From Sulfolobus sp. S-194 (GTDB lineage Archaea > Thermoproteota > Thermoprotei_A > Sulfolobales > Sulfolobaceae), in NCBI RefSeq assembly GCF_012222305.1, contig NZ_CP035730.1, forward strand, positions 930,001 to 994,000: a DNA stretch of 64,000 nt. Direction: 5' to 3'. The notes under the pieces were generated by a model, which worked only from the letters and a program-made list of their open reading frames with translations, was not told the DNA's origin and made no database searches. Both the position numbers and the translations under genes were made by a program. The first letter of the stretch is position 1. Each line of letters begins with the position of its first letter. Of the stretch, positions 1-64,000 are shown piece after piece.

Positions 1-90
1 AAATTTATAAATACAGAAATAAGTGATAGTATTATAAAAATAATAATAGAAATAAAAAAGATTCTATCTAATTTAAATAATCTTTCTTCA

Positions 91-1023
91 TCAGTATAAG
101 TGGCATGCGACATAATGTTCTGGCTCAATTTCCTTTAATTCTGGCTCTTCTTTCCTACATATCTCTTTCCTAAATGGACATCTTGGATATAATGGACAGC
201 CATTTTCTGGGACCGGTGAATCTGGCTCAGAAAGTTTAGCTTGAATAACGTAACCAGGTTCTGGAATTGGAATTGAGGAAATAAGAGCTTGAGTATATGG
301 ATGCCTTGGGTTATCAACTATTTGATCTGTTCTTCCATATTCTACTATTTTACCTAAATACATTACATAAATTCTATCGGCAACATAAGCTGCCGTAGCT
401 AAGTCATGAGTAATCATTAGTATTGAGGTACCTTGATTTTCCCTCAAATTAAGAAAAATATTAAGTATGTCTGCTCTTATAGATACATCTAACATTGATA
501 CTGGTTCGTCAGCAACTACAAAGTCCGGATTTAAAACAATAGCACGTGCAATTGCAACTCTTTGTAATTGTCCTCCAGATAGTTGTGTAGGATATGCAAT
601 ACTAAATTGCTCAGGTGGTGATAAGCCGACAGATTTTAAAATATTGTAAACCATTTCTCTTTCTTCTTGTTTGCTTTTAGCTAATTTATGGAGCCTTATT
701 CCTTCAGCAACTACATCATAAACTCTCAGTCTAATATCAATTGCATCGAAGGGATCTTGATATATGATTTGATTCTTTAATCTAAATTCCTTTAAGTTTT
801 TTCCCTTTAACTTTGTTATCTCTTTACCATTCCAAAGAATTTTACCATCTGTAGGTTTAATTAACCCTAAAATTGTTTTACCTAATGTTGTTTTTCCACT
901 CCCAGATTCTCCTACTAAGGCTACAATCTCTTTTTCCCTAACGGATATATTTACATTATCTACTGCACGAACAATTCCTCTTGGCGTTTTATAATAAACT
1001 TTAAGGCTTTTAGTTTCAATCAT
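91..1023 (-). CDS. Peptide-type ABC transporter ATP-binding protein (OppF/DppF-like)
   Basis: Energising ATPase of an oligopeptide/dipeptide-family importer, cytoplasmic face. It has Walker [10 protein letters not shown] (about residues 39-47), the LSGGQ signature, Walker B VVADEPVSMLD, a switch histidine in ITHDL, and the C-terminal oligo_HPY tail with cysteines (CPLYPRCPF, CRKEEPE) typical of Opp/Dpp ATPases. An upstream in-frame TTG at 1047 exists, but the ATG at 1023 has GGAAGTGA just before it and gives the usual N-terminus, so I chose it. It is last in a four-gene leftward operon and follows the sister ATPase with a stop at 1029. The transported substrate cannot be read from sequence; in archaea this family also carries oligosaccharides. 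Confidence 0.93.
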   Translation of the reverse strand: MIETKSLKVYYKTPRGIVRAVDNVNISVREKEIVALVGESGSGKTTLGKTILGLIKPTDGKILWNGKEITKLKGKNLKEFRLKNQIIYQDPFDAIDIRLRVYDVVAEGIRLHKLAKSKQEEREMVYNILKSVGLSPPEQFSIAYPTQLSGGQLQRVAIARAIVLNPDFVVADEPVSMLDVSIRADILNIFLNLRENQGTSILMITHDLATAAYVADRIYVMYLGKIVEYGRTDQIVDNPRHPYTQALISSIPIPEPGYVIQAKLSEPDSPVPENGCPLYPRCPFRKEICRKEEPELKEIEPEHYVACHLY

Positions 1024-1028
1024 TTTTT

Positions 1029-1994
1029 TCACTTCCTTAAATGACAAGCCACATAATGAGTAGGACTCACATTAATTAATTGAGGTTCTTCTCTCTTACA
1101 TATATCCATGGCTAATGGGCATCTAGGATAAAATCTACATCCTTGTGGTGGATTAACCAGGTCTGGTGGTTCACCTGGAATTCCTTGCAATTTTTCTTTT
1201 CTTTTTCTAATATCTGGGATTGACTTTAGTAATAATTGTGTATATGGATGAAGAGGAGACTTAAACACTTCTTCAGTCCTTCCCATTTCAACAACCTTAC
1301 CAGCGTATAGGATAACAATATAATCACTTATCCCAGCAAGTAGTGCTAAGTCATGAGTTACAAAGATCATGCTAAATTTTCTTTCATTCTTAAGATTTCT
1401 AATAATATTTAGTATCTGAGCTTGAACAATAACGTCCAGAGCTGTAGTAGGTTCATCTGCTATTACTAATTCTGGGTTTAATAGTAAAGCAGTAGCTATA
1501 ATAACTCTCTGTTTTTGTCCTCCAGAAAGTTCAAATGGATATCTGTCTAAAATTTCTAAAGGTAAGTTAACGGCCTTTAATTGATTAACAATCAACTCCA
1601 TAGCTTCTGCCTTACTCATATCTTCATGAGCAAAAATAGTCTCTAAAAGTTGGTCTTTAATTTTATACACTGGATCTAAAACATCCATTGATACTTGTGG
1701 TATCCAACTTATTTTCTTCCATCTAATTTCCTTATTGAAGATTTTTTCATCTATTTTAAGTATATCCTTACCTTCAAATTCTATCTTTCCATCTTTGATT
1801 TCAGCGTTTCTAGGTAAAACTTTGAATATGCTCTGAACAATGGTAGATTTACCAGATCCAGACTCACCAGCAATACCTACAACAGAACCTTTAGGAACAT
1901 CAAAACTTACATCATCAACAGCTTTTACATAACCATCTCTAGTTTTATAATATGTTTTTAATCCTTTTATCGAAAGAATAGCACTATCAATCAT
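1029..1994 (-). CDS. Peptide-type ABC transporter ATP-binding protein (OppD/DppD-like)
   Basis: Second ATPase of the same importer. Walker [10 protein letters not shown] near residue 41, signature LSGGQKQR, Walker [12 protein letters not shown], switch histidine in VTHDLALL, and the C-terminal oligo_HPY segment with [15 protein letters not shown]. The ATG at 1994 is preceded by GAGGAGAATAAAG, which also spans the stop of the upstream permease (1997), so translation is coupled. OppD and OppF types normally form a heterodimer, fitting the adjacent gene. Family confidence is high; substrate unknown. Confidence 0.94.
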
Positions 1995-1996
1995 CT

Positions 1997-3445
1997 TTAT
2001 TCTCCTCTTACCCTATATGGACTTAATACATCTTGTAAAGCGCTTCCTAAATAATAGAAAGCTATTGAGAGAAGAACTATACCTAATCCTGGTGGAAGAA
2101 CCCACCACCAGGCAAAACTAGTAGCTGAGGAAGCTGCGTCAGTAGCAAATCCTAACATATTGCCCCATGTAGGAAAACTTTTAATTCCTAATCCTAAAAA
2201 ATCAAGTCCTGATTCAATTAATATAACAGTAGGGACATCATATGCTATTTGTGCAAATACTACTCCTAAAATATTAGGTAAAACATGTCTTCTAATAATG
2301 TAGAGCGAATTACCACCCAAGGCCTTAGTAGCCTCTATAAATGTTCTACTCTTTATAGATAATGTTACAGATCTAATAATTTTCATAGTACCCATCCATG
2401 ACAAACCAGCAATTATTAGTAATATTAGATCAGCCTTACTTATATGAGCTAATACACCAGAAACTAAAAGAACTGTTTCCAAAACTATTATAAATGGTAA
2501 TCCAGGTATAGTAAGAAAGAAATCTGTAATCGAATTAATTATTAGATCAGCTTTACCACCTACATATCCCGCAATAAGTCCTGCAATTAAACCTATTCCC
2601 ACAATTAATATAGAGGCTAATAAACTAAGTATTAAATCAAATCTAGTTCCATATACAAATTCAGCGAAAACACTAGCTCCGTTATCATCAGTGCCTAAGA
2701 TGCCAAAAACCTTTCCCTTATCACTAAAAATTGGGTTAGTTAATATTACTTTAGCTGGAGTATTTCCAAGATTAACTATTGAGATCATAACACTGACTTC
2801 ACTAGGTTTACCTAAAGTATAGTCTTCCAAAATTAAACTGTATATTATCTGTTCATAAGAGCTTAAAGAAGAAAAGAATGGGCTATTATCAGGATTTAAG
2901 TATAAAGAGTTCACAGTTATTGTGTTAATCTTATTTAAGTATAAAGTCTCAACAGGGTATGTGAATGCAAATGCATAAGATTCTGGTGCGAAGCTTTCTA
3001 AGAAATATTTAAAGTTAGTTGAATTTATGAAATATACATTTACTTGAACTCCTTGAGTTGTTATTGGTGTCACGTTGAAAGATATTGAAAAAGAGTAAGG
3101 AGCAATATACTTCCAATAGAATATGTAAGTTAAATTAACATACTTACCCGGTGGGATAGTTATAACATATTCGCCATTACTATAGGTGTAAGAAGCATTA
3201 CCAAAAATTTTCGGACTGGTCAAAGTGAATTGCATGTTAGGCGGATAAAGCTTATATTGTGGAAATATAGTGGCCCATGAAGGAACAGCATAAGGGCCGG
3301 CAACAAAGTATTCTGTTGTAGAATAAGGGTTTGAATACGGAGTAAGAATAGGTGCTGCTACAGCTATAAAAACGAATATTGCTATAATAATTATCGAGAT
3401 GATAAAGGATTTTCTATGTAACAGATCTTTTATAAATTTGTTCAT
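1997..3445 (-). CDS. Peptide-type ABC transporter permease (OppC/DppC-like) with large extracytoplasmic insert
   Basis: Membrane permease of the importer. Residues about 14-35 form the first membrane helix; the remaining five helices lie after about residue 265, and the cytoplasmic EAA loop is visible as EATKALGG...[10 protein letters not shown] near residue 375. Usual DppC proteins are about 280-300 residues; this one has 482 because roughly 200 residues sit between NPYS and the conserved segment [18 protein letters not shown] (HPFGTDxxGRD in bacteria). The insert is rich in aromatic residues, Ser/Thr and N-x-S/T sequons, so it is probably a beta-rich domain outside the cell. It overlaps the start of the preceding permease gene's stop by four bases. 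Confidence 0.92.
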
Positions 3446-4491
3446 TCGTACTTCACCCTAGGATCTATAAATGGATACACTAAATCTAAAATCAAAAGTA
3501 CGATTATTGCATATAGATTAATTATATAGAATACAGCTTCAAGGATAGGAACGTTAAAGTTTTCGGCAGATTGAACTAATAGTACTCCCATCCCATAGTA
3601 ATTAAAAATTTCTTCCACAAATACAGCACCAGCTAAAACAAAGGCAAAGTCTATTCCAGTCCTAGTGACAGCGGGAATTATCGCATTCCTAGCTATATGT
3701 TTATATAAGATGGTTCTATTGGGGATTCCTCTAGCTCTAAGATAAGTAGCAAAATGACTATTTGATGCGTCTATCCCATATGCTCTAGTTAGTATCATCC
3801 TTACCCCATAAGACAAAATTGTTAAAAGTATTACGGGTAGAGCAATGAACTTAAGTAGTCCAGCAACATAGGCAAAACCATGTAATGGAACTCCATTTTT
3901 AGTTAAAGCGTCAGCTATATTCGTTGGAACCCAGCCTAATTGGTATCCAAAATAATATAATACTATTGCAAATATCCAGAAGGCTGGAATAAAATATGTA
4001 AATATAGCTATTGTAGAATTAAGAGTATCAACAAGTTTACCTTGCTTAGTAGCCGATAAAATTCCTAGTATTATAGCTAAAATAGTACTCAAAATTAAAC
4101 TAGGAATCAGTATTAACAAATCAACTGGAACAGCTTGCATAACAAGCGTTGTTATACTTTCATCATATGTCAAAGAATAACCGAAGTTAAAAGTTAACAT
4201 GTTCTTTAAATAATCAATATACTGAATGTAAAATGGTTGGTTCAGTCCCCATTGTCTATCAATGGCCTCAATTAATGTGCTCCTAGACAAACCCTTATAT
4301 GTAGGAGGTACGTAAAAACTGGCTGGATTTACATGAAATGCGAGAGGTAATACTCTAAATAGGAAAAATAAGAATGAGATTATAACAATGATAAGAACAA
4401 TTCTCTCTACAATCCTCTTTATCAAGTATTTTACTGGAATTCTACTAGAAAGCGAAGAAAATGTTGACTTTTTCTCTTCTTTGAGTGACAT
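3442..4491 (-). CDS. Peptide-type ABC transporter permease (OppB/DppB-like)
   Basis: First gene of the leftward importer operon. Six predicted membrane helices, a long first extracytoplasmic loop with the family-typical LNQPFYIQYIDYLKNM region, and an EAA loop YLRARGIPNRTILYKHIARN near residue 255. A TTG at 4509 is possible, but the ATG at 4491 has GGTGA eight bases upstream, a common Sulfolobales ribosome site, so I prefer 349 residues. The upstream 150-base gap to the rightward gene at 4665 probably carries the divergent promoters. Confidence 0.92.
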   Translation of the reverse strand: MSLKEEKKSTFSSLSSRIPVKYLIKRIVERIVLIIVIISFLFFLFRVLPLAFHVNPASFYVPPTYKGLSRSTLIEAIDRQWGLNQPFYIQYIDYLKNMLTFNFGYSLTYDESITTLVMQAVPVDLLILIPSLILSTILAIILGILSATKQGKLVDTLNSTIAIFTYFIPAFWIFAIVLYYFGYQLGWVPTNIADALTKNGVPLHGFAYVAGLLKFIALPVILLTILSYGVRMILTRAYGIDASNSHFATYLRARGIPNRTILYKHIARNAIIPAVTRTGIDFAFVLAGAVFVEEIFNYYGMGVLLVQSAENFNVPILEAVFYIINLYAIIVLLILDLVYPFIDPRVKYE

Positions 4492-4664
4492 AAGGATAGT
4501 CACCAACAATATAATGTAATTTTATCATTTTACTCTCGAATACCTCCTATATAAAAGTTTTCTCAATTTATTTGAGATCATTTACCATTCAGAATATAAA
4601 AAGTGAAAATTGAAACAATGTTCTTACCAAAAAATTAAAAATAGTTAAACGTGTCACTATTCTT

Positions 4665-5804
4665 ATGAGTATTGTTAAGTTAGCCTTCTTAGCTATAGTA
4701 ATAATTATACTAGGAATTGTAGTCTCTTATTCTTTATATGATTATTTTACTTCACCATATTACAAGATGATTGAGATAAATACTTTCTCAAAAATATATT
4801 CCTTGATAGTAATAAATAGTAACGAAGTTGTACTTGGAGGTGTTAAAATAATAAATAATACTTTCCCTATAGGGATTGCTGGTATATATTTTCTTAATAA
4901 CAATACTTTCATTAATTTTAACGTAAGCGAGTATTTTAATGACGGTTATATTTACAGTTTAGGATATAATGGAACGGCAATATTATTAGGTGGTAGCACT
5001 AGAATAAATGGAACATTACACACTAGCTTAGTTGAAATAAATCTTCAAAATTACAAGATATATAATCTCTCAAACTTTATTTCACCCTTTTATACTATAG
5101 GTCAGATATATGCAATAGACTGGATTGGTAGTTATTGGCTTGTAGGAGGAAATGCATATATTGTTGGTGTTGGTCAGTCGCCATTTTTAATTCCATTCCT
5201 ATTGAAAATAAATAGTTCAGGCTTTTATGATTTATCCCCAAAATTACCTAGCGATTTCAAAGTTTTAGGAGGCTCTTCAACAATATATTCTATATATAGC
5301 ACAAACTCCTCATCAATAATAGTAGGAGGAAATGCGGTAAATATGACAGTTACAATTTATCACAATAATACTTTTTATAACATCAGTTTTAATTTCCTTC
5401 ATCTTGGAGTTTTACTAACTTCTTATTATTGGAAAGGATATTGGCTTATAGGAGGAGAAAACCTAACAAATCCCGAAAATCCTGAGCCATTCTTGGCTTA
5501 TATTAACAATTCTCAAGTTTATCCTATAAGATTAAAATACCAATTAGGAGTAGTAACATCAATCTCGTCAATAAATAATAACATAATAATAGCTTTAAGG
5601 ATTCCTTTCATAATAAGTAACGGAACAACATACGGTAGTGTGATTCTTTACGGAAATAATTTTAAGAACCTAAACATGATAATCTCAAAGCCATTTATAG
5701 TTATTGAAGATATGGTAGCTTACAATAATATTCTTTATGGAGTAGGTTATGTGCAAAAAGGCAATTATTTTTATGGAATGTTGCTAATTTTAAGTAGAAT
5801 TTGA
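4665..5804 (+). CDS. Membrane-anchored repeat protein, possible beta-propeller
   Basis: No family recognised with certainty. Residues about 5-27 form an N-terminal membrane helix or uncleaved signal. The rest is extracytoplasmic in character, with many N-x-S/T sites and a recurring hydrophobic-GG pattern about every 50 residues (LGGVKI, LLGGSTR, LVGGNA, IVGGNA, LIGGEN), reminiscent of a Kelch-like or other beta-propeller. It lies between the ABC importer operon and the substrate-binding protein gene and reads with the latter, suggesting an accessory surface role in uptake; this is context inference only. Confidence 0.75.
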   Translation: MSIVKLAFLAIVIIILGIVVSYSLYDYFTSPYYKMIEINTFSKIYSLIVINSNEVVLGGVKIINNTFPIGIAGIYFLNNNTFINFNVSEYFNDGYIYSLGYNGTAILLGGSTRINGTLHTSLVEINLQNYKIYNLSNFISPFYTIGQIYAIDWIGSYWLVGGNAYIVGVGQSPFLIPFLLKINSSGFYDLSPKLPSDFKVLGGSSTIYSIYSTNSSSIIVGGNAVNMTVTIYHNNTFYNISFNFLHLGVLLTSYYWKGYWLIGGENLTNPENPEPFLAYINNSQVYPIRLKYQLGVVTSISSINNNIIIALRIPFIISNGTTYGSVILYGNNFKNLNMIISKPFIVIEDMVAYNNILYGVGYVQKGNYFYGMLLILSRI

Positions 5805-5908
5805 AAATTTATCTTTCTTTCATAAAATCTAGTTGTCCCCCTTGTTTTCTATTATACAAAAAATAATGACAAAATTTTCCTCTTCCAAAAAAGTTAGAGA
5901 GATACGAA

Positions 5909-5920
5909 AAAATATTTAAA
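5909..5920 (+). promoter_or_regulatory. TATA-like box of the solute-binding protein gene
   Basis: The sequence aatatttaaag is centred about 27 bases upstream of the ATG at 5942, the spacing expected for a leaderless archaeal transcript. A GGTGA follows directly but leads into a tiny out-of-frame ATG, so it probably does not set the start. Confidence 0.5.
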
Positions 5921-5941
5921 GGTGATAAATGAAAATATGAT

Positions 5942-8305
5942 ATGCAAAGTAAATTAGATAAAACAACGATATATATCCTAATATTCTTAATAACTGGATT
6001 TGCATTACTAAATTTGAATATTGTAGCGAGCTCCTATGCTATATCGAACTTTAATGCACCAGTTCTAACCTGGAACCAAGCACGTTACAACGAACCTTGG
6101 GTAGGGACAATAATATATTTATATTCCTATTCTTCCCATACTGACGAGTATAATGCACTCATACAAGGCAAGATAGATTTTGCAACTTTAGATCATGTTT
6201 CAGAAATAAAAACACTGTTAACACAATATAAAGGTACAATATATGTAGGAATATCTCCAGTAGAAAGCTTTGGACAATTTGTTTTTGCCTTTGGAAATAA
6301 CTTAACTGCTAATTTATACTTCAGATATGCAAGAAGTAGTTTATTAAATCCGCAAAACATTACTGCAATTGTTTGGGATAACGGATTATTAGGACAAGAT
6401 ATTCCATACTTCATTAATCCTAAGATATATAGTGAGTGGTTTAATCCTCAAGTTGTAAGCTATTACAATGAGTACGAATCCTATAATCTAACGAGAGCCG
6501 TAATGTACTTAGAAAAAATACCTGGGATTACCCATGTAAATGGCCAATGGTATTATAATGGAAAACCGCTAGTATTAACATTTATTTATCCAACCAGTAG
6601 TACCCCAGATCAAAGGTTAGCTAGTTATTTACAAACTCAGGCGGAAGCAATTAACTTAACCATTAAACCAGAAGCAACTACTTTCGGTGAATTAATAACT
6701 TTAGCTATGACTGCCCCATATACTGATTTTAACATAACTACTTTCGGTTGGATTGATTTAGGTGCTGATGTGCCAGCTTGGTTATCAATTTATACTGATC
6801 CCGTGAATGTCGGAGGATTCTCAAACTCTACCATAGATACACTTATAACTGAAGCTGCTACTGCTCCTACACTGAGCGATTCAATTAACATAGTAAAACA
6901 AGTTGAATATGATTTGCAAGTAGAATTACCTTATATAATTAACGTTTGGAGTAACGCAATACAAGGAGTATACTTACCTGGTTGGGCTAATTATATATAC
7001 TTAAATGAAACGGCAGTATACGCATTCAGTTTAATGAATATTCATCCAATGAATAGTGCCTTAAATGGTACATTTATATTCTCTTCCGTAAGCAGTGATT
7101 TACCAAGACATATGAATCCTTACGCTAGTGTTAGCCTATATGCATTTAATACATTAGATGATCTATATGATTCCTTAGCTGTAGTAAACTTAACAATGCC
7201 TGCTAGTGTATCGCCTCAAGCTTTAATACCATGGGTTGCACAGAATTGGAGTATAGTAGATATTCACAATGTTACATTACCTGGTAATAAATATATACCA
7301 AACGGAACTGAATTAATCGTTAACCTAGTTCATAATGATACATGGATCGATGGAGTCCCACTAACTGCATATGACGTAAACTTTACCATATGGTGGTATG
7401 ATATACCAGGCATGATGGGAACTAATACATTTGATGGACTTCACGTAAACTATACTTATTTAGTTGATAATGGCTTTATTAATTCAGACTTATTCGGTAC
7501 TATACCCGCAATAGTATGGACTAATGTAACTGGGCCTTATCAAATTGTAATATATTTGAACTCAACAAACTTCCTTAACGTATACTATACATTAATTGAA
7601 TTCCCGATAGTTCCAGCACATGTATTTAACAAAATTAATCCAGCAACGGTATATGCTGAAAAGATCGCACCATTAATATCCAGCGGGGCTTATATATGGG
7701 GCGAGTGGAACGTGCCTGCAGAGGAAATAGTAGTACATGCAAACTTACATTACTTTAGAATTAACCCATTACTATTCTTACAAACAGTAAAGCAAGGTCA
7801 AATGGCGACATTTACAGCTAACATAACAGCATATAGTTGGGATAACAGTACTGATATGTTATCACCAACACAAATAAGCAATGCTACAGTTTATGTATAC
7901 TTGAAATATTTGAACGTTCCTGATCATACGTACAGTAATGTTACTATAAATGGTAAACCATATGTAATTATTGCAAAGAATATGGGAAACGGAATATATC
8001 AGGCTAATATCAATACTTCAATGTTACAACCAGGATTATATGAAGTAGTAGCTAAAGCAATTTGGACTGTAAATGGACAAATGAGAGAAGAATATAGTTA
8101 CGGAAGCTTAAATGTAACTCCAACTGTCACAACAACTGTTCCTCCAGTAACTACAACTCATACAACCACATCGACGACTTCGACAACAACTGTTCCTCCA
8201 GTAACTACAACAACTTCATCAGTTAATGTAGCATTAATAGCAGGGATAGTCATAGTAATAATTATAATTATAGCTGTCGCAATAGTGTTGTTAAGAAGAA
8301 GATAA
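5942..8305 (+). CDS. Extracytoplasmic solute-binding protein, SBP_bac_5 family, motifs in circularly permuted order
   Basis: Likely binding protein of the adjacent peptide-type importer. N-terminal signal/membrane segment (about 10-33). Residues about 40-360 look like the C-terminal part of an SBP_bac_5 protein (ALIQGKIDF, PLVLTFIYPTSS, DFNITTFGW, FSNSTIDTLI, LPYIINVW). Residues about 365-610 look like the N-terminal part (FIFSSVSSDLPRHMNPYAS, LVHNDTWIDGVPLTAYDVNF, PIVPAHVF, SGAYIWGEWNVPAEEIVV). An Ig-like segment (about 620-735), a Thr/Pro stalk with repeated TTTVPPVTTT, a hydrophobic anchor and a terminal RRR follow, as in cell-surface binding proteins of Sulfolobales. A TATA-like tatttaaa lies about 27 bases before the ATG, so the mRNA is probably leaderless. 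Confidence 0.92.
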   Translation: MQSKLDKTTIYILIFLITGFALLNLNIVASSYAISNFNAPVLTWNQARYNEPWVGTIIYLYSYSSHTDEYNALIQGKIDFATLDHVSEIKTLLTQYKGTIYVGISPVESFGQFVFAFGNNLTANLYFRYARSSLLNPQNITAIVWDNGLLGQDIPYFINPKIYSEWFNPQVVSYYNEYESYNLTRAVMYLEKIPGITHVNGQWYYNGKPLVLTFIYPTSSTPDQRLASYLQTQAEAINLTIKPEATTFGELITLAMTAPYTDFNITTFGWIDLGADVPAWLSIYTDPVNVGGFSNSTIDTLITEAATAPTLSDSINIVKQVEYDLQVELPYIINVWSNAIQGVYLPGWANYIYLNETAVYAFSLMNIHPMNSALNGTFIFSSVSSDLPRHMNPYASVSLYAFNTLDDLYDSLAVVNLTMPASVSPQALIPWVAQNWSIVDIHNVTLPGNKYIPNGTELIVNLVHNDTWIDGVPLTAYDVNFTIWWYDIPGMMGTNTFDGLHVNYTYLVDNGFINSDLFGTIPAIVWTNVTGPYQIVIYLNSTNFLNVYYTLIEFPIVPAHVFNKINPATVYAEKIAPLISSGAYIWGEWNVPAEEIVVHANLHYFRINPLLFLQTVKQGQMATFTANITAYSWDNSTDMLSPTQISNATVYVYLKYLNVPDHTYSNVTINGKPYVIIAKNMGNGIYQANINTSMLQPGLYEVVAKAIWTVNGQMREEYSYGSLNVTPTVTTTVPPVTTTHTTTSTTSTTTVPPVTTTTSSVNVALIAGIVIVIIIIIAVAIVLLRRR

Positions 8306-8315
8306 AATAATATAA

Positions 8316-8340
8316 TATTTTTCTTTCCTTTCTTTTCTTG
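8316..8340 (+). terminator. T-rich transcription stop after the binding-protein gene
   Basis: A run of mostly pyrimidines (atttttctttcctttctttt) begins about ten bases after the stop codon. Archaeal termination commonly occurs at such T-tracts without a hairpin. Confidence 0.45.
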
Positions 8341-8370
8341 GGTAAAATAAGGCATAGTTAATAAAAATTA

Positions 8371-10053
8371 TTACTTAGGGTCAGAAGCTTTCATTATATC
8401 CCTCTCATATATGACAGTTCTTCCTCTTAACGCTGATATAACAGCTGCAATAAACACTAGGGTTGCTGAGAAGTAAAATGCGATTTTCAACGAATCCATA
8501 AATGCGGGGGCTATAACAGTGGGAAACCAATATTTACCAGTAATGGTTGCTAATGCTGATGGTGGAATTGAATTAACAATACTTGGTGGTAATTGTGATA
8601 ATATTGCCTTTACCGGATCATATCCTAAAAACGCTGCAAATAATGCTGCAGTTGGTGGTATCTTAGCCATTATTGGCGCTAGTTGTGGTGCACCAGCTGC
8701 AGTTAAGGCGGAAGTCAAAGTACCAGGTAAGTCAAGGTATAATACGTCTATAACTATAGTAAAGAATATTCCAATACTTAGTGTACCTCCAGTATTTGTT
8801 AACATTGCTCTAATACCAGAGGCAGAACCCCTATGCTGTGGTGGTGCTGCATTTATAAGCGAAGCCATATTTGGTGATACAAACAAGCCGTTACCAACAC
8901 CCATTATGAAGATTATTGTTGCGAATATTAAGTAGTTGAAATCATAAGGCAAAAATGTTAGTGCTATTAACCCAAATCCCAAAATTAATAAACCAACTGT
9001 TGCCAATACTCTAGCCCCATACTTATCAGAAAGCCTTCCAGCTATAGTTCCCATTATCCCAAAACCCGCTAACAAGGGTAAAAGATAGACACCAGCCCAG
9101 AATGGGGCTTGAGAGTAAGGTATACCATGTAATGGTAGCCAAATTGCTTGTAAAAGTAGAACCAACATTAATTGTAATCCTCCAAAAGCAATCTGCGCAA
9201 AAAATATAGCTAGAGATGCCATAGTGAATGCTCTAACCTTAAAAAGGTCTATTCTAAACATTGGATCTTTAACCTTAGTTTCTACATAAAGGAACACTAA
9301 AAATAGTACTACACCAGAAGATATACTAGCAATTACGTAAGGATTAGTCCAACCAGTAACTGAAGAACCATAAGGTAAAATTCCATAAGTTATTCCCACT
9401 AGTATGAGGATTAATGCTACAGCATATAAGATATTACCTATTATGTCAACACTTTGATTTCTATTAGGAGGAGTTAACTGTTTTAATGATTTATAAGACC
9501 AGATAGTTCCAGCAATTCCTATTGGAACACTAACTAAAAATACATCTCTCCAATAAATTGAGGCTAAAATACCACCTAATATTATTCCAGCAATTCCTCC
9601 GAAAATTCCTATTACACCGTTTAAACCTAATGCAAAACCTCTTTGATTTGGTGGAAACGCTTCAGATAATACTGCAGCACTGTTTGCCATTAAAAAGGCT
9701 CCACCAATTCCTTGAATAACTCTGTAAATTATTAGTTGAAGCGCAGCAATACTTCCACTACCTGGCGTTATATAAAGTAGTATCGAACCAATAGTGAAGA
9801 TTGCAAAACCCAAATTGTACATTCTAACTCTCCCGAATATATCTGAAATTCTTCCAATGTTAACTACTAATATTGCTGACACGATTGAGTAACCAAATAG
9901 AATCCACAATAGGTATTGAAATGAGGTAAATGGATTGACATTAATTCCTCTGAATATTGCTGGTAATGATATTAAAACAATGTTAGCGTTCATGAATCCC
10001 ATAAATACTCCTAAACTTGTATTAGATAGGGCAATCCACTTATACTGAACCAT
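8371..10053 (-). CDS. MFS drug/solute exporter of the 14-TM DHA2 (EmrB/QacA) type
   Basis: About 14 predicted membrane helices in 560 residues, the length and layout of DHA2 exporters rather than 12-TM MFS proteins. Loop motif A appears twice in variant form ([12 protein letters not shown] near residue 65, [11 protein letters not shown] near 345), and the family's [22 protein letters not shown] segment is clear. A hydrophilic Ala/Pro-rich loop (about 445-515) precedes the last helix. It is convergent with the solute-binding protein gene, monocistronic, and has the ATG at 10053 in [11 protein letters not shown]. The exported compound is unknown. Confidence 0.9.
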
Positions 10054-10188
10054 AATGTTAAGTAGTGAATATTTAACTATTAAATCTTTTGTTAATGAAG
10101 ATTTAAATAATTATTAGTTAAAATTAAAGGAAGAAAGTGAATAAAACATAGATTAAAAAGGACTTAGTTAAAGAAAGAAGAAGTGTAT

Positions 10189-10701
10189 TTACAAAGGTGA
10201 ACCACAATTCATACAGAACCTAGCATTTATTGGATTATTAAAACCACAAACTCTACAGATCTTTTGTTGGTATAACATTGGTTGATAAAATGGTTGTGGC
10301 TGAAATAGTTGTTGTTGATTAGTTAAGCTTATTAACCTTTCAATCTCCTTAATAATATCTTCCTCAATTTTCAAGTTATACACTTCCTCAATACCTTCAA
10401 TAAATGCTAGTGGTGTAAAGACCATAGCCGCTATTACATCTTCCGTAACATCAGCCGCTTTTAGCCAATCGCTCATTCCCACATCCACGTTTAAAACTCC
10501 TTGTCCGCCAGAAAGTCTAATTGTGAAAGCCCTATTAGCACCGAAAATAGTCCTTAATATCCCTTCTTTTTTAGCTTGAACCACTACATATTGCCCAACT
10601 GGCAAGATTTGAGTTTTATAACCTTTACTAATTAACCATTGCTCTAATGATAACCCTAATTGATATAGATTAACGTATACATTCGTATATGTCTTCTGCA
10701 T
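10189..10701 (-). CDS. Uncharacterised protein with C-terminal zinc ribbon
   Basis: No known function. The first 125 residues form an alpha/beta domain (GYKTQILPVGQYVVVQAKKEG, IRLSGGQGVLNVDVGMSDW). A Gln/Pro/Tyr-rich linker follows (about 130-148), then a short zinc ribbon with C-x2-C-x10-C-x2-C (CRVCG...FCMNCG) that ends the protein. This is a recurring archaeal layout for small DNA-, RNA- or protein-binding adaptors. It is divergent from the L13e gene with only about 76 bases between the start codons. Confidence 0.75.
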   Translation of the reverse strand: MQKTYTNVYVNLYQLGLSLEQWLISKGYKTQILPVGQYVVVQAKKEGILRTIFGANRAFTIRLSGGQGVLNVDVGMSDWLKAADVTEDVIAAMVFTPLAFIEGIEEVYNLKIEEDIIKEIERLISLTNQQQLFQPQPFYQPMLYQQKICRVCGFNNPINARFCMNCGSPL

Positions 10702-10777
10702 TAAGTCTAAGTTTGAGTGAAGATTAAAAGGTTTTCGTTAAGTTTAACTTATTATCTCTCACATAATCTTTTTATTT

Positions 10778-11011
10778 ATGGTAGAGCCGATAGTTAAACG
10801 CCCTCATTATCGTTTTGAAATCAGAAAGAAAGATACTAAAGTAGGGAGAGGTTTTAGCCTAAAAGAATTAAAAGAAGCCGGTTTAACTGTTCAAGAGGCT
10901 AAAAAACTTGGAGTCAGAATTGATAAAAGAAGAAAAACTTCCTATCCAGAAAATGTTGAGGCCTTAAAGAAATTAGAGGAGCAACTAAAAGAGAAGAAGC
11001 AAGCTCAGTAA
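10778..11011 (+). CDS. rpl13e: 50S ribosomal protein L13e
   Basis: Small basic protein of 77 residues matching crenarchaeal L13e: an N-terminal VKRPHYRFEIRKKDTKVGRGFS followed by a helical segment KELKEAGLTVQEAKKLGVRIDKRRKTSYPENV and a charged C-terminal helix rich in Lys/Glu. L13e is a large-subunit protein shared by eukaryotes and many crenarchaea and is a useful marker of the host lineage. The gene stands alone, divergent from the zinc-ribbon protein. Confidence 0.93.
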   Translation: MVEPIVKRPHYRFEIRKKDTKVGRGFSLKELKEAGLTVQEAKKLGVRIDKRRKTSYPENVEALKKLEEQLKEKKQAQ

Positions 11012-11618
11012 TTTTCATTAGTGAAATAAGTAAAGTAAATAATCTCTTCAATTTCTTCATTGGCATTGATAACTTAAACTATAAACCTCATCTTCTCTTT
11101 GTAGACTCAATATCATCTACTTAGAAATAAATCGTATTAATAATTTGTTTTTGAGTTTATTTTTTGAATAAATATCTATCATTAATGTATTTTCAATTGA
11201 GGTATTGTAGTTATGGATTTGAAAGTTCTTGAGTTTCTATTGTAGTTTATGAGCGCTTACAAGGAGTATTGCAAGTATTTGCGGAAAATATACCTTGTTT
11301 ATGAGGGAGTAGTGGTTTAATACCTAATTTATCTTAAATCAATTACATAAGAGTTTGAGAGAGTTACTAAACATAATAAAGAGGCAATTAACTGTCAATT
11401 TAATGACAGTTTAGTTAGTGTTTGCCCGTAGCGTAACCTCCCGTTACTTTTAGTCTCTAATTCTACTATAAGTAGCTAATAGAATAACGTCGTATTATAA
11501 TTGCATTTTAATATTCTTTATTTATGTTATTTATCCGATATTCCTGCTAGTGCAACTTATAAATGAAAATCCTTGTATAGTTACCTTTAGTCTTAATAGG
11601 AGGATCTGTAAAATTTTA
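11012..11618. other. Gene-poor stretch with two small inverted repeats
   Basis: No convincing ORF. It contains a perfect 8-base inverted repeat AACTGTCA/TGACAGTT with a six-base loop (11390-11411) and a shorter GTAAC/GTTAC hairpin (11433-11447). A phrase around 11250-11300 reads like decayed coding DNA but I could not assign it. Confidence 0.5.
11390..11411. repeat. Inverted repeat AACTGTCA-n6-TGACAGTT
   Basis: Perfect eight-base arms around atttaa in otherwise empty DNA. It could be an operator, an IS end remnant or a chance hairpin; no neighbouring start codon decides between them. Confidence 0.5.
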
Positions 11619-12188
11619 TTATTTTAAAAATCTTACACCAAATACTAACTCAGAAATTTCATTTAAAATATTGATAGATTGAGAGATAATGCAGTTAATT
11701 ACATCTACTGCCACATAGAATTTTCCAAAATCATTTATGCACTCATAAACTTCTATTTCTCCATGGGTACTCTTTTTACTACACGAGTTAAAGGTAAGCA
11801 TGTATGAAACTTTATTCTCTTCATCAGTAAAAACAGCACAATTTTGTTTCCATTCGTAAATTATAAGGTTACTATCCCTTAATTCCTCAAATGAAGACAA
11901 TTTCATAGACGAATTATATTTTTTAACTAAAATTTCACCGTTATTAAATATGTCATCTTTGGATACCTTTAAGAAAATAAAATCCTTACTTTTTTTCACA
12001 TTTAAAGGTTTTGATAATCCCTTTTCATATAATGTAAGTAGCCCTATAATTTTATTATCTGTGATGTAAATAATTTTCTTATCTTTAGTAACTCCGTAAA
12101 ACTTATCAATAGTTACTAAGGAGTATTCTCCGCTCTCATAAATTACGTCTAATAAGACTGAATCTAGTGGTAAAACTGTAATATACAC
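11619..12188 (-). CDS. Hypothetical protein
   Basis: 189 residues, no recognised family. It is predicted soluble and rich in beta-strand-like stretches (SLVTIDKFYGVTKDKKIIYI, FIFLKVSKDDIF, GEIEVYECINDFGKFYVAV), with four cysteines, three of which cluster (NCAVF, NSCSKKS). No signal peptide or membrane helix. It is divergent from the MFS gene at 12312 over 120 bases; a functional link is not evident. The long uninterrupted frame and normal codon usage for this A+T-rich genome favour a real gene. Confidence 0.65.
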   Translation of the reverse strand: MYITVLPLDSVLLDVIYESGEYSLVTIDKFYGVTKDKKIIYITDNKIIGLLTLYEKGLSKPLNVKKSKDFIFLKVSKDDIFNNGEILVKKYNSSMKLSSFEELRDSNLIIYEWKQNCAVFTDEENKVSYMLTFNSCSKKSTHGEIEVYECINDFGKFYVAVDVINCIISQSINILNEISELVFGVRFLK

Positions 12189-12311
12189 AAGTTTTAATCT
12201 CTTTACAAAAGCTTAAATATCCATTCATAAGATTAAATTATATCGATAGTTTTTTAAACTTAGCAAGTTACATTATATATTAAATCAGTTTAATATAGCC
12301 TTTATAAGGAA

Positions 12312-13766
12312 ATGAAAGAATTTACGCATATGTCTAAGGAAGAGGGGACTAAGGCGTCGGAAATTATAGCTAGGTTAGATAGACTTCCCACATGGGCTTT
12401 CAACTATATCCTTCTAGGCATAATAGGTGTAGGAGAGTTATTTACATTTTTTGACATATTTAATATAAATGTTAGTTTCGTCCAAACAGCTGTAACATTA
12501 TTCCATGTATCTCCAGCTCAAGCAGCTCCGTTATTAGGACCAGTAGTCTTAGGAAATTTAGCTGGTTATGTTGTAGGATCCCTTCTTCTTTCACCGATTG
12601 CTGACAGAATTGGTAGAAGAGATATGTTAATGATAACCATGTTAATTATGGGATTAAGTTCGCTTTATAATGCTTTTGCACCAAATTATATTAACTTCTT
12701 GATAGCTAGGACGTTAACTGGTATTGGTGTTGGAGCTGATTTAGCTATTGTAAATACTTATGTTAGCGAAGTTTCTCCAATTAGCTATAGATCTAAATAT
12801 GTTTCAGCAATTTTCATATTCTCAACAGTTGGAGGTTTTCTAGCAATTTGGTTAGGTTTGCTCTTTACTACACCTCCTGCACCATTTCCACAAGGATTGC
12901 CTATTGCGCTAGGAGGTTCGGGGTTTTTTGCAGTAAACGGTTGGAGAATAATGTATATTATTGGCGCAACTTTAGCATTAGTAGGCTTGGCATTAAGATT
13001 TAGATTACCAGAATCTCCTAGATGGTTAGAAAGTAAGGGAAGAATTTCTGAGGCTGAAATGATAGTAAACCTCATGGAAGAAAAAGTAACTTCTAAAGGA
13101 TATAAATTACCCTCATTACCGTCCCTTATACCAGTGTACAAAAGCTCAAAGTCAGTACCATATTCAGAAATATTTACAAACTCATCATATTTAAAGAGGT
13201 TTGTGATACTTGTAATAGTGTGGTTCTTAGCTTATACTACAGTTTATAGTATTGCAGCTGGTTTAACTTCACTTTTGACAGCTCAAGGATATTCTGTTTC
13301 TGAAGCTGGAATGATATCTGCAATTGGAATTATAGGATTTGTTTTAGCTGCTGTTATCGCAACACTCCTAGGAGAAAGATTAGAAAGAAAATGGTGGATA
13401 GGAATAGGTGCCTTAGTTACAGTAATTGGAGGGATGATGATAGCATTAACAGCAAATCCAGTAATTGATGGGATCGGTGCAATTATACTATTCATAGGAT
13501 TTAATGTTTGGGTTCCGGTAGCTTATACATGGACCGCTGAGAGCTTTCCAACAAGGGCTAGAACATCTGGATTTGCATTATGTGATGGTGTAGGTCATTT
13601 AGGAGGAGGTTTAGGAGTAGTTTATATCACTTCTGTTGCAGTATCACTACATTCAACAGTAGAACTGTTTGGCTTAATTGCATCATTCCTAGTAATTTCA
13701 GCGATAATTGCGATGGTAGCTGGACATTATACTTTAGGAAAAAGATTAGATGAAATATCTCCTTAA
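12312..13766 (+). CDS. MFS transporter, sugar/metabolite:H+ symporter type
   Basis: 484 residues with 12 predicted membrane helices. Family marks: DRIGRRDML (motif A, about residue 96), RTLTGIGVGADLAIVNTYVSEVSP in helix 4-5, the PESPRWLESKGR signature after helix 6 (about 232), and AESFPTRARTSG before helix 11. These place it with the sugar porter/metabolite-symporter branch of MFS; the actual substrate cannot be told. A second ATG at residue 7 (MSKEEG) is an alternative start. Its stop is one base from the stop of the convergent acetoacetate-decarboxylase-like gene. Confidence 0.92.
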   Translation: MKEFTHMSKEEGTKASEIIARLDRLPTWAFNYILLGIIGVGELFTFFDIFNINVSFVQTAVTLFHVSPAQAAPLLGPVVLGNLAGYVVGSLLLSPIADRIGRRDMLMITMLIMGLSSLYNAFAPNYINFLIARTLTGIGVGADLAIVNTYVSEVSPISYRSKYVSAIFIFSTVGGFLAIWLGLLFTTPPAPFPQGLPIALGGSGFFAVNGWRIMYIIGATLALVGLALRFRLPESPRWLESKGRISEAEMIVNLMEEKVTSKGYKLPSLPSLIPVYKSSKSVPYSEIFTNSSYLKRFVILVIVWFLAYTTVYSIAAGLTSLLTAQGYSVSEAGMISAIGIIGFVLAAVIATLLGERLERKWWIGIGALVTVIGGMMIALTANPVIDGIGAIILFIGFNVWVPVAYTWTAESFPTRARTSGFALCDGVGHLGGGLGVVYITSVAVSLHSTVELFGLIASFLVISAIIAMVAGHYTLGKRLDEISP

Positions 13767-13767
13767 C

Positions 13768-14571
13768 TTAAGAAGAAGTTATTTTTTCAGCAACTATCTT
13801 TTTTAATAGTTTTGTAGTTGTTACTCTAAAGTATAAAGTATAGTGATAACCAGCATAAACTTCTTCAAGCCTTAATAAGTTTACCTCATCATTTACATAA
13901 CCACCAAGTTCAACTTTAGCATCACCTTTCCATATTTCGCCATAATTGCTAACATCTCTAACCCTACTAACAACTTCATATAAGTCCTCTTCATCATCAC
14001 CTCTGGTAGCAAATCTCCTTATATTTAAGAAAGGACCAAATTTTGAAACTGGTACTGAATCGGCTTTTTCCTGTAATTCAACTTGTAGTCTTAGAAGAAC
14101 TCCACCACCTCTAACTACGTAACCGCCCATTTTTAGCCCTTTCTCAGGTTTATTGTACATTGGAAGTAAGGGGTGAAGTCTTGTCATTACTATTTTAGCA
14201 ATTTTCTTTGGGTAACCATCTAGCCATCCTCTTACCAAGGCCCAGTCTTTATCAACCCACATAAATGGAAAGTATATGTAGTTTTTACCTTCAAAATTAA
14301 CCTTTAACCCTATAGCTCCTTCCATGTACTGAACTAGTTCGGGGTCCTCATACATGAAGTTCCAATTATGATCTGAAGTTGAGATAAACTCGGCAATATA
14401 TATCCAACCCTCACCGTCTGTAGATAAAAAGTTTGGTAATAGTTGACTTGCTGAATCTTTATCGAATTTTACATGGGCTGAAATATATGTTACTCCATAG
14501 TGCCATGGTGGCGGAAAAACTATCTGTGATTTACCGCTTTTTGTAATAGGTAGGGAAAAGTCGTTTTGCAT
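13768..14571 (-). CDS. Acetoacetate decarboxylase family protein
   Basis: 267 residues. The segment [20 protein letters not shown] and then GYPKKIAKI (lysines at 122 and 123) match the core of acetoacetate decarboxylase, where the first of two adjacent lysines forms the Schiff base with the substrate and the second lowers its pKa. The fold's later strands are visible around [14 protein letters not shown] and [13 protein letters not shown]. Many members of this family act on substrates other than acetoacetate, so the reaction is left open. Cytoplasmic, monocistronic, convergent with the MFS gene. Confidence 0.82.
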
Positions 14572-15155
14572 AGGTAGTAGTTAAACAAATGTTTAATAAA
14601 TCATCTCTCAAACAAGTTTGAAGTTAAGCTTGGTAAAAATTTCTATAACATATAAGATGAGAAGGACTACTATGGAAATATATATCTTTATAAGTATTCT
14701 CAAACCAGTATTTCTCTATTCTGATGTTATAATAAGTAGTATATGAAGACGTTTACGTTAAAGTATATTTTAATCACATTTATTCTTCTCGTTTAATGCT
14801 TCCTAGTATAGTCTTATAATTTATCCCCACACTTATTCTGATGCTATATCTTCCTATTTGTTAATCCCAAGTACTCCTTGATAATTAGCGTGTATATTTA
14901 CTCTTAGATTTTTGCTTTTCCTAAAATTTTATGCTTTCTTTAAGTTTTTATGGCGAAATCTCCTTAATCGTATCTCTCACTCATGTTAGCACTCTTCTCA
15001 TTATACAGCTTAATCAAATAATCTGTAGAAAGCAGTAAAATTATTAAAATCTCCTTGAGTTTACCTCTTATTTAAAAAGTTGAGGACGTGAGAGTTTTTA
15101 CCAAAAACTACTAATCTTAGAAAAGTATAAATAGAAATACTACTTACTTAAATAT
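14572..15155. other. Intergenic stretch without recognised genes
   Basis: Very A+T-rich, with no ORF of convincing length on either strand and no strong inverted repeat. The distal part (about 15120-15150) should hold the promoter of the SRPBCC-like gene. Confidence 0.5.
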
Positions 15156-15560
15156 ATGGAGTTTATATTTTCTACAAATCACGAAATTAATGTTGTATTT
15201 TCAATTATTTCAGATCCAAATTTTACCTTACACAAAATACTAGGTGCGGAGGTAGTAAAGGTAAATGGTAATGTTTACGAGGCCTCTTTTACTTTAAGTC
15301 TCATGGTTTTAATGATACATGGAGTAGTATATTCAAGAAATGATAAGGTCTCGTACAAATTTAATACAATCGGGGTAAACGGGGGAGAAGGTGGATTTTT
15401 AGAGTTTGTTGCGATGAAAGATGGCGAAATTAGAATCTCATTTGAATATGAAGGTAAATTAAGTTCTTTTATTAAATTTATGTTGGGACGAAGAATAGCA
15501 AAAAATATAAAGAAATTAAACGAGGAAATCAGATTAGAAAGAATTAAGCGTAAAATATAA
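15156..15560 (+). CDS. Small SRPBCC-like protein (DUF3211-type, Sulfolobales)
   Basis: 134 residues. The pattern is that of a small START/SRPBCC helix-grip protein: an N-terminal strand EFIFSTNHEINVVFSIISDP, alternating strands (VVKVNGNVYEASFTL, MVLMIHGVVYS, KVSYKFNTIG) and a long basic C-terminal helix (IKFMLGRRIAKNIKKLNEEIR). Crystallised Sulfolobus proteins of this small family are known, but no ligand or function is established. The call rests on overall pattern, not on a catalytic motif. Confidence 0.6.
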   Translation: MEFIFSTNHEINVVFSIISDPNFTLHKILGAEVVKVNGNVYEASFTLSLMVLMIHGVVYSRNDKVSYKFNTIGVNGGEGGFLEFVAMKDGEIRISFEYEGKLSSFIKFMLGRRIAKNIKKLNEEIRLERIKRKI

Positions 15561-16547
15561 TTTTTAAACACATTTATTTCTATGTAATAAAGATGATTAA
15601 CAATGAAATAATGATTTTTAAGTCCCTCATTAATAAATAGGATTCTGTTAAGCTAAAAAGCGTGATTAATTGAAGGACTTAATATATATTAAGCTTTTAA
15701 TTTAAGAATATTCTGGTAAAAAGTCTTTTATATTTTAACTTAAGGAACGATTTAAGGTTTCCTATTATGAATTGATTTTTATGTCATCAGTGTATAAGTA
15801 AATAACTGATTCTATAGCTAGTAATTAGGATATTATACCATGTAACAATTGCGCTTGAGGTTAATACATCAAGGGACGTATGGCTTATTCAGTAGTGTAC
15901 ATTATAAGACTAAGAGGGAAAAGGCTGGAAGAAGTCAGCTATTTCATAGTTCTCTACATCAATTAGAAATGGAATCAGTTGTAAAAGTAAATTAAGATAA
16001 AATTTTATAAATCTTAATCAGAAAATTTTATACATGCTAGATAAAAATAAGAATACATATTTGGAACTGAGGGTTTTTATATTAAGCCTAAGGGTCCTGC
16101 AAGAGTCTGGCCTTCACCATGACTAATAGTCACTAGGCCTCATCTCTCCTCCTTCTCTCCCCGTGCAGTCTACGGGACTACTTCCCTTAGAGGGCATGGG
16201 AAGTTTTATCGAGTGCCTTCCTCCACCTCACGTTGCTCATCGACTTCATTGTAGCGCTCTTTAACCATTTTTTGTAAGTAAAGCTGAGTGTGTCCAACTA
16301 TATTGTTAGTTTAATATTTATCATATAAATTAAAGAAAATCCTTTCAATTTAACGTAGAATTTTATAAAAAATCTTGCATTAATAAATAATTTTTTGTTA
16401 GAAAAGACACTAACAAGATGAGACTATCTAGATTTTTTGACTAAATCTGAAACAAATGAAATTGTTGGACATACACGTAAAGCTTATAATCTTTACTTTA
16501 AATATTCAATTATAGTTTAAGTTACATTCCACTCAAAAATATTCTCA
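15561..16547. other. Decayed intergenic region with a G+C-richer insertion-element-like block
   Basis: No intact gene. From about 16080 to 16270 base composition rises sharply and hairpins cluster: GGCCT...AGGCC enclosing TGACTA-A-TAGTCA (16110-16140), and CCGT...ACGG. Read on the minus strand about 16190-16270 encodes a short open phrase (KSMSNVRWRKALDK) before a stop, suggesting the last codons of a transposase. The flanks (15600-16050) show nothing I can assign. Confidence 0.45.
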
Positions 16548-16676
16548 ATGGGTCATGACAAATACGGAGATCCGAAATACGCAATATACGTTCCTAAGAG
16601 TGTTCATGAAAAGATCAAAGGCTTGTTAGGCAGAGAGGTGATTGTAATTGTTATCATACCAGATGATGAGGAGTAG
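16548..16676 (+). CDS. Putative 42-residue protein, AbrB/transposon-accessory-like
   Basis: Short ORF beginning MGHDKYGDPKYAIYVPKSVH and ending VIVIVIIPDDEE. The run Y-A-I-Y-V-P-K-S-V followed by a helix and GREVIVIVI resembles half of an AbrB-type or DUF2080-type (transposon-associated) strand-helix-strand unit. It overlaps the next tiny ORF. Its surroundings are decayed mobile DNA, so it may be a remnant; the amino-acid pattern still looks selected. Confidence 0.4.
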   Translation: MGHDKYGDPKYAIYVPKSVHEKIKGLLGREVIVIVIIPDDEE

Positions 16677-16779
16677 GATAATCGGTTCTAAGAAAACACT
16701 CGATAATTTCCAGATCGTAATAATAAATGGTAAAGTTGAGTTTGAAGGAGTTGAAAGAATTTCTAGGAAGAGGCTTTGA
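16663..16779 (+). CDS. Putative 38-residue protein overlapping the preceding small ORF
   Basis: Begins MMRSRIIGSKKTLDNFQIVI and ends ERISRKRL; basic. Its start lies inside the last codons of the upstream ORF (ATGATGAGGAGTAG), an arrangement typical of translationally coupled small genes. No family recognised. It stops two bases before a fragment of IS1-type transposase, so the 3' part may have been lost. Confidence 0.3.
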   Translation: MMRSRIIGSKKTLDNFQIVIINGKVEFEGVERISRKRL

Positions 16780-16780
16780 A

Positions 16781-16816
16781 GATGTATTCTAATGGTTTGA
16801 GTATGAGGGTCTTAAT
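16781..16816 (+). mobile_element. Scrap of IS1-type transposase
   Basis: The phrase gatgtattctaatggtttgagtatgagggt is almost identical to bases 51286-51317 inside the IS1-type transposase (KMYSNGMSMRA). Only about 35 bases remain, so this is a scar of a former insertion. Confidence 0.6.
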
Positions 16817-16939
16817 GTGGTACTCTTACTAGTTTTATCTTGTAGTTCTATTGTCAACTTAGTTAGTCTCTCTTATGTTTTCTTAGAATTTGATTATCAT
16901 TACTATAAATAAAGAATTTACACATTTGATTTAGTCAAA

Positions 16940-17410
16940 CTATCTATATTCACCATAAATTTTTTCAGCCTCTTTTACCGTTACTATACTTGCTGAAATT
17001 AGTATTCCAGTGTTAAATGCAAGGAGGAAGTCTATTATTGCTATAGTTATACTATTTAATGCAAAAAATTCTAAGAATATCCTAAAAATGTAAAGTGCTG
17101 TCCACGTTAACGTTATGCTATAAGGCCATTTATAGTAGAGAGTCCCGTTCTTGAAGAAAAATTCTATCTTGCTATTTTCCAGTAATTTATATCCTACAAA
17201 ATATCCTGCAACGCCTAAAGGAGGTAAAAGGAGCAAAATAAGAGGATCATTCAGCTGATAAGAGAAGGATAATATTAAAAGCACATATATTACAGGCCAA
17301 AAATACATCCTTGTTTTCCTAAACTTCCTAGGCATAAGCCTCCTTACACCTATGTAAATGATAATAACAAGATAAATGATAAGTAACTGATTTTCATAAT
17401 AATTTATCAT
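16940..17410 (-). CDS. Integral membrane protein, possibly CcdC/DUF1453-like
   Basis: 156 residues with about five hydrophobic helices (residues 7-24, 38-52, 58-75, 100-118, 122-142). The start MINYYENQLLIIYLVIIIYI is hydrophobic without a signal cleavage site; the short basic loop RRLMPRKFRKTRMYFWP after helix 1 and an amphipathic middle strand (KIEFFFKNGTLYYKW) resemble CcdC-like DUF1453 proteins. That assignment is tentative. It reads with and lies 80 bases downstream of the ABC ATPase gene, but has its own spacing. Confidence 0.65.
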   Translation of the reverse strand: MINYYENQLLIIYLVIIIYIGVRRLMPRKFRKTRMYFWPVIYVLLILSFSYQLNDPLILLLLPPLGVAGYFVGYKLLENSKIEFFFKNGTLYYKWPYSITLTWTALYIFRIFLEFFALNSITIAIIDFLLAFNTGILISASIVTVKEAEKIYGEYR

Positions 17411-17489
17411 GGTTCGTCATCTCTGTTCAAGTTACGTTTAAGATTTTATTTATCTATCCTTACTCTTTTCATAAATCGAAAGATTTTTT

Positions 17490-18245
17490 CTAAATGTAGT
17501 CGTAGATGTTATTTATATCTAGGATATCAGAGTTCTCCTTAGAAGTCATTAATGAGAATTTCTTTCCTCCTATTTCTATTTTAAGAATAGAATTTTCTCT
17601 GTCTCCGTCTATTAGTTTGCTTGAAAGAAATTCTTTGACTGTAATAGGACCGTAAAGTTTCCCTTCAATCATTAAGTACATATTCCACTCTTGGAAATTC
17701 TTTAACATTTCAACTTCATGGGTTACTATAAATCCTTCTTTCCCATATCTATTTAACCATCTTACCATTATATTTTTCCTATTTTTATCTAAATTTTCGA
17801 AGGGTTCATCTATCATCACAATTTTAGGTTCAGAGGATAATGCTAATGCTGTAAAGACTATTGTCTTTTCACCCATAGAGAGAGAAAAGGGATTTCTATC
17901 TAAAGGATTAATGTTTACTTCTTTCATCATGTTTTCAAAAAGATCTTCTTTGCATCCCTTAATCTCAGCCAATATTGACAAGATGTCTTTAACTTTCATT
18001 GCTATATAGTAAGCGTCAGGTAAATTAGTAGAGAATGAAATGTAATTATTAATATCTCTTAATTCAGTTTCATCTATTTTTAAACTTCCTTTATATCTAT
18101 AAAATCCACTCAGTGTCTTAAGTAGTGTCGTTTTCCCTGATCCGTTGGGACCTAGAATTAGAGCTTTATTATTTAGTCTAAAATTAATATTTTTTAGAAT
18201 TATCTTTCCTCCAATTTCGATTGAAAGATTATTTGCTTCTATCAT
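17490..18245 (-). CDS. ABC transporter ATP-binding protein (exporter type)
   Basis: Complete small ATPase: Walker A LGPNGSGKTTLLK (about residue 31), signature LSMGEKTIV, Walker B IVMIDEPFENLD and switch histidine in VTHEVEML. The frame opens further upstream, but ATG 18245 (MIEANNLSIEIGG) gives the canonical ABC N-terminus. After the nucleotide-binding domain comes a 45-residue tail. It is divergent from a membrane-protein/HTH operon starting near 18334; that operon has no ATPase of its own, so this is the likely energiser of the permease encoded there. Confidence 0.88.
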   Translation of the reverse strand: MIEANNLSIEIGGKIILKNINFRLNNKALILGPNGSGKTTLLKTLSGFYRYKGSLKIDETELRDINNYISFSTNLPDAYYIAMKVKDILSILAEIKGCKEDLFENMMKEVNINPLDRNPFSLSMGEKTIVFTALALSSEPKIVMIDEPFENLDKNRKNIMVRWLNRYGKEGFIVTHEVEMLKNFQEWNMYLMIEGKLYGPITVKEFLSSKLIDGDRENSILKIEIGGKKFSLMTSKENSDILDINNIYDYI

Positions 18246-18333
18246 ATGATTAAGAATAACTACTTTTAAAATAAGTTTGTATGTTAGTTCAAAAATTGTA
18301 CCTTTCATATCTAATTAATTGTGCTCAATTAGT

Positions 18334-19146
18334 ATGTATCCCATGGAATACTTAAAATATGCATTAAAATCTCTGCTTAAAGATAGGAGAACCTTAATAT
18401 GGTCCTTATCTTTTTCTTTTTTCCTTGATATTTTAATTATTTTTTATTTAACCCATATTGGTACGGTAATTGATAAACAAACAATCTCTACGGCGTCAGG
18501 TATAGTCTATGCTTTAATTGTAATGATGTCTATGAGTTTTGCGTCTATAGCCATAGGAAGATCTTTTGTTGAACAATCTAGATCATTTAGTCATCTTTTT
18601 AGATTCTCTAAAATGAATGGTAAAAGTTATTTAATACAGCTAATTATTGCTGTAGCTCTAATTTATTTTATAATTTCTTCGATATTTTTAATTATTACCT
18701 CTTACCTCTTTTATGCTAAATATAACATATTTGTTTTGCCTTCAAATTCTGTAGAATTACTCTTAATTTCCGTTATTGGTGGATTAACGTTAATGGGATT
18801 TGTATTGTTAACTAATGAGATAGTTCTAATATTTCAAGGAAGAAAGAACATAAACTTCGTTCAATTTGTTCCAGTTTATCTCTATTTTGCATTAGACTGG
18901 GCAATAGTTGAGTCTGGAGTTCACGGATCTTTATATTATCTTTCACCATTTCTCTCTGTTACATATCTAATGAGTTATTCATATACTGGAACAACGTTGT
19001 TTCCCTTCAATACCGTACCTTATCATTTTAGCATAGTACTGAGCTTAATTTCCGTTATTTCATGGATTATAGCAATTATTGGATTAAGTAGCTTACTTAT
19101 AGAGAAAATATATTTAAGTCATGAGGAGGAAGAAAGGGTGATTTAA
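18334..19146 (+). CDS. ABC-2-like permease subunit, multi-pass membrane protein
   Basis: About 270 residues and six hydrophobic helices, with a cytoplasmic N-terminal amphipathic stretch MEYLKYALKSLLKDRRTLIW that is typical of ABC-2 exporter permeases. The open frame reaches a TTG at 18319, but ATGs at 18334 and 18343 are better starts. It is followed without a gap by a second membrane protein and an HTH regulator and sits head-to-head with an ABC ATPase, together making a small regulated exporter unit. Substrate unknown. Confidence 0.72.
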   Translation: MYPMEYLKYALKSLLKDRRTLIWSLSFSFFLDILIIFYLTHIGTVIDKQTISTASGIVYALIVMMSMSFASIAIGRSFVEQSRSFSHLFRFSKMNGKSYLIQLIIAVALIYFIISSIFLIITSYLFYAKYNIFVLPSNSVELLLISVIGGLTLMGFVLLTNEIVLIFQGRKNINFVQFVPVYLYFALDWAIVESGVHGSLYYLSPFLSVTYLMSYSYTGTTLFPFNTVPYHFSIVLSLISVISWIIAIIGLSSLLIEKIYLSHEEEERVI

Positions 19147-19791
19147 ATGAGCGACTTCGATCCCATAGAAGAATTCAGAAAAGGTGAAGAGTTTGCAAGA
19201 AAAGTTTACTTAAGAAAAGCAAGGAAAACCATAGGCCTTTTTTATTTAATAATTTCTACTTACATTCCATTATCTATTGGATTATCAGTAGCTTATTCTT
19301 ATTTTCTTATTAATATACCTTTTAGTTATTTAATAAGAGCTGTTATCTATTCTCCTTTAATTTACGTACTTTATATAATATTTTCATCAATTTTGCTGTT
19401 TAAACTTAGAAAGATCCCCGAAATAATGAAAAAAATTAATGAAATAAATAGAACAAGATTTAATAGAGTATTATTCTCAAAACCTTTCTACTTTTTCCTC
19501 TCTATAGGAACTATTTTGTTATTAAATTATGCCACAGTAATAGTGGGAGGAGAAATAGGCGAAATTTTAGGAACAATGGAGAACTTTATTATTCTTTTAT
19601 TAATTATTAAATATTTTCATTCAGTCTTTTCTATGCTTAAAGTAGATAAACCAAGCAAGGAAGATTATATAGCATTAATAGGTGCAATAATAGGATTTTC
19701 GTTTGGAACTTTTGTTTCCACTTATTTCTTCCTAATTTTTTCTGTGTCTTGGTTATACGCTGGACTAAGTATATTGAAGAAATATAGGTGA
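19147..19791 (+). CDS. Multi-pass membrane protein in the ABC exporter operon
   Basis: 214 residues. A charged N-terminus (MSDFDPIEEFRKGEEFARKVYLRKARK) precedes about five or six membrane helices. The start codon follows the previous stop by a single base, so translation is coupled. No named family; the position suggests a second membrane subunit or partner of the exporter permease. It ends eight bases before the HTH gene. Confidence 0.7.
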   Translation: MSDFDPIEEFRKGEEFARKVYLRKARKTIGLFYLIISTYIPLSIGLSVAYSYFLINIPFSYLIRAVIYSPLIYVLYIIFSSILLFKLRKIPEIMKKINEINRTRFNRVLFSKPFYFFLSIGTILLLNYATVIVGGEIGEILGTMENFIILLLIIKYFHSVFSMLKVDKPSKEDYIALIGAIIGFSFGTFVSTYFFLIFSVSWLYAGLSILKKYR

Positions 19792-19798
19792 TAATTAA

Positions 19799-20113
19799 AT
19801 GCCAGAAGAATTTAAGGAGATTATTGATTTTATAAAATCGCCAGTATTCTCAAGATCGGCTAGAATAGGTATTTTACTTGTCTTATTGGCAGTCGATAAA
19901 ATTACATTTACTGACCTTCTTAATTCGGTTGAAATGTCTAAGTCTTCCCTGTATTCTCATTTAAAGGTATTAGAGGAAAACGGAATGATAGAAATAAAGG
20001 ACGTTTTTACTTTAACAAGACCGAGGACTATTATTCAGATAACTCCTAAGGGAAAAGCAATGATAGAAAAATACTTGGAACTTTTAGAAAATTATGTGAA
20101 GAAAAGAAAATGA
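19799..20113 (+). CDS. Winged-helix transcriptional regulator (MarR/ArsR-like)
   Basis: 104 residues, one winged-helix domain: TFTDLLNSVEMSKSSLYSHLKVLEENGMIEIK (helices 2-3, recognition helix KSSLYSHLKVLEE), then the wing VFTLTRPRTIIQITPKGKAMIEKYL. Small one-domain regulators of this kind placed last in an exporter operon usually control that operon; the ligand is not evident. Start is seven bases after the upstream stop. Confidence 0.85.
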   Translation: MPEEFKEIIDFIKSPVFSRSARIGILLVLLAVDKITFTDLLNSVEMSKSSLYSHLKVLEENGMIEIKDVFTLTRPRTIIQITPKGKAMIEKYLELLENYVKKRK

Positions 20114-20166
20114 AATCACTTTCAACTAGCTTTATTACTTACTAAACTCATAAATGATGGACTATT

Positions 20167-20799
20167 ATGTTTATAGGACATTTCGGAATTGCGTTCATTT
20201 TAAGTTATTTCTTCCCTTCAATACCGTTGTGGATTTTCTTAACAGCAGTAAGTTTTCCAGATTTACTATGGCCAATTTTAGTTTTAATAGGGAAAGAAAA
20301 GGTAACTGTAAATAAGAACAATCCTTTTATGAGTGACGTTAAATTTGAAAGCTATCCATATTCTCACTCTCTTATATTATCTTCATTGTTCTATTCTATT
20401 CCTGCAATAATTTTTTCTGTAATTCTTGGAAATATCTTAATATTTCCATTATTTTTGATTGGTACTGCTTCTCATTGGTTTCTTGATTACCTTTATCATA
20501 TGCATGATATGCCGATTAAAGGTTTCGGTAAAGACGAGAAAGTAGGTTTGAGTATGTGGAAGAATGGACCCATGGCGTTTTTCATAGAGTTGATCTTTTA
20601 TATTGTAACGTCAATACTGTTCCTTCCTAGTAGATTTTTTCTATCTGCCATAGAAATGGGTCTAATATTTCATTTAGCTAATTCAAACTCGTTTTTTGGA
20701 TATATAAAGAAAAATTCTTTAGGTGGATACAAAACTAATGCAATTATGGTTTTTGTAGGATATTTTCTATTTATTATATTAGGTGGAATACTGATTTGA
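20167..20799 (+). CDS. YdjM/DUF457-like membrane-bound metal-dependent hydrolase
   Basis: 210 residues, about five membrane helices. Conserved metal-site style residues are visible: H5 in FIGHFGIAF, the PDLLWP motif (about 32), YSHSL (about 64-68), and ASHWFLDYLYHMHDMP near residue 110. These match the membrane hydrolase family seeded by E. coli YdjM (DUF457), whose substrate is unknown. It starts about 50 bases after the HTH gene and may be co-transcribed with the exporter genes. Confidence 0.75.
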   Translation: MFIGHFGIAFILSYFFPSIPLWIFLTAVSFPDLLWPILVLIGKEKVTVNKNNPFMSDVKFESYPYSHSLILSSLFYSIPAIIFSVILGNILIFPLFLIGTASHWFLDYLYHMHDMPIKGFGKDEKVGLSMWKNGPMAFFIELIFYIVTSILFLPSRFFLSAIEMGLIFHLANSNSFFGYIKKNSLGGYKTNAIMVFVGYFLFIILGGILI

Positions 20800-20814
20800 C
20801 TGATTATAACTTTT

Positions 20815-21072
20815 TTAGCAAAAACATCTTGATCTTCTATTTTTTATCGCATTTTCATACTCGTAAGGAAATTCATTTTTTAGATATTCTAATGGATAAT
20901 CATATAGAGGGATATCATTTTCCTTTTTATCATTAAGTTCTTTAGCTGGAGACTTAGATACTTGTTTTAACTTCCATATAAAATGTATTATTAGTCTAAT
21001 ATATTTAATTAGTACTGAAATATGTTTTTTGGAACTAATAGAGCTTATCATAAAGTTAATTAGGGTAAGCAT
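20815..21072 (-). CDS. Hypothetical protein, 85 residues
   Basis: No family recognised. An N-terminal mildly hydrophobic stretch (MLTLINFMISSISSKKHISV) is followed by a basic middle and an acidic/aromatic end (DIPLYDYPLEYLKNEFPYEYENAI), finishing in RSRCFC. It occupies the gap between two rightward genes on the opposite strand, and its size makes a chance ORF possible. Confidence 0.35.
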   Translation of the reverse strand: MLTLINFMISSISSKKHISVLIKYIRLIIHFIWKLKQVSKSPAKELNDKKENDIPLYDYPLEYLKNEFPYEYENAIKNRRSRCFC

Positions 21073-21175
21073 ATAAATAAACGAAATCGTTTATAAAGTT
21101 TCTAAACCATGGAGTTTTAAGGCCATTATAACCTTGATAAGCATAATTTATAAACTCTAAAGTTTATTTTTATTT

Positions 21176-21796
21176 ATGAGTGAAACTTCACCAGAAGGTA
21201 AGATAATTTTGTTTATTAAAAAGAACGGTCCTGCAACACTTCAAGAAATAGCAGATCATTTAGGAATCTCCAAGATGGGAGCATATAAACATATAATAAA
21301 ACTTGAACGTAAGGGATTAGTTTCTAGAAAAGTTATAAAGAAAGAAATGGGTAGACCTACATACGTTTTTAATCTAACTGAAAGTGGAAAATTGTATTTT
21401 ACCAGTTCTGATTCTCTCATTCTATTAAAACTCTTGGAGTATATTAAAAGAGAAGGGAAAGACGAAATAGTGATAAAATTTCTTAAAGATAGATACAAAT
21501 TGTTATATACTGAATATAAGGATAAACTAAGTAAAAAGGAATTAGGTGAAAAAGTAGAAATTCTAGCTAAATTAAGGACTTCTGAAGGATATATGGCGGA
21601 AGTTAAGAAATGTGGAAATTCATTTGAATTGATTGAATTCAATTGTCCCATTTATAGGATAGCCTCTATATATGAAGAGGCATGTTCAATGGAAAGAGAG
21701 TTATTTTCTAAAGTCTTAGATGCCGAAGTGGAAAATTCTCATAGACAAGTCAATAACTCATATGTTTGTAGATTTATTATAAAACCTAAAAAGTAA
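21176..21796 (+). CDS. HTH regulator with C-terminal Cys-containing sensor, SufR/ArsR-like
   Basis: 206 residues. N-terminal winged helix (ATLQEIADHLGISKMGAYKHIIKLERKGLV, about 20-50), wing RKVIKKEMGRPTYVFNLTESG. The C-terminal half ends with the pattern F-x-L-I-E-x-N-C-P-I...C...E-L-x2-K-V-L...N-S-Y-V-C-R-F, like SufR-type regulators where these cysteines hold an Fe-S cluster. An Fe-S or metal-sensing role is therefore plausible but not shown. It stands alone; no suf genes are next to it. Confidence 0.8.
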   Translation: MSETSPEGKIILFIKKNGPATLQEIADHLGISKMGAYKHIIKLERKGLVSRKVIKKEMGRPTYVFNLTESGKLYFTSSDSLILLKLLEYIKREGKDEIVIKFLKDRYKLLYTEYKDKLSKKELGEKVEILAKLRTSEGYMAEVKKCGNSFELIEFNCPIYRIASIYEEACSMERELFSKVLDAEVENSHRQVNNSYVCRFIIKPKK

Positions 21797-22651
21797 AGCA
21801 TTTTATAGCTGAATTATTCTTATGATGATTAGTTTTTTGTGAATTAAGTTGAAAATATTATATATTTAAGAGCGCTATATTAATAGAAAATATTATCACT
21901 AAAGTGTAATTTCCCTAATATTGTTCTAACTATCGTGATATTAATACCTACAGATCTGTGGAGGAAAGAAGTTAATCCATGGTATTTTTAAAGAATTTTC
22001 ATAAAGAACTATATTTCTTTCTACATAATAACTTTACTTAATAAATGCTATTAATATTTATTAGAAATTATATGTTACTACTGAAAAACGATAGAGATAC
22101 TATAATAATTTTATGTCTAGTGATGAAAAGAGCTCTAGGGCAAATGAAAACTGTGCAACCAGTTCTCCTACGCTTGTCATTACTCTACTAAAACTTATCT
22201 AGATACCATAATGTTCCTGGCTAACTATGGTAATTAGTAAAGAGTAATAGTTCGTGCTAAAGATTGTTACTCACAGTGCTGAAATTATTGTCTATTGAGA
22301 AAACTTTGCGTAAATAGATTAGAAATAAACTTACACTCTAATAAATTACTGTAAAACAAATGGATTAAAATTCTATTTTACAAATACTAGAGAATATATA
22401 TATATCAAATGAATTATTTCTTCTAGAATTACACCAATTTTAAAAGAATATTACAATTCACGAAAAATCTTTAAATAGTTCTTTCCTTAAGTAATGAGAG
22501 AAATATTTAATCGGTTGAGTAATAACTAATAGAATATCATATTGAGTTGATGTGTAGCCACTAATTTGGTCTTCATATTATGATAAAATATTAAAAAATA
22601 GCTTATTAGTTTAGTAAATTAATATCAGTGGTTATGAAGATGTCTCATGTG
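21797..22651. other. Long intergenic stretch, no supported gene
   Basis: Very A+T-rich, with only ORFs under 30 codons. A short phrase around 22120-22200 reads like decayed coding sequence but matches nothing I know. The Rieske gene that follows is on the opposite strand, so the stretch lies between two convergent transcripts. Confidence 0.5.
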
Positions 22652-22981
22652 TTATACGTCTACTTCTATCCAACCGTTATTATCTCTAATTTGATAGGTT
22701 TTCAGTCCTAGTTTCTCTTTTGGCGCATCTGGTGCGACATAAGGAGGTTCTAGCATTTGTCCCGTCCTTAGATCAAATAACGCTAAATGACAGTAACATC
22801 TAACAGTTAGTTTCTCTTCATCTAATTTACCTAAAATACACCTAGCGTGTGAACATACAGCATCCATTGCATAGAGATTACCATTAACATTTGCGATAAA
22901 AATTACTTTGTCGTCTACCTTAACTGCAGCACTTTTTGCTTTTTCTAAGGCCTTTGCTGAAATAGTTCTTTTCCATACCAT
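22652..22981 (-). CDS. Rieske-type [2Fe-2S] ferredoxin
   Basis: 109-residue soluble Rieske protein. Cluster ligands are visible as C43-x-H45 (CSHARC) and C62-x2-H65 (CYCH), 16 residues apart as in bacterial-type Rieske ferredoxins, followed by the conserved FDLRTG loop. The respiratory Rieske disulfide pattern is not complete and there is no membrane anchor, so it is more like an oxygenase ferredoxin or small redox carrier. It stands alone; a TATA-like aaaaaatatagg lies about 26 bases before the ATG, fitting a leaderless mRNA. Confidence 0.9.
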
Positions 22982-23253
22982 AGGAAAACAAGAGCTACAA
23001 ACTCCTATATTTTTTGTTTAGCAAAGGCATTAAATTTAACATTTAAGTTATCTTATATAATACATATTCGAGAATTATACTTAATAATAAAGTATTTTAA
23101 ATTATATTAAGTATATTAATATAATTTTTAGATATTTTATTCAAGAGAATGTGAATTCTCCCTTAATATTCATATTTGATGGTCAGGTAAATTTCTCTTT
23201 ACTTAATACAATTTTACAAAATCTTTAAATATTCGAGGCAATAATTTGTAAAC

Positions 23254-24471
23254 ATGGATGTGTTTGACGCAATCTCCAACGAGGTTAGGAGGAAGATATT
23301 GAAAACCTTGCAAGTACCTAAATCCTTCTCGGAACTTTTAGAGGAATTAAACATAGAAAGTCCTGCTTTGGCGTTTCATTTAAAGAAATTAGATGGTTTA
23401 ATCTCAAAGGATAATGAAGGAAAATATACTCTTACAGAAGAAGGGAAGAAAGCTTTATCTATAATAAATATGATTGAAAGCCAAAATATCTCTCTTTCAA
23501 GTCAAGCCGAAATTCCTATGATAATTCAGTATGTTGATAATTTTATAGTAACGGAGAATATGATTAGGAAACTGAAAGAGATGGGAAGAAAACTCATAAT
23601 AAGGGACTCTAATACAGTTGAATTTCAAGATATCGACCCCAATCTGCTCAGTGACGTTTTAGAGAGTATCGAGAATGTTTCTACAGTTAAATGCCCAGAG
23701 GAGTTAGTTAATGTTATATCATCTAAATCGAAGAACGTAATTAGTATAAGGACTGATGAAGCACAACATACTATGCCTCTAACAGACTTGAATTTACAAC
23801 CCGGGAAAAGTACTGAAAGAGAGAAAGAAGGACTTCTTAGCAGATTCCTTTCAGCAATATTTCCTTCAATTAGAATTAATAATAGGTTAAGGGTAGTATA
23901 TGATGGTCCTCTTCAAACATTTAAAGATCTTACCATAGAACTTGACGGAGGAATAGTAACGGTATTTAAAGGAGAACCTCATCTTCTCGCTAAATGTGTA
24001 GATATGGGAGATCTGGACATAAATAATAACACTATTAGAGCTGATGGTTGCTATCTGAGAATCTCTTATCCAGATTTAAATTCACTTAAGATTAACGTTG
24101 ATGGAGGAAAAGTAAGTATTTCAGAAATTAAGATGAATAACCTCTATGTAGAAATAGATGGAGGCATTATTGACTTTAATATTACTGTCCAAAATGAAGT
24201 CAGTGTTTCTATAGATGGAGGTAAGATAAGTGGACAAATCTCCTTCTTACCCTCTAAAGAATCTAAACTATTATTGTCTGTGGACGGAGGTATTGGTGAT
24301 ATTACATTATCTTTACCTGATGACATTAGTGTAATTTCGAACTCAACAATAAATGGCGGATTTGTTGATTTACCAATGAGTAGAATAGGTAAGAACGGTG
24401 TTCTTTATATTAATGCCTCAGTAGATGGAGGAGTCATTAAGATAAAAGAGAATAAGAAGCATGAAACTTGA
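23254..24471 (+). CDS. ArsR-type HTH domain fused to DUF4097-like beta-repeat domain
   Basis: 405 residues. Residues 1-75 are an ArsR-type winged helix (FDAISNEVRRKILKTLQVPKS, PALAFHLKKLDGLI). Residues about 75-180 form a mixed middle domain. From about 210 a beta-repeat follows with D/N-GG at regular spacing (IELDGGIVTV, NVDGGKVSI, EIDGGIIDF, SIDGGKISG, SVDGGIGDI, INGGFVDL, SVDGGVIKI), typical of DUF4097-type beta-solenoids usually found in extracytoplasmic or envelope-stress proteins. Here it has no signal peptide or membrane helix. A TATA box tctttaaat lies about 27 bases before the ATG. A membrane protein gene follows after 17 bases. Confidence 0.8.
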   Translation: MDVFDAISNEVRRKILKTLQVPKSFSELLEELNIESPALAFHLKKLDGLISKDNEGKYTLTEEGKKALSIINMIESQNISLSSQAEIPMIIQYVDNFIVTENMIRKLKEMGRKLIIRDSNTVEFQDIDPNLLSDVLESIENVSTVKCPEELVNVISSKSKNVISIRTDEAQHTMPLTDLNLQPGKSTEREKEGLLSRFLSAIFPSIRINNRLRVVYDGPLQTFKDLTIELDGGIVTVFKGEPHLLAKCVDMGDLDINNNTIRADGCYLRISYPDLNSLKINVDGGKVSISEIKMNNLYVEIDGGIIDFNITVQNEVSVSIDGGKISGQISFLPSKESKLLLSVDGGIGDITLSLPDDISVISNSTINGGFVDLPMSRIGKNGVLYINASVDGGVIKIKENKKHET

Positions 24472-24488
24472 GCTGAGGTAATTACAGT

Positions 24489-25652
24489 ATGAAGATACCT
24501 AAGGAAATAATGAGTGTAGTATTTTTGGCTACTCTTCTTAATTTCGTAAATGCGTTTATAGGATATTATTTCGTAATAAACACCTACTTGGTTTATAACA
24601 ATCTGATAATCTCAGCGTTAGTATTGACCTTATTAAACGCTCCTAACGTCTTCTCGATACCTTTTCCCTATATTTTTAAGAGACTGAAAAGTGTAAAGAT
24701 TAATGTAATAATATTCCCTACATTAGCCTTTCTAGTAGTCTTCACTTTAAGTCTAGTTTTGACACCATTAGTAGAGATCCTCCTTATAGCTTTGTTCGAT
24801 TTCCTAATTTTGGTATCAAGCAGATCATTAGGATATTATGCAAGGACTTTACTAGACAAATATGGTGAATTCATAGATTATAATTCTATTCGTGAAATCT
24901 CCTTTTTAGGCGCGTCTATCATCGCGTTAATATTAGTGGGGCTATTTAATACGTACTTATCAAGAACTTATCTACCTATTATAGGATTCCCTCTATTGAT
25001 AGTAGCCCTTCTATCCATGATATTAAATGACGTTAAGATAACCCTCTCTTCTACTAATTCCTTTAAGGTGTGGATAAACTATCTAAAGAGTAACCGTATA
25101 TTTAGGTTCTTGGAAACACGGGTATATCCAGTTATAGGTCTGGCTAGTGCATCATCTGTTTTGTTTCTTAAACTTGTTTATGTAAACAAGGAAACTTTCC
25201 CAGAATACATTACTATAGTCTTAATAGTGAGCATATTAGCCCAGGTAATTGGTGCCATTATTGCTCTAAAGTGGAAGTCGAAGACTACAAGAAAATTCCT
25301 GCTCTTATCACTTCCTGCCATATCAATTGAATATGTATTTCCCTTCATTCGTGGCGATTTAATACCTATTTCAGTTTTAACTTTCTTTCAGTCAGTGCTC
25401 GTGGCTTACGTTTTCATTCATATTAATTCTATTTATCAATATATTATTAGTAAAGATGTTTACGTAAATGTCACAATCACACAAGCAGTTTTAACGCAAG
25501 TCTCAATATTTATGGTGAGCATTTTAGTATCGGCAATAGCTACTGTCGTGGGGATTACATACGCTTATATAGGTAATGCGTCAATAATGCTACTAGTAGT
25601 ATTATTTACAATATTCTCTAACATCATAAAGGATATAAGAGCAGGGGACTAG
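24489..25652 (+). CDS. 12-TM MFS-like membrane protein
   Basis: 387 residues and about 12 hydrophobic helices in two halves, with weak MFS features but no clear motif A. The start codon is 17 bases after the HTH/beta-repeat gene, so the two form an operon. The regulator probably senses a condition handled by this transporter, or the membrane protein is itself controlled by it. No substrate can be inferred. Confidence 0.75.
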   Translation: MKIPKEIMSVVFLATLLNFVNAFIGYYFVINTYLVYNNLIISALVLTLLNAPNVFSIPFPYIFKRLKSVKINVIIFPTLAFLVVFTLSLVLTPLVEILLIALFDFLILVSSRSLGYYARTLLDKYGEFIDYNSIREISFLGASIIALILVGLFNTYLSRTYLPIIGFPLLIVALLSMILNDVKITLSSTNSFKVWINYLKSNRIFRFLETRVYPVIGLASASSVLFLKLVYVNKETFPEYITIVLIVSILAQVIGAIIALKWKSKTTRKFLLLSLPAISIEYVFPFIRGDLIPISVLTFFQSVLVAYVFIHINSIYQYIISKDVYVNVTITQAVLTQVSIFMVSILVSAIATVVGITYAYIGNASIMLLVVLFTIFSNIIKDIRAGD

Positions 25653-26178
25653 TGTAGATCAGAAGGATTTAACAAATAGGAAAACGCTTAAACGTAAGAT
25701 GATCTATAAATTAGTATACTTTATATAAAGTAGAAATAAGTAGCATGGGTAAATAAACTTTCAATTTTTTACAAAAATAAATATATGATATAAAGTCTCT
25801 CAGGAAGTTTACTGTAAAGTTTTACAAGAAATCTCTTGATGCCAGATAGTCCAAGGATTATTGCATCATCCCTTAAATTCACACTGTTACACAACTTTTA
25901 TCCTCAGTATATGTTCTCAAACGGTCATCAAATTCGATAGATGTTTGTAAAAATGTTATGGTATTCATAAACAGCGTGTCTTATAAGTTCTCTTTTATTT
26001 TACTAACCTATTACACTTGTACTCTACAAAGAAAGATACTTCATAATATATCTTGCTTTATCTATCAGATCAGTTTTCCGTAACTTTCCTATAATGATCA
26101 TTGTCAATCTCTTCATATAAAAAATTTAATTGAGGAAATTACAAAAAGAATTTAAACTATAAAAGATATATCTGTTTA
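25653..26178. other. Intergenic stretch
   Basis: No ORF of useful length. Around 25800-25860 a phrase looks like decayed coding DNA (open for about 20 codons). The last 30 bases carry the promoter of the peroxiredoxin gene. Confidence 0.45.
26151..26160 (+). promoter_or_regulatory. TATA box of the peroxiredoxin gene
   Basis: tttaaactat is centred about 24 bases before ATG 26179, which predicts a leaderless transcript starting at or next to the first codon. Confidence 0.5.
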
Positions 26179-26643
26179 ATGAAAGTCGGAGATAAGGCAC
26201 CACTATTTGAGGGAATAACTGATACTGGAGAAAAGTTTTCTTTAGCCGATTATATAGGTAAGCATAATATTGTACTTTACTTCTACCCTAAGGATGATAC
26301 TCCTGGATGTACAAGGGAAGCTTGTGCATTTAGGGATAATTGGAATCTTCTTCAAGGCTATGATGTGGTAATTATAGGAATAAGTTCTGACGATGTGGAG
26401 TCTCATAAAAAATTTAAGCAAAAGTATAATTTACCGTTTATACTTGTCAGCGACCCAGATAAGAAAATCAGAGAATTATATGATGCAAAGGGGTTTATTT
26501 TACCGGCTAGGATTACATTTGTAATTGATAAAAAAGGAATTATACGCCATATCTACAATTCTCAGCTCAATCCCGAAAATCATGTTAAAGAGGCTTTAAA
26601 AGCCCTAGAAATGCTTAAGAAAGAAGAGGAATCAATAAGCTGA
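26179..26643 (+). CDS. bcp: Peroxiredoxin, Bcp/PrxQ family
   Basis: Thiol peroxidase of 154 residues reducing H2O2 and organic peroxides in the cytoplasm. The active site [13 protein letters not shown] gives the peroxidatic Cys44 and a resolving Cys49 five residues on, the arrangement of two-Cys PrxQ proteins, whose resolving Cys is in the same helix. The conserved Arg in PARITFVID (about residue 116) is present. Its last 12 bases overlap the end of the convergent Bat-type regulator gene. Confidence 0.95.
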
Positions 26644-27252
26644 TTTTAGCAAGTAAGTTATAATTTTTTTCTGTGCATTTCTTAAATGATAAAGAAAAGT
26701 AACTTTGCTAATATTCAATAACCTAGCGATTTCATCAGCGTTAGCTCTTCTTGGATAATCAAGATAACCTTTTGATAAAGCCACCATTAAAACTTTTCTT
26801 TCCATATCGGTTAAATCTAGAGTAAAAGAGGGGTTAAAATCTTCAGTCCTTATCTCTTCTATTTTACCCAGACTTCTTAACTCTTCAAATAATTCAGTTA
26901 AATTTTTACTGTAAGTGACAAAGCTCCATAACTCAGAATTCCCTTTTATTTTGTTCCCTAATATTAACACTTCTTTATCATATAGTACTCCAGCAATAGA
27001 ACCTTTATAAGTATTGAGAAAATCTACATAGTAACCATCTTTAAGTTTGCTTATGTTCATAACTTTCACTACGCTTTTATGATCTTTCATCATTTTTATT
27101 GTATCTTTATCTGTTGAATTAACCATAATTCTACTTCGTAAGTAATTCTTGTCTGGATAGACTTGTAGATTAATTGTATATGCATCATATGGCATATGAT
27201 GTGTCCAACAATCTTCATGAACTATTTTTACATCTACTTTTTTAATCATCAT
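26632..27252 (-). CDS. Bat-type (HTH_10) transcriptional regulator
   Basis: The C-terminal 60 residues form the HTH_10 domain of bacterio-opsin-activator-like regulators: [36 protein letters not shown] followed by [14 protein letters not shown]. The N-terminal 140 residues are a putative sensor domain beginning [15 protein letters not shown]. The frame opens at 27297, but ATG 27252 lies about 25 bases from the TATA-like tatatttttaaa, so I chose it (206 residues). It is divergent from the HpaC gene across about 240 bases and is the natural candidate regulator of the hydroxyphenylacetate cluster. Confidence 0.85.
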
Positions 27253-27490
27253 TATATTGTACCTTTTTAAAAATATAAGCATATCTATGTCAATCATTAC
27301 AATTAGCTCTAAAGAATTTCATATATATGAAAGGTTTGAGATTTTATTACGAGATTACTAGGCTTTAAGGACCTAGATATCTCCCTAATTTAGTTGAGGG
27401 ATTCTAGGAAATATCACTCCTCTTTTAATCATAACTGTGTATAACGTGTTTCATAATTAACTTAAATCTAATTATTCCTTACATAATATT
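27253..27490. promoter_or_regulatory. Shared control region between Bat-type regulator and hpa cluster
   Basis: Contains a leftward TATA-like box near 27272-27282, a rightward one (acttaaatc) near 27458-27467, and between them two related G-A-T-A-T...C-C-T-A-G blocks in the stretch 27350-27420 (ggacctagatatctcc and ggattctaggaaatatcactcc, read in either strand). These could be regulator sites, but the similarity is imperfect. Confidence 0.35.
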
Positions 27491-27961
27491 ATGGCTGAAG
27501 TAATAAAGGGTATAATGAGGAAATTTCCTTTAGGTGTTGCTATAGTTACAACTCTTTGGAAGGGAGAACTAGTTGGAATGACAGTTAACACTTTTAACTC
27601 CCTCTCATTAAACCCTCCATTAGTTTCATTTTTTGCGGATAGAATGAAGGGAAACGATATCCCTTATAAAGAGTCAAAATATTTTGTAGTTAATTTTACC
27701 GATAATGAGGAGCTTTTTAATATCTTTGCACTTAAACCAGTTAAAGAAAGATTTAGGGAAATAAAATATAAGGAAGGAATAGGGGGCTGTCCAATACTAT
27801 ACGATTCTTACGCGTATATAGAAGCTAAACTTTATAACGCTATTGATGTTGGAGATCACTCAATAATTGTAGGGGAAGTAATTGATGGTTACCAAATCAG
27901 AGATAACTTTACACCACTCGTTTATATGAATAGAAAATATTATAAGCTCTCTAGTTCGTGA
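27491..27961 (+). CDS. hpaC: Flavin reductase component of 4-hydroxyphenylacetate 3-monooxygenase
   Basis: 156-residue flavin reductase-like (split-barrel FMN-binding) protein: MRKFPLGVAIVTTLWKGELVGMTVNTFNSLSLNPPLVSF is the typical start, with T-N-S near the flavin, and the C-terminus GDHSIIVGEVIDG carries the conserved H for NADH/flavin contacts. It reduces FAD with NAD(P)H and hands free FADH2 to the oxygenase HpaB, encoded 1 kb downstream. An HpaC of S. tokodaii has a known crystal structure. First gene of the cluster; the next begins about 60 bases later. Confidence 0.92.
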   Translation: MAEVIKGIMRKFPLGVAIVTTLWKGELVGMTVNTFNSLSLNPPLVSFFADRMKGNDIPYKESKYFVVNFTDNEELFNIFALKPVKERFREIKYKEGIGGCPILYDSYAYIEAKLYNAIDVGDHSIIVGEVIDGYQIRDNFTPLVYMNRKYYKLSSS

Positions 27962-28019
27962 GCTTAATCCTTTAATAAGTTTAATATACTATTTATTTAA
28001 CCTTTTTCGATAGACTTAT

Positions 28020-28973
28020 TTGATGATTGATATCCTACGTTTATCTCATGTGGGAGTAAGAGTTACTGATCTAGAGAAAGCTAGGTATTTTTATGTAGAT
28101 TTGCTAGGATTTGTAGAAACAGAAAAGGATGGAGATTATATATATTTAAGGGGTATTGATGAGGGACAGCACCATAGCTTAGTTCTTAAAAAGGCAGACT
28201 CTCCAGGTTTGTCATATATTGGATTTAGAGTCAGAAGAGCTGAGGAACTAGATAAGGCTAAAGAGGAGCTACAAAAGCTTAATCTAAAGTTCACAAGATT
28301 TAAGGAGAAAGGTGTTGAGGAAGCCATACTCTTTGAGACTCCTCAAGGTATGCCATTTCTAATCTATTACGATATGGAATATGTTGGAGATATGAGAATG
28401 AAGTTTTATGCCCATAGGGGTGTTTCCCCAGTAAGGTTAGCGCATGTAAATTATGTAGTTAAAGATATTGAAGATGAAGTTAGATTCCTCAAAAACTTTA
28501 TGGGTTATTACGAAACCGAATGGTTCTTAGGAAAAGATAATCAAACTAGAGAAGTAATTTGGCTTACTAGACGGGGAGATTCACATGAGATTGCAATTGC
28601 TAAAAGCCAAAAAAATGTTCCAGGATTTCATCATGAGACATATTATGTTCATGAATTAAGAGATGTTATTAGAGCAGCTGATATCGTTTCTTCAGCAGAG
28701 CTATGGGATAGTATTGAGAGAGGTCCTGGTAGACACGGAGCCACTGAAGGTTATTATATTTATCTAAGAGATTTTGATAAAAATAGAATTGAATTCTTTA
28801 CTGAGGATTATGTGGTTCTAGATCCGGATAAATGGAAACCCGTAGTATGGAGAAATGAACAATTTAGATATAGGAGTGATTTTTGGGGAAGACCAATTCC
28901 CCAATCCTGGTTAACTGAATGGGTTCCCGTGGAGGATATTTCCACGGGTAAATTAAAGGGGTGGTCTATTTGA
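28020..28973 (+). CDS. Extradiol ring-cleavage dioxygenase (catechol 2,3-dioxygenase / homoprotocatechuate 2,3-dioxygenase family)
   Basis: 317-residue two-domain vicinal-oxygen-chelate protein. N-domain: [27 protein letters not shown]-domain with the Fe(II) ligands: His in RLAHVNYVV (about residue 141), His in [10 protein letters not shown] (about 209), Glu in [10 protein letters not shown] (about 260). Additional catalytic His/Tyr ([13 protein letters not shown]) are present. It opens the catechol ring made by HpaBC, probably 3,4-dihydroxyphenylacetate given its neighbour, although catechol is not excluded. The oxygenase gene hpaB overlaps its stop (TTGA). Confidence 0.92.
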
Positions 28974-30445
28974 TTAGGAAGGGAGAAGACTATATAAAAA
29001 GTATAAAGGCACATCATCCAGTAGTCTATTATGAGGGAGAAGTAGTAGAAGATATAACGGAACATCCAGCATTTAAAATACCAGTAAGTACAGTAGCTAA
29101 ATACTACGATCTCCACTGGGATTCGGAATATTCAAAATATCTGAGAGTGTATAACCCCGATGTAGGTGAAGAGACCAGTATTAGTTTTTTGAGACCAAGA
29201 AATAAGCAAGATTTAGCAAAATTGAGAGATGGTTTAGTAAAAATATATGATTTCTATAGAGGATTTTTCGGAAGGAGCCCAGACTATCTAAATGTTTGGA
29301 CGACCGTGTTTTATGCTCATGCCGAGGACTATTTTGGAAAGCATTTTGGCTCTAAATTCATGGAGAATATGATAGAGATTTATAGAGAAGCCACTAAAAA
29401 TGACTTATTCTATACTCATGCAATAGTAGCGCCTATGTATGATAGATCAAGGCCACCATCTCAATGGGAAGATCCATACATACAAGTTGGGATTGTTGAA
29501 GAGAAGCCAGATGGTGTAATAGTAAGAGGGGCTGCTATGTTAAGCACTGCTGGTCCCTATTCGGAAATGCTATGGTATCTACCAAATATTAGGAGGGATA
29601 CTGATCCTAGATATGCAATATATTTCTCTATTCCTACAGAAACAAAAGGTGTTAAATTCTTAGCAAGAAGAGGATTTCCTCCAAGAGAAGGAGGCGAATT
29701 TGAATACCCTATATCGTCCAGATTTGAGGAGAGCGATGCCATACTGGTCTTTGATGATGTTTTTGTACCCTATGATAGAATAATATTCTTCAAAAAACCA
29801 GAATTAATTGAAGATTTGATGTGGCATACTGTTAGTTTAAGAGGATGGTTCAACTGGCACTTTGTTATACAACATTACAGCAGGCTTAAGTTCCTTGCGG
29901 GATTAGCTATGGCTGTAGCAGAAGCTGCTGGAATAAATAATTTCATAAATGTCCAAGAAAAAATTGGAGAAATACTAATTTATGTCGCATTAAATGAGGC
30001 AGCACTTTATGCATCAGTTGAAAAGGCTCAAGAATTACCTAACATAACAAGGCCAGATCCATATATTTCTATCTCAGCAAGCCATTTTAATATGAAGGCT
30101 GTACCAAGGGCTAATGAAATTTTAAGGTTAATATCAGCTGGTTCATCAATTCCTGTTCCAGCTGGAATTAAAGATTTTGAGAACCCAGAAGAGAGGAAAC
30201 TATTAGAAAAATATATGGCAATGAAAGGATTAAATGCTTTAGAGAGAGTAAAGCTATTTAACTTATTATGGGATGTTATAGGATCTGAGTCTGGAATGAG
30301 ATATGAACAGTATGATAGGTTTAGTAGAGGTGATCCAACAATTAGATGGGCACAGACTTATACAGAAGTATTTAAAGATAGGAAAAATGAATTTGTAAAA
30401 TTAGTTAAAGAAATAATGGATCAAATGCCAAATCCCAAAGCATAA
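28970..30445 (+). CDS. hpaB: 4-hydroxyphenylacetate 3-monooxygenase, oxygenase component
   Basis: FADH2-dependent oxygenase that ortho-hydroxylates 4-hydroxyphenylacetate. About 490 residues; acyl-CoA-dehydrogenase-like fold. The N-terminus from TTG 28970 ([13 protein letters not shown]...[17 protein letters not shown]) matches the family's first residues exactly, and GGGGTGG lies just upstream; an in-frame GTG at 28961 would add three residues. The central strand segment ([17 protein letters not shown]) and the R-x2-Y-x2-F-S-R-G-D-P-T near the C-terminus are family marks. Relatives act on other phenols, so the substrate assignment leans on the neighbouring hpaC and extradiol dioxygenase. Confidence 0.93.
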
Positions 30446-30446
30446 G

Positions 30447-31322
30447 GTGTCATTAAGTTTGACAAAGTTTTTATCTTTTTTAGTTAATAATACTAGAAAG
30501 TTAGGAATTCTAAATGGTAATTATGTATATGAAGTAAAAGATTTTTATTCTGAACCTAAAGCTGAGGCTTATAAAATTGATGAAATAGAGATTGACATAC
30601 CCATTACACCATCAGCAATTATTTGTACACTAGTAAATACTCCAGGTATGATAGGGGTGAAGGATAAAAGCGAGGCAAGAGAATTTATAAAATCCCCTAA
30701 GTTCTTCCTTAAACTACCCTCTGTAGCAATTCCCCATAAAAAACCAATAATAACTCCTAAGGATGCAATAAGGCCAGAAGTAGAAATCGGCGTAATTACA
30801 AGAAAAATAAAGAGGGGTGCTACACTGGATGAAATTAAGGAGAACATAATCGGCTATACGGTATTTAATGATATAACTTATCCACCTGGGATAAAAGAAG
30901 ATTCTTATTACGCATATAGAAGAGATCCTACTGATGGGAAAGTTAAAAAATTATTAATTAGAGGAACTCACTTTAGAAATAAAGTTAGAGACTCTTTTGC
31001 TCCATTCGGCCCTTGGATAGTTACCCCAGAAGAAATTGATGATGTTAACTCGCTAGAAATGAAAAGCTATTACGATGGTAAATTGGTTCAGAAAGGTAAT
31101 TCTGAGGATTTTGTCTTTTCCATAGAGGAGATTATATTGGAATTAATAAAGTATATCTCTTTACCAGAGTTCTCATTAATATCATCTGGAAGTGTAGGAT
31201 ATATAGGTGCTGAAGAAATATCTGAGTTTTCTTTAAAACCAATTAACAATGCAATTATGATTGCTGAAGTTGAAAAGATAGGAAGACTTGAAAATCCTAC
31301 TGTAATTGATAGTAGTGTTTAA
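30447..31322 (+). CDS. Fumarylacetoacetate hydrolase family protein (HpaG-like)
   Basis: 291 residues. Core motifs are present: [10 protein letters not shown]..., [17 protein letters not shown], and the metal ligands in RPEVEIGVI (E-x-E, about residue 111-113), followed by GYTVFNDIT. The family includes decarboxylase/isomerase enzymes acting on ring-cleavage products of homoprotocatechuate and hydratase/hydrolases of the meta pathway. Its start (GTG) is one base after the hpaB stop, so it is co-translated and likely processes the dioxygenase product. The later steps are not encoded here. Confidence 0.88.
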
Positions 31323-31537
31323 CCGAAGAAAACATTATAATGGTTTTTAGAACTTTTTTAAATATTAGACAAAATTAATGCATAAATAAGGAAGTTCTGA
31401 TTAAAATGCTAAACGAAAATATTATTTTCCGAGTGCTTGAGTTTCAAACTATTATATTAGTTTTATTAGTAACTTAAAAATAAAGGAAAAGAAAAAGTTG
31501 ATAAAATTCTTCAATGTCATAAAATATATAAAAATAG

Positions 31538-33526
31538 CTAACTTTTGCTTAGCTCTGCTTTAAATTCTTCGTACGCTTTTTTAACTTCTTCTACTGAAGC
31601 TTCATCCTCAAGTGTTGTTACATCGCCTACTGGCTGATTAGTAATAACAGCCTTTACTACTCTTCTCATAATTTTACCACTTCTTGTCTTTGGAAGTTTA
31701 GAGACAAAGTAAATACTCGACAATGTAGCAATAGGACCAACTTTATCTCTAACTGTCTTTAATATATCCTCCATAAGAGTCTTACTTGGTGAAATACCTT
31801 GTTTAAGAATAACAAATGCCACGGGTACTTCACCTTTTACTGGATCCGGAATTCCTACAACAGCAGCTTCAGCGACAGCTGGATGTTCAATAATTGCAGA
31901 CTCTAACTCATATGTTCCTAATCTGTGTCCGGCTACTTTAATTACCTCATCAGCCCTCCCTAATATCCAGAAGTATCCATCCTTGTCCTTAACAGCGTAA
32001 TCACCAACATAGAACATTCCAGGGAATTTGGACCAGTATACTTTAATGTATCTTTCTGGATCTCCCCAAATAGTTAATGGCATTCCTGGCCACGGGTTTT
32101 TAATTACTAAGTATCCTCTTTCTTCAGGTTTTGTTGGATTACCATTATCATCAACAACATCTGCATCAACTCCGGGTAATGGCATTCCATTACTACCAGG
32201 TTTTAACGGAATTAGATAAAGCCCAGGCAAATGACTAATCATAATACCTCCAGTCTCAGTCATCCACCAAGTGCTTCCAAATGGTACCTCTCCCCTTCCA
32301 ATTAACTTCCATAACCACTCGAAAGCTTCTGGATTTATTGGCTCTCCAACTGAATGCATAATCCTAATAGTGTCTGTCTTATGTGTTTTAACCCATTCAT
32401 CCCCATATCTCATGAAAGACCTAATCGCAGTTGGTGAAGTATAAAATACCGTGACACCGTATCTTTCAATTATCGATACCCACCTATCCGGTTGTGGATA
32501 ATCCAAGGCTCCTTCATACATTATTTCAGTTGCTCCTTCCATTAATGGTCCAAACACAATGTAAGAGTGTCCAGTAACCCATCCTATATCTGCGGTACAC
32601 CAGTAAATGTCGTCATCTCTAATATCAAACACCCATTTCATCGTCGCATGAAGTAACGTAAGATACCCTCCAGTATCATGTACAATTCCTTTAGGTTTAC
32701 CAGTAGTTCCAGAGGTGTATAGAATATATAACGGTTCTTCACTCTTTATCCTTTCCGGTTCAATATAAACACCTTGGGGAACTTCCTTTAATATCTCGTC
32801 TAGATATTTATCTCTTCCTTCGACCATATTAACTTTCTGCCCTGTTCTTCTAACTACTATAACATCTTTTACTGTTGAAACTTTTTCTAAAGCCTTATCA
32901 GCGATATCTTTTAATGGTACTATCTTACCTCTTCTCCAACCTCCATCTGCAGTAATTAGCATTTTAGCTTGAGCATCATCTATTCTTGTAGCTAGTGCAT
33001 CAGCACTAAAGCCTGAAAACACTACCGTAAACACGACTCCAATTCTAGCTAATGCTAACATAAATATTGGTAATTCTGGGATCATCGGTAAATAGATAGC
33101 TACAGCATCCCCCTTCTTTAAACCGTACTTGTTTCTAAGTAGATAAGCTATTCTATTAACTTCATTATATAAATCGTAGTATGTTAACTTTCTCACTTCT
33201 TTAGGGTTCCCATTCTCATCTACTGGTTCTCCTTCCCAAATTATTGCTACCTTATTTTTCCTCCAACTCTTTGCGTGTCTATCCACAGTTAAATATGAAG
33301 CATTTATTTCTCCACCAACAAACCACTTATAAAATGGTGGATTAGAATCATCAAGTACTTTTTCCCAAGGCTTAAACCATTCTAATTCTGATGCAACAGA
33401 CGCCCAGAAGCCCTTATAATCTCTTAAAGTCGTACTGTGTATCTCTTTATACGTATTTATGTCAATTACTTTATTCGACTTAGGTATAATTTTAGTATTA
33501 AATGGTAATGCCCAATTTACTGACAT
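31538..33526 (-). CDS. acs: Acetyl-CoA synthetase (AMP-forming)
   Basis: 662 residues, the normal length of acetyl-CoA synthetase. Adenylation motifs are intact: YTSGTTGKPKGIVHDTGGY (A3, about residue 270), STWWMTETGG (A5), GVDADVVDDNG, YVGDYAVKDKDGYFWILGRADEVIKVAGHRL (A7/A8) and the C-terminal PKTRSGKIMRR with the lysine that is regulated by acylation in homologues. It activates acetate (and probably propionate) to acyl-CoA. It is divergent from the acetate/succinate permease at 33621 with 94 bases between starts, suggesting coordinated acetate uptake and activation. Confidence 0.95.
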   Translation of the reverse strand: MSVNWALPFNTKIIPKSNKVIDINTYKEIHSTTLRDYKGFWASVASELEWFKPWEKVLDDSNPPFYKWFVGGEINASYLTVDRHAKSWRKNKVAIIWEGEPVDENGNPKEVRKLTYYDLYNEVNRIAYLLRNKYGLKKGDAVAIYLPMIPELPIFMLALARIGVVFTVVFSGFSADALATRIDDAQAKMLITADGGWRRGKIVPLKDIADKALEKVSTVKDVIVVRRTGQKVNMVEGRDKYLDEILKEVPQGVYIEPERIKSEEPLYILYTSGTTGKPKGIVHDTGGYLTLLHATMKWVFDIRDDDIYWCTADIGWVTGHSYIVFGPLMEGATEIMYEGALDYPQPDRWVSIIERYGVTVFYTSPTAIRSFMRYGDEWVKTHKTDTIRIMHSVGEPINPEAFEWLWKLIGRGEVPFGSTWWMTETGGIMISHLPGLYLIPLKPGSNGMPLPGVDADVVDDNGNPTKPEERGYLVIKNPWPGMPLTIWGDPERYIKVYWSKFPGMFYVGDYAVKDKDGYFWILGRADEVIKVAGHRLGTYELESAIIEHPAVAEAAVVGIPDPVKGEVPVAFVILKQGISPSKTLMEDILKTVRDKVGPIATLSSIYFVSKLPKTRSGKIMRRVVKAVITNQPVGDVTTLEDEASVEEVKKAYEEFKAELSKS

Positions 33527-33588
33527 ATTAATTATTTATCGTACATAGCAATATTTATGGTTATATATTAAATAAATTATAAAGTAAA

Positions 33589-33598
33589 ACTTAAAATT
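33589..33598 (+). promoter_or_regulatory. TATA-like box of the acetate permease gene
   Basis: acttaaaatt is centred about 27 bases before ATG 33621; predicts a leaderless mRNA. It shares the short divergent region with the acetyl-CoA synthetase promoter. Confidence 0.4.
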
Positions 33599-33620
33599 CT
33601 TTGAGCATAATAAAACTGTA

Positions 33621-34178
33621 ATGACAGAACAAAAAAGAGCAAATCCTGCACCTCTAGGTTTATCAGGTTTTGCTTTAACAACACTAGTTTTAAGTGTTTT
33701 TAATGCTGGGCTGTTGTCTCAAGGATCTTCAGTAGTTGTTGGTTTAGCAGCGTTTTATGGAGGATTGGCACAGTTATTAGCTGGTTCCCTAGAATGGAGA
33801 GCTGGAAACACTTTTGGCTATACTGCCTTCTTTACTTATGGTGCATTTTGGGAATGGTTTTTTGTTACATCAATGTTTGTACCCGGTGTCACCACACAAG
33901 CAATAGGATTAGTGCTTATTGCTTTCGGAATATTTACATTAGTTATGTGGTTCGGCACTTTTAAGGCTAATTTAGGACTCTTTATGACTTTTCTATTATT
34001 ATGGATAACTTTCTTCTTGTTAGGGATAGGTTCTATGGTCTCTAGCACGGCATTAATTCATGCTGGTGGTTATTTAGGAATTTTAACTGCAATAGCTGCG
34101 TGGTATACCGGATTAGCAATGGTAGTTGCCGAGGCATTAGGTAAAAATCCACCTTTAGGTAGACCAGTTATGTCTTAA
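33621..34178 (+). CDS. GPR1/FUN34/YaaH (SatP) family acetate/succinate permease
   Basis: 185 residues with six predicted helices. The family signature N-P-A-P-L-G-L near the N-terminus (residues 8-14) and [11 protein letters not shown] in helix 3 are clear. Family members carry acetate and succinate across the membrane with protons. Head-to-head with acetyl-CoA synthetase, it should serve acetate uptake (or release) for this organism. A T-rich tract follows the stop. Confidence 0.92.
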
Positions 34179-34210
34179 TTTATTTTTATTTTTTATTTCT
34201 TTTTTATTTA
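34178..34210 (+). terminator. T-rich terminator after the acetate permease gene
   Basis: Starts at the stop codon: a 30-base pyrimidine-rich tract with several T4-T6 runs (tttatttttattttttatttc). Confidence 0.5.
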
Positions 34211-34288
34211 ATAATAGAAGAGATATATAGCTTATCAAATTAACTAAGGAAGAAAATGTATATATTCTTGTTAATATAATTTATTATT

Positions 34289-34600
34289 ATGGCAATATTT
34301 GTTGTGCTTTCAAGTTTAACTGATGACGGAGCTAAAACAATAACTGATAAACCAGAAAGAATAAAAGAAGTTAACGAAGAATTGACTAAAATAGGAGCTA
34401 AAGTTAAAGAACAATATGTTATTTTTGGTAACTTTGATTTTTTAAATATTGTAGAGGTCGATAATGTAGAAGCATTTTTAAAGGCTCTAATTGAACTTAA
34501 CGCTAGAGGCACAGTAAGGACACAGACCTACTTAGCTATGAGTGTTGATGACGCTATAAGGGCTATAAAGGCAACACCATCTATCGGACATCCAAAGTAA
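34289..34600 (+). CDS. GYD-domain protein
   Basis: 103 residues of the GYD family (ferredoxin-like dimeric barrel): MAIFVVLSSLTDDGAKTI, KERIKEVNEELTKIGAKVKEQYVIFGNFDFLNIVEV and the C-terminal helix ALIELNARGTVRTQTYLA. The name motif is changed here to GNFDF. No function is established for this family; it is commonly next to metabolic operons. Own promoter and a T-tract (34607-34625) after it indicate a monocistronic unit. Confidence 0.85.
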   Translation: MAIFVVLSSLTDDGAKTITDKPERIKEVNEELTKIGAKVKEQYVIFGNFDFLNIVEVDNVEAFLKALIELNARGTVRTQTYLAMSVDDAIRAIKATPSIGHPK

Positions 34601-34606
34601 TATAGG

Positions 34607-34626
34607 ATTTTTTATTTTCTTTTTCT
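34607..34626 (+). terminator. T-rich terminator after the GYD gene
   Basis: attttttattttctttttct follows the stop by a few bases, as expected for T-tract termination in archaea. Confidence 0.45.
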
Positions 34627-34760
34627 ATGAGAAATGACTAAAATTTTGTTCATAAAAAAGGGCAGACAGACTTAACAATATCTTTTCTAATCAACAAATA
34701 ACATAAAATTTAAACATTATGAAAGTCGAGTTTTTTAATAACAATTTGTAATTATAAATT

Positions 34761-36544
34761 ATGAAGAAAAGTTTGTTATTAGGGAACGAAGCGATAGCCT
34801 TTGGTGCTCTAAAAGCTGGAGTAGGAATAGCTACTGGATACCCAGGCACACCTTCGACGGAAATTATTGAAACTTTACAAAGATTTAGAGATAGGTATGT
34901 TGAGTGGAGTGTAAATGAAAAAGTTGCATTTGAAACTGCTTATGGAGCAAGTATAACGGGTGCTTATTCGTTAGTAGCAATGAAACATGTAGGTTTAAAT
35001 GTTGCCTCCGACCCTCTTATGAGTAGTTCTTACACTGGTGTTGAAGGTGCCTTTGTAATTGTTTCCGCACAAGATCCCTCTATGTGGTCATCGCAAAATG
35101 AACAAGATAACAGATATTATGGCTTAATGAGTTTAATACCGGTTATCGAACCTTATGATCCTCAAAGTGCTTATGAGCTTACCGTTAAGGCCTTTTATTT
35201 ATCTAGCAAAGTTCATCATCCGGTAATTTTGTCTACAAATACTAGAATAAGTCACGTTAGAGGACCAGTTGAATATGAAGAACCTATACCTCCTATATTC
35301 GGAAAACTTCAGAAAAAACCGGATAAGTACTCCTTAGTTCCTGATGTAGCAAGAAGGGATAGGCAAGAACAACTTAAGAGATGGGAGTTAATTCAGCAGG
35401 AGATAAAGGAGTTTAATGAAATTGAAGGAGATGGGAGAAAACTCATTATAGCTAGCGGTGTAGCTTATTCTTATGTAAAGGAGATTTTACCAGAATCAGT
35501 CAGAATACTTAGGCTATCTGCACCAGTACCACTAAATAGAGAACAAATAATTAAAGCTTTAGAGGATACTGATGAGGCATTAATAGTTGAGGAGTTAGAA
35601 CCAATAGTAGAAATGCAAATTAAAAGTATTGCATACGATGAAGGATTTAGAATAAGAATTCACGGAAAAGATTATGTTCCTAGAAGTGGTGAATTAACAC
35701 CAGATATAGTAGAATTCGCAATAAAGAAGTTTTTAGGTATTTACTACGAGCCTAAAACTAAAGTAGAAGAATATGTACCGCCAAGACCACCAGCCATGTG
35801 TCCCGGTTGTCCACATAGGTCATCATTCATTGATATTAAGAGGGGGATTACACTTGGAGGTCTCTCACAGACCTTTTTCTCTGGTGATATAGGCTGTTAT
35901 TCGCTTGGAATTTTACCACCTTTCCAAGAGCAAGATTCATTGACCAACATGGGTAGTAGTCTAGGTATTGCAAATGGGATCTTTAGGGCTACGGGTACAA
36001 TTCCAGTTGCAATCATTGGCGATTCAACATTTTTCCATTCTGGTTTATCAGCTTTAGCAAATGCGGTTTATAATAACTTGCCAGTTTTAGTTGTGGTATT
36101 AGATAACAGAGTTACTGCTATGACTGGACAAAATCCGAGTCCCTCAAGGGAGATTGATATTGCTAATGTTGCAAAAGGCTTAGGTGTGGAGTATGTTAAA
36201 GAGATTGATCCATTTAATCTTAAGGAGAGTACTAAGATAATTGCAGATGCAACGAATTGGGTAAAACAGAATAAGAAACCGGCTTTAATAATAGCTAAAA
36301 GAGCTTGTGCATTAGAGGTTATTGATAAATTTGATAAATTACCTATAGCAGAGGTTGACATTAGTAAATGCACTGGATGTACAATATGTTATGATTACTT
36401 TACATGTCCTGCAATAATTCCTAGGGAAGATAAAAAAGCATTTATTGATCCAGTTTTGTGTATAGGCTGCGGTGCTTGCATTCCAATATGTCCTTATAGC
36501 GCTATATCGTTAAAGGGAAAAATACCAGAAGGGTGGGATGAAGT

Positions 36545-36557
<13 letters not shown>
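34761..36557 (+). CDS. iorA: Indolepyruvate:ferredoxin oxidoreductase, alpha subunit
   Basis: 598 residues. Oxidatively decarboxylates aryl pyruvates (from Trp, Tyr, Phe) to aryl-acetyl-CoA with ferredoxin as acceptor. N-terminal pyrimidine domain ([34 protein letters not shown]), ThDP site (GDIGCYSLG...[17 protein letters not shown]), and at the C-terminus two ferredoxin-like cluster motifs ([14 protein letters not shown] and [12 protein letters not shown]). The beta subunit gene overlaps by 13 bases. Alternative acyl-CoA-forming oxidoreductases of Sulfolobus have different layouts, so the Ior assignment is firm. Confidence 0.95.
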
Positions 36558-38801
<2,244 letters not shown>

Positions 38802-38862
38802 GTAACTTCTTATAACTTGTTTGAGGAAAGCTTTATATTGAACAAACAAGTACTCATCTAGC

Positions 38863-40914
38863 ATGAAACTAAGAGAGCATTACTCAATCATAACCGGAAA
38901 ATCCGTATATACGGATGACATAAGCTTTCCAGATATTCTATATTTAGGTGTAGTTAGATCAACATATGCAAGAGCAATCGTAAAATCTTATACAGAACCT
39001 TCTGGAGTTGAGTTATTCCTAGATTGGAATAAAGTTAAAACTTACATGCCGGTAAGACCAGATCCTAGGGCAAAAAATATTGTAAAAATGCCAGTAGTGT
39101 CTGATGGAAGAGTAAATTTTGTAGGTCAACCAATTGTAGCCTTTGTAGTTAAAGATAGGTATGAAATTGAAGATAAAATTGATGAAGTTTCTGTAGATTA
39201 CGATCCATTAACACCAGTACTCACTATAGATGAGGCTTTAAAAAATGAAGAAAAAATACATCCTAACGGAAATATAGCTATTGATCTCGATCTCTCTGGT
39301 GGAGAAGTTGAAAAAAGATTAAACGCTGAAGTTGTTGTTGAGAGGGAAATACTGCAAGATAGAATTGTCGCAAATCCCATGGAACCTAAGGGAGTAATCG
39401 CAAACTTTGATGGTGATAAACTTTACATAATCGGAAGTTTTCAGTCATCATTTAGAGTAAGATCGGATTTACAAGAAGCCTTAGGTTTACCTCCAGAGAA
39501 AATAATAGTTAAATCAGCTCCAAACGTTGGAGGAGGTTTCGGAAATAAAGTCCCTGCACACCCAGAATATGTTCTAGCAGCCATTGCTTCTATGGTTTTA
39601 AGAAAACCAGTTAAATGGATTGAAACTAGGAGAGAGCACTTGACTAACCCAACCCAGGGTAGAGGGGTTAAATCAAAAGTTAAACTCTACGGAAAGAGAG
39701 ACGGTACAATATTAGGTTTAGAAGGTGAAATTATTGATGATTTAGGTGCTTATGCTTATACAATTAATACAACAACTCCCGCATTCATAGCAGGTTTACT
39801 AAATGGTCCTTATAAGATGAGATTTATGAAAATTAGGGCTCTAGGAGTTTACACAAATAAGCCGCCAACAGGTCCTTATAGAGGTGCTGGAAGACCAGAA
39901 GCTGCTCTGATTACAGAGACGCTTGTTGAAGATTTTGCTGAGGCAATAGGTATGGACTCTATAGAAGTAAGGAAGAAAAACTTTCTTGATGGCGAATTTG
40001 TTACACCTTTAGGTATTAAGATTGATAAGGCTGACTATACTGGGTTGATAGAAAAAGGAGAAAGGATCTATAAATCATTGAAGGAAAAATACAAAGATAA
40101 AGGCGTAGCTTTAATAGCATTCACAGAAGTTGTTAGGGCAGCACCTGGTGAAGGTGCAAAAATAAGAGTAGGAAAAGGAAAAGTGGAATTATTTGTTGGT
40201 TCTGGACCACACGGTCAAGCTCACCAATCTACTTTTGCCTTATTAGCATCAGAAGTACTTGGCTTACCTCCAGAAAAGATTAATGTAACATTAAATGATA
40301 CTGAGAATATAAAAGAAGGAATAGGAAGTTTCGGTAGCAGATCTGCTGCGGCTGGCGGTAGTGCTGTGATTGAGGTTTGTAAAGGTTTACTTGAAGTTTT
40401 AAAGAAGAAAAATAAAACTTTAGAAGAAGCAATAAACTCTGATGAATATACGGAAGTTGAAACATTTTATAAAACATCTGACATTTATACACCCGGAGTT
40501 CATATTGCTGTAGTAGATATTGACGAAACTTATAAGCCTAGAGTAGTCGAATATTATGCTATTGATGATGTAGGTAGGGCTATAATAAAAGATGAAGTAG
40601 AAGGGCAAATAATAGGTGGTATTTTACAAGGGATATCTCAAGTTTATCTTGAATGGGCACCATATGATGAAAACGGCAATCCAATTTATGCTAGCATTGC
40701 TGAGGCTGGTGTTCCTACATCGTTAGAGAGTGACTATAAACTAACCCTCGAATTTGTAGAAACACCAGCTAATTTGCCTAGCGGTGCTAGAGGTGTTGGT
40801 GAGGCCGGGACTACTGGAGCCTTACCAGCAACATTTATTGCTTTAGAAAAATTACTAAAAAGGAAATTTAACAAAACACCAATATTACCTTCAGAATTAA
40901 TAACGTCCGTTTAA
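38863..40914 (+). CDS. Xanthine dehydrogenase family, molybdopterin-binding (CoxL-like) subunit
   Basis: 683 residues of the large subunit of molybdenum hydroxylases (aldehyde/CO/xanthine dehydrogenases). Molybdopterin-binding motifs: [20 protein letters not shown] (about residue 222), [13 protein letters not shown] (about 336) and the catalytic glutamate in [16 protein letters not shown] near 643; [11 protein letters not shown] at about 485-495. It binds Mo-cofactor and oxidises an aldehyde or N-heterocycle. Medium (FAD) and small (2Fe-2S) subunits are absent next to it, unlike the usual operon, so partners must be encoded elsewhere. An ATG right after the tandem TTATA-like region sets the start. 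Confidence 0.9.
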
Positions 40915-41054
40915 TAGACTTTTTTCTGAATTTCTTTTTTACGCGAGAAAAGAGATCCCCATACTGACGTCAGTATCACAACTACGGAATTGAAGGCCTT
41001 TGCTATCTTGCTCCTCGAGGCGTCTAGCTCTTTCTCGTACTTCACACTTTTCAA
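40911..41054 (-). CDS. Putative 47-residue protein
   Basis: Open frame starting at TTG 41054 ([20 protein letters not shown], then [20 protein letters not shown]) and ending inside the last codons of the convergent molybdopterin-subunit gene. It has a basic/acidic helix then a hydrophobic stretch ([14 protein letters not shown]) that could be a membrane helix. Higher G+C than its surroundings. A perfect 16-base palindrome lies inside it. Could be a remnant of the plasmid-like genes to its right. Confidence 0.35.
40961..40976. repeat. Perfect 16-base palindrome ATACTGACGTCAGTAT
   Basis: The two eight-base halves are exact reverse complements with no spacer. It lies at the left edge of the accessory region and within the putative 47-residue ORF. 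A DNA-binding dimer site is possible; there is no further evidence. Confidence 0.6.
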
Positions 41055-41144
41055 TCAACCAAACGCCAAATTAAAAACTTTATCGGTAGTACCAGGAGTT
41101 ATATATTACCAAGGGAAATTAGAATAGCTGCTATGCTTTAGTTT

Positions 41145-41345
41145 TTAATGGTGCTGCCTACTCCTTAACCTCTTATAGATTGAGTAAGCCCCAAGTAGTC
41201 CCAAAGCTGTAGCAGTGATAAAAAAGGCCGTAGAGTTGGTGCTAATGAAAGATATAAAGTAGTAAGTTGCAATAACCACCGCTACAACGAGAAGTAATAT
41301 CAACACTATTATGACAATTAAATACCTTGAGTTGTCGCTTGTCAT
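41145..41345 (-). CDS. Small single- or double-TM protein
   Basis: About 66 residues from ATG 41345 (MTSDNSRYLIVIIVLILLLV), chosen because GGTGATT lies just upstream; the frame opens further up but within the preceding gene. Two hydrophobic stretches (about 7-30 and 37-55) and a basic tail (YKRLRSRQHH). It overlaps nothing after this start and follows the 180-residue membrane gene by 13 bases. Function unknown; small TM proteins like this are common on Sulfolobales plasmids and viruses. Confidence 0.6.
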   Translation of the reverse strand: MTSDNSRYLIVIIVLILLLVVAVVIATYYFISFISTNSTAFFITATALGLLGAYSIYKRLRSRQHH

Positions 41346-41358
41346 AATGTAATCACCT

Positions 41359-41901
41359 TTAGCTTTCTCCGAAACGATATTTGTAAGTTTCAATCTTACT
41401 TCTTAAATTGTCAACAAACAATTTAGTCTCTGAACCCACACTCTTCCCCTCTATAGCCTCCTCAGCCCTTGACAAGTACTCCTTAGCCCTCAAATAAAAA
41501 TCCTTGTTGTCATAAGCTACAGCATTCTGCAAATACATCATGCCAAGCATGGCTAACAGCTTAATATACTCTTCACCTTTAGCAAACTTAAGTCTAGCCT
41601 CAAAACTCTTAATATATTTCTCGTCAATAGGTTGTCCGCTATCCGGTAAGATGGTAATGGATACCCTCTTCATAAAGGGGGTAATAAGACCACGACTTTC
41701 TAAGTACCTGTTAAAGTAAATAGCCGAAACCCCAAATCCTAATATAAAAATAATAGTACTAAGAGCATTGGCCAGTGTCATATCATGTAGTATATAGTAA
41801 GGAACAGAAAACGATAGAACCACAGCCACTGCACTAGGTAAAACTATAAATAGTAATGCTAGACCGAGCCATTTAAAAAAGGATAATCTCTTTTCTTCCA
41901 T
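41359..41901 (-). CDS. Membrane protein with C-terminal helical repeat domain
   Basis: 180 residues. Two membrane helices near the N-terminus (about 12-34 and 46-66), then a cytoplasmic or extracytoplasmic helical region (YIKSFEARLKFAKGEEYIKLLAMLGMMYLQNAVAYDNKDFYLRAKEYLSRAEEAIEGKS in outline) that resembles one or two TPR-like helix pairs. No known family. It is the first of two neighbouring leftward membrane genes, preceded 20 bases upstream by the 122-residue gene. Confidence 0.65.
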   Translation of the reverse strand: MEEKRLSFFKWLGLALLFIVLPSAVAVVLSFSVPYYILHDMTLANALSTIIFILGFGVSAIYFNRYLESRGLITPFMKRVSITILPDSGQPIDEKYIKSFEARLKFAKGEEYIKLLAMLGMMYLQNAVAYDNKDFYLRAKEYLSRAEEAIEGKSVGSETKLFVDNLRSKIETYKYRFGES

Positions 41902-41921
41902 AACCTATCCCCCGGTTAGTA

Positions 41922-42290
41922 TTATTCATAATACTTAAAAAATCTAACCTCATAGACTGGTCGGTATAGTTTGTCTGATATTAGTACTTCCTTATTCTCT
42001 ATCCTCTTAGTCTTGGTTCCACAACCAGACACTCCTTCCTTAATCAAAACCCTATGCTTATCCCCTTTCCTTCCTAAATACTTCACTTTAAAACTTCTAA
42101 GTATACTTTCGGGATCGTAATTTATCCTAACGGAAGGATCGCCCTCTATTAACTGACTCCATTGAATTATCTTTGACGGTTGTCCTTCATACTCTATTAA
42201 TGTCACTCCTTGTCTAAAAATTCGCTTATCATCTTTCTTCTCTTCATAATGCAACAATTTAATACTCTTAGGCTTTAAACTCTGAGGCAT
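41922..42290 (-). CDS. Hypothetical protein, 122 residues; a decayed partial copy exists at 44284-44385
   Basis: No family. Soluble, basic, mostly beta (KIIQWSQLIEGDPSVRINYDPESI, RSFKVKYLGRKGDKHRVLIKE) with a single Cys pair only in GVSGCGTK. Its N-terminal third (bases about 42160-42260) is duplicated with many changes about 2 kb to the right. That copy number in a small region points to element-borne origin. Upstream ATG MPQSLKPKSIK has the normal position for a leaderless gene. Confidence 0.6.
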   Translation of the reverse strand: MPQSLKPKSIKLLHYEEKKDDKRIFRQGVTLIEYEGQPSKIIQWSQLIEGDPSVRINYDPESILRSFKVKYLGRKGDKHRVLIKEGVSGCGTKTKRIENKEVLISDKLYRPVYEVRFFKYYE

Positions 42291-42461
42291 AGAAGAATTG
42301 AGAACTTTAAAAAAGTTAACTGCATACCTTATTCATCAATTATTTTTTTATTCCAACCTAACTAGGTAATAGTTTGAAATAATGAGCTCAATTCCTTATT
42401 GAAACTTGATACAACAGAAGAATTCTTTAACTCGACATAGAGATACTAATAGCCTTAACAG

Positions 42462-43667
42462 TTACCCAACAAGAATACTACAATAATTTAAGATAAGTAG
42501 TGATGCTAAGTTTAGAAGTATTGTAATCTCTACGTAAGGAGTTAAGGACATTTCAAAATATGAGGCAATAGTTAGTCCTATAGTATTACTTACAACTCCT
42601 TGGACGCTTCTTATTCCAGAGGCTATAATTCTATCCTTACTCTTAACTGAAGACATTGTATAGGCAGTGTTTGAGGTAGTGGCAATCCCAGAAGAAGCTC
42701 CCAGTAAAAACTCTCCTAAAACAACGTTAAAGAAAAGGGATAAGGAGGATAATGCCATTGAAGCAAAGCCAAAGGCCGCAACTCTCAACTTGTATTTATC
42801 GTGTAACTTACCCGCATAAAATGATATAAGCGTAAAGGAAAGGGGATAAAGTAGTACTAACGAGCCTATCTCTAAAGTCGATAAATGAAGAGAGTACAAA
42901 TAGAACACAAAGAATGCAGCTATCATGTTCCTTGTAATCGAATGTAGAAAGCCAGAAAGGCTAGATAGATAAAATCCCTTACCTAGCTCTATCTTCCTTA
43001 TAGTAACTATCAAACCTAATATAGAGAGTACGAAGAATGGAGAATAATAAAGCCCTAGAATTACACCATCAAATATTAATGAAGCATAAATTACATTGAT
43101 TCCTATTCCTGATTTTGCGCGCATCTCTTTAAGAGTTGATAATAAGTAAAGCGAGGCAAAGGAGAATACTGAGGTTAATATGAATAAATACTTCCAGTTA
43201 ATTTCAGCAACTAACCCTCCTAAAGGTAGCCCTAAAACGTAGCCTAAGCTAACTATGGTGTGATTTAACCCTATCATTTTACCCCTTTCTTCATCAGAGC
43301 CTATGAGACTAGCATAAGATAAAGAGGTTAAAAGAACCATTGAAGCTCCAATACCTTGAAGAATTCTGAGGACGAGAATGAATGTGAAAGAATTAAATAA
43401 GACTATAAGGAGTGATGATAACCCCATTATTATCGTTCCCACTGTCATGGTTTTTCTCACTCCTATTCTTTCAGCTAAAAGTGAAGATGGAATGGAAAGT
43501 AATACTTCTGTAACTACGTAAAATGCTAGGAGAGTTGAGGCTTTTACATAGGTTATTGAAAAATCTTTAGCTATTAATGGAATGGCCATCAATATCATTG
43601 TAGCCTCAAGTGAGGAAATAAATGAAGGTAATGAAGAAAAAAGGACAGATCTAGATAATTTATTCAT
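42462..43667 (-). CDS. MFS transporter, 12 TM
   Basis: 401 residues, about 12 helices. Motif A variant LLAERIGVRKTMTVG (about residue 60) and RILQGIGASMVLLTSLSYASLI in helix 4-5 fit drug:H+ antiporters. Its ATG lies five bases inside the end of the SnoaL-like gene (TGTAAGGATGAATAA), so the two are translationally coupled. Substrate not readable. Sequence just upstream of its start recurs in decayed form at 53870. Confidence 0.88.
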   Translation of the reverse strand: MNKLSRSVLFSSLPSFISSLEATMILMAIPLIAKDFSITYVKASTLLAFYVVTEVLLSIPSSLLAERIGVRKTMTVGTIIMGLSSLLIVLFNSFTFILVLRILQGIGASMVLLTSLSYASLIGSDEERGKMIGLNHTIVSLGYVLGLPLGGLVAEINWKYLFILTSVFSFASLYLLSTLKEMRAKSGIGINVIYASLIFDGVILGLYYSPFFVLSILGLIVTIRKIELGKGFYLSSLSGFLHSITRNMIAAFFVFYLYSLHLSTLEIGSLVLLYPLSFTLISFYAGKLHDKYKLRVAAFGFASMALSSLSLFFNVVLGEFLLGASSGIATTSNTAYTMSSVKSKDRIIASGIRSVQGVVSNTIGLTIASYFEMSLTPYVEITILLNLASLLILNYCSILVG

Positions 43668-44096
43668 CCTTACACTTCACCTCCAAATTTTTACATATTT
43701 GTTCTAAAACTGATAATAGATTGTAATACACCCTCTCTTCTTTTACCAATTCTTTTTCCTTGTCAATAACTAATATATCTACTCCCATTATTTCGAATTT
43801 TTTATTTTTAATTTCTAATCCGTATCTCTTGCCATTAAAAGTGGATCTTCCTATCCATTCACCGAACCCTATGTTACCATTCCACGCTACATTAATTAAT
43901 TCGAATTTGTAACCAGGAAATGTTTTAAAAAAACTTCTAGGTATTTTTTAAATTGTTCTTTTCCCTTGATTATTCTAGGATGTTCACCTGGTTGTATATA
44001 AACCAAATCGTCTATGTAAAAACTTAACAAATATTTTATGTCATGTGAATTCCAAGCTTCTATGAAATCTTTTTCGAATTTTTGATAATTGGGCAT
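43660..44096 (-). pseudogene. SnoaL/NTF2-like protein split by a one-base frameshift
   Basis: The first 66 codons (MPNYQKFEKDFIEAWNSHDI) and the next 80 codons (YKFELINVAWNGNIGFGEWI, then GRSTFNGKRYGLEIKNKK) together make a 145-residue SnoaL-like (NTF2-fold) protein, but they are in different frames. The shift is at a run of seven T (43927-43933, sense strand GTTTTTTTAAAA); one T more would restore the frame, and a -1 slip there would too. It could be a pseudogene, a sequencing error, or programmed frameshifting. Two decayed copies occur at 51.8-52.2 kb and 53.9-54.0 kb. Confidence 0.75.
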
Positions 44097-44718
44097 ATTT
44101 CTTTACCCCTTTAAGTTTATATAAAAGGATTTAAAAATTTTTGTAGATAATAATTCATAGAAGGTAGAGATGTTCACTATAAATTCACTTTATTTCCGCA
44201 ATAAGAGATAGAATAATTGAGTACGATTTAACAAGTTATATTAGCAGATATGAGCAGGATATTATACTAACTAGTAACAACTCTATTGAATTATCTTAGA
44301 TGAAACATTTTTACACTCTATTAATGTTACTCCTCTTCTGAAAATTTGTTTATCACTCTTCTCTTTATAGTGTAATAATTTATAAACGTCCACATATCTA
44401 AAAAATTACTAAGTTAAAGGCTATCAGCCTTAATAATTAGTCTAACGTTTCTTTCGAAGCATATCATTGTTCTTGAGAAGAAATCTTCCCTACCTAAAAT
44501 TAGGCTGGGATATATACCCTTGCCTAGGCTGGGGTTTCTTTATCCCAGTATATTTTGCAATAAGAGGCAGGTCAAGGAGATATTTGCCGTATGATATTAC
44601 ATATGCTATAGATATGTATTATATAATGAGGTATAATTAGTAGAGACGAGTTTATGCAAATTATTGATAGATATAAGTGATAAGACGGATTAAGATCACT
44701 TAAAATTTATAATCACTA
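44097..44718. other. Gene-poor stretch with relics
   Basis: Contains a decayed fragment of the 122-residue gene (44284-44385, listed separately) and a G+C-richer block at 44490-44600 with CTGGG...CCCAG hairpin potential. On the plus strand about 44575-44640 reads openly for 20 codons (ending YAIDMYYIMRYN) like the end of a transposase, but no family was recognised. Confidence 0.5.
44284..44385 (-). pseudogene. Decayed partial copy of the 122-residue gene
   Basis: Aligns with bases about 42160-42260 (for example attgaattatctt, ctctattaatgt, actcc, ttatc, tcttctc) with many substitutions and small gaps. No reading frame remains. It shows that the segment was duplicated before or during the rearrangements that copied the SnoaL-like gene. 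Confidence 0.65.
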
Positions 44719-45957
44719 TTATTTAGCTAATTTGATATTCCTAGTCTTCATGAACAGTATCGTATAAATTATTGCGCCTAAAATTCCTATACATCTTAAA
44801 ACGCTTAATATTCCAATTTCTGAGCCAATTTGCGAAATGATAATTACTGCTATAGAATATACTAGAGAGAAAATAAACTCCATTAAAGGTATTATGAGGC
44901 GTATCTTCTCCTTTTCTATAAATGTAATTAAAAATGAGTTTAGATATATAAATGAAGAATTCTCTAGTATAAGTATTGCAAATACTCCTATCATAAATAT
45001 GGGGAAGACAGAGATAGACAAAGATAATAATATAGTTAATATAGATATACTAATTCTGTAAAATAATATATACTCGCTAAATGTCTTAACGTTTAATATA
45101 TTGGAAATATATGTAGCTAAAATCGTTGATATGGATAAGAATATAAGATAGATAGAATAGCTAGAATTGAACATATTTGTAATACCCAATAGATAGAAAA
45201 TGATAGGGGATACCGAAGTTATAATAGGATATACTATATAATCACTCACAAGAAAAAGTTTTGCAGTATTGTTCATCTTCCGTAGGGATTTAAACTGATT
45301 TATAAATGAAGAAGTAATAGTGGAACTTTCGGCAGTAGGGTAACGTAGCTTTAATTTAAAGAAAAGAGTAATTAGCATAAAAATTAATAATAATGCAAAT
45401 CCCACGCTAAAAATTAATAATCCATATATATTCTCTAGCAAAATTATAGTTATAACTATTACAGTCTGGTTTATTTGACGTAAGGAGCTTAAGATTCCCT
45501 CAAGATTTCTTAGCTTATCAAAATTAATATTTGTACTTTTTAATAAATATAAGTTGACCGGTTCTCTAAGTATAAATAGGGAAACAAATATTCCTTGAAG
45601 TATTGCATAAATAGGAGCAAAACTATAATTAGCCATAGCTAGGCCTACAACAAATATCAAAGTAATAATTTGTAGTGAAATTATTGTAAGATCGTATCTC
45701 TTAAGATTTTTTACCGAATTATTTATTGCAGAGGAAAATGGGAGTAAAAAAGATGGAATTCCACTTAATGAGGTAACAACAATTAACCCTATATCTACTA
45801 AACTCCTAGAAGAAAGATAGATATAGCCTACCAGCAAATAATAAAGTATTAAATTAACGGGTAATAGCTGAGTTACAAAAAGAACCTTTACTGTATCGTT
45901 TTGTTTTAGCACTTCAAGAGCCTTAATAATTTCTCTAATCTTTTCCATATTTTTCAT
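44719..45957 (-). CDS. MFS-like exporter of the candidate peptide locus
   Basis: 412 residues, about 12 hydrophobic helices in two halves; weak MFS similarity (GLAMANYSFAPIYAILQGIFVSLFI style), low conservation of motif A. ATG 45957 lies inside the end of the radical SAM gene (overlap 23 bases) and has GGTGATAT just upstream, so it is translated with it. Position last in a peptide-gene / radical SAM operon suggests export of the modified peptide, as MFS proteins do in other RiPP clusters. The alternative is an unrelated importer. Confidence 0.7.
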   Translation of the reverse strand: MKNMEKIREIIKALEVLKQNDTVKVLFVTQLLPVNLILYYLLVGYIYLSSRSLVDIGLIVVTSLSGIPSFLLPFSSAINNSVKNLKRYDLTIISLQIITLIFVVGLAMANYSFAPIYAILQGIFVSLFILREPVNLYLLKSTNINFDKLRNLEGILSSLRQINQTVIVITIILLENIYGLLIFSVGFALLLIFMLITLFFKLKLRYPTAESSTITSSFINQFKSLRKMNNTAKLFLVSDYIVYPIITSVSPIIFYLLGITNMFNSSYSIYLIFLSISTILATYISNILNVKTFSEYILFYRISISILTILLSLSISVFPIFMIGVFAILILENSSFIYLNSFLITFIEKEKIRLIIPLMEFIFSLVYSIAVIIISQIGSEIGILSVLRCIGILGAIIYTILFMKTRNIKLAK

Positions 45958-46978
45958 ATATCACCATTCCTAGACTAATAATATCTTCATTATTTATAGC
46001 ATTTTCATACGGGCATAATAGTTCGGCGGGATTTCTACTCCTTAATCCTCGTGTCCACCAACCAAATTTATCTTTATCTAGGTATAGGTTTCCATTATTA
46101 TCTAGATACCCCACTATTCCTCTATCGCTATAAAGATCTTGACTACATTTAGCTATTTTTCCATCAGGTTTTATAATGAAACCAAAGGGATATGTTGCAG
46201 TACTGCACATGCCTTTTATTATTCTATTTTTAGCTATTTTTCCTACATTAAGACCTAACATTTTAGCATAGTCGTACAGTTCATATAGAATTTTACTCCT
46301 GGTCTCATAATCCTTTTCTACTACTGGAAGCTTATCGTCATTAGGACCTCCATATTTTTCTAGAAATGCAAAATAAACTATAAATCTTTCATCATTAGCT
46401 ATAGTTTTTGATAGCTCGTTTAATAGAAGTTTAATCGAATCTAAGTTTAGCCTATTTATATGAACTCTAATATGAATTTCAAACTTCTCATCAATATTAT
46501 TTTTTATTTCGATTAGATTATTCATTATTTTATCGAATGTCCCTTTGCCATCTAATCTTATCCTTAACTTATCATGAAAATCTTTATATCCATCAAAAGT
46601 AATTTGAAAAGATGTAACACCAAGACTTAATAATTCCTTAAATCTATCTAGAGTTAATAAATATCCATTAGTTATCATATCGGATATTATCTTATTATCA
46701 CTATTTTTAATTGAATTAACATATTTCATTATATCAACAATAATATTATATGCTATTAATGGCTCACCGCCATACCAAGAAATATGAATAATCTTGAAAA
46801 GAGGAATTTATTTTTTTATAAATTCCTTTATAGATTTAACAACGTTATCAGGCATTAATATTTTATCTTTAAAGAATTTCTCATAACAATATATACATCT
46901 AAAATTACACCACTCGGTAGGCATTATAGTCAGATGCAAATAAGAACCAAAAAAATCTAAATTACCTTTTATAGTCAT
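45935..46978 (-). pseudogene. Radical SAM peptide-maturase-like protein (Twitch/SPASM type) with one in-frame TAA
   Basis: Start ATG 46978 with AAGGGGGT upstream. Radical SAM motif C24-x3-C28-x2-C31 (EWCNFRCIYCYEKFF). A TAA at 46808-46810 is codon 57; the same frame continues at once with IPLFKIIHISWYGGEPLIAY, so the conserved GGEP SAM-binding motif lies between the stop and the first ATG of the second part. The C-terminal region has IIKPDGKIAKC and further Cys (GMCSTATYPFG, ELLCPYEN), a Twitch/partial SPASM auxiliary-cluster region. Either a single nonsense mutation or stop readthrough applies. It begins 13 bases after the 38-codon peptide gene and overlaps the exporter gene. Confidence 0.82.
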
Positions 46979-46991
46979 TATAGTTACCCCC

Positions 46992-47108
46992 TTAGCACAC
47001 AAATCCGCTTATTGGCCTACCATCCGTACAATATATAGGTTGTATATCTTCTATTATTGTGTTTATTTCGTTCATCAAGGTTTTTATATTATCTATCTTT
47101 ACTACCAT
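46992..47108 (-). CDS. Candidate RiPP precursor peptide, 38 residues
   Basis: Begins MVVKIDNIKTLMNEINTIIE and ends QPIYCTDGRPISGFVC. The first half is an amphipathic leader-like helix (I/L/M at i, i+3/4). The C-terminal core has two cysteines (27 and 38, the last residue) enclosing a Gly/Pro/Ser segment. It ends 13 bases before the radical SAM gene. A TATA-like tttatagctt lies 26-32 bases before the ATG, so it probably starts a leaderless operon. No homologue is recognised; the call is context and composition. Confidence 0.6.
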   Translation of the reverse strand: MVVKIDNIKTLMNEINTIIEDIQPIYCTDGRPISGFVC

Positions 47109-47130
47109 ATTGTATTCACTAAATTAATGT

Positions 47131-47140
47131 AAGCTATAAA
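47131..47140 (-). promoter_or_regulatory. TATA box of the candidate peptide operon
   Basis: On the minus strand tttatagctt (47131-47140) is centred about 28 bases upstream of ATG 47108, the spacing for a transcript starting at the first codon. No ribosome site precedes the ATG, in agreement. Confidence 0.5.
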
Positions 47141-47438
47141 CAGTTTTTTTAACATAATACATAAAAACTTTTTAGTATAATGTAAAAATTCTCTTATAAA
47201 AGGAAATAAGCATAAAACAAATATCCCTTATAGAGTCAATATTACAATATTTAGCTATTTATAATTAAAGATACGAATTACTTAGTGCGAATGAATTATT
47301 AAGGTTAAAATAAGATAGTAAAGAAAATAGAGATAAAGATTTTTTAAGTTAAAACTGAAGATGACGTAATTTAGGTATATTACATGAATATATAATGTTT
47401 TACAGTTTCTAATAGTTAAAATATCTTAAACACAGCTA
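47141..47438. other. Intergenic stretch
   Basis: Very A+T-rich, no ORF. Separates the peptide operon from the GNAT gene. Confidence 0.5.
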
Positions 47439-48170
47439 CTATAATGGTTTCTCGTCTGTATTTACAGATACCCATAACCTCTTCCAATATTCTTTAAACC
47501 CTATCTTCTTATAAACGTGAATTGCAGGGCTATTATCTTCTCTCACGTATAGCGAAGCTATCTTACCTCTTTTAGTAAGGTCTTCAGTTAGCGTTGATAC
47601 GACTGAAGTAGCTAAGCCCTTATTCCTAAATTCCTTCTTAGTTAAGACTCCTCCTATTACAGCAACGTTCTCTAGCTCAATCCATGTATACGCTGCTGAA
47701 ACTAGGTGGTTATCTAAAAACAAACCATATGCAGTGGTTTCGTTCTCACTTAATAATTGGAGTAATACACTGCCTAAGCCTTGACCATAAAGAGTTAAAA
47801 TCTCTTCCTTATCCTCAATACTTAGTCTTCTCACGTTTTCATTTCTAAATACATTAGGCTTATTACAAGTCATTAAAATTTCTGGATAAATTTTAGCATT
47901 TGGAAAGTTTAACAGTTTTACCCATTTGGGTTCTATGAACAGGATAAATTTACTCTCCTCGTTCCTCAGTATTGAAAGTAATTCTCTTACAGCGTCCTCA
48001 TTATTCGCATGAAGAATTATTCTTGGTGGATAAAATTTTCTGTATATCATTAAATAACCTTCCCTAACTGTCTTAAATTCTGTATACTCCTTATCAAACC
48101 TTGAGTCGTAAATCTCGAACGTAAATCTAACAGGATCTGTAAGGAATAACTTCTCTAATTCACTAGACAT
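47439..48170 (-). CDS. GNAT-family N-acetyltransferase
   Basis: 243 residues. C-terminal half holds the GNAT fold: AAYTWIELENVAVIGGVLTKKEFRNKGLATSVVSTL, with acetyl-CoA-binding R-N-K-G-L-A, followed by NSPAIHVYKKIGFKEYWKRLWV. The N-terminal 100 residues form a GNAT-like or divergent domain (LMIYRKFYPPRIILHANNED). Function (small molecule, antibiotic or protein acetylation) is unknown. It reads leftward toward the peptide locus with 330 bases between, so it is not clearly part of it. Confidence 0.88.
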   Translation of the reverse strand: MSSELEKLFLTDPVRFTFEIYDSRFDKEYTEFKTVREGYLMIYRKFYPPRIILHANNEDAVRELLSILRNEESKFILFIEPKWVKLLNFPNAKIYPEILMTCNKPNVFRNENVRRLSIEDKEEILTLYGQGLGSVLLQLLSENETTAYGLFLDNHLVSAAYTWIELENVAVIGGVLTKKEFRNKGLATSVVSTLTEDLTKRGKIASLYVREDNSPAIHVYKKIGFKEYWKRLWVSVNTDEKPL

Positions 48171-48654
48171 CTAGTTTTGAGTCATCTATTAAGTAAATTA
48201 ACATTTCGGAACCATTAACTAAAAAGGAAAAATATTAATCTTCTTATTAATTTCCATAATATATAATTATAAAAATTTATTTCTATAGAATATATTTTAT
48301 TAGGAAGATGTTAATACGAGAATACTACCACAAAATACTTAGATGTGTAGATAATGAGTCAAAACTTCTAATATATAAGAAATTTAACATAGTATTTATA
48401 TTATACTGTACATGTGAGATTTTGGCATATTTAGTATTAAAATTAAAATATATCTTACCCTTTAAAGTCTAAGAAATTATATTATCTTAATTTAAATAGC
48501 TCTAAGCAGTACTCTATTTGTTGCTAGCCTTCAGAAGATACGTAAAAATATCTATTCTCTTTATCATGGATTTGGGAAAATTTGATGGAAATCACGTTAA
48601 CATAGAATAATAAGTAAAGTTATAGCTTTGGAAGTTTATATTTAATTTGAGAGT
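48171..48654. other. Intergenic stretch
   Basis: A+T-rich and without recognised genes or repeats. The end (48630-48645) carries a TATA-like tttatat for the small gene at 48655. Confidence 0.45.
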
Positions 48655-48822
48655 ATGTCGGAAAACATCAAGCTCGTAAGAAAGTATTTGGCAATAGATG
48701 AGAATAGGAATATTGTGGCTGAAGGCAATTCGTGGGAGGAAGTTAAAGAGATTATGAAGAAGAAGGGGTATAAAAGAAGTCAATACGATATTTTAACGGT
48801 AGTGGAAGCAGAGAAGAGTTAG
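48655..48822 (+). CDS. Small protein, DUF5678-like, 55 residues
   Basis: MSENIKLVRKYLAIDENRNI, then VAEGNSWEEVKEIMKKKGYK and a C-terminal DILTVVEAEKS. The beta-turn-beta-helix-beta layout (K-Y-L-A-I-D-x-N-R-N-I-V-A-E-G-x-S-x2-E-V) is that of small archaeal DUF5678-type proteins, often near toxin-antitoxin or mobile genes. A short DNA- or protein-binding role is possible. Below the usual size threshold, but codon use and composition look genuine. Convergent with the wHTH gene at 48836. Confidence 0.55.
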   Translation: MSENIKLVRKYLAIDENRNIVAEGNSWEEVKEIMKKKGYKRSQYDILTVVEAEKS

Positions 48823-48835
48823 TATGTTGAAACAA

Positions 48836-49117
48836 TTAACATTCTTCTACTGATGAGATCTCTCCTTTAATTAGTTTAGTTGAGCATTCTAACCCTCTCT
48901 GAGTTAATTGATAGGTAGTAGATCCTCTTGTAGGGTGTAACGTCAATAGTCCCCTTTTGATCAGTTCTTTAATGCACCTCCTTACATCTCCTCTTAAATG
49001 CCCTGGAAATCTCCTCAATACTGCTTCTAATGGAACGTGAGCCGATAATGAACCGTTGGTAGCATCGTAAATCGCTACCAATATTGCGTTAAGTGTCTCG
49101 ATACTGCATTTAGCCAT
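48836..49117 (-). CDS. Winged-helix DNA-binding protein
   Basis: 93 residues. Helical N-terminus (IETLNAILVAIYDATNG) and a winged-helix core: LEAVLRRFPGHLRGDVRRCIKELIKRGLLTLHPTRGSTTYQLTQRG. Three cysteines. Similar small regulators occur on Sulfolobales plasmids and in integrated elements. It is divergent from the AbrB-like gene at 49180 over about 60 bases, which it may control together with its own gene. Confidence 0.75.
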   Translation of the reverse strand: MAKCSIETLNAILVAIYDATNGSLSAHVPLEAVLRRFPGHLRGDVRRCIKELIKRGLLTLHPTRGSTTYQLTQRGLECSTKLIKGEISSVEEC

Positions 49118-49179
49118 TTTCTGCCAGAATCATTTTATTCATAACAAGATTTATAAGTTTTTAGTAGAAAGTGATAACC

Positions 49180-49461
49180 ATGGAAAGTAAACAATTAGAA
49201 AAGGAAGTAGTTTTCGTAAGTAAGGTTTCCGTAACTAAAAGTAAGAAGAACGGGAAAGAGTATATTACTTACAGGATAACTATCCCTATGGAGAAGGCTA
49301 AGGAGTTGGAATTAAATGACGGAGACTATTTGTTAGTAAAGGCAAAGAAGGCTAAGTGGTACCACCTCTTAAATTGGAAGGAGATGAAGAACGTTTACAG
49401 CATGTTACCGGAGGAAATAAAGAAGGGAGTTGATGAACTGAAAGGGCGAATTGGAGGGTAG
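49180..49461 (+). CDS. AbrB-like DNA-binding protein (plasmid type)
   Basis: About 93 residues from ATG 49180 (MESKQLEKEVVFVSKVSVTK); the frame opens at GTG 49171, but a TATA-like tttataag lies about 28 bases before the ATG. An AbrB-type swapped-hairpin half appears as YRITIPMEKAKELELNDGDYLLVKAKK, followed by W-Y-H-L-L-N-W and a charged helix. Such proteins are conserved on Sulfolobales conjugative plasmids as regulators. Supports plasmid ancestry of this region. Confidence 0.65.
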   Translation: MESKQLEKEVVFVSKVSVTKSKKNGKEYITYRITIPMEKAKELELNDGDYLLVKAKKAKWYHLLNWKEMKNVYSMLPEEIKKGVDELKGRIGG

Positions 49462-49529
49462 TGATGTTTCTCTCGACTAGCCCCAATGATTTAAGGGCGA
49501 ATTACTTTTACTCGTTATATAAAAACGTG

Positions 49530-49679
49530 TTAGAGGTTAGATACAATACTTTTTCCTCTAAACCTTAAAGCCTTTTTAATCAGCTCGTAATCGATCTTCT
49601 CCTTCTTTATAGCCTTAATAAAATTATTAACTTCTTCATCAGTCTCTAAGATTATTTCTCCTTCTTCAACTCTAGCCAT
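49530..49679 (-). CDS. Small protein, 49 residues, antitoxin-like
   Basis: Begins MARVEEGEIILETDEEVNNF and ends ALRFRGKSIVSNL. One strand then two helices, acidic front and basic back, the style of short VapB-like or RHH-type antitoxins. A TATA-like gtataaatta precedes it on the minus strand by about 25 bases. No toxin partner is adjacent; the leftward gene's product may be lost. Too short for certainty. Confidence 0.45.
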   Translation of the reverse strand: MARVEEGEIILETDEEVNNFIKAIKKEKIDYELIKKALRFRGKSIVSNL

Positions 49680-49736
49680 TTATTCCACTAATTTATACTC
49701 TCTAACTCTCACTTTAAATACTCTCCACTTAACACG

Positions 49737-50036
49737 CTATTGATTTGCCTTTATAATTTCCTGCATCTGAAGAAGTAATTGGGCTATCTTCCTCCCTTTA
49801 TCACTCAAATATATTAATCTCTTCCTAGGGAATACCTCTTCTCTCTTCTCTATTAAAAGCCCTTCATTTAATAGTTTATTAACAGCTTGGGTAACAGCGT
49901 TAGGACTCAGTTTCATTTCTTCGTAAATTTCCTTTACCGCAACTCCTTCCTTTATACTAATTAAATATAATAAGATATATTGCTCGGTCTCACTGAGGAC
50001 ATGATAATTTTCTTTCATATGGTTGATGTTATACAT
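49737..50036 (-). CDS. MarR-family winged-helix regulator
   Basis: 99 residues. Winged-helix signature: LLYLISIKEGVAVKEIYEEMKLSPNAVTQAVNKLLNEGLLIEKREEVFPRKRLIYLSDKGRKIA, with the recognition helix NAVTQAVNKLLNEG. A single-domain MarR-type protein. Divergent from the similar wHTH gene at 50124 across 90 bases, so mutual control is possible. An internal ATG at residue 7 (MKENYH) is another start. Confidence 0.85.
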   Translation of the reverse strand: MYNINHMKENYHVLSETEQYILLYLISIKEGVAVKEIYEEMKLSPNAVTQAVNKLLNEGLLIEKREEVFPRKRLIYLSDKGRKIAQLLLQMQEIIKANQ

Positions 50037-50111
50037 ATAATGAAAAGAGTAATCTACGGTTTATGCGATATGTAAAGAGAAGATTTAAATATTATTATGC
50101 TCTATGATTAA

Positions 50112-51058
<947 letters not shown>

Positions 51059-51060
<2 letters not shown>

Positions 51061-51844
51061 AGTGTGGTCATTAAGCTATTTATATTTGTATAACGAGTAT
51101 TACTTATGGGTAGGAAGCCTGTAATTAGGGGCATAGCTTGTCCCTCTTGTCATAGTCATCACGTTGTTAAGTGTGGTAAGTCTTGGGGTAGGCAGACTTA
51201 CTTGTGTAGGGTTTGTGGTAAGCGTTTTTTGGGTGACGCATCTTATCACCGTTATCATAAAGGGGTTAGGGAGGAAGCTTTAAAAATGTATTCTAATGGT
51301 ATGAGTATGAGGGCTATTTCTAGGGTTTTGAACGTACCCTTGGGTACTGTGTTTTCTTAGGTTAAGAGGTATGGTAAGGGGAGGTATGAGAAGCTTGCTG
51401 TGGGGTAAGGCTAAGGGGCTTGTTGAAGGTAAAGTTGTTACTAGGGTTGTTGACGAGATGTGGACTTGCTTGTACAAGAATATTAAGGCTTTTTACAAGT
51501 GGGTTTTTACTTGTTTTGTTTACACTAGGCTGGGAGTTTACTTAGTCTACTCTGTTGGTGATAGGGATGAGGGGGCTTTCGATGAGGTTAAGCGTTATGT
51601 GCCAGATGATGGTAGGTGGGTTAGTGATGATTATAACTTGTACTTCTGGTTGAGGGACCACACTGTTGTCTCGCCAGTTAACCCTAACGAGTCCTTCCAC
51701 TTCTCATTAAGGGATAGGCTAGTTAGATTCAAGAGGGCTACGAAGGCAGTAAATAGGAGTATAAACATGATGATGTATTCTATAGCCCTAGTCTTATGGG
51801 AGAGAAGGTTAATTTCATAATTTATAACATAATGACGACACTAT
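51059..51844 (+). mobile_element. IS1-type insertion element, inactive
   Basis: Bounded by imperfect terminal inverted repeats (atagtgtggtcattaag at 51059-51075; the complement of cataatgacgacactat at 51828-51844; 15 of 17 match). It carries a broken InsAB-type transposase. No target-site duplication is seen; the left flank is ParB-like sequence and the right flank is a decayed SnoaL-like copy, suggesting recombination between two copies. Solo ends/scraps also at 53480-53508 and 16781-16816. Confidence 0.8.
51106..51820 (+). pseudogene. IS1-family transposase with nonsense and frameshift mutations
   Basis: N-terminal zinc-binding part (GIACPSCHSHHVVKCGKSWG, YLCRVCGKRF), then an HTH (EEALKMYSNGMSMRAISRVL), then the DDE domain from VVDEMWTCLYKNIKAF to RWVSDDYNLYFWLRDHTV and ESFHFSLRDRLVRFKRAT. 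A TAG at 51358 interrupts the HTH end (TVFS*VKRYG, a Trp codon in relatives), and a one-base shift near 51400 joins EKLA to LWGKAKGLVEG. IS1 uses programmed frameshifting between InsA and InsB, but the extra stop makes this copy dead. Confidence 0.82.
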
Positions 51845-51845
51845 G

Positions 51846-52250
51846 CTCCTCGTCAATAACTAATATATCTATGCCATTTATTTTTAATTTCTAATCCGTA
51901 TCTCTTGCCATTAAAGGTGGATCTTCCTACTCATTCGCTGAACCCTATGCCATGCTACATTAATTCGATTTTGTAATCGGGGAACGTTTTCTGGATGTTT
52001 TTAAACTGTTCGTTTCCCTATAATTATTCTAGGTTGTTCACTTCACCTGGATGTATATAAACTAAATTGTCAGTGTAAAAACTCAACAAGTATTCTATGT
52101 AAGTGAGTTTCATGCTTCCACGAAATCTTTTTCAAATCTTTGATAATTGAACATATCTCTTTATCCTTTTAAGCTTATATAATACAATTTAAAAATTTTA
52201 TAGATAATAATCCGTAGAAGGCCTAAGATGACATTGTAAATTCACTTTTT
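51846..52250 (-). pseudogene. Decayed second copy of the SnoaL-like gene and its upstream region
   Basis: Bases 51853-52247 align with 43765-44200 along most of their length (gtcaataactaatatatct, aatttctaatccgtatctct, ctaggttgttc, ccttttaagcttatata and others) with many substitutions and deletions. No frame is left. It abuts the right end of the IS1-type element. Confidence 0.82.
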
Positions 52251-52314
52251 CTACAACGTAGTGTAGAGAATATTTAAATATTAGTTCAGCTAGTTAAACT
52301 TTAGTGAAATTAGT

Positions 52315-52575
52315 TTGACTTTAAGATTGGAGGTTGGAAAGAAGGGGTATATAATAATTCCTAAGAGTGTTAGGGATTTAGTAGGGATAAAAGAAGGGGA
52401 TACACTAATTCTGAGCGTTAGCGGGAATAAAATAATCCTAGAACCCGAAAAGAAAGTTGACGTAAATATTATTCTGAAAAAGTTTGAGGCGCACGAAAAG
52501 AGAATTTCTTATGCTAAGAAGCCTAAATTGGGGGAGTTAGAAGGAATTAGCCTAGAAGAGGAGTTTGAAGGTTGA
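52315..52575 (+). CDS. vapB: VapB-type antitoxin, AbrB/SpoVT domain
   Basis: 86 residues from a TTG start (the only good start in frame). The AbrB domain is clear: RLEVGKKGYIIIPKSVRDLV then GIKEGDTLILSVSGNKIILEP, with the rest (KLGELEGISLEEEFEG) the acidic toxin-binding tail. It represses its own operon and neutralises the adjacent VapC. The stop TGA overlaps the toxin's TTG start. Probable complete and intact module. Confidence 0.9.
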   Translation: MTLRLEVGKKGYIIIPKSVRDLVGIKEGDTLILSVSGNKIILEPEKKVDVNIILKKFEAHEKRISYAKKPKLGELEGISLEEEFEG

Positions 52576-52967
52576 TATTTTTAGACGCGAATTTCTTGAT
52601 TTATTTAAATTTAGGAGCACATGAAAGTTTAAAGAATTACTATCTTAAACTTTTGACTTCAGAGTCCCTATTTATAGACCCCCTTGTAATAGACGAGGTA
52701 GTTTATATTTCAAAAAAGAAATATGGTGTAAAGTACTGTGACAGTATTAGCTTTCTTGATGAGTTAGTCTTGCCTTACGTAACTCTCTTACCTATCACTT
52801 CTAAAGAATATGAGAAAGCAAAGGAGATCATACTTAAATATTCCCTTAAACCTTCTGATGCTTTTCACATTGCTGTTATGATTAACAATTCAATCTCCAC
52901 CATTTTAAGTGAGGACAGGGAGTTTGATAGAGTAAATGAAATTAAACGAATTTGGCTAAGTCAGTGA
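52572..52967 (+). CDS. vapC: VapC toxin, PIN-domain ribonuclease
   Basis: 131 residues. PIN acidic residues: D5 in MIFLDANFLIY, E near 43 in DPLVIDEVVYI, D98 region in KPSDAFHIAVM, and D in SEDREFDRV. The fold and length match archaeal VapC endoribonucleases that cut tRNA or rRNA. TTG start overlaps vapB's stop. All acidic residues are present, so this copy should be active. Confidence 0.9.
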   Translation: MIFLDANFLIYLNLGAHESLKNYYLKLLTSESLFIDPLVIDEVVYISKKKYGVKYCDSISFLDELVLPYVTLLPITSKEYEKAKEIILKYSLKPSDAFHIAVMINNSISTILSEDREFDRVNEIKRIWLSQ

Positions 52968-53479
52968 ATTCATGCTAAGCAAACGTTCACACACAATTCA
53001 TCCTCAAGACCTATTGAGCATACCATACCATCAGTTTGAAAGTCGTTAAAAATTTTGGTAAGATTTTAATCATTACGAATTTAAAACCGTTTAAGATTTA
53101 AGCAGTAACTAAAAGATTTACAGTCTTGAGACGTTAAACATTATCTTATCAGAAAGATGTGAAAGACTTAGCTTAAATTCACTAGTTTAACGTGAGATTT
53201 CGTAATTTATTAGGTTTGTTCTGCAACGCTTTTAAGGACTTTAAAATTACAATCTAGATAGCAATCTCATTTATTCGAAATTTATTTAATTTATATAATC
53301 TAAGAAGAATTGTAATAATTTCTCTAGCGAATAAATGAGTTTTTAATGTTTCTATTAAAATAATAAAAATGTTTGATAAAGAGACAGTGTCTTCATTAGG
53401 CTATTTATATTCTATGTTAAAATAAGGTTTACAATAACTATATCTTAGCATCTTCTCTTCCTAGAGATTAACTCCACTA

Positions 53480-53508
53480 ATGAATTTATATACAAATGAC
53501 GACACTAT
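53480..53508. mobile_element. Solo end of the IS1-type element
   Basis: aatgacgacactat at 53495-53508 is identical to the right terminal repeat at 51831-51844, and about 14 bases before it resemble the element's last bases (tttatatacaa versus tttataacat). No transposase remains. Confidence 0.65.
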
Positions 53509-53856
53509 CGATAAAGAATAGTAATGAGGATAGTTCATTAAAAAATCAAACTGACCCTTCCCGTCTTGGAAGGCTAAGCTTTCTTCCCCAATTTTGTAAA
53601 ACGTTATATTAGACACTAAAAGATATTACTCTCTAAAAGTGATCCGGAATATGCATTATTATTTAACGCAAATCCCTCATACTTGTTATCGACTATTATT
53701 TCTATACCATCTATTAGGTTATATAATACATTATAACACGTTAAAACTTGAGTGCATAATGCTTACTAGTCTACTCATTTACTTTGTGTTTTCGCTTTTT
53801 CTAGTAAGATTAAAGTTTCTAATATAGGAAATGAATAACGACAAAGAAGAGATAAT

Positions 53857-54010
53857 AACTGACCTAGAGTTTTCATTCATCCTTGCACTTAACCTCTAAT
53901 TTTTACGCTATATAATGTAATTTAAACCTTTACAGCACTATTCCTAAGGAAGTTTTATTATAAATTCACTTTATTTCTATAAATATAGGCAGAATGATTA
54001 AGCGTACCTA
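53857..54010 (-). pseudogene. Third, internally deleted copy of the SnoaL-like region
   Basis: 53870-53905 resembles 43655-43695 (the end of the SnoaL-like gene and start of the MFS gene: cattcatccttgcacttaac). 53945-54005 resembles 44170-44235 (tataaattcactttatttc, then an aga-atgattaagcgtac block). The roughly 450 bases between them are missing, so the gene itself has been deleted. Confidence 0.6.
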
Positions 54011-54306
54011 GAAGATAAACCTTATTCTTTGGAAATAAGACTAATAATCGATTAGTAAAATGATGACGTTATTTAATTTAAGGTGAGCCTTTTGATATCA
54101 TGGTTCAGAAAATCGAACTACCTATAAAATACTAGAAGAATTTATTAAAAATCCTTCAGTTTAAGAAGACTTTGGAAAAATGCTAAATATTGTATGGATA
54201 AAATTCCCGTGATATACGCGTATCGTTAAATGCTAGCTGAATATTAAATCGGAAACCCTAATCTCTTAGGGTAATATAATAAAAATCATTCAGAGAAAAT
54301 TCACTC

Positions 54307-55011
54307 ATGGAAAACAGAAGGAGAAGAAATGATGCAGCATATTTTCTTATAATATTAACTTACATTCTTGCAGTCGCATCTCATCCGTCATTAATTAGCT
54401 TAATATTTCTGCCGGTAATGATATTACACGCTTTTACAATTGATCTTATACTTCCTAAAGTTCTATCAAGAAAAATAGTGACTAAAGATATAGGTATACT
54501 TGCAGTGAACACAATACCTTATATATATTTCTTCACATCATTAATACTAATTCCAGCTTTAGCTTTTCTACTCTCTATTGTCTTATCATATACTAGATCT
54601 AAAATTCTACCTCAACTTGTAGGTACAGTAGGTATCTCGCTATTATATCTACCTCTTGTACAAATTTTCGGAGGGATTAATATCGTAGATTTAGGAGTTT
54701 ATCTCATATGGACTACTTATACGCTGACTGAAGCCATTTACGTTGAATACAAGCTTCCCTATAGACAAGTAAGTATAAAACAGCTTAGAGTATCTTGGTT
54801 AACATCACTTGTAATAAACGTCGTTTCAATAATCATCTTTCCGTTATTTATTTTACCACTTATAGAACCCACTATTAGGTTTATGAATCCAGGAGGAAAA
54901 CTTAAAGCTGCTTCTCAGATAAAAGAGTTAGGAAGGAAGGGACTCAAAAGGACTATATTAGTCTTCGCCTTATTACTAGCAATTATATTAATTCATTTAC
55001 TAATCTTTTAA
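54307..55011 (+). CDS. Multi-pass membrane protein
   Basis: 234 residues, about seven hydrophobic helices, charged ends (MENRRRRNDAAYF, KAASQIKELGRKGLKRTI). No named family. Start is preceded by a TATA-like taatataataaaaa within 30 bases. Alone in a rearranged region; no operon partner. Confidence 0.65.
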   Translation: MENRRRRNDAAYFLIILTYILAVASHPSLISLIFLPVMILHAFTIDLILPKVLSRKIVTKDIGILAVNTIPYIYFFTSLILIPALAFLLSIVLSYTRSKILPQLVGTVGISLLYLPLVQIFGGINIVDLGVYLIWTTYTLTEAIYVEYKLPYRQVSIKQLRVSWLTSLVINVVSIIIFPLFILPLIEPTIRFMNPGGKLKAASQIKELGRKGLKRTILVFALLLAIILIHLLIF

Positions 55012-55169
55012 AACAAGAAAAGACTATATAGCTCTTTTACGTAACTACTCGTTATTTTTAATTACTTCTAAATACCGTTTTGATTAAGTAATGTTTATTA
55101 TAGTATTACGCAATTATCTTTCATTGATCTCCTAAATGATGACGGACTACTCGAGGGAAACATCACCTC

Positions 55170-55334
55170 CCATTCACCTTCTATACTCCCGCACTTCGTG
55201 GGTGGTGTCCCAATGACGTATGGGTGACAATGTATGAGCCCTTGAATAGAGTGCCCATGGTGGAATTCAAGATAAGGAGAAGTTACGTCACGGATAAACA
55301 CATACTTTATAAAAATATCATAGATTTCGCTTAA
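55170..55334 (+). pseudogene. Unassigned coding relic
   Basis: G+C-rich block. The plus strand is open from about 55188 to a TAA at 55334 and reads RGWCPNDVWVTMYEPLNRVP and then MVEFKIRRSYVTDKHILY; a frameshift separates it from an upstream ATG phrase (MMTDYSRETSPPIHLL). Composition and Trp/Cys content look like a real domain, perhaps from a transposase or nuclease, but I could not assign it. Confidence 0.35.
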
Positions 55335-55790
55335 ATGGTATTCATGATTAATTCTGATACTAACTCCTGTTTTATATCGAGAAATATGCTGTGGGTAAAT
55401 GTTGATACCATTTCTAACTCCCGTTTTACTAACCCAGTGTCATAAGTTGCAGGTTCAATATTAAGTCTTTTAGCTATTGCAAGGATTATACAATCGTTTA
55501 GCATTCTTATTGATCTGTTATCCTTCCTTAGCATCTCAACTCCTTTTATCATATCTTCTAATTCTTCCTTAACGATCTCAAAATCTTTTAGCTCCTCGAG
55601 CTTTTGTTTGATTGGATTTATGTTATTTGCCAGCTTCGCCAAAACCCATATATACTCATAAACTACTATTTGCGGAATTTACTACTTCGTTTTCAGTTAA
55701 AATCTTCATAGCCTCTACATGTTTTTCAGCGTCCTCGAAAGTCGAATATACTAAAATATTGGTATCAATTAGAATTTTTCGTGAAATCGT
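55331..55790 (-). pseudogene. VapC-type PIN toxin, decayed
   Basis: The frame reads ILIDTNILVYSTFEDAEKHV, EAMKILTENEVV, then after one extra A (GTAGTAAATTCC) continues IPQIVVYEYIWVLAKLANNI and ends with NDCIILAIAKRLNIEPATYD. So the PIN domain (acidic residues D, E, D still visible) is split by a one-base insertion. In addition, the expected start codon is CGA or ATT, not ATG/GTG/TTG. The antitoxin gene just upstream looks intact. Confidence 0.7.
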
Positions 55791-56004
55791 CTACAACCTC
55801 CTTTATAGTCTTATCAATTTCCTCTTGACCTATTCTTTTACCTAATGTCACAGTAGTCCACTTTTTACGATAAGGTCTAACAATTATTATACCTTCTTTC
55901 TCATCAATACTCACATCTACATACTCTTCTTCCTTTATGTTAAGTTTCTCCCTAACTTCTGTAGGTATGGTAATCTGAAAGTTCCTAGTAACTTTAACTC
56001 TCAT
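55765..56004 (-). CDS. vapB: VapB-type antitoxin, AbrB domain
   Basis: 79 residues: MRVKVTRNFQITIPTEVREK, LNIKEEEYVDVSIDEKEGIIIVRP (AbrB swapped hairpin), then an acidic/basic tail WTTVTLGKRIGQEEIDKTIKEVVDDF. Ends inside the degenerate vapC start region. Intact by sequence, but its toxin is broken, so it is an orphan or serves the other vapC. Confidence 0.85.
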   Translation of the reverse strand: MRVKVTRNFQITIPTEVREKLNIKEEEYVDVSIDEKEGIIIVRPYRKKWTTVTLGKRIGQEEIDKTIKEVVDDFTKNSN

Positions 56005-56600
56005 AGTAAGTAAATTTAATTACTAGGCTTTAAGAATTATAGTTCATGTTAGAATTGTCATGATCATCCTTCAAAAGATATAATATTCTATTTACCTAAA
56101 ACTTTACTTTCTTATTAGAAAAATCTGACCAAATCGTTTTATTTCTAGAGCGTAAATCTTTGTTAATTTAAGCAGAAGTTTGGATTAAGCCTAAATTTAA
56201 ACACTCCAAATAAATGCATATATATTACAGTCGACGAGAGAAACAGGGTAATTCACTTACGTAAGTGATACAGCTTATATCTAAATTTATGATAGTAAAG
56301 ATTTCTTATGATAAAGTTGTCATACAGAGTTTGATTATGAACTACAATGTGTTTTTACGTAAATTAAAAGACATTATCTCTCTTTAAGTTATGGACGAAT
56401 ATAGTAAATCTCTACTAACTCAAGAACAAGTGAAGGAAATTATCTTGAGTGAAGGTAATCAAATAAATAATGTCGTGGTTAGTAAATGACTGCCATGATT
56501 GAATAATTTCGAATTGCTAACCCAGATTAAAACGGGAAAAATATAAGTAATCACTTCTTACTCGCAGCTTTTTAATAAGGGAAGATAGATATATGCATAA
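56005..56600. other. Intergenic stretch with a 16-base palindrome
   Basis: No ORF beyond a 32-codon phrase at about 56391-56489 (MDEYSKSLLTQEQVKEIILS). Contains a perfect palindrome TCACTTACGTAAGTGA at 56253-56268. Otherwise A+T-rich. Confidence 0.5.
56253..56268. repeat. Perfect 16-base palindrome TCACTTACGTAAGTGA
   Basis: Two exact eight-base halves without spacer, in gene-free DNA at the right side of the accessory region. Possible dimeric regulator site; none known is assigned. Confidence 0.55.
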
Positions 56601-57125
56601 TTATTTGTACGTTAAATTCCCATTACTTATATCCGCACATGCGGTTAATTTATGCTTTATAGTATTATTAAGATTAATTATGTGAATTACTTCATAACCT
56701 TTTACCATAAACCAGTCAGAAACTATTTTTCTATGGCAGTTCCACGGCAATATTTCAGCACACATTATAACTACAGTCTTTTTCTTAGCCATTTCATCTA
56801 TTATCTCAAGAGCTTCTTTTGCTTCTTTACTCCTAAGTATATAGGTAGAATAAGCCCTAAATCCTTCACTCTTAAAACATTTACCTAGACCTTCATCCTT
56901 TACATCTTTACCGAATTTCCTATATCCTCCCAGTCTTTTCTCCCATACATATTCTATGCCGTACCCAAGGAGAGTATCTCTCAAACTTTCATAATTAAAA
57001 TGTGGGTATTTCCTACTTTTAGGCCATCTTCTTATATCTACTAGTACTTGTATTTTGAATACTTTTAATATCTCTAAAAATTCACCGATCGATCTATTCG
57101 AATGCCCAATTGTATATATTTTCAC
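56601..57125 (-). CDS. DUF488 family protein
   Basis: 174 residues. Signature start MKIYTIGHSNRSIGEFLEIL, then VLVDIRRWPKSRKYPHFN and the C-terminal motif MCAEILPWNCHRKIVSDWF (C-A-E-x5-C-H-R). The family is widespread and uncharacterised, with conserved Cys/His/Arg residues suggesting an enzyme. Monocistronic, own TATA-like element upstream. Confidence 0.9.
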   Translation of the reverse strand: MKIYTIGHSNRSIGEFLEILKVFKIQVLVDIRRWPKSRKYPHFNYESLRDTLLGYGIEYVWEKRLGGYRKFGKDVKDEGLGKCFKSEGFRAYSTYILRSKEAKEALEIIDEMAKKKTVVIMCAEILPWNCHRKIVSDWFMVKGYEVIHIINLNNTIKHKLTACADISNGNLTYK

Positions 57126-57377
57126 ATATAATTTATCTTATATGCGTATAATATTAACTTTCCAGTAAAATCTAACAAGGTATTATATTCCTATAAATGT
57201 AGAAGATGTTTCCGCATTATGAGGTGCAGAAATTAATAAGAACGTTATACATAAGGTAAAATTTGTTAGATAACATCCCACCTATTTAAATATGCTATAC
57301 ACTAAAATTCATGAAAGGACTAAAAACCTTATCTATTAGGGTTATGTATAATTAGTATTCGGGATAAGTAGTTACAC

Positions 57378-57755
57378 ATGAATAAGGAGGAATGGAAAAA
57401 GAGTATAATAGAGGGTTTGAAAGAGGTCTATGATCCAGAAATACCGATAAATATAGTTGATTTAGGTTTGATTTACGATCTCAAAATTAGTGACGACGGA
57501 GAAGTCTATATAAGAGTTGGTGCAACAACTCCAGCTTGTCCGGTAACCGAAGATATAGTTTACACTGTGGATCAAGTAATTAAAGAGAGAGTTCCAGCTA
57601 AAAAGATAAATGTGGATTTGGATTTAGAAACGCAATGGACTCCATTAATGATGACCAAAGAGGGTAGAGAGGAATTCAAGAGAAAATATGGTTATGATAT
57701 TGTGCAGCAATGGGCTGAAACTTATGGAATAGAGTTGAATGAAAATAAGTCATGA
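57378..57755 (+). CDS. MIP18/PaaD-like (DUF59) iron-sulfur assembly protein
   Basis: 125 residues: LKEVYDPEIPINIVDLGLIYDLKI then RVGATTPACPVTEDIVYTVDQVI, the conserved D-P-E-x-x-x-x-x-V-D-L-G and T-x-x-x-C-P. These proteins take part in Fe-S cluster assembly or delivery (SufT/PaaD/CIA2 type). The C-terminal tail WTPLMMTKEGREEFKRKYGYDI is typical of the crenarchaeal members. Single gene. Confidence 0.92.
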   Translation: MNKEEWKKSIIEGLKEVYDPEIPINIVDLGLIYDLKISDDGEVYIRVGATTPACPVTEDIVYTVDQVIKERVPAKKINVDLDLETQWTPLMMTKEGREEFKRKYGYDIVQQWAETYGIELNENKS

Positions 57756-57931
57756 ATCTTTGTGTTTTAATCTTGTTATTTGTGATTAGTTGTTAATAAA
57801 CATCTAGTAAATAATCAGTTATTCTCACTTAAGTTAAGGGGCACACATGCCATACCTCTAACAACCCTGAGTTGAAACCGTAGTATATTTTTAACTACTT
57901 AGGTGAATTTAAAAACTAAGTGTAAAAGAGC

Positions 57932-58231
57932 TTATATAGTAAAAAGTTTTAGACCATCGTATATAACCTTCTTATGTTCAAGCATCTTCATAATAATCGG
58001 ATCCTTAAGCTTATCTATATTTAATACTACGATATCTGCGGGAAATCCCTTCTTCATAGAGTAAAGCTTTACTGCCTCATCGATCGGATCTCTAACACTT
58101 TCGAGGAACACCACAATATCATAGTCACTAGACTCCCAATAATCTCCTCTAGCTCTGGAACCGAAGAGTACTATTGAGACCTTACCATTATAGTATTCTA
58201 TCACTCTCTTTATGAACTCATCAAAGCTCAT
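57932..58231 (-). CDS. MNT-type nucleotidyltransferase
   Basis: 99 residues. Minimal nucleotidyltransferase motif GSRARG (24-29) followed by D36-x-D38 in SSDYDIVVFLE, and a third acidic site at PADIVVLN. In HEPN-MNT systems this protein is the antitoxin, AMPylating the HEPN toxin. The start is 34 bases from the divergent HEPN start, and its TATA-like ctttaaata lies within that space. Confidence 0.9.
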   Translation of the reverse strand: MSFDEFIKRVIEYYNGKVSIVLFGSRARGDYWESSDYDIVVFLESVRDPIDEAVKLYSMKKGFPADIVVLNIDKLKDPIIMKMLEHKKVIYDGLKLFTI

Positions 58232-58265
58232 TGAGTTTATATTCTCTATAGCATATTTAAAGACA
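58232..58265. promoter_or_regulatory. Interleaved divergent promoters of the MNT and HEPN genes
   Basis: Rightward TATA-like tttatatt at 58236-58243 (about 26 bases before HEPN ATG 58266) and leftward TATA-like tttaaatat on the minus strand near 58254-58262 (about 27 bases before MNT ATG 58231). Both boxes are inside the same 34-base space, so the two initiation complexes should compete. Confidence 0.5.
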
Positions 58266-58646
58266 ATGGTAGAGAAATTCTGGTTCGAGAAGAGTAAGGA
58301 GTTCTTAGAACTTGCAAAAAAGCATTTAGATGATGGGTACTTCTGGTTTTCTTGCTTTGCAAGCCAACAAAGCGTTGAGTTTGCATTAAAAGGCCTTCTT
58401 GTTAAGTATAAGGGAATGTTCCCTTTTACTCATGATTTAGGAGAGTTAGCAGAAAAAGTTGGAAAAGAGTTAGGTGTTAACGTTCCGGATGATATTATAA
58501 GATATTGTGATATACTTACACCACACTATGTAATGTCAAGGTACTCACAATTTGCTGAGTATAACAGAAGGAAGGCCGAAGAATGCTTAAATTCAGCTAC
58601 TATTGTGATTGAATGGGTTAGGAAAAACTTCAATATAAATTTGTAA
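58266..58646 (+). CDS. HEPN-domain protein
   Basis: About 126 residues from ATG 58266 (MVEKFWFEKSKEFLELAKKH); the frame opens earlier at 58212 but overlaps the MNT gene and its promoter. HEPN features: FWFSCFASQQSVEFALKGLLVKYKG, HDLGELAEK, and the C-terminal HYVMSRYSQFAEYNRRKAEE. HEPN partners of MNT are ribonuclease toxins; the usual R-x4-6-H catalytic motif is not obvious here. Arrangement with MNT is divergent, unlike the usual tandem operon. Confidence 0.85.
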   Translation: MVEKFWFEKSKEFLELAKKHLDDGYFWFSCFASQQSVEFALKGLLVKYKGMFPFTHDLGELAEKVGKELGVNVPDDIIRYCDILTPHYVMSRYSQFAEYNRRKAEECLNSATIVIEWVRKNFNINL

Positions 58647-58732
58647 AAAAAGGAGATGCAAACGACAAACGTTATTTAGTGAGAAATCTTAAAGTTTTTT
58701 GGTAGAATAGATTAGAAATTAAGCAATAAAAA

Positions 58733-59518
58733 TTATTCGCCTTCTTCAACTATAATTTGATTTAAATTGTTTGCAGCTTCAAGAATTATATTGGTTACTT
58801 TACCGGAATTTATCTGTGCTAGTAACTTACCCGCAACACTTTTAGCCTCTTCCATTGATAATGAAGATACGTTTAATGCTTGTAAAAGTTTTTCTGGCGT
58901 TATGAGATTAGGGAATAGGATAAACACATATGTTCCTTTAGGCCCTGTTATAATACATGTAGTCACTAAATGTCTATACGCAAAAGCTATTGAACCATTG
59001 CCTAAATTAACTAGTTTATCCTCAATATTGTAAAAGTAGACTATTTTATAAACCCAGTTAGGAGCTTCACTCTTTAATTCTTGCAAACCAAGATAAATTG
59101 CTTGATCTCCAGATATTGCTATTCCTGTCACTGTTTCATTTAAATACTCGTTATAAAGGTAAATAAAATGAAACTCAACATTTGATTTTGGAGTATAGTT
59201 TAGGAAGATTAAGCCAGGTATAGCGGAATCTAATCTGGGAACGAATTTTGATGCATGAGGCTTAACGTTAACAATTCCGTATTTACTAAGAACTAAGTAT
59301 AGAACCCAAGATGATGTTGCACCATTCGGACAACCATACCAGCTAATAAAATATATCTGTATTGTATTATTTCTAGCGTAGTTCACATCATTAACTTTAA
59401 AAATATACCCTAATCCTCCGCTAGCCATAGTTTGTTGAGTCCTTAGAGAGAAGAGTACTACAATGCTTATAATTATAATTATTCCGAAAATTACAGCAAT
59501 TAATTTATTCGTGTTCAT
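58733..59518 (-). CDS. DUF929 family protein, thioredoxin-like, extracytoplasmic
   Basis: 261 residues. N-terminal membrane anchor (about 8-27), then the DUF929 hallmark IYFISWYGCPNGATSSWVLY, YGIVNVKPHASKFVP and IPGLIFLNY. DUF929 proteins are found in Sulfolobales and have a thioredoxin-like fold with a single conserved Cys (C-P-N-G), probably facing outward. Function unknown. Divergent from the Cys-rich gene at 59572; both carry TATA-like boxes in the 53 bases between them. Confidence 0.9.
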   Translation of the reverse strand: MNTNKLIAVIFGIIIIISIVVLFSLRTQQTMASGGLGYIFKVNDVNYARNNTIQIYFISWYGCPNGATSSWVLYLVLSKYGIVNVKPHASKFVPRLDSAIPGLIFLNYTPKSNVEFHFIYLYNEYLNETVTGIAISGDQAIYLGLQELKSEAPNWVYKIVYFYNIEDKLVNLGNGSIAFAYRHLVTTCIITGPKGTYVFILFPNLITPEKLLQALNVSSLSMEEAKSVAGKLLAQINSGKVTNIILEAANNLNQIIVEEGE

Positions 59519-59571
59519 ATCATGAAATATGAAAATTAAAAGTTTATAAGCTTATATGTAAAGGTTAAACT

Positions 59572-59901
59572 ATGGTTTGCCCATATTACAAGAACAATTA
59601 TTGTACATCACCACTATTGCCATCTCCAGATGATTCTGTTACAGCCAAAATTAGATGTTATGAGAATTTTAAATCTTGTAAATTTTACGTTGAGCTGGGC
59701 TTAAAAAATGAAATAAAAATAAATTTCTTTTCAGCCGTTAATCTATTAAATGAGGCCTTGCATTCCGATTGCGAATATTTTGATGTAAAAAGGGTAAGCC
59801 AAGGATATATAACTTATTGCAAAGCAATAAATAGAGTTTTAACCTTGTCACAAGCTAAAAATTGTGTAACTTATTGGCAATCATGCCCTTTCAGACAATA
59901 A
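59572..59901 (+). CDS. Cysteine-rich protein, 109 residues
   Basis: Eight cysteines in 109 residues: an N-terminal pair C3/C11 (VCPYYKNNYC), C29/C36 (RCYENFKSC), and a C-terminal set (SDCEYF, ITYCKAI, KNCVTYWQSCPF). The spacing suggests an Fe-S cluster or zinc site; no named family. A TATA-like gtttataagctta lies about 25 bases before the ATG. Its last 21 bases overlap the end of the convergent HTH gene. Confidence 0.72.
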   Translation: MVCPYYKNNYCTSPLLPSPDDSVTAKIRCYENFKSCKFYVELGLKNEIKINFFSAVNLLNEALHSDCEYFDVKRVSQGYITYCKAINRVLTLSQAKNCVTYWQSCPFRQ

Positions 59902-60264
59902 TTTCTTTATGTTTTCTCTTACATTAAATATAAGACTCATTGTATCATTTTCTATCTTTTTATACATGTAGTCCTTTCTGACATAGTACATAAACGTTGG
60001 TCTTCCTCTTCTCTTTTCTTCGGCCACTTTTTCTCTTTCGACTAACCCTTTATCTAGTAAGGTGTTTATGGCTTTATTTATTGAAGCCTTAGATACTTTT
60101 AATTTTTCCGCTATTTCTTCACTACTCATTTTACCTTCCGTTAATAATAGATGAAGTACCTGGATTTCACTTCCTCCTAATCCATAGAGGAATGATAGTA
60201 CTTCATGAATATCTACTTCCCTGCCATCTGGAAACTTTAACCTTTCACTCATTTTTATTCCCAA
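59881..60264 (-). CDS. Winged-helix regulator, TrmB/Lrs14-like
   Basis: 127 residues. GSEIQVLHLLLTEGKMSSEEIAEKLKVSKASINKAINTLLDKGLVERE is a classic TrmB/GbsR-like winged helix with recognition helix SKASINKAINTLL; a basic wing EEKRRGRPTFMYYV and a short C-terminal coiled helix (DTMSLIFNVRENIKKLL) for dimerisation follow. ATG at residue 5 (MSERLK) is an alternative start. Possible regulator of the neighbouring redox-like genes. Confidence 0.85.
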   Translation of the reverse strand: MGIKMSERLKFPDGREVDIHEVLSFLYGLGGSEIQVLHLLLTEGKMSSEEIAEKLKVSKASINKAINTLLDKGLVEREKVAEEKRRGRPTFMYYVRKDYMYKKIENDTMSLIFNVRENIKKLLSERA

Positions 60265-61080
60265 TTAATATATTTGATTAGAGTAACTAAAAAACACCAT
60301 ATATTAAAAAATATGTAAATATACACAAATGTAAACAGAGTTTAATAAGTCCTTTTAATCGAGTTAATTAAAAGTTTATACGTCGTACTAACAACGATTT
60401 TGTACGTACTTTAGTATAACGTAAAAAATGTATATAATTGTGTACATAAATGACCTTAAAAGAAAAAGAAAAAAATAGTTATAATATAGAATTAATTTAG
60501 TTAAATAGTATATTCCAAGAATTCAAGAAAGGATGCCTCTAGTTGAGTTATAATTAAGCTTTTCTTCACATGTTTTGCTTATTTAGAAATATTATATCTT
60601 TTTCTTTAATATGTATATTTTATAGAAATAAAATGTTATATCTCAAGGGAAACGATATTAACAGAGTTTTACTTTCCTTTAACGGTACACAACTTGTCTT
60701 TTATTCTGTCTTATTAGAAAGAAGACCTACACAGTGCTTTGGTTTAGCTCTTATTATTTTTATGTGTTCTATCTGATATGTTAGGTAAATTATATATAAT
60801 TTACCATAATGTTAGCCTTATTTAGATATTTATTGCCCTTAGCGAATATGGAACTGAGCATTAACATGTGATTATAATTAACGCTTTGTAAACTAGTTGA
60901 AATTTCTTAAGGCCTTAGGATAAGGGAAGTAAAATAAATTCTAAATCTTTTGTTGAATTAAAATTAAGTTATCGTTTTATTGAGAAAAACTGAGGAATTC
61001 TACAAAGCATATAATTAGAAATGTTTTAACCTAGGTTTCCTAGGTAAATTTGTGAACTAGGTGAGTTTAAGTAATAAATA
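60265..61080. other. Intergenic stretch before the IS607 region
   Basis: A+T-rich, with one 68-codon plus-strand ORF (60570-60776) that is hydrophobic and probably chance. Contains a perfect hairpin ACCTAGG-TTT-CCTAGGT at 61029-61045. No gene supported. Confidence 0.45.
61029..61045. repeat. Hairpin ACCTAGG-TTT-CCTAGGT
   Basis: Seven-base exact arms with a TTT loop, about 40 bases before the decayed plasmid/virus-type reading frames. Might be a former operator or terminator. Confidence 0.45.
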
Positions 61081-61086
61081 AAGATA

Positions 61087-61427
61087 AATGAAGAAAAGCT
61101 AAGGGAGTTTAAGGCTGAAGCTATAAAATGAGAATTGACGATGTCTGATGCAATCGAACAAGTAATAGATTTATGGCTTAATAAGGTTTAGGGCTAATGG
61201 AGAGAGAAGAGAATAACAAGGTATTTGAAAAAAGGAAAGAGAAAATACTTTCAAAGTACTACCATAAACATGTAGTTATCTTAAAGAGAAAGTTTATCGA
61301 AGTCTATAATACCTTTGACTAGGTCAAAGAAGTTCTGAAAAAGATTAATGTAAGTCATGCTATGGTCTATAATCTCTCTAAGAATATTAAAGAGGAAGAG
61401 AAAAATGTTTTAAAGATAATAAACTAA
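61087..61427 (+). pseudogene. Decayed plasmid/virus-type small genes
   Basis: Two successive frames. The first (61087-61191) reads KLREFKAEAIK, stop, ELTMSDAIEQVIDLWLNKV, in the style of a ribbon-helix-helix/CopG-like protein with a TGA inside. The second (61197-61427) reads MEREENNKVFEKRKEKILSK and, after a TAG at 61320, VKEVLKKINVSHAMVYNLSK, HTH-like. Both are interrupted by single stops, so they are inactive remnants, likely of an integrated element. Confidence 0.5.
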
Positions 61428-61559
61428 GCTTAAGTTATACAACCTTCTCGGAAATGAGTTTGAATTAAATTTCAGAATTGATAAGGACTTTGAGGATCAC
61501 TCATGCTTAATACTAATGAGTACGTAAAATTTTTAGTTGGTGAATTATCTGAGAAAGTA

Positions 61560-61740
61560 TGGTTCAGTTTCAAGGGGTTTGGGCTTCATTGAATTTTCAT
61601 GAATTTGTATCTAATTCTCAGCCCTTGGGCTTCACCAAAGTCACGGGGAAACCCGTTCATCCCTCTCCGCCCCATTAGCGGGATAACCCCAACCCACACC
61701 CGCGGTATTTCACGGATGTGAGGAAAACCGCACATCTTGA
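61560..61740 (-). ncRNA. Candidate omega (reRNA) region overlapping the 3' end of tnpB
   Basis: TnpB nucleases of IS200/IS605/IS607 are guided by an RNA from the 3' end of their own gene and the element's right end. Here that stretch is G+C-rich, has a hairpin AGCCC-AA-GGGCT (61620-61631) and the direct repeat TTGGGCTTCA at 61579-61588 and 61625-61634. No RNA family can be assigned from sequence alone. Confidence 0.35.
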
Positions 61741-62878
61741 GATAAATATTCAGTGACGCGTTCAGTTGTCTATCCAACTTGAACCCACACCTCTCACACT
61801 CAAAAGTCCTGCCAACCTTTCGGGATACAAACCCACATCTGGGGCAAGACCTAGATGTAAGGTGTGGGTTCACTTCCTTAACGAAAGAACCGTAAAATGG
61901 AGCCTTATACTTCAACACTCTGTGTATACTCCTCCAAACAGTCCTAGAAATCTTCCTCGAAAGAGAGTCATTAGCATCCTTAAACATCTCTTGCTTATTC
62001 AACTTCTCAACAGCAAGCATCGTAATGGGATACATCTCTAGTAATTTGTTCACGAACTTGTAGACGTAATCTAACACACGGTTCCTCTCATGACGAGAAT
62101 ACTTCCTCATTAACTCCTTCCCCTTCCTACCGTGCTTTGAAGCAAAGGACTGTATTCTACCCCTCTTCAACTGCATACCGTACTTCAAACTGTACAACTC
62201 TTTAATCGAGAACGTGATGAACTTCTCTCCATCATAAGCGTCTAGTGTGTACAAGTTACTATCAATTGCTAGGTAATCTAGTGGAGTAAACCAGGGTAAC
62301 TTATAACGAAATGGCAAATACACTTTCTCCTCCTTAATTATGGGCTCACCTAACTCAAGTCCCTTAACCCTTCGTGAAAACCAAGTGTGAGACCAAGAGA
62401 AGGTAATATACTCGTAAGGTCTTACAGTAATCCTAACACTCTCACCATCAACCTTCCTTAACGTCGACTTTACCCTTACATAAACCTTCTTTAATCTAGG
62501 TTTCCTTAATGATGTTTGTCCCTTCTCAGCCCTTCTTCTCCAACTCTTCAGTATTGAGTAAGCGTCGTTTATTGCCCTGTCAACGTAATGGGAAGCTAGA
62601 ACGTTAATCCTCTCAAGCTCGTCTCTTAACGTCTTGTAAACCTCCTTTTTCTTAGGCAAGGTTATTTTAACCTTTGTGAAAATTTTTTTACCTTTCTTCA
62701 CTTGTTTTCTCTCTACCTTAGTCCTATCCCATAACCAGTCTAATGCTTTGTGTAGTAGGTTTTTGTAGTTTTCTAGTAATACTTTACTCTCCTCCTTCTT
62801 ATCGTTCTTCAAGGAGTATGTTAGGTAGATGTACTCCTCCTTTGGTCTGAATGATTTAAGCTTTAAGTTCTTCAGCAC
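61586..62878 (-). CDS. tnpB: TnpB-type RNA-guided nuclease of an IS607 element
   Basis: 430 residues. RuvC-like catalytic residues: Asp in DYLAIDSNLYTLDAYDG (about 220), Glu in MLAVEKLNKQEMF (about 295), Asp in GFKLDRQLNASLNIY (about 378). Between them a zinc finger C-x2-C...C-x2-C (SCPRCGFVSRKVGRTFECERCG). N-terminal helical/WED region LKSFRPKEEYIYLTYSLKND. All acidic residues are there, so a functional nuclease is likely. Translation starts inside tnpA's last codons. Confidence 0.92.
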   Translation of the reverse strand: MLKNLKLKSFRPKEEYIYLTYSLKNDKKEESKVLLENYKNLLHKALDWLWDRTKVERKQVKKGKKIFTKVKITLPKKKEVYKTLRDELERINVLASHYVDRAINDAYSILKSWRRRAEKGQTSLRKPRLKKVYVRVKSTLRKVDGESVRITVRPYEYITFSWSHTWFSRRVKGLELGEPIIKEEKVYLPFRYKLPWFTPLDYLAIDSNLYTLDAYDGEKFITFSIKELYSLKYGMQLKRGRIQSFASKHGRKGKELMRKYSRHERNRVLDYVYKFVNKLLEMYPITMLAVEKLNKQEMFKDANDSLSRKISRTVWRSIHRVLKYKAPFYGSFVKEVNPHLTSRSCPRCGFVSRKVGRTFECERCGFKLDRQLNASLNIYLKMCGFPHIREIPRVWVGVIPLMGRRGMNGFPRDFGEAQGLRIRYKFMKIQ

Positions 62879-63461
62879 ATTTCTTCACCTTTTCGTATTT
62901 ATGACTTCTCATTCCGTATAGTTTCCCACTGAATGAGACTAGTATTGAGACTAAGTCTTCGACCAATTCTTGTTCTGGTGTTTTGTCCTCTTGGTTTAGT
63001 ACTACTATTTCACAGTTGTGTGCTTTGCACACTTCCTCTAGGATTTCGAAACCGAATCTAACAAGTCTGTCTGGGTAAGCTATTATTACGCGTGATACTT
63101 CGTTGTTTAGTATCATTCTCAACAACTTCAAGAACCCCTTTCTCTTCATGTTTAACCCGGAACCTATGTCTGTGATTACTTGGTCGTACTCCTTGACTTG
63201 TTCCTCTAGGTATTTTACTTGGTTTACTAGATCGTCTTTTTGTGTGTTTGATGATACTCTAGCGTATAATATTACTTTTCTTTTTCTAATAATTCCCATT
63301 AGCCTCTCTACGTCCTCTTCTCTGAACCTCCATTTTCCGCTCTGTAGTATAACTGGTTTTATGTATCCTTTCTTAACGTAGTTCTGTAGTGTGCGATACG
63401 AAATTCCTAAGCGTTGGCATACTTCCTTAGGTTTTAGCATCATAATTAAACTTACATACAA
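62856..63461 (-). CDS. tnpA: IS607 transposase TnpA, serine recombinase with MerR-like HTH
   Basis: 201 residues. N-terminal MerR-type HTH (MLKPKEVCQRLGISYRTLQN, YVKKGYIKPVILQSGKWRF), then a serine-recombinase domain: VILYARVSSNTQKDDLVNQ with the catalytic Ser, DIGSGLNMKRKGFLKLL and IIAYPDRLVRFG. This is the small IS607-type recombinase that catalyses transposition via double-strand breaks and covalent Ser-DNA links. ATG 63461 or the ATG seven residues later are the starts (the latter, MLKPKEV, is the family's usual one). Confidence 0.93.
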   Translation of the reverse strand: MYVSLIMMLKPKEVCQRLGISYRTLQNYVKKGYIKPVILQSGKWRFREEDVERLMGIIRKRKVILYARVSSNTQKDDLVNQVKYLEEQVKEYDQVITDIGSGLNMKRKGFLKLLRMILNNEVSRVIIAYPDRLVRFGFEILEEVCKAHNCEIVVLNQEDKTPEQELVEDLVSILVSFSGKLYGMRSHKYEKVKKCAEELKA

Positions 63462-63509
63462 AGTATATAAATTTCACGACTTATCAGAAACTGTTGGCAA
63501 TGGCTTTAA

Positions 63510-63677
63510 ATGAATATGAAAATTGCTAAGGTATTACTTGATTTAGAAGGTAAGAGGATTGAAACTTACGTCCTTACTCCTAGAGATTTTGAAGGAAGAA
63601 ATCTGGTTGGACTTAAGGTTTTGAGTAAATTATCAATTGTAATAGATAAGAGTTCTGAAACTTGTATAGTTTCTTAG
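63510..63677 (+). CDS. Small protein, possibly C-terminal part of an aspartic-protease-like gene
   Basis: 55 residues: MNMKIAKVLLDLEGKRIETY, VLTPRDFEGRNLVGLKVLSK, LSIVIDKSSETCIVS. The R-N-L-V-G-L-x-V-L-x-x-L-x-I-V-I-D pattern resembles the last half of clan AA (retropepsin-like) proteases, but the D-T/S-G site is missing. It may be a truncated gene next to the IS607 left end, or an independent short gene. Confidence 0.4.
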   Translation: MNMKIAKVLLDLEGKRIETYVLTPRDFEGRNLVGLKVLSKLSIVIDKSSETCIVS

Positions 63678-63796
63678 CATCACACAATATTTCATAAGCC
63701 TTTACATGGTTAATGGGCTCATTGTTCCCATGAATGCTAACTATCTTAAATTCATTAGGATTTGGAAAATAGTTAAGTAAAAAATACTATAAATAG

Positions 63797-64000
63797 TTAT
63801 CCTTTCGTTATCAATCTAGAAGGTATACTATTAGGGCTAACGTGAACTCTTAGAACTGTTGGACTCTTGAGAGATAATCCAACGGCCTCTTCTACACTTT
63901 TCTTAAGGTCTTTCCTATCCTTAACCTCAATTACGTTAACCCCAATCCCTTCCACAACCTTAGTGTAATCTATTTGAAATACATCAGTTGTAAAAGTATT
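63797..64000 (-). CDS. C-terminus of a ThDP-dependent enzyme (acetolactate-synthase-like), partial
   Basis: The last 67 codons of a gene running off the window. They read DYTKVVEGIGVNVIEVKDRK, DLKKSVEEAVGLSLKSPTVL, RVHVSPN..., the ending typical of the ThDP-binding domain of acetolactate-synthase/benzoylformate-decarboxylase-family enzymes (IDYVKVAEGFG...). The family member cannot be fixed without the rest. Stop TAA at 63797-63799. Confidence 0.75.
   Translation of the reverse strand, partial: NTFTTDVFQIDYTKVVEGIGVNVIEVKDRKDLKKSVEEAVGLSLKSPTVLRVHVSPNSIPSRLITKG

Follow-up and report, generated by a model that had tools for sequence, protein, structure and literature searches.

The window analysed here, a 64-kb stretch of the Sulfolobus sp. 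S-194 genome, carries on its minus strand, tightly packed and in this order, an open reading frame (ORF) of 38 codons, a radical SAM frame and an ORF of 412 codons for a membrane protein. The first one (46992-47108, minus strand) begins with ATG and encodes a candidate precursor peptide of 38 amino acids, MVVKIDNIKTLMNEINTIIEDIQPIYCTDGRPISGFVC, with cysteines at position 27 (47030-47028) and at position 38 (46997-46995), the latter being the final residue. Direct reading of the upstream sequence gives a core promoter (47135-47150, minus strand) composed of a BRE-like A-rich run (47150-47141) and a TATA-like TTTATA (47140-47135) that begins 32 nt before the peptide ATG, an arrangement that fits leaderless initiation. 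The radical SAM maturase frame (45935-46978, minus strand), which is interrupted as described below, contains the radical SAM cysteines 24, 28 and 31 (46909-46886) and the auxiliary cysteines 258 (46207-46205), 278 (46147-46145) and 322 (46015-46013). The third gene (44719-45957, minus strand) is an intact ORF for an MFS-type membrane protein of 412 amino acids, a predicted exporter with a proposed role in self-protection, and a 90% identical intact copy is found without a maturase in another genome, G011. Direct reading also gives an SD-like GGGGGT (46986-46991, minus strand) ahead of the radical SAM start and an SD-like GGTGA (45961-45965, minus strand), present in G011 as well, ahead of the exporter start. 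Leaderless TATA spacing at the first gene together with SD-like sequences before the second and third is the pattern expected of an archaeal operon. A preliminary description of this stretch had claimed a 38-codon Cys-ended gene with a TATA box at leaderless spacing, a 13-base gap between the peptide stop and the radical SAM gene, a C-x3-C-x2-C motif and an overlap of the radical SAM gene with the exporter; all of these are borne out by the ORF at 47108-46992 and its TTTATA, by the radical SAM ATG at 46978, by the motif at 46909-46886 and by the 23 bases shared with the exporter ORF (45957-44719).

The same description took the radical SAM protein to be whole and missed an in-frame TAA (46808-46810, minus strand), evident from direct reading and translation, which is codon 57 of the frame and divides it into 56 codons and a piece of 264 amino acids. 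At least 90% of the aligned maturase rows have Arg at this codon. The reading frame is the same on either side of the stop, which excludes a bypass by frameshifting. The first ATG of the 264-aa piece lies past the GGEP motif, and no ATG, GTG or TTG precedes that motif; two functional radical SAM halves are improbable for this reason, and we rejected a split enzyme. The maturase is broken in this genome because of the TAA at 46808-46810, leaving Sulfolobus sp. S-194 without the intact modifying enzyme expected of a RiPP cluster; the window copy is thus probably inactive, and with its maturase interrupted the locus is probably not producing. Of the three-gene RiPP layout proposed earlier, the genes and their order are real and the RiPP reading holds at the level of the family, whereas the maturase of this particular copy is not functional as written.

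For profile searches the maturase frame was used with the stop read through. It matches Radical_SAM (PF04055) in Pfam with 70 bits and shows the CxxxCxxC, the GGEP motif and the auxiliary-cluster cysteines of a radical SAM enzyme with a Twitch-type C-terminus, C258, C278 and C322 being invariant in the maturase alignment. Since approximately 20 residues precede CxxxCxxC, which is too few, the enzyme has no N-terminal RRE. The comparison with HMMs of RiPP maturase families suggested in the preliminary description returns, as top NCBIfam matches, almost exclusively RiPP maturases, with TIGR04463 (E 1.8e-48), CefB, Clo7bot, geopeptide and PapB in the lead; all fall below their curated cut-offs (165 against 525 bits for TIGR04463, 134 against 600 for CefB, 96 against 340 for PapB and 71 against 425 for SCIFF), and by these thresholds the maturase is a member of none of these families. 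The best of them, TIGR04463, CefB (NF038107) and Clo7bot, are maturases of Cys-rich peptides, but the scores of 120-165 bits against cut-offs of 525-600 are accompanied by models about 100 aa longer that are matched only from position 78-87 on. By sequence, the ranthipeptide maturase CteB (5wgg, E 1e-24) is the nearest chain of solved structure, and a structural model of the maturase (pLDDT 81) has anSME and CteB as its top Foldseek matches in the PDB. Resemblance to the SCIFF (CteA-CteB) and freyrasin (PapA-PapB) systems therefore lies in this nearest structure and in the presence of PapB and the SCIFF maturase among the better NCBIfam matches; unlike the window maturase, which scores far below their cut-offs, CteB carries an RRE at its N-terminus together with a complete SPASM domain, and the cores in those systems contain multiple cysteines. 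In the maturase tree, relatives from Sulfolobaceae, Thermoplasmata, Micrarchaeota and Marsarchaeota fall into a single archaeal clade (support 99/90), within which the maturase of G016 groups with that of the window (100/94). In a sample of 398 genomes from the same phylum as the window, close members are confined to Sulfolobaceae. On an IMG/VR contig (L188:4941-6138), an NxxC peptide lies downstream of a maturase of the short type.

Most maturases of the family have a short Cys-rich ORF directly upstream, usually Cys-ended, and often an exporter downstream. Examples are the peptide upstream of the G005 maturase, MILDQFGRIKETKGINENTIEYLILANQLTGPILKCGNFIC, with similar ones in G021 and G030, the upstream peptides of Thermoplasmata such as MEIDEYGRTFGVDEEIGEFFDDVNGNCPVVNFIC, and a peptide of different sequence in G016 that ends in DLYSAC. 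Among control genes from the same regions, with family members set aside, a Cys-ended small ORF at that position occurs in about 1 of 142. The preliminary description had staked its reading on small ORFs recurring upstream of radical SAM orthologues; against this background the orthologues do have an upstream Cys-ended small ORF as well as a downstream MFS-type exporter, so that a short precursor stands beside the modifying enzyme in related genomes, as in a RiPP cluster. Outside the window's subclade the leaders contain hxhDxxGRh and the cores N-x-x-C. In the window peptide the leader motif is absent and a leader HMM built from the relatives gives 2.7 bits at rank 7; N-x-x-C is likewise absent, with no Asn in the core CTDGRPISGFVC, and the best pairwise p against relatives is 0.017 before any correction. 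The G016 peptide has neither leader motif nor NxxC, yet it is Cys-ended in the same position. Three related G016-type copies have the leader and the first and last core residues in common and differ in mid-core; two of them stand with a dead or missing maturase, and these two have also lost the stop codon following the final Cys. A second subtype occurs in G014 and G021 (L151:4555-4698, minus strand, and L160:7162 onward) with a 47-aa peptide (ending in CVIC in G014 and in CVIG in G021) divergent from the maturase, together with an unknown gene of 367 aa and an ABC ATPase. In a Micrarchaeota MAG (L047:5845-6957) a leader-like LSFDKFGRLVF followed by DVC is fused in frame to the N-terminus of the maturase, either a natural fusion or a lost stop codon.

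The cores of the family point to a particular chemistry. In peptides picked by the leader motif and at least two Cys, and not by Asn, an Asn stands three residues before 39% of the Cys compared with a background of 7%. NxxC is present in 20 of 27 non-redundant peptides against a shuffled mean of 8.3, a count reached by none of 5000 shuffles; the family thus carries the mark of NxxC ranthipeptides and the window peptide does not. In NxxcA, a Streptococcus ranthipeptide, Cys23 is cross-linked to Asn20 within such a motif (PMC8326336), and the function of NxxC peptides is uncharacterised (PMC13361665). By this analogy sactipeptide chemistry, named earlier among the options, appears less likely for the family than an NxxC-type thioether, and the window/G016 branch may form a different cross-link without Asn.

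The window exporter has no Pfam or NCBIfam match, and its AlphaFold2 model is poor (pLDDT 49). A crude hydropathy count gives 10 segments, and the 12-TM exporter proposed earlier is plausible; exporters of several related loci match MFS_1 with E values from 1e-4 to 1e-14. Apart from the G011 copy, exporters are 18-21% identical to that of the window, whereas maturases are 36-42% identical, a far greater divergence between loci that is expected of cargo-matched proteins.

In our survey of 31 Sulfolobaceae genomes the presence of the exporter is patchy. The full set of peptide, maturase and exporter occurs in G005, G016 and G021, the last with a frameshift near the maturase C-terminus. At six loci (the window, two in G011, a second one in G005, and one each in G029 and G003) an intact exporter accompanies a dead, truncated or missing maturase. 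One G011 locus has lost approximately 1,054 nt, so that the start of the peptide runs in frame into codon 317 of the maturase behind a retained core promoter, and the other consists of peptide and exporter with no maturase. Decay is complete at other loci of the family, among them additional copies in the Sulfolobus sp. S-194 genome. The opposite situation, an intact maturase with a dead exporter, was not found in the 31 genomes; a Marsarchaeota MAG has an intact maturase beside an exporter frameshifted at an A-run. The sample is small, and the asymmetry of 6:0 (one-sided sign test, 1/64) becomes 6:1 when this MAG is counted. Intact exporters with a dead or missing maturase at six loci, and no locus of the opposite kind, suggest that self-protection against a bacteriocin-like product is the reason for retaining the exporter. 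For exporters, dN/dS comes to 0.30 in the window/G011 pair and to 0.19 in the pair G005 and G021, both of which are peptide-bearing, and some of the window/G011 divergence may predate the loss of the maturase. For the G002/G003 exporter after maturase loss, dN/dS is about 0.6-0.85 on only 20 differences, too few to demonstrate selection, and the G002 copy is interrupted. Micrarchaeal loci have no adjacent exporter. A search for empty sites through the GNAT flank found G002 and G003 not syntenic and gave no match in G001 and G011, a plasmid search returned only bacterial matches below 60% identity, and relatives are present on viral contigs, the three best-placed of which have no Sulfolobaceae-like neighbours.

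Taken together, we consider it likely, with a probability of about 0.68, that the locus is a RiPP operon belonging to an archaeal clade in which the radical SAM/Twitch maturases have no RRE, and that it was inactivated here at the maturase step; the best reading of the window is a recently inactivated RiPP locus moving towards the exporter-only state. In working loci, the maturase would bind a short precursor, translated from a leaderless transcript, by the leader at its N-terminus. A 5'-deoxyadenosyl radical would be generated at the radical SAM cluster (Cys24/28/31), and the substrate Cys would be held by an auxiliary cluster with three Cys ligands (258/278/322) and probably an open iron site. 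A thioether would then join the substrate Cys to a residue upstream of it, in most cases, by analogy with NxxcA, to the C-beta of the Asn in N-x-x-C. The MFS protein would export the product and also shield the producer; it is probably a self-protection protein against the peptide, whose export and bacteriocin-like use we infer, with the exporter-only remnants lending this indirect support. In the window, a nonsense codon would have stopped this pathway at the maturase, with peptide and exporter ORFs intact, and relatives in which the maturase is decayed or deleted and the exporter kept are what would be expected if the exporter gave resistance to a toxic product of neighbours.

The TAA might be a sequencing error or be suppressed, in which case the locus would be live, making and exporting its peptide; this would agree with a single lesion that leaves the remaining conserved maturase residues and the peptide and exporter ORFs intact. 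We think it improbable, however, since the change preserves the frame, as a substitution does, within a finished single-contig genome that also harbors more decayed copies, and no suppressor of TAA is known here. About equally unlikely is that the 38-codon ORF arose by chance and that the true precursor lies elsewhere or is lost: the missing NxxC and the lack of a significant match to the family leader would be explained, but the ORF has the exact operon position, a core promoter and a terminal Cys, an ending seen in just 2 of the window's 152 ATG ORFs with lengths of 25-70 aa, G011 retains the TATA and the peptide start MVVKIDN, the latter fused in frame, and the sister branch G016 has its own Cys-ended peptide, equally free of both motifs, in the same place.

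A more serious, though still unlikely, alternative concerns the exporter, which could be a general efflux pump of value in itself, with the peptide acting as a signal, metal ligand or cofactor precursor and no self-protection involved. Exporters do persist without maturase or peptide, and the uncharacterised function of NxxC peptides (PMC13361665) leaves room for such roles. A general pump accords poorly with exporters that diverge so much more than the maturases, with their patchy distribution, and with the finding that the intact copies examined have next to them a precursor or a maturase, whole or as a remnant. Self-protection within an inactivated RiPP operon is preferred.

Among known systems, NxxcA/NxxcB of Streptococcus orisratti (PMC8326336, PMC13361665) resembles the archaeal family in its radical SAM enzyme with an auxiliary-cluster domain and in the NxxC core motif enriched in the family, NxxcB being likened by description; the archaeal maturases differ in having no RRE, many of the precursors are Cys-ended, and the window and G016 peptides are without NxxC. 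Sulfolobicins and haloarchaeal lanthipeptides (PMC10105419, PMC12144867) are likewise archaeal proteinaceous or RiPP antagonists, but the former are membrane-associated proteins and the latter use LanM, and neither is described with radical SAM chemistry; sulfolobicins are the sole Sulfolobales antagonists named in PMC10105419. The earlier view that such loci are scarcely described in Sulfolobales is to be corrected in that predicted radical SAM RiPP clusters have been reported in bulk across archaea, including TACK and DPANN (PMC12144867). In the literature examined, we found no archaeal radical SAM RiPP with a characterised or reported product. What is new here is an archaeal RRE-less, mostly terminal-Cys branch with a family motif matching NxxC ranthipeptides, and its exporter-only remnants. 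A broader proposal, that these are an undescribed archaeal family of terminal-Cys NxxC thioether RiPPs in four lineages, serving antagonism in Sulfolobaceae and leaving exporter remnants as resistance genes, is put forward tentatively, as somewhat doubtful in its full extent. Complete loci are available in Sulfolobaceae (G005 and G016), together with a prediction of the cross-linked residue for most family members (the Asn at position -3 from Cys) and a candidate immunity gene that can be tested. If the RiPP reading is right, peptide warfare of thermoacidophilic archaea becomes open to direct experiment, and the pattern of loss would be that familiar from bacteriocin loci, in which the maker genes are gone and protection is retained.

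Further copies and insertions were noted in the course of the survey. In the genome that contains the window, decayed copies lie at G000:C1:1503175-1505283 (L155), with peptide, maturase and exporter remnants, and at G000:C1:1002704-1003550 (L184), with exporter pieces only; another is a 58-residue relic in the window (22124-22291, minus strand), 55% identical to the G005-type exporter. The window also encodes a 387-aa membrane protein (24489-25652, plus strand), distantly similar (24%) to the exporter, directly 3' of a regulator-like ORF (23254-24471) and with no adjoining maturase. The remnant locus of G011 (L154:7561-7672) contains a MITE-like insertion of approximately 110 bp with terminal inverted repeats just 5' of the core promoter. 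In the window, a fragment at 44283-44393 is a partial duplicate of the 41922-42290 gene (75% over 116 bp), and a transposase-like pair, consisting of a resolvase-type ORF and a zinc-finger-type ORF, is located at 61586-63461 on the minus strand.
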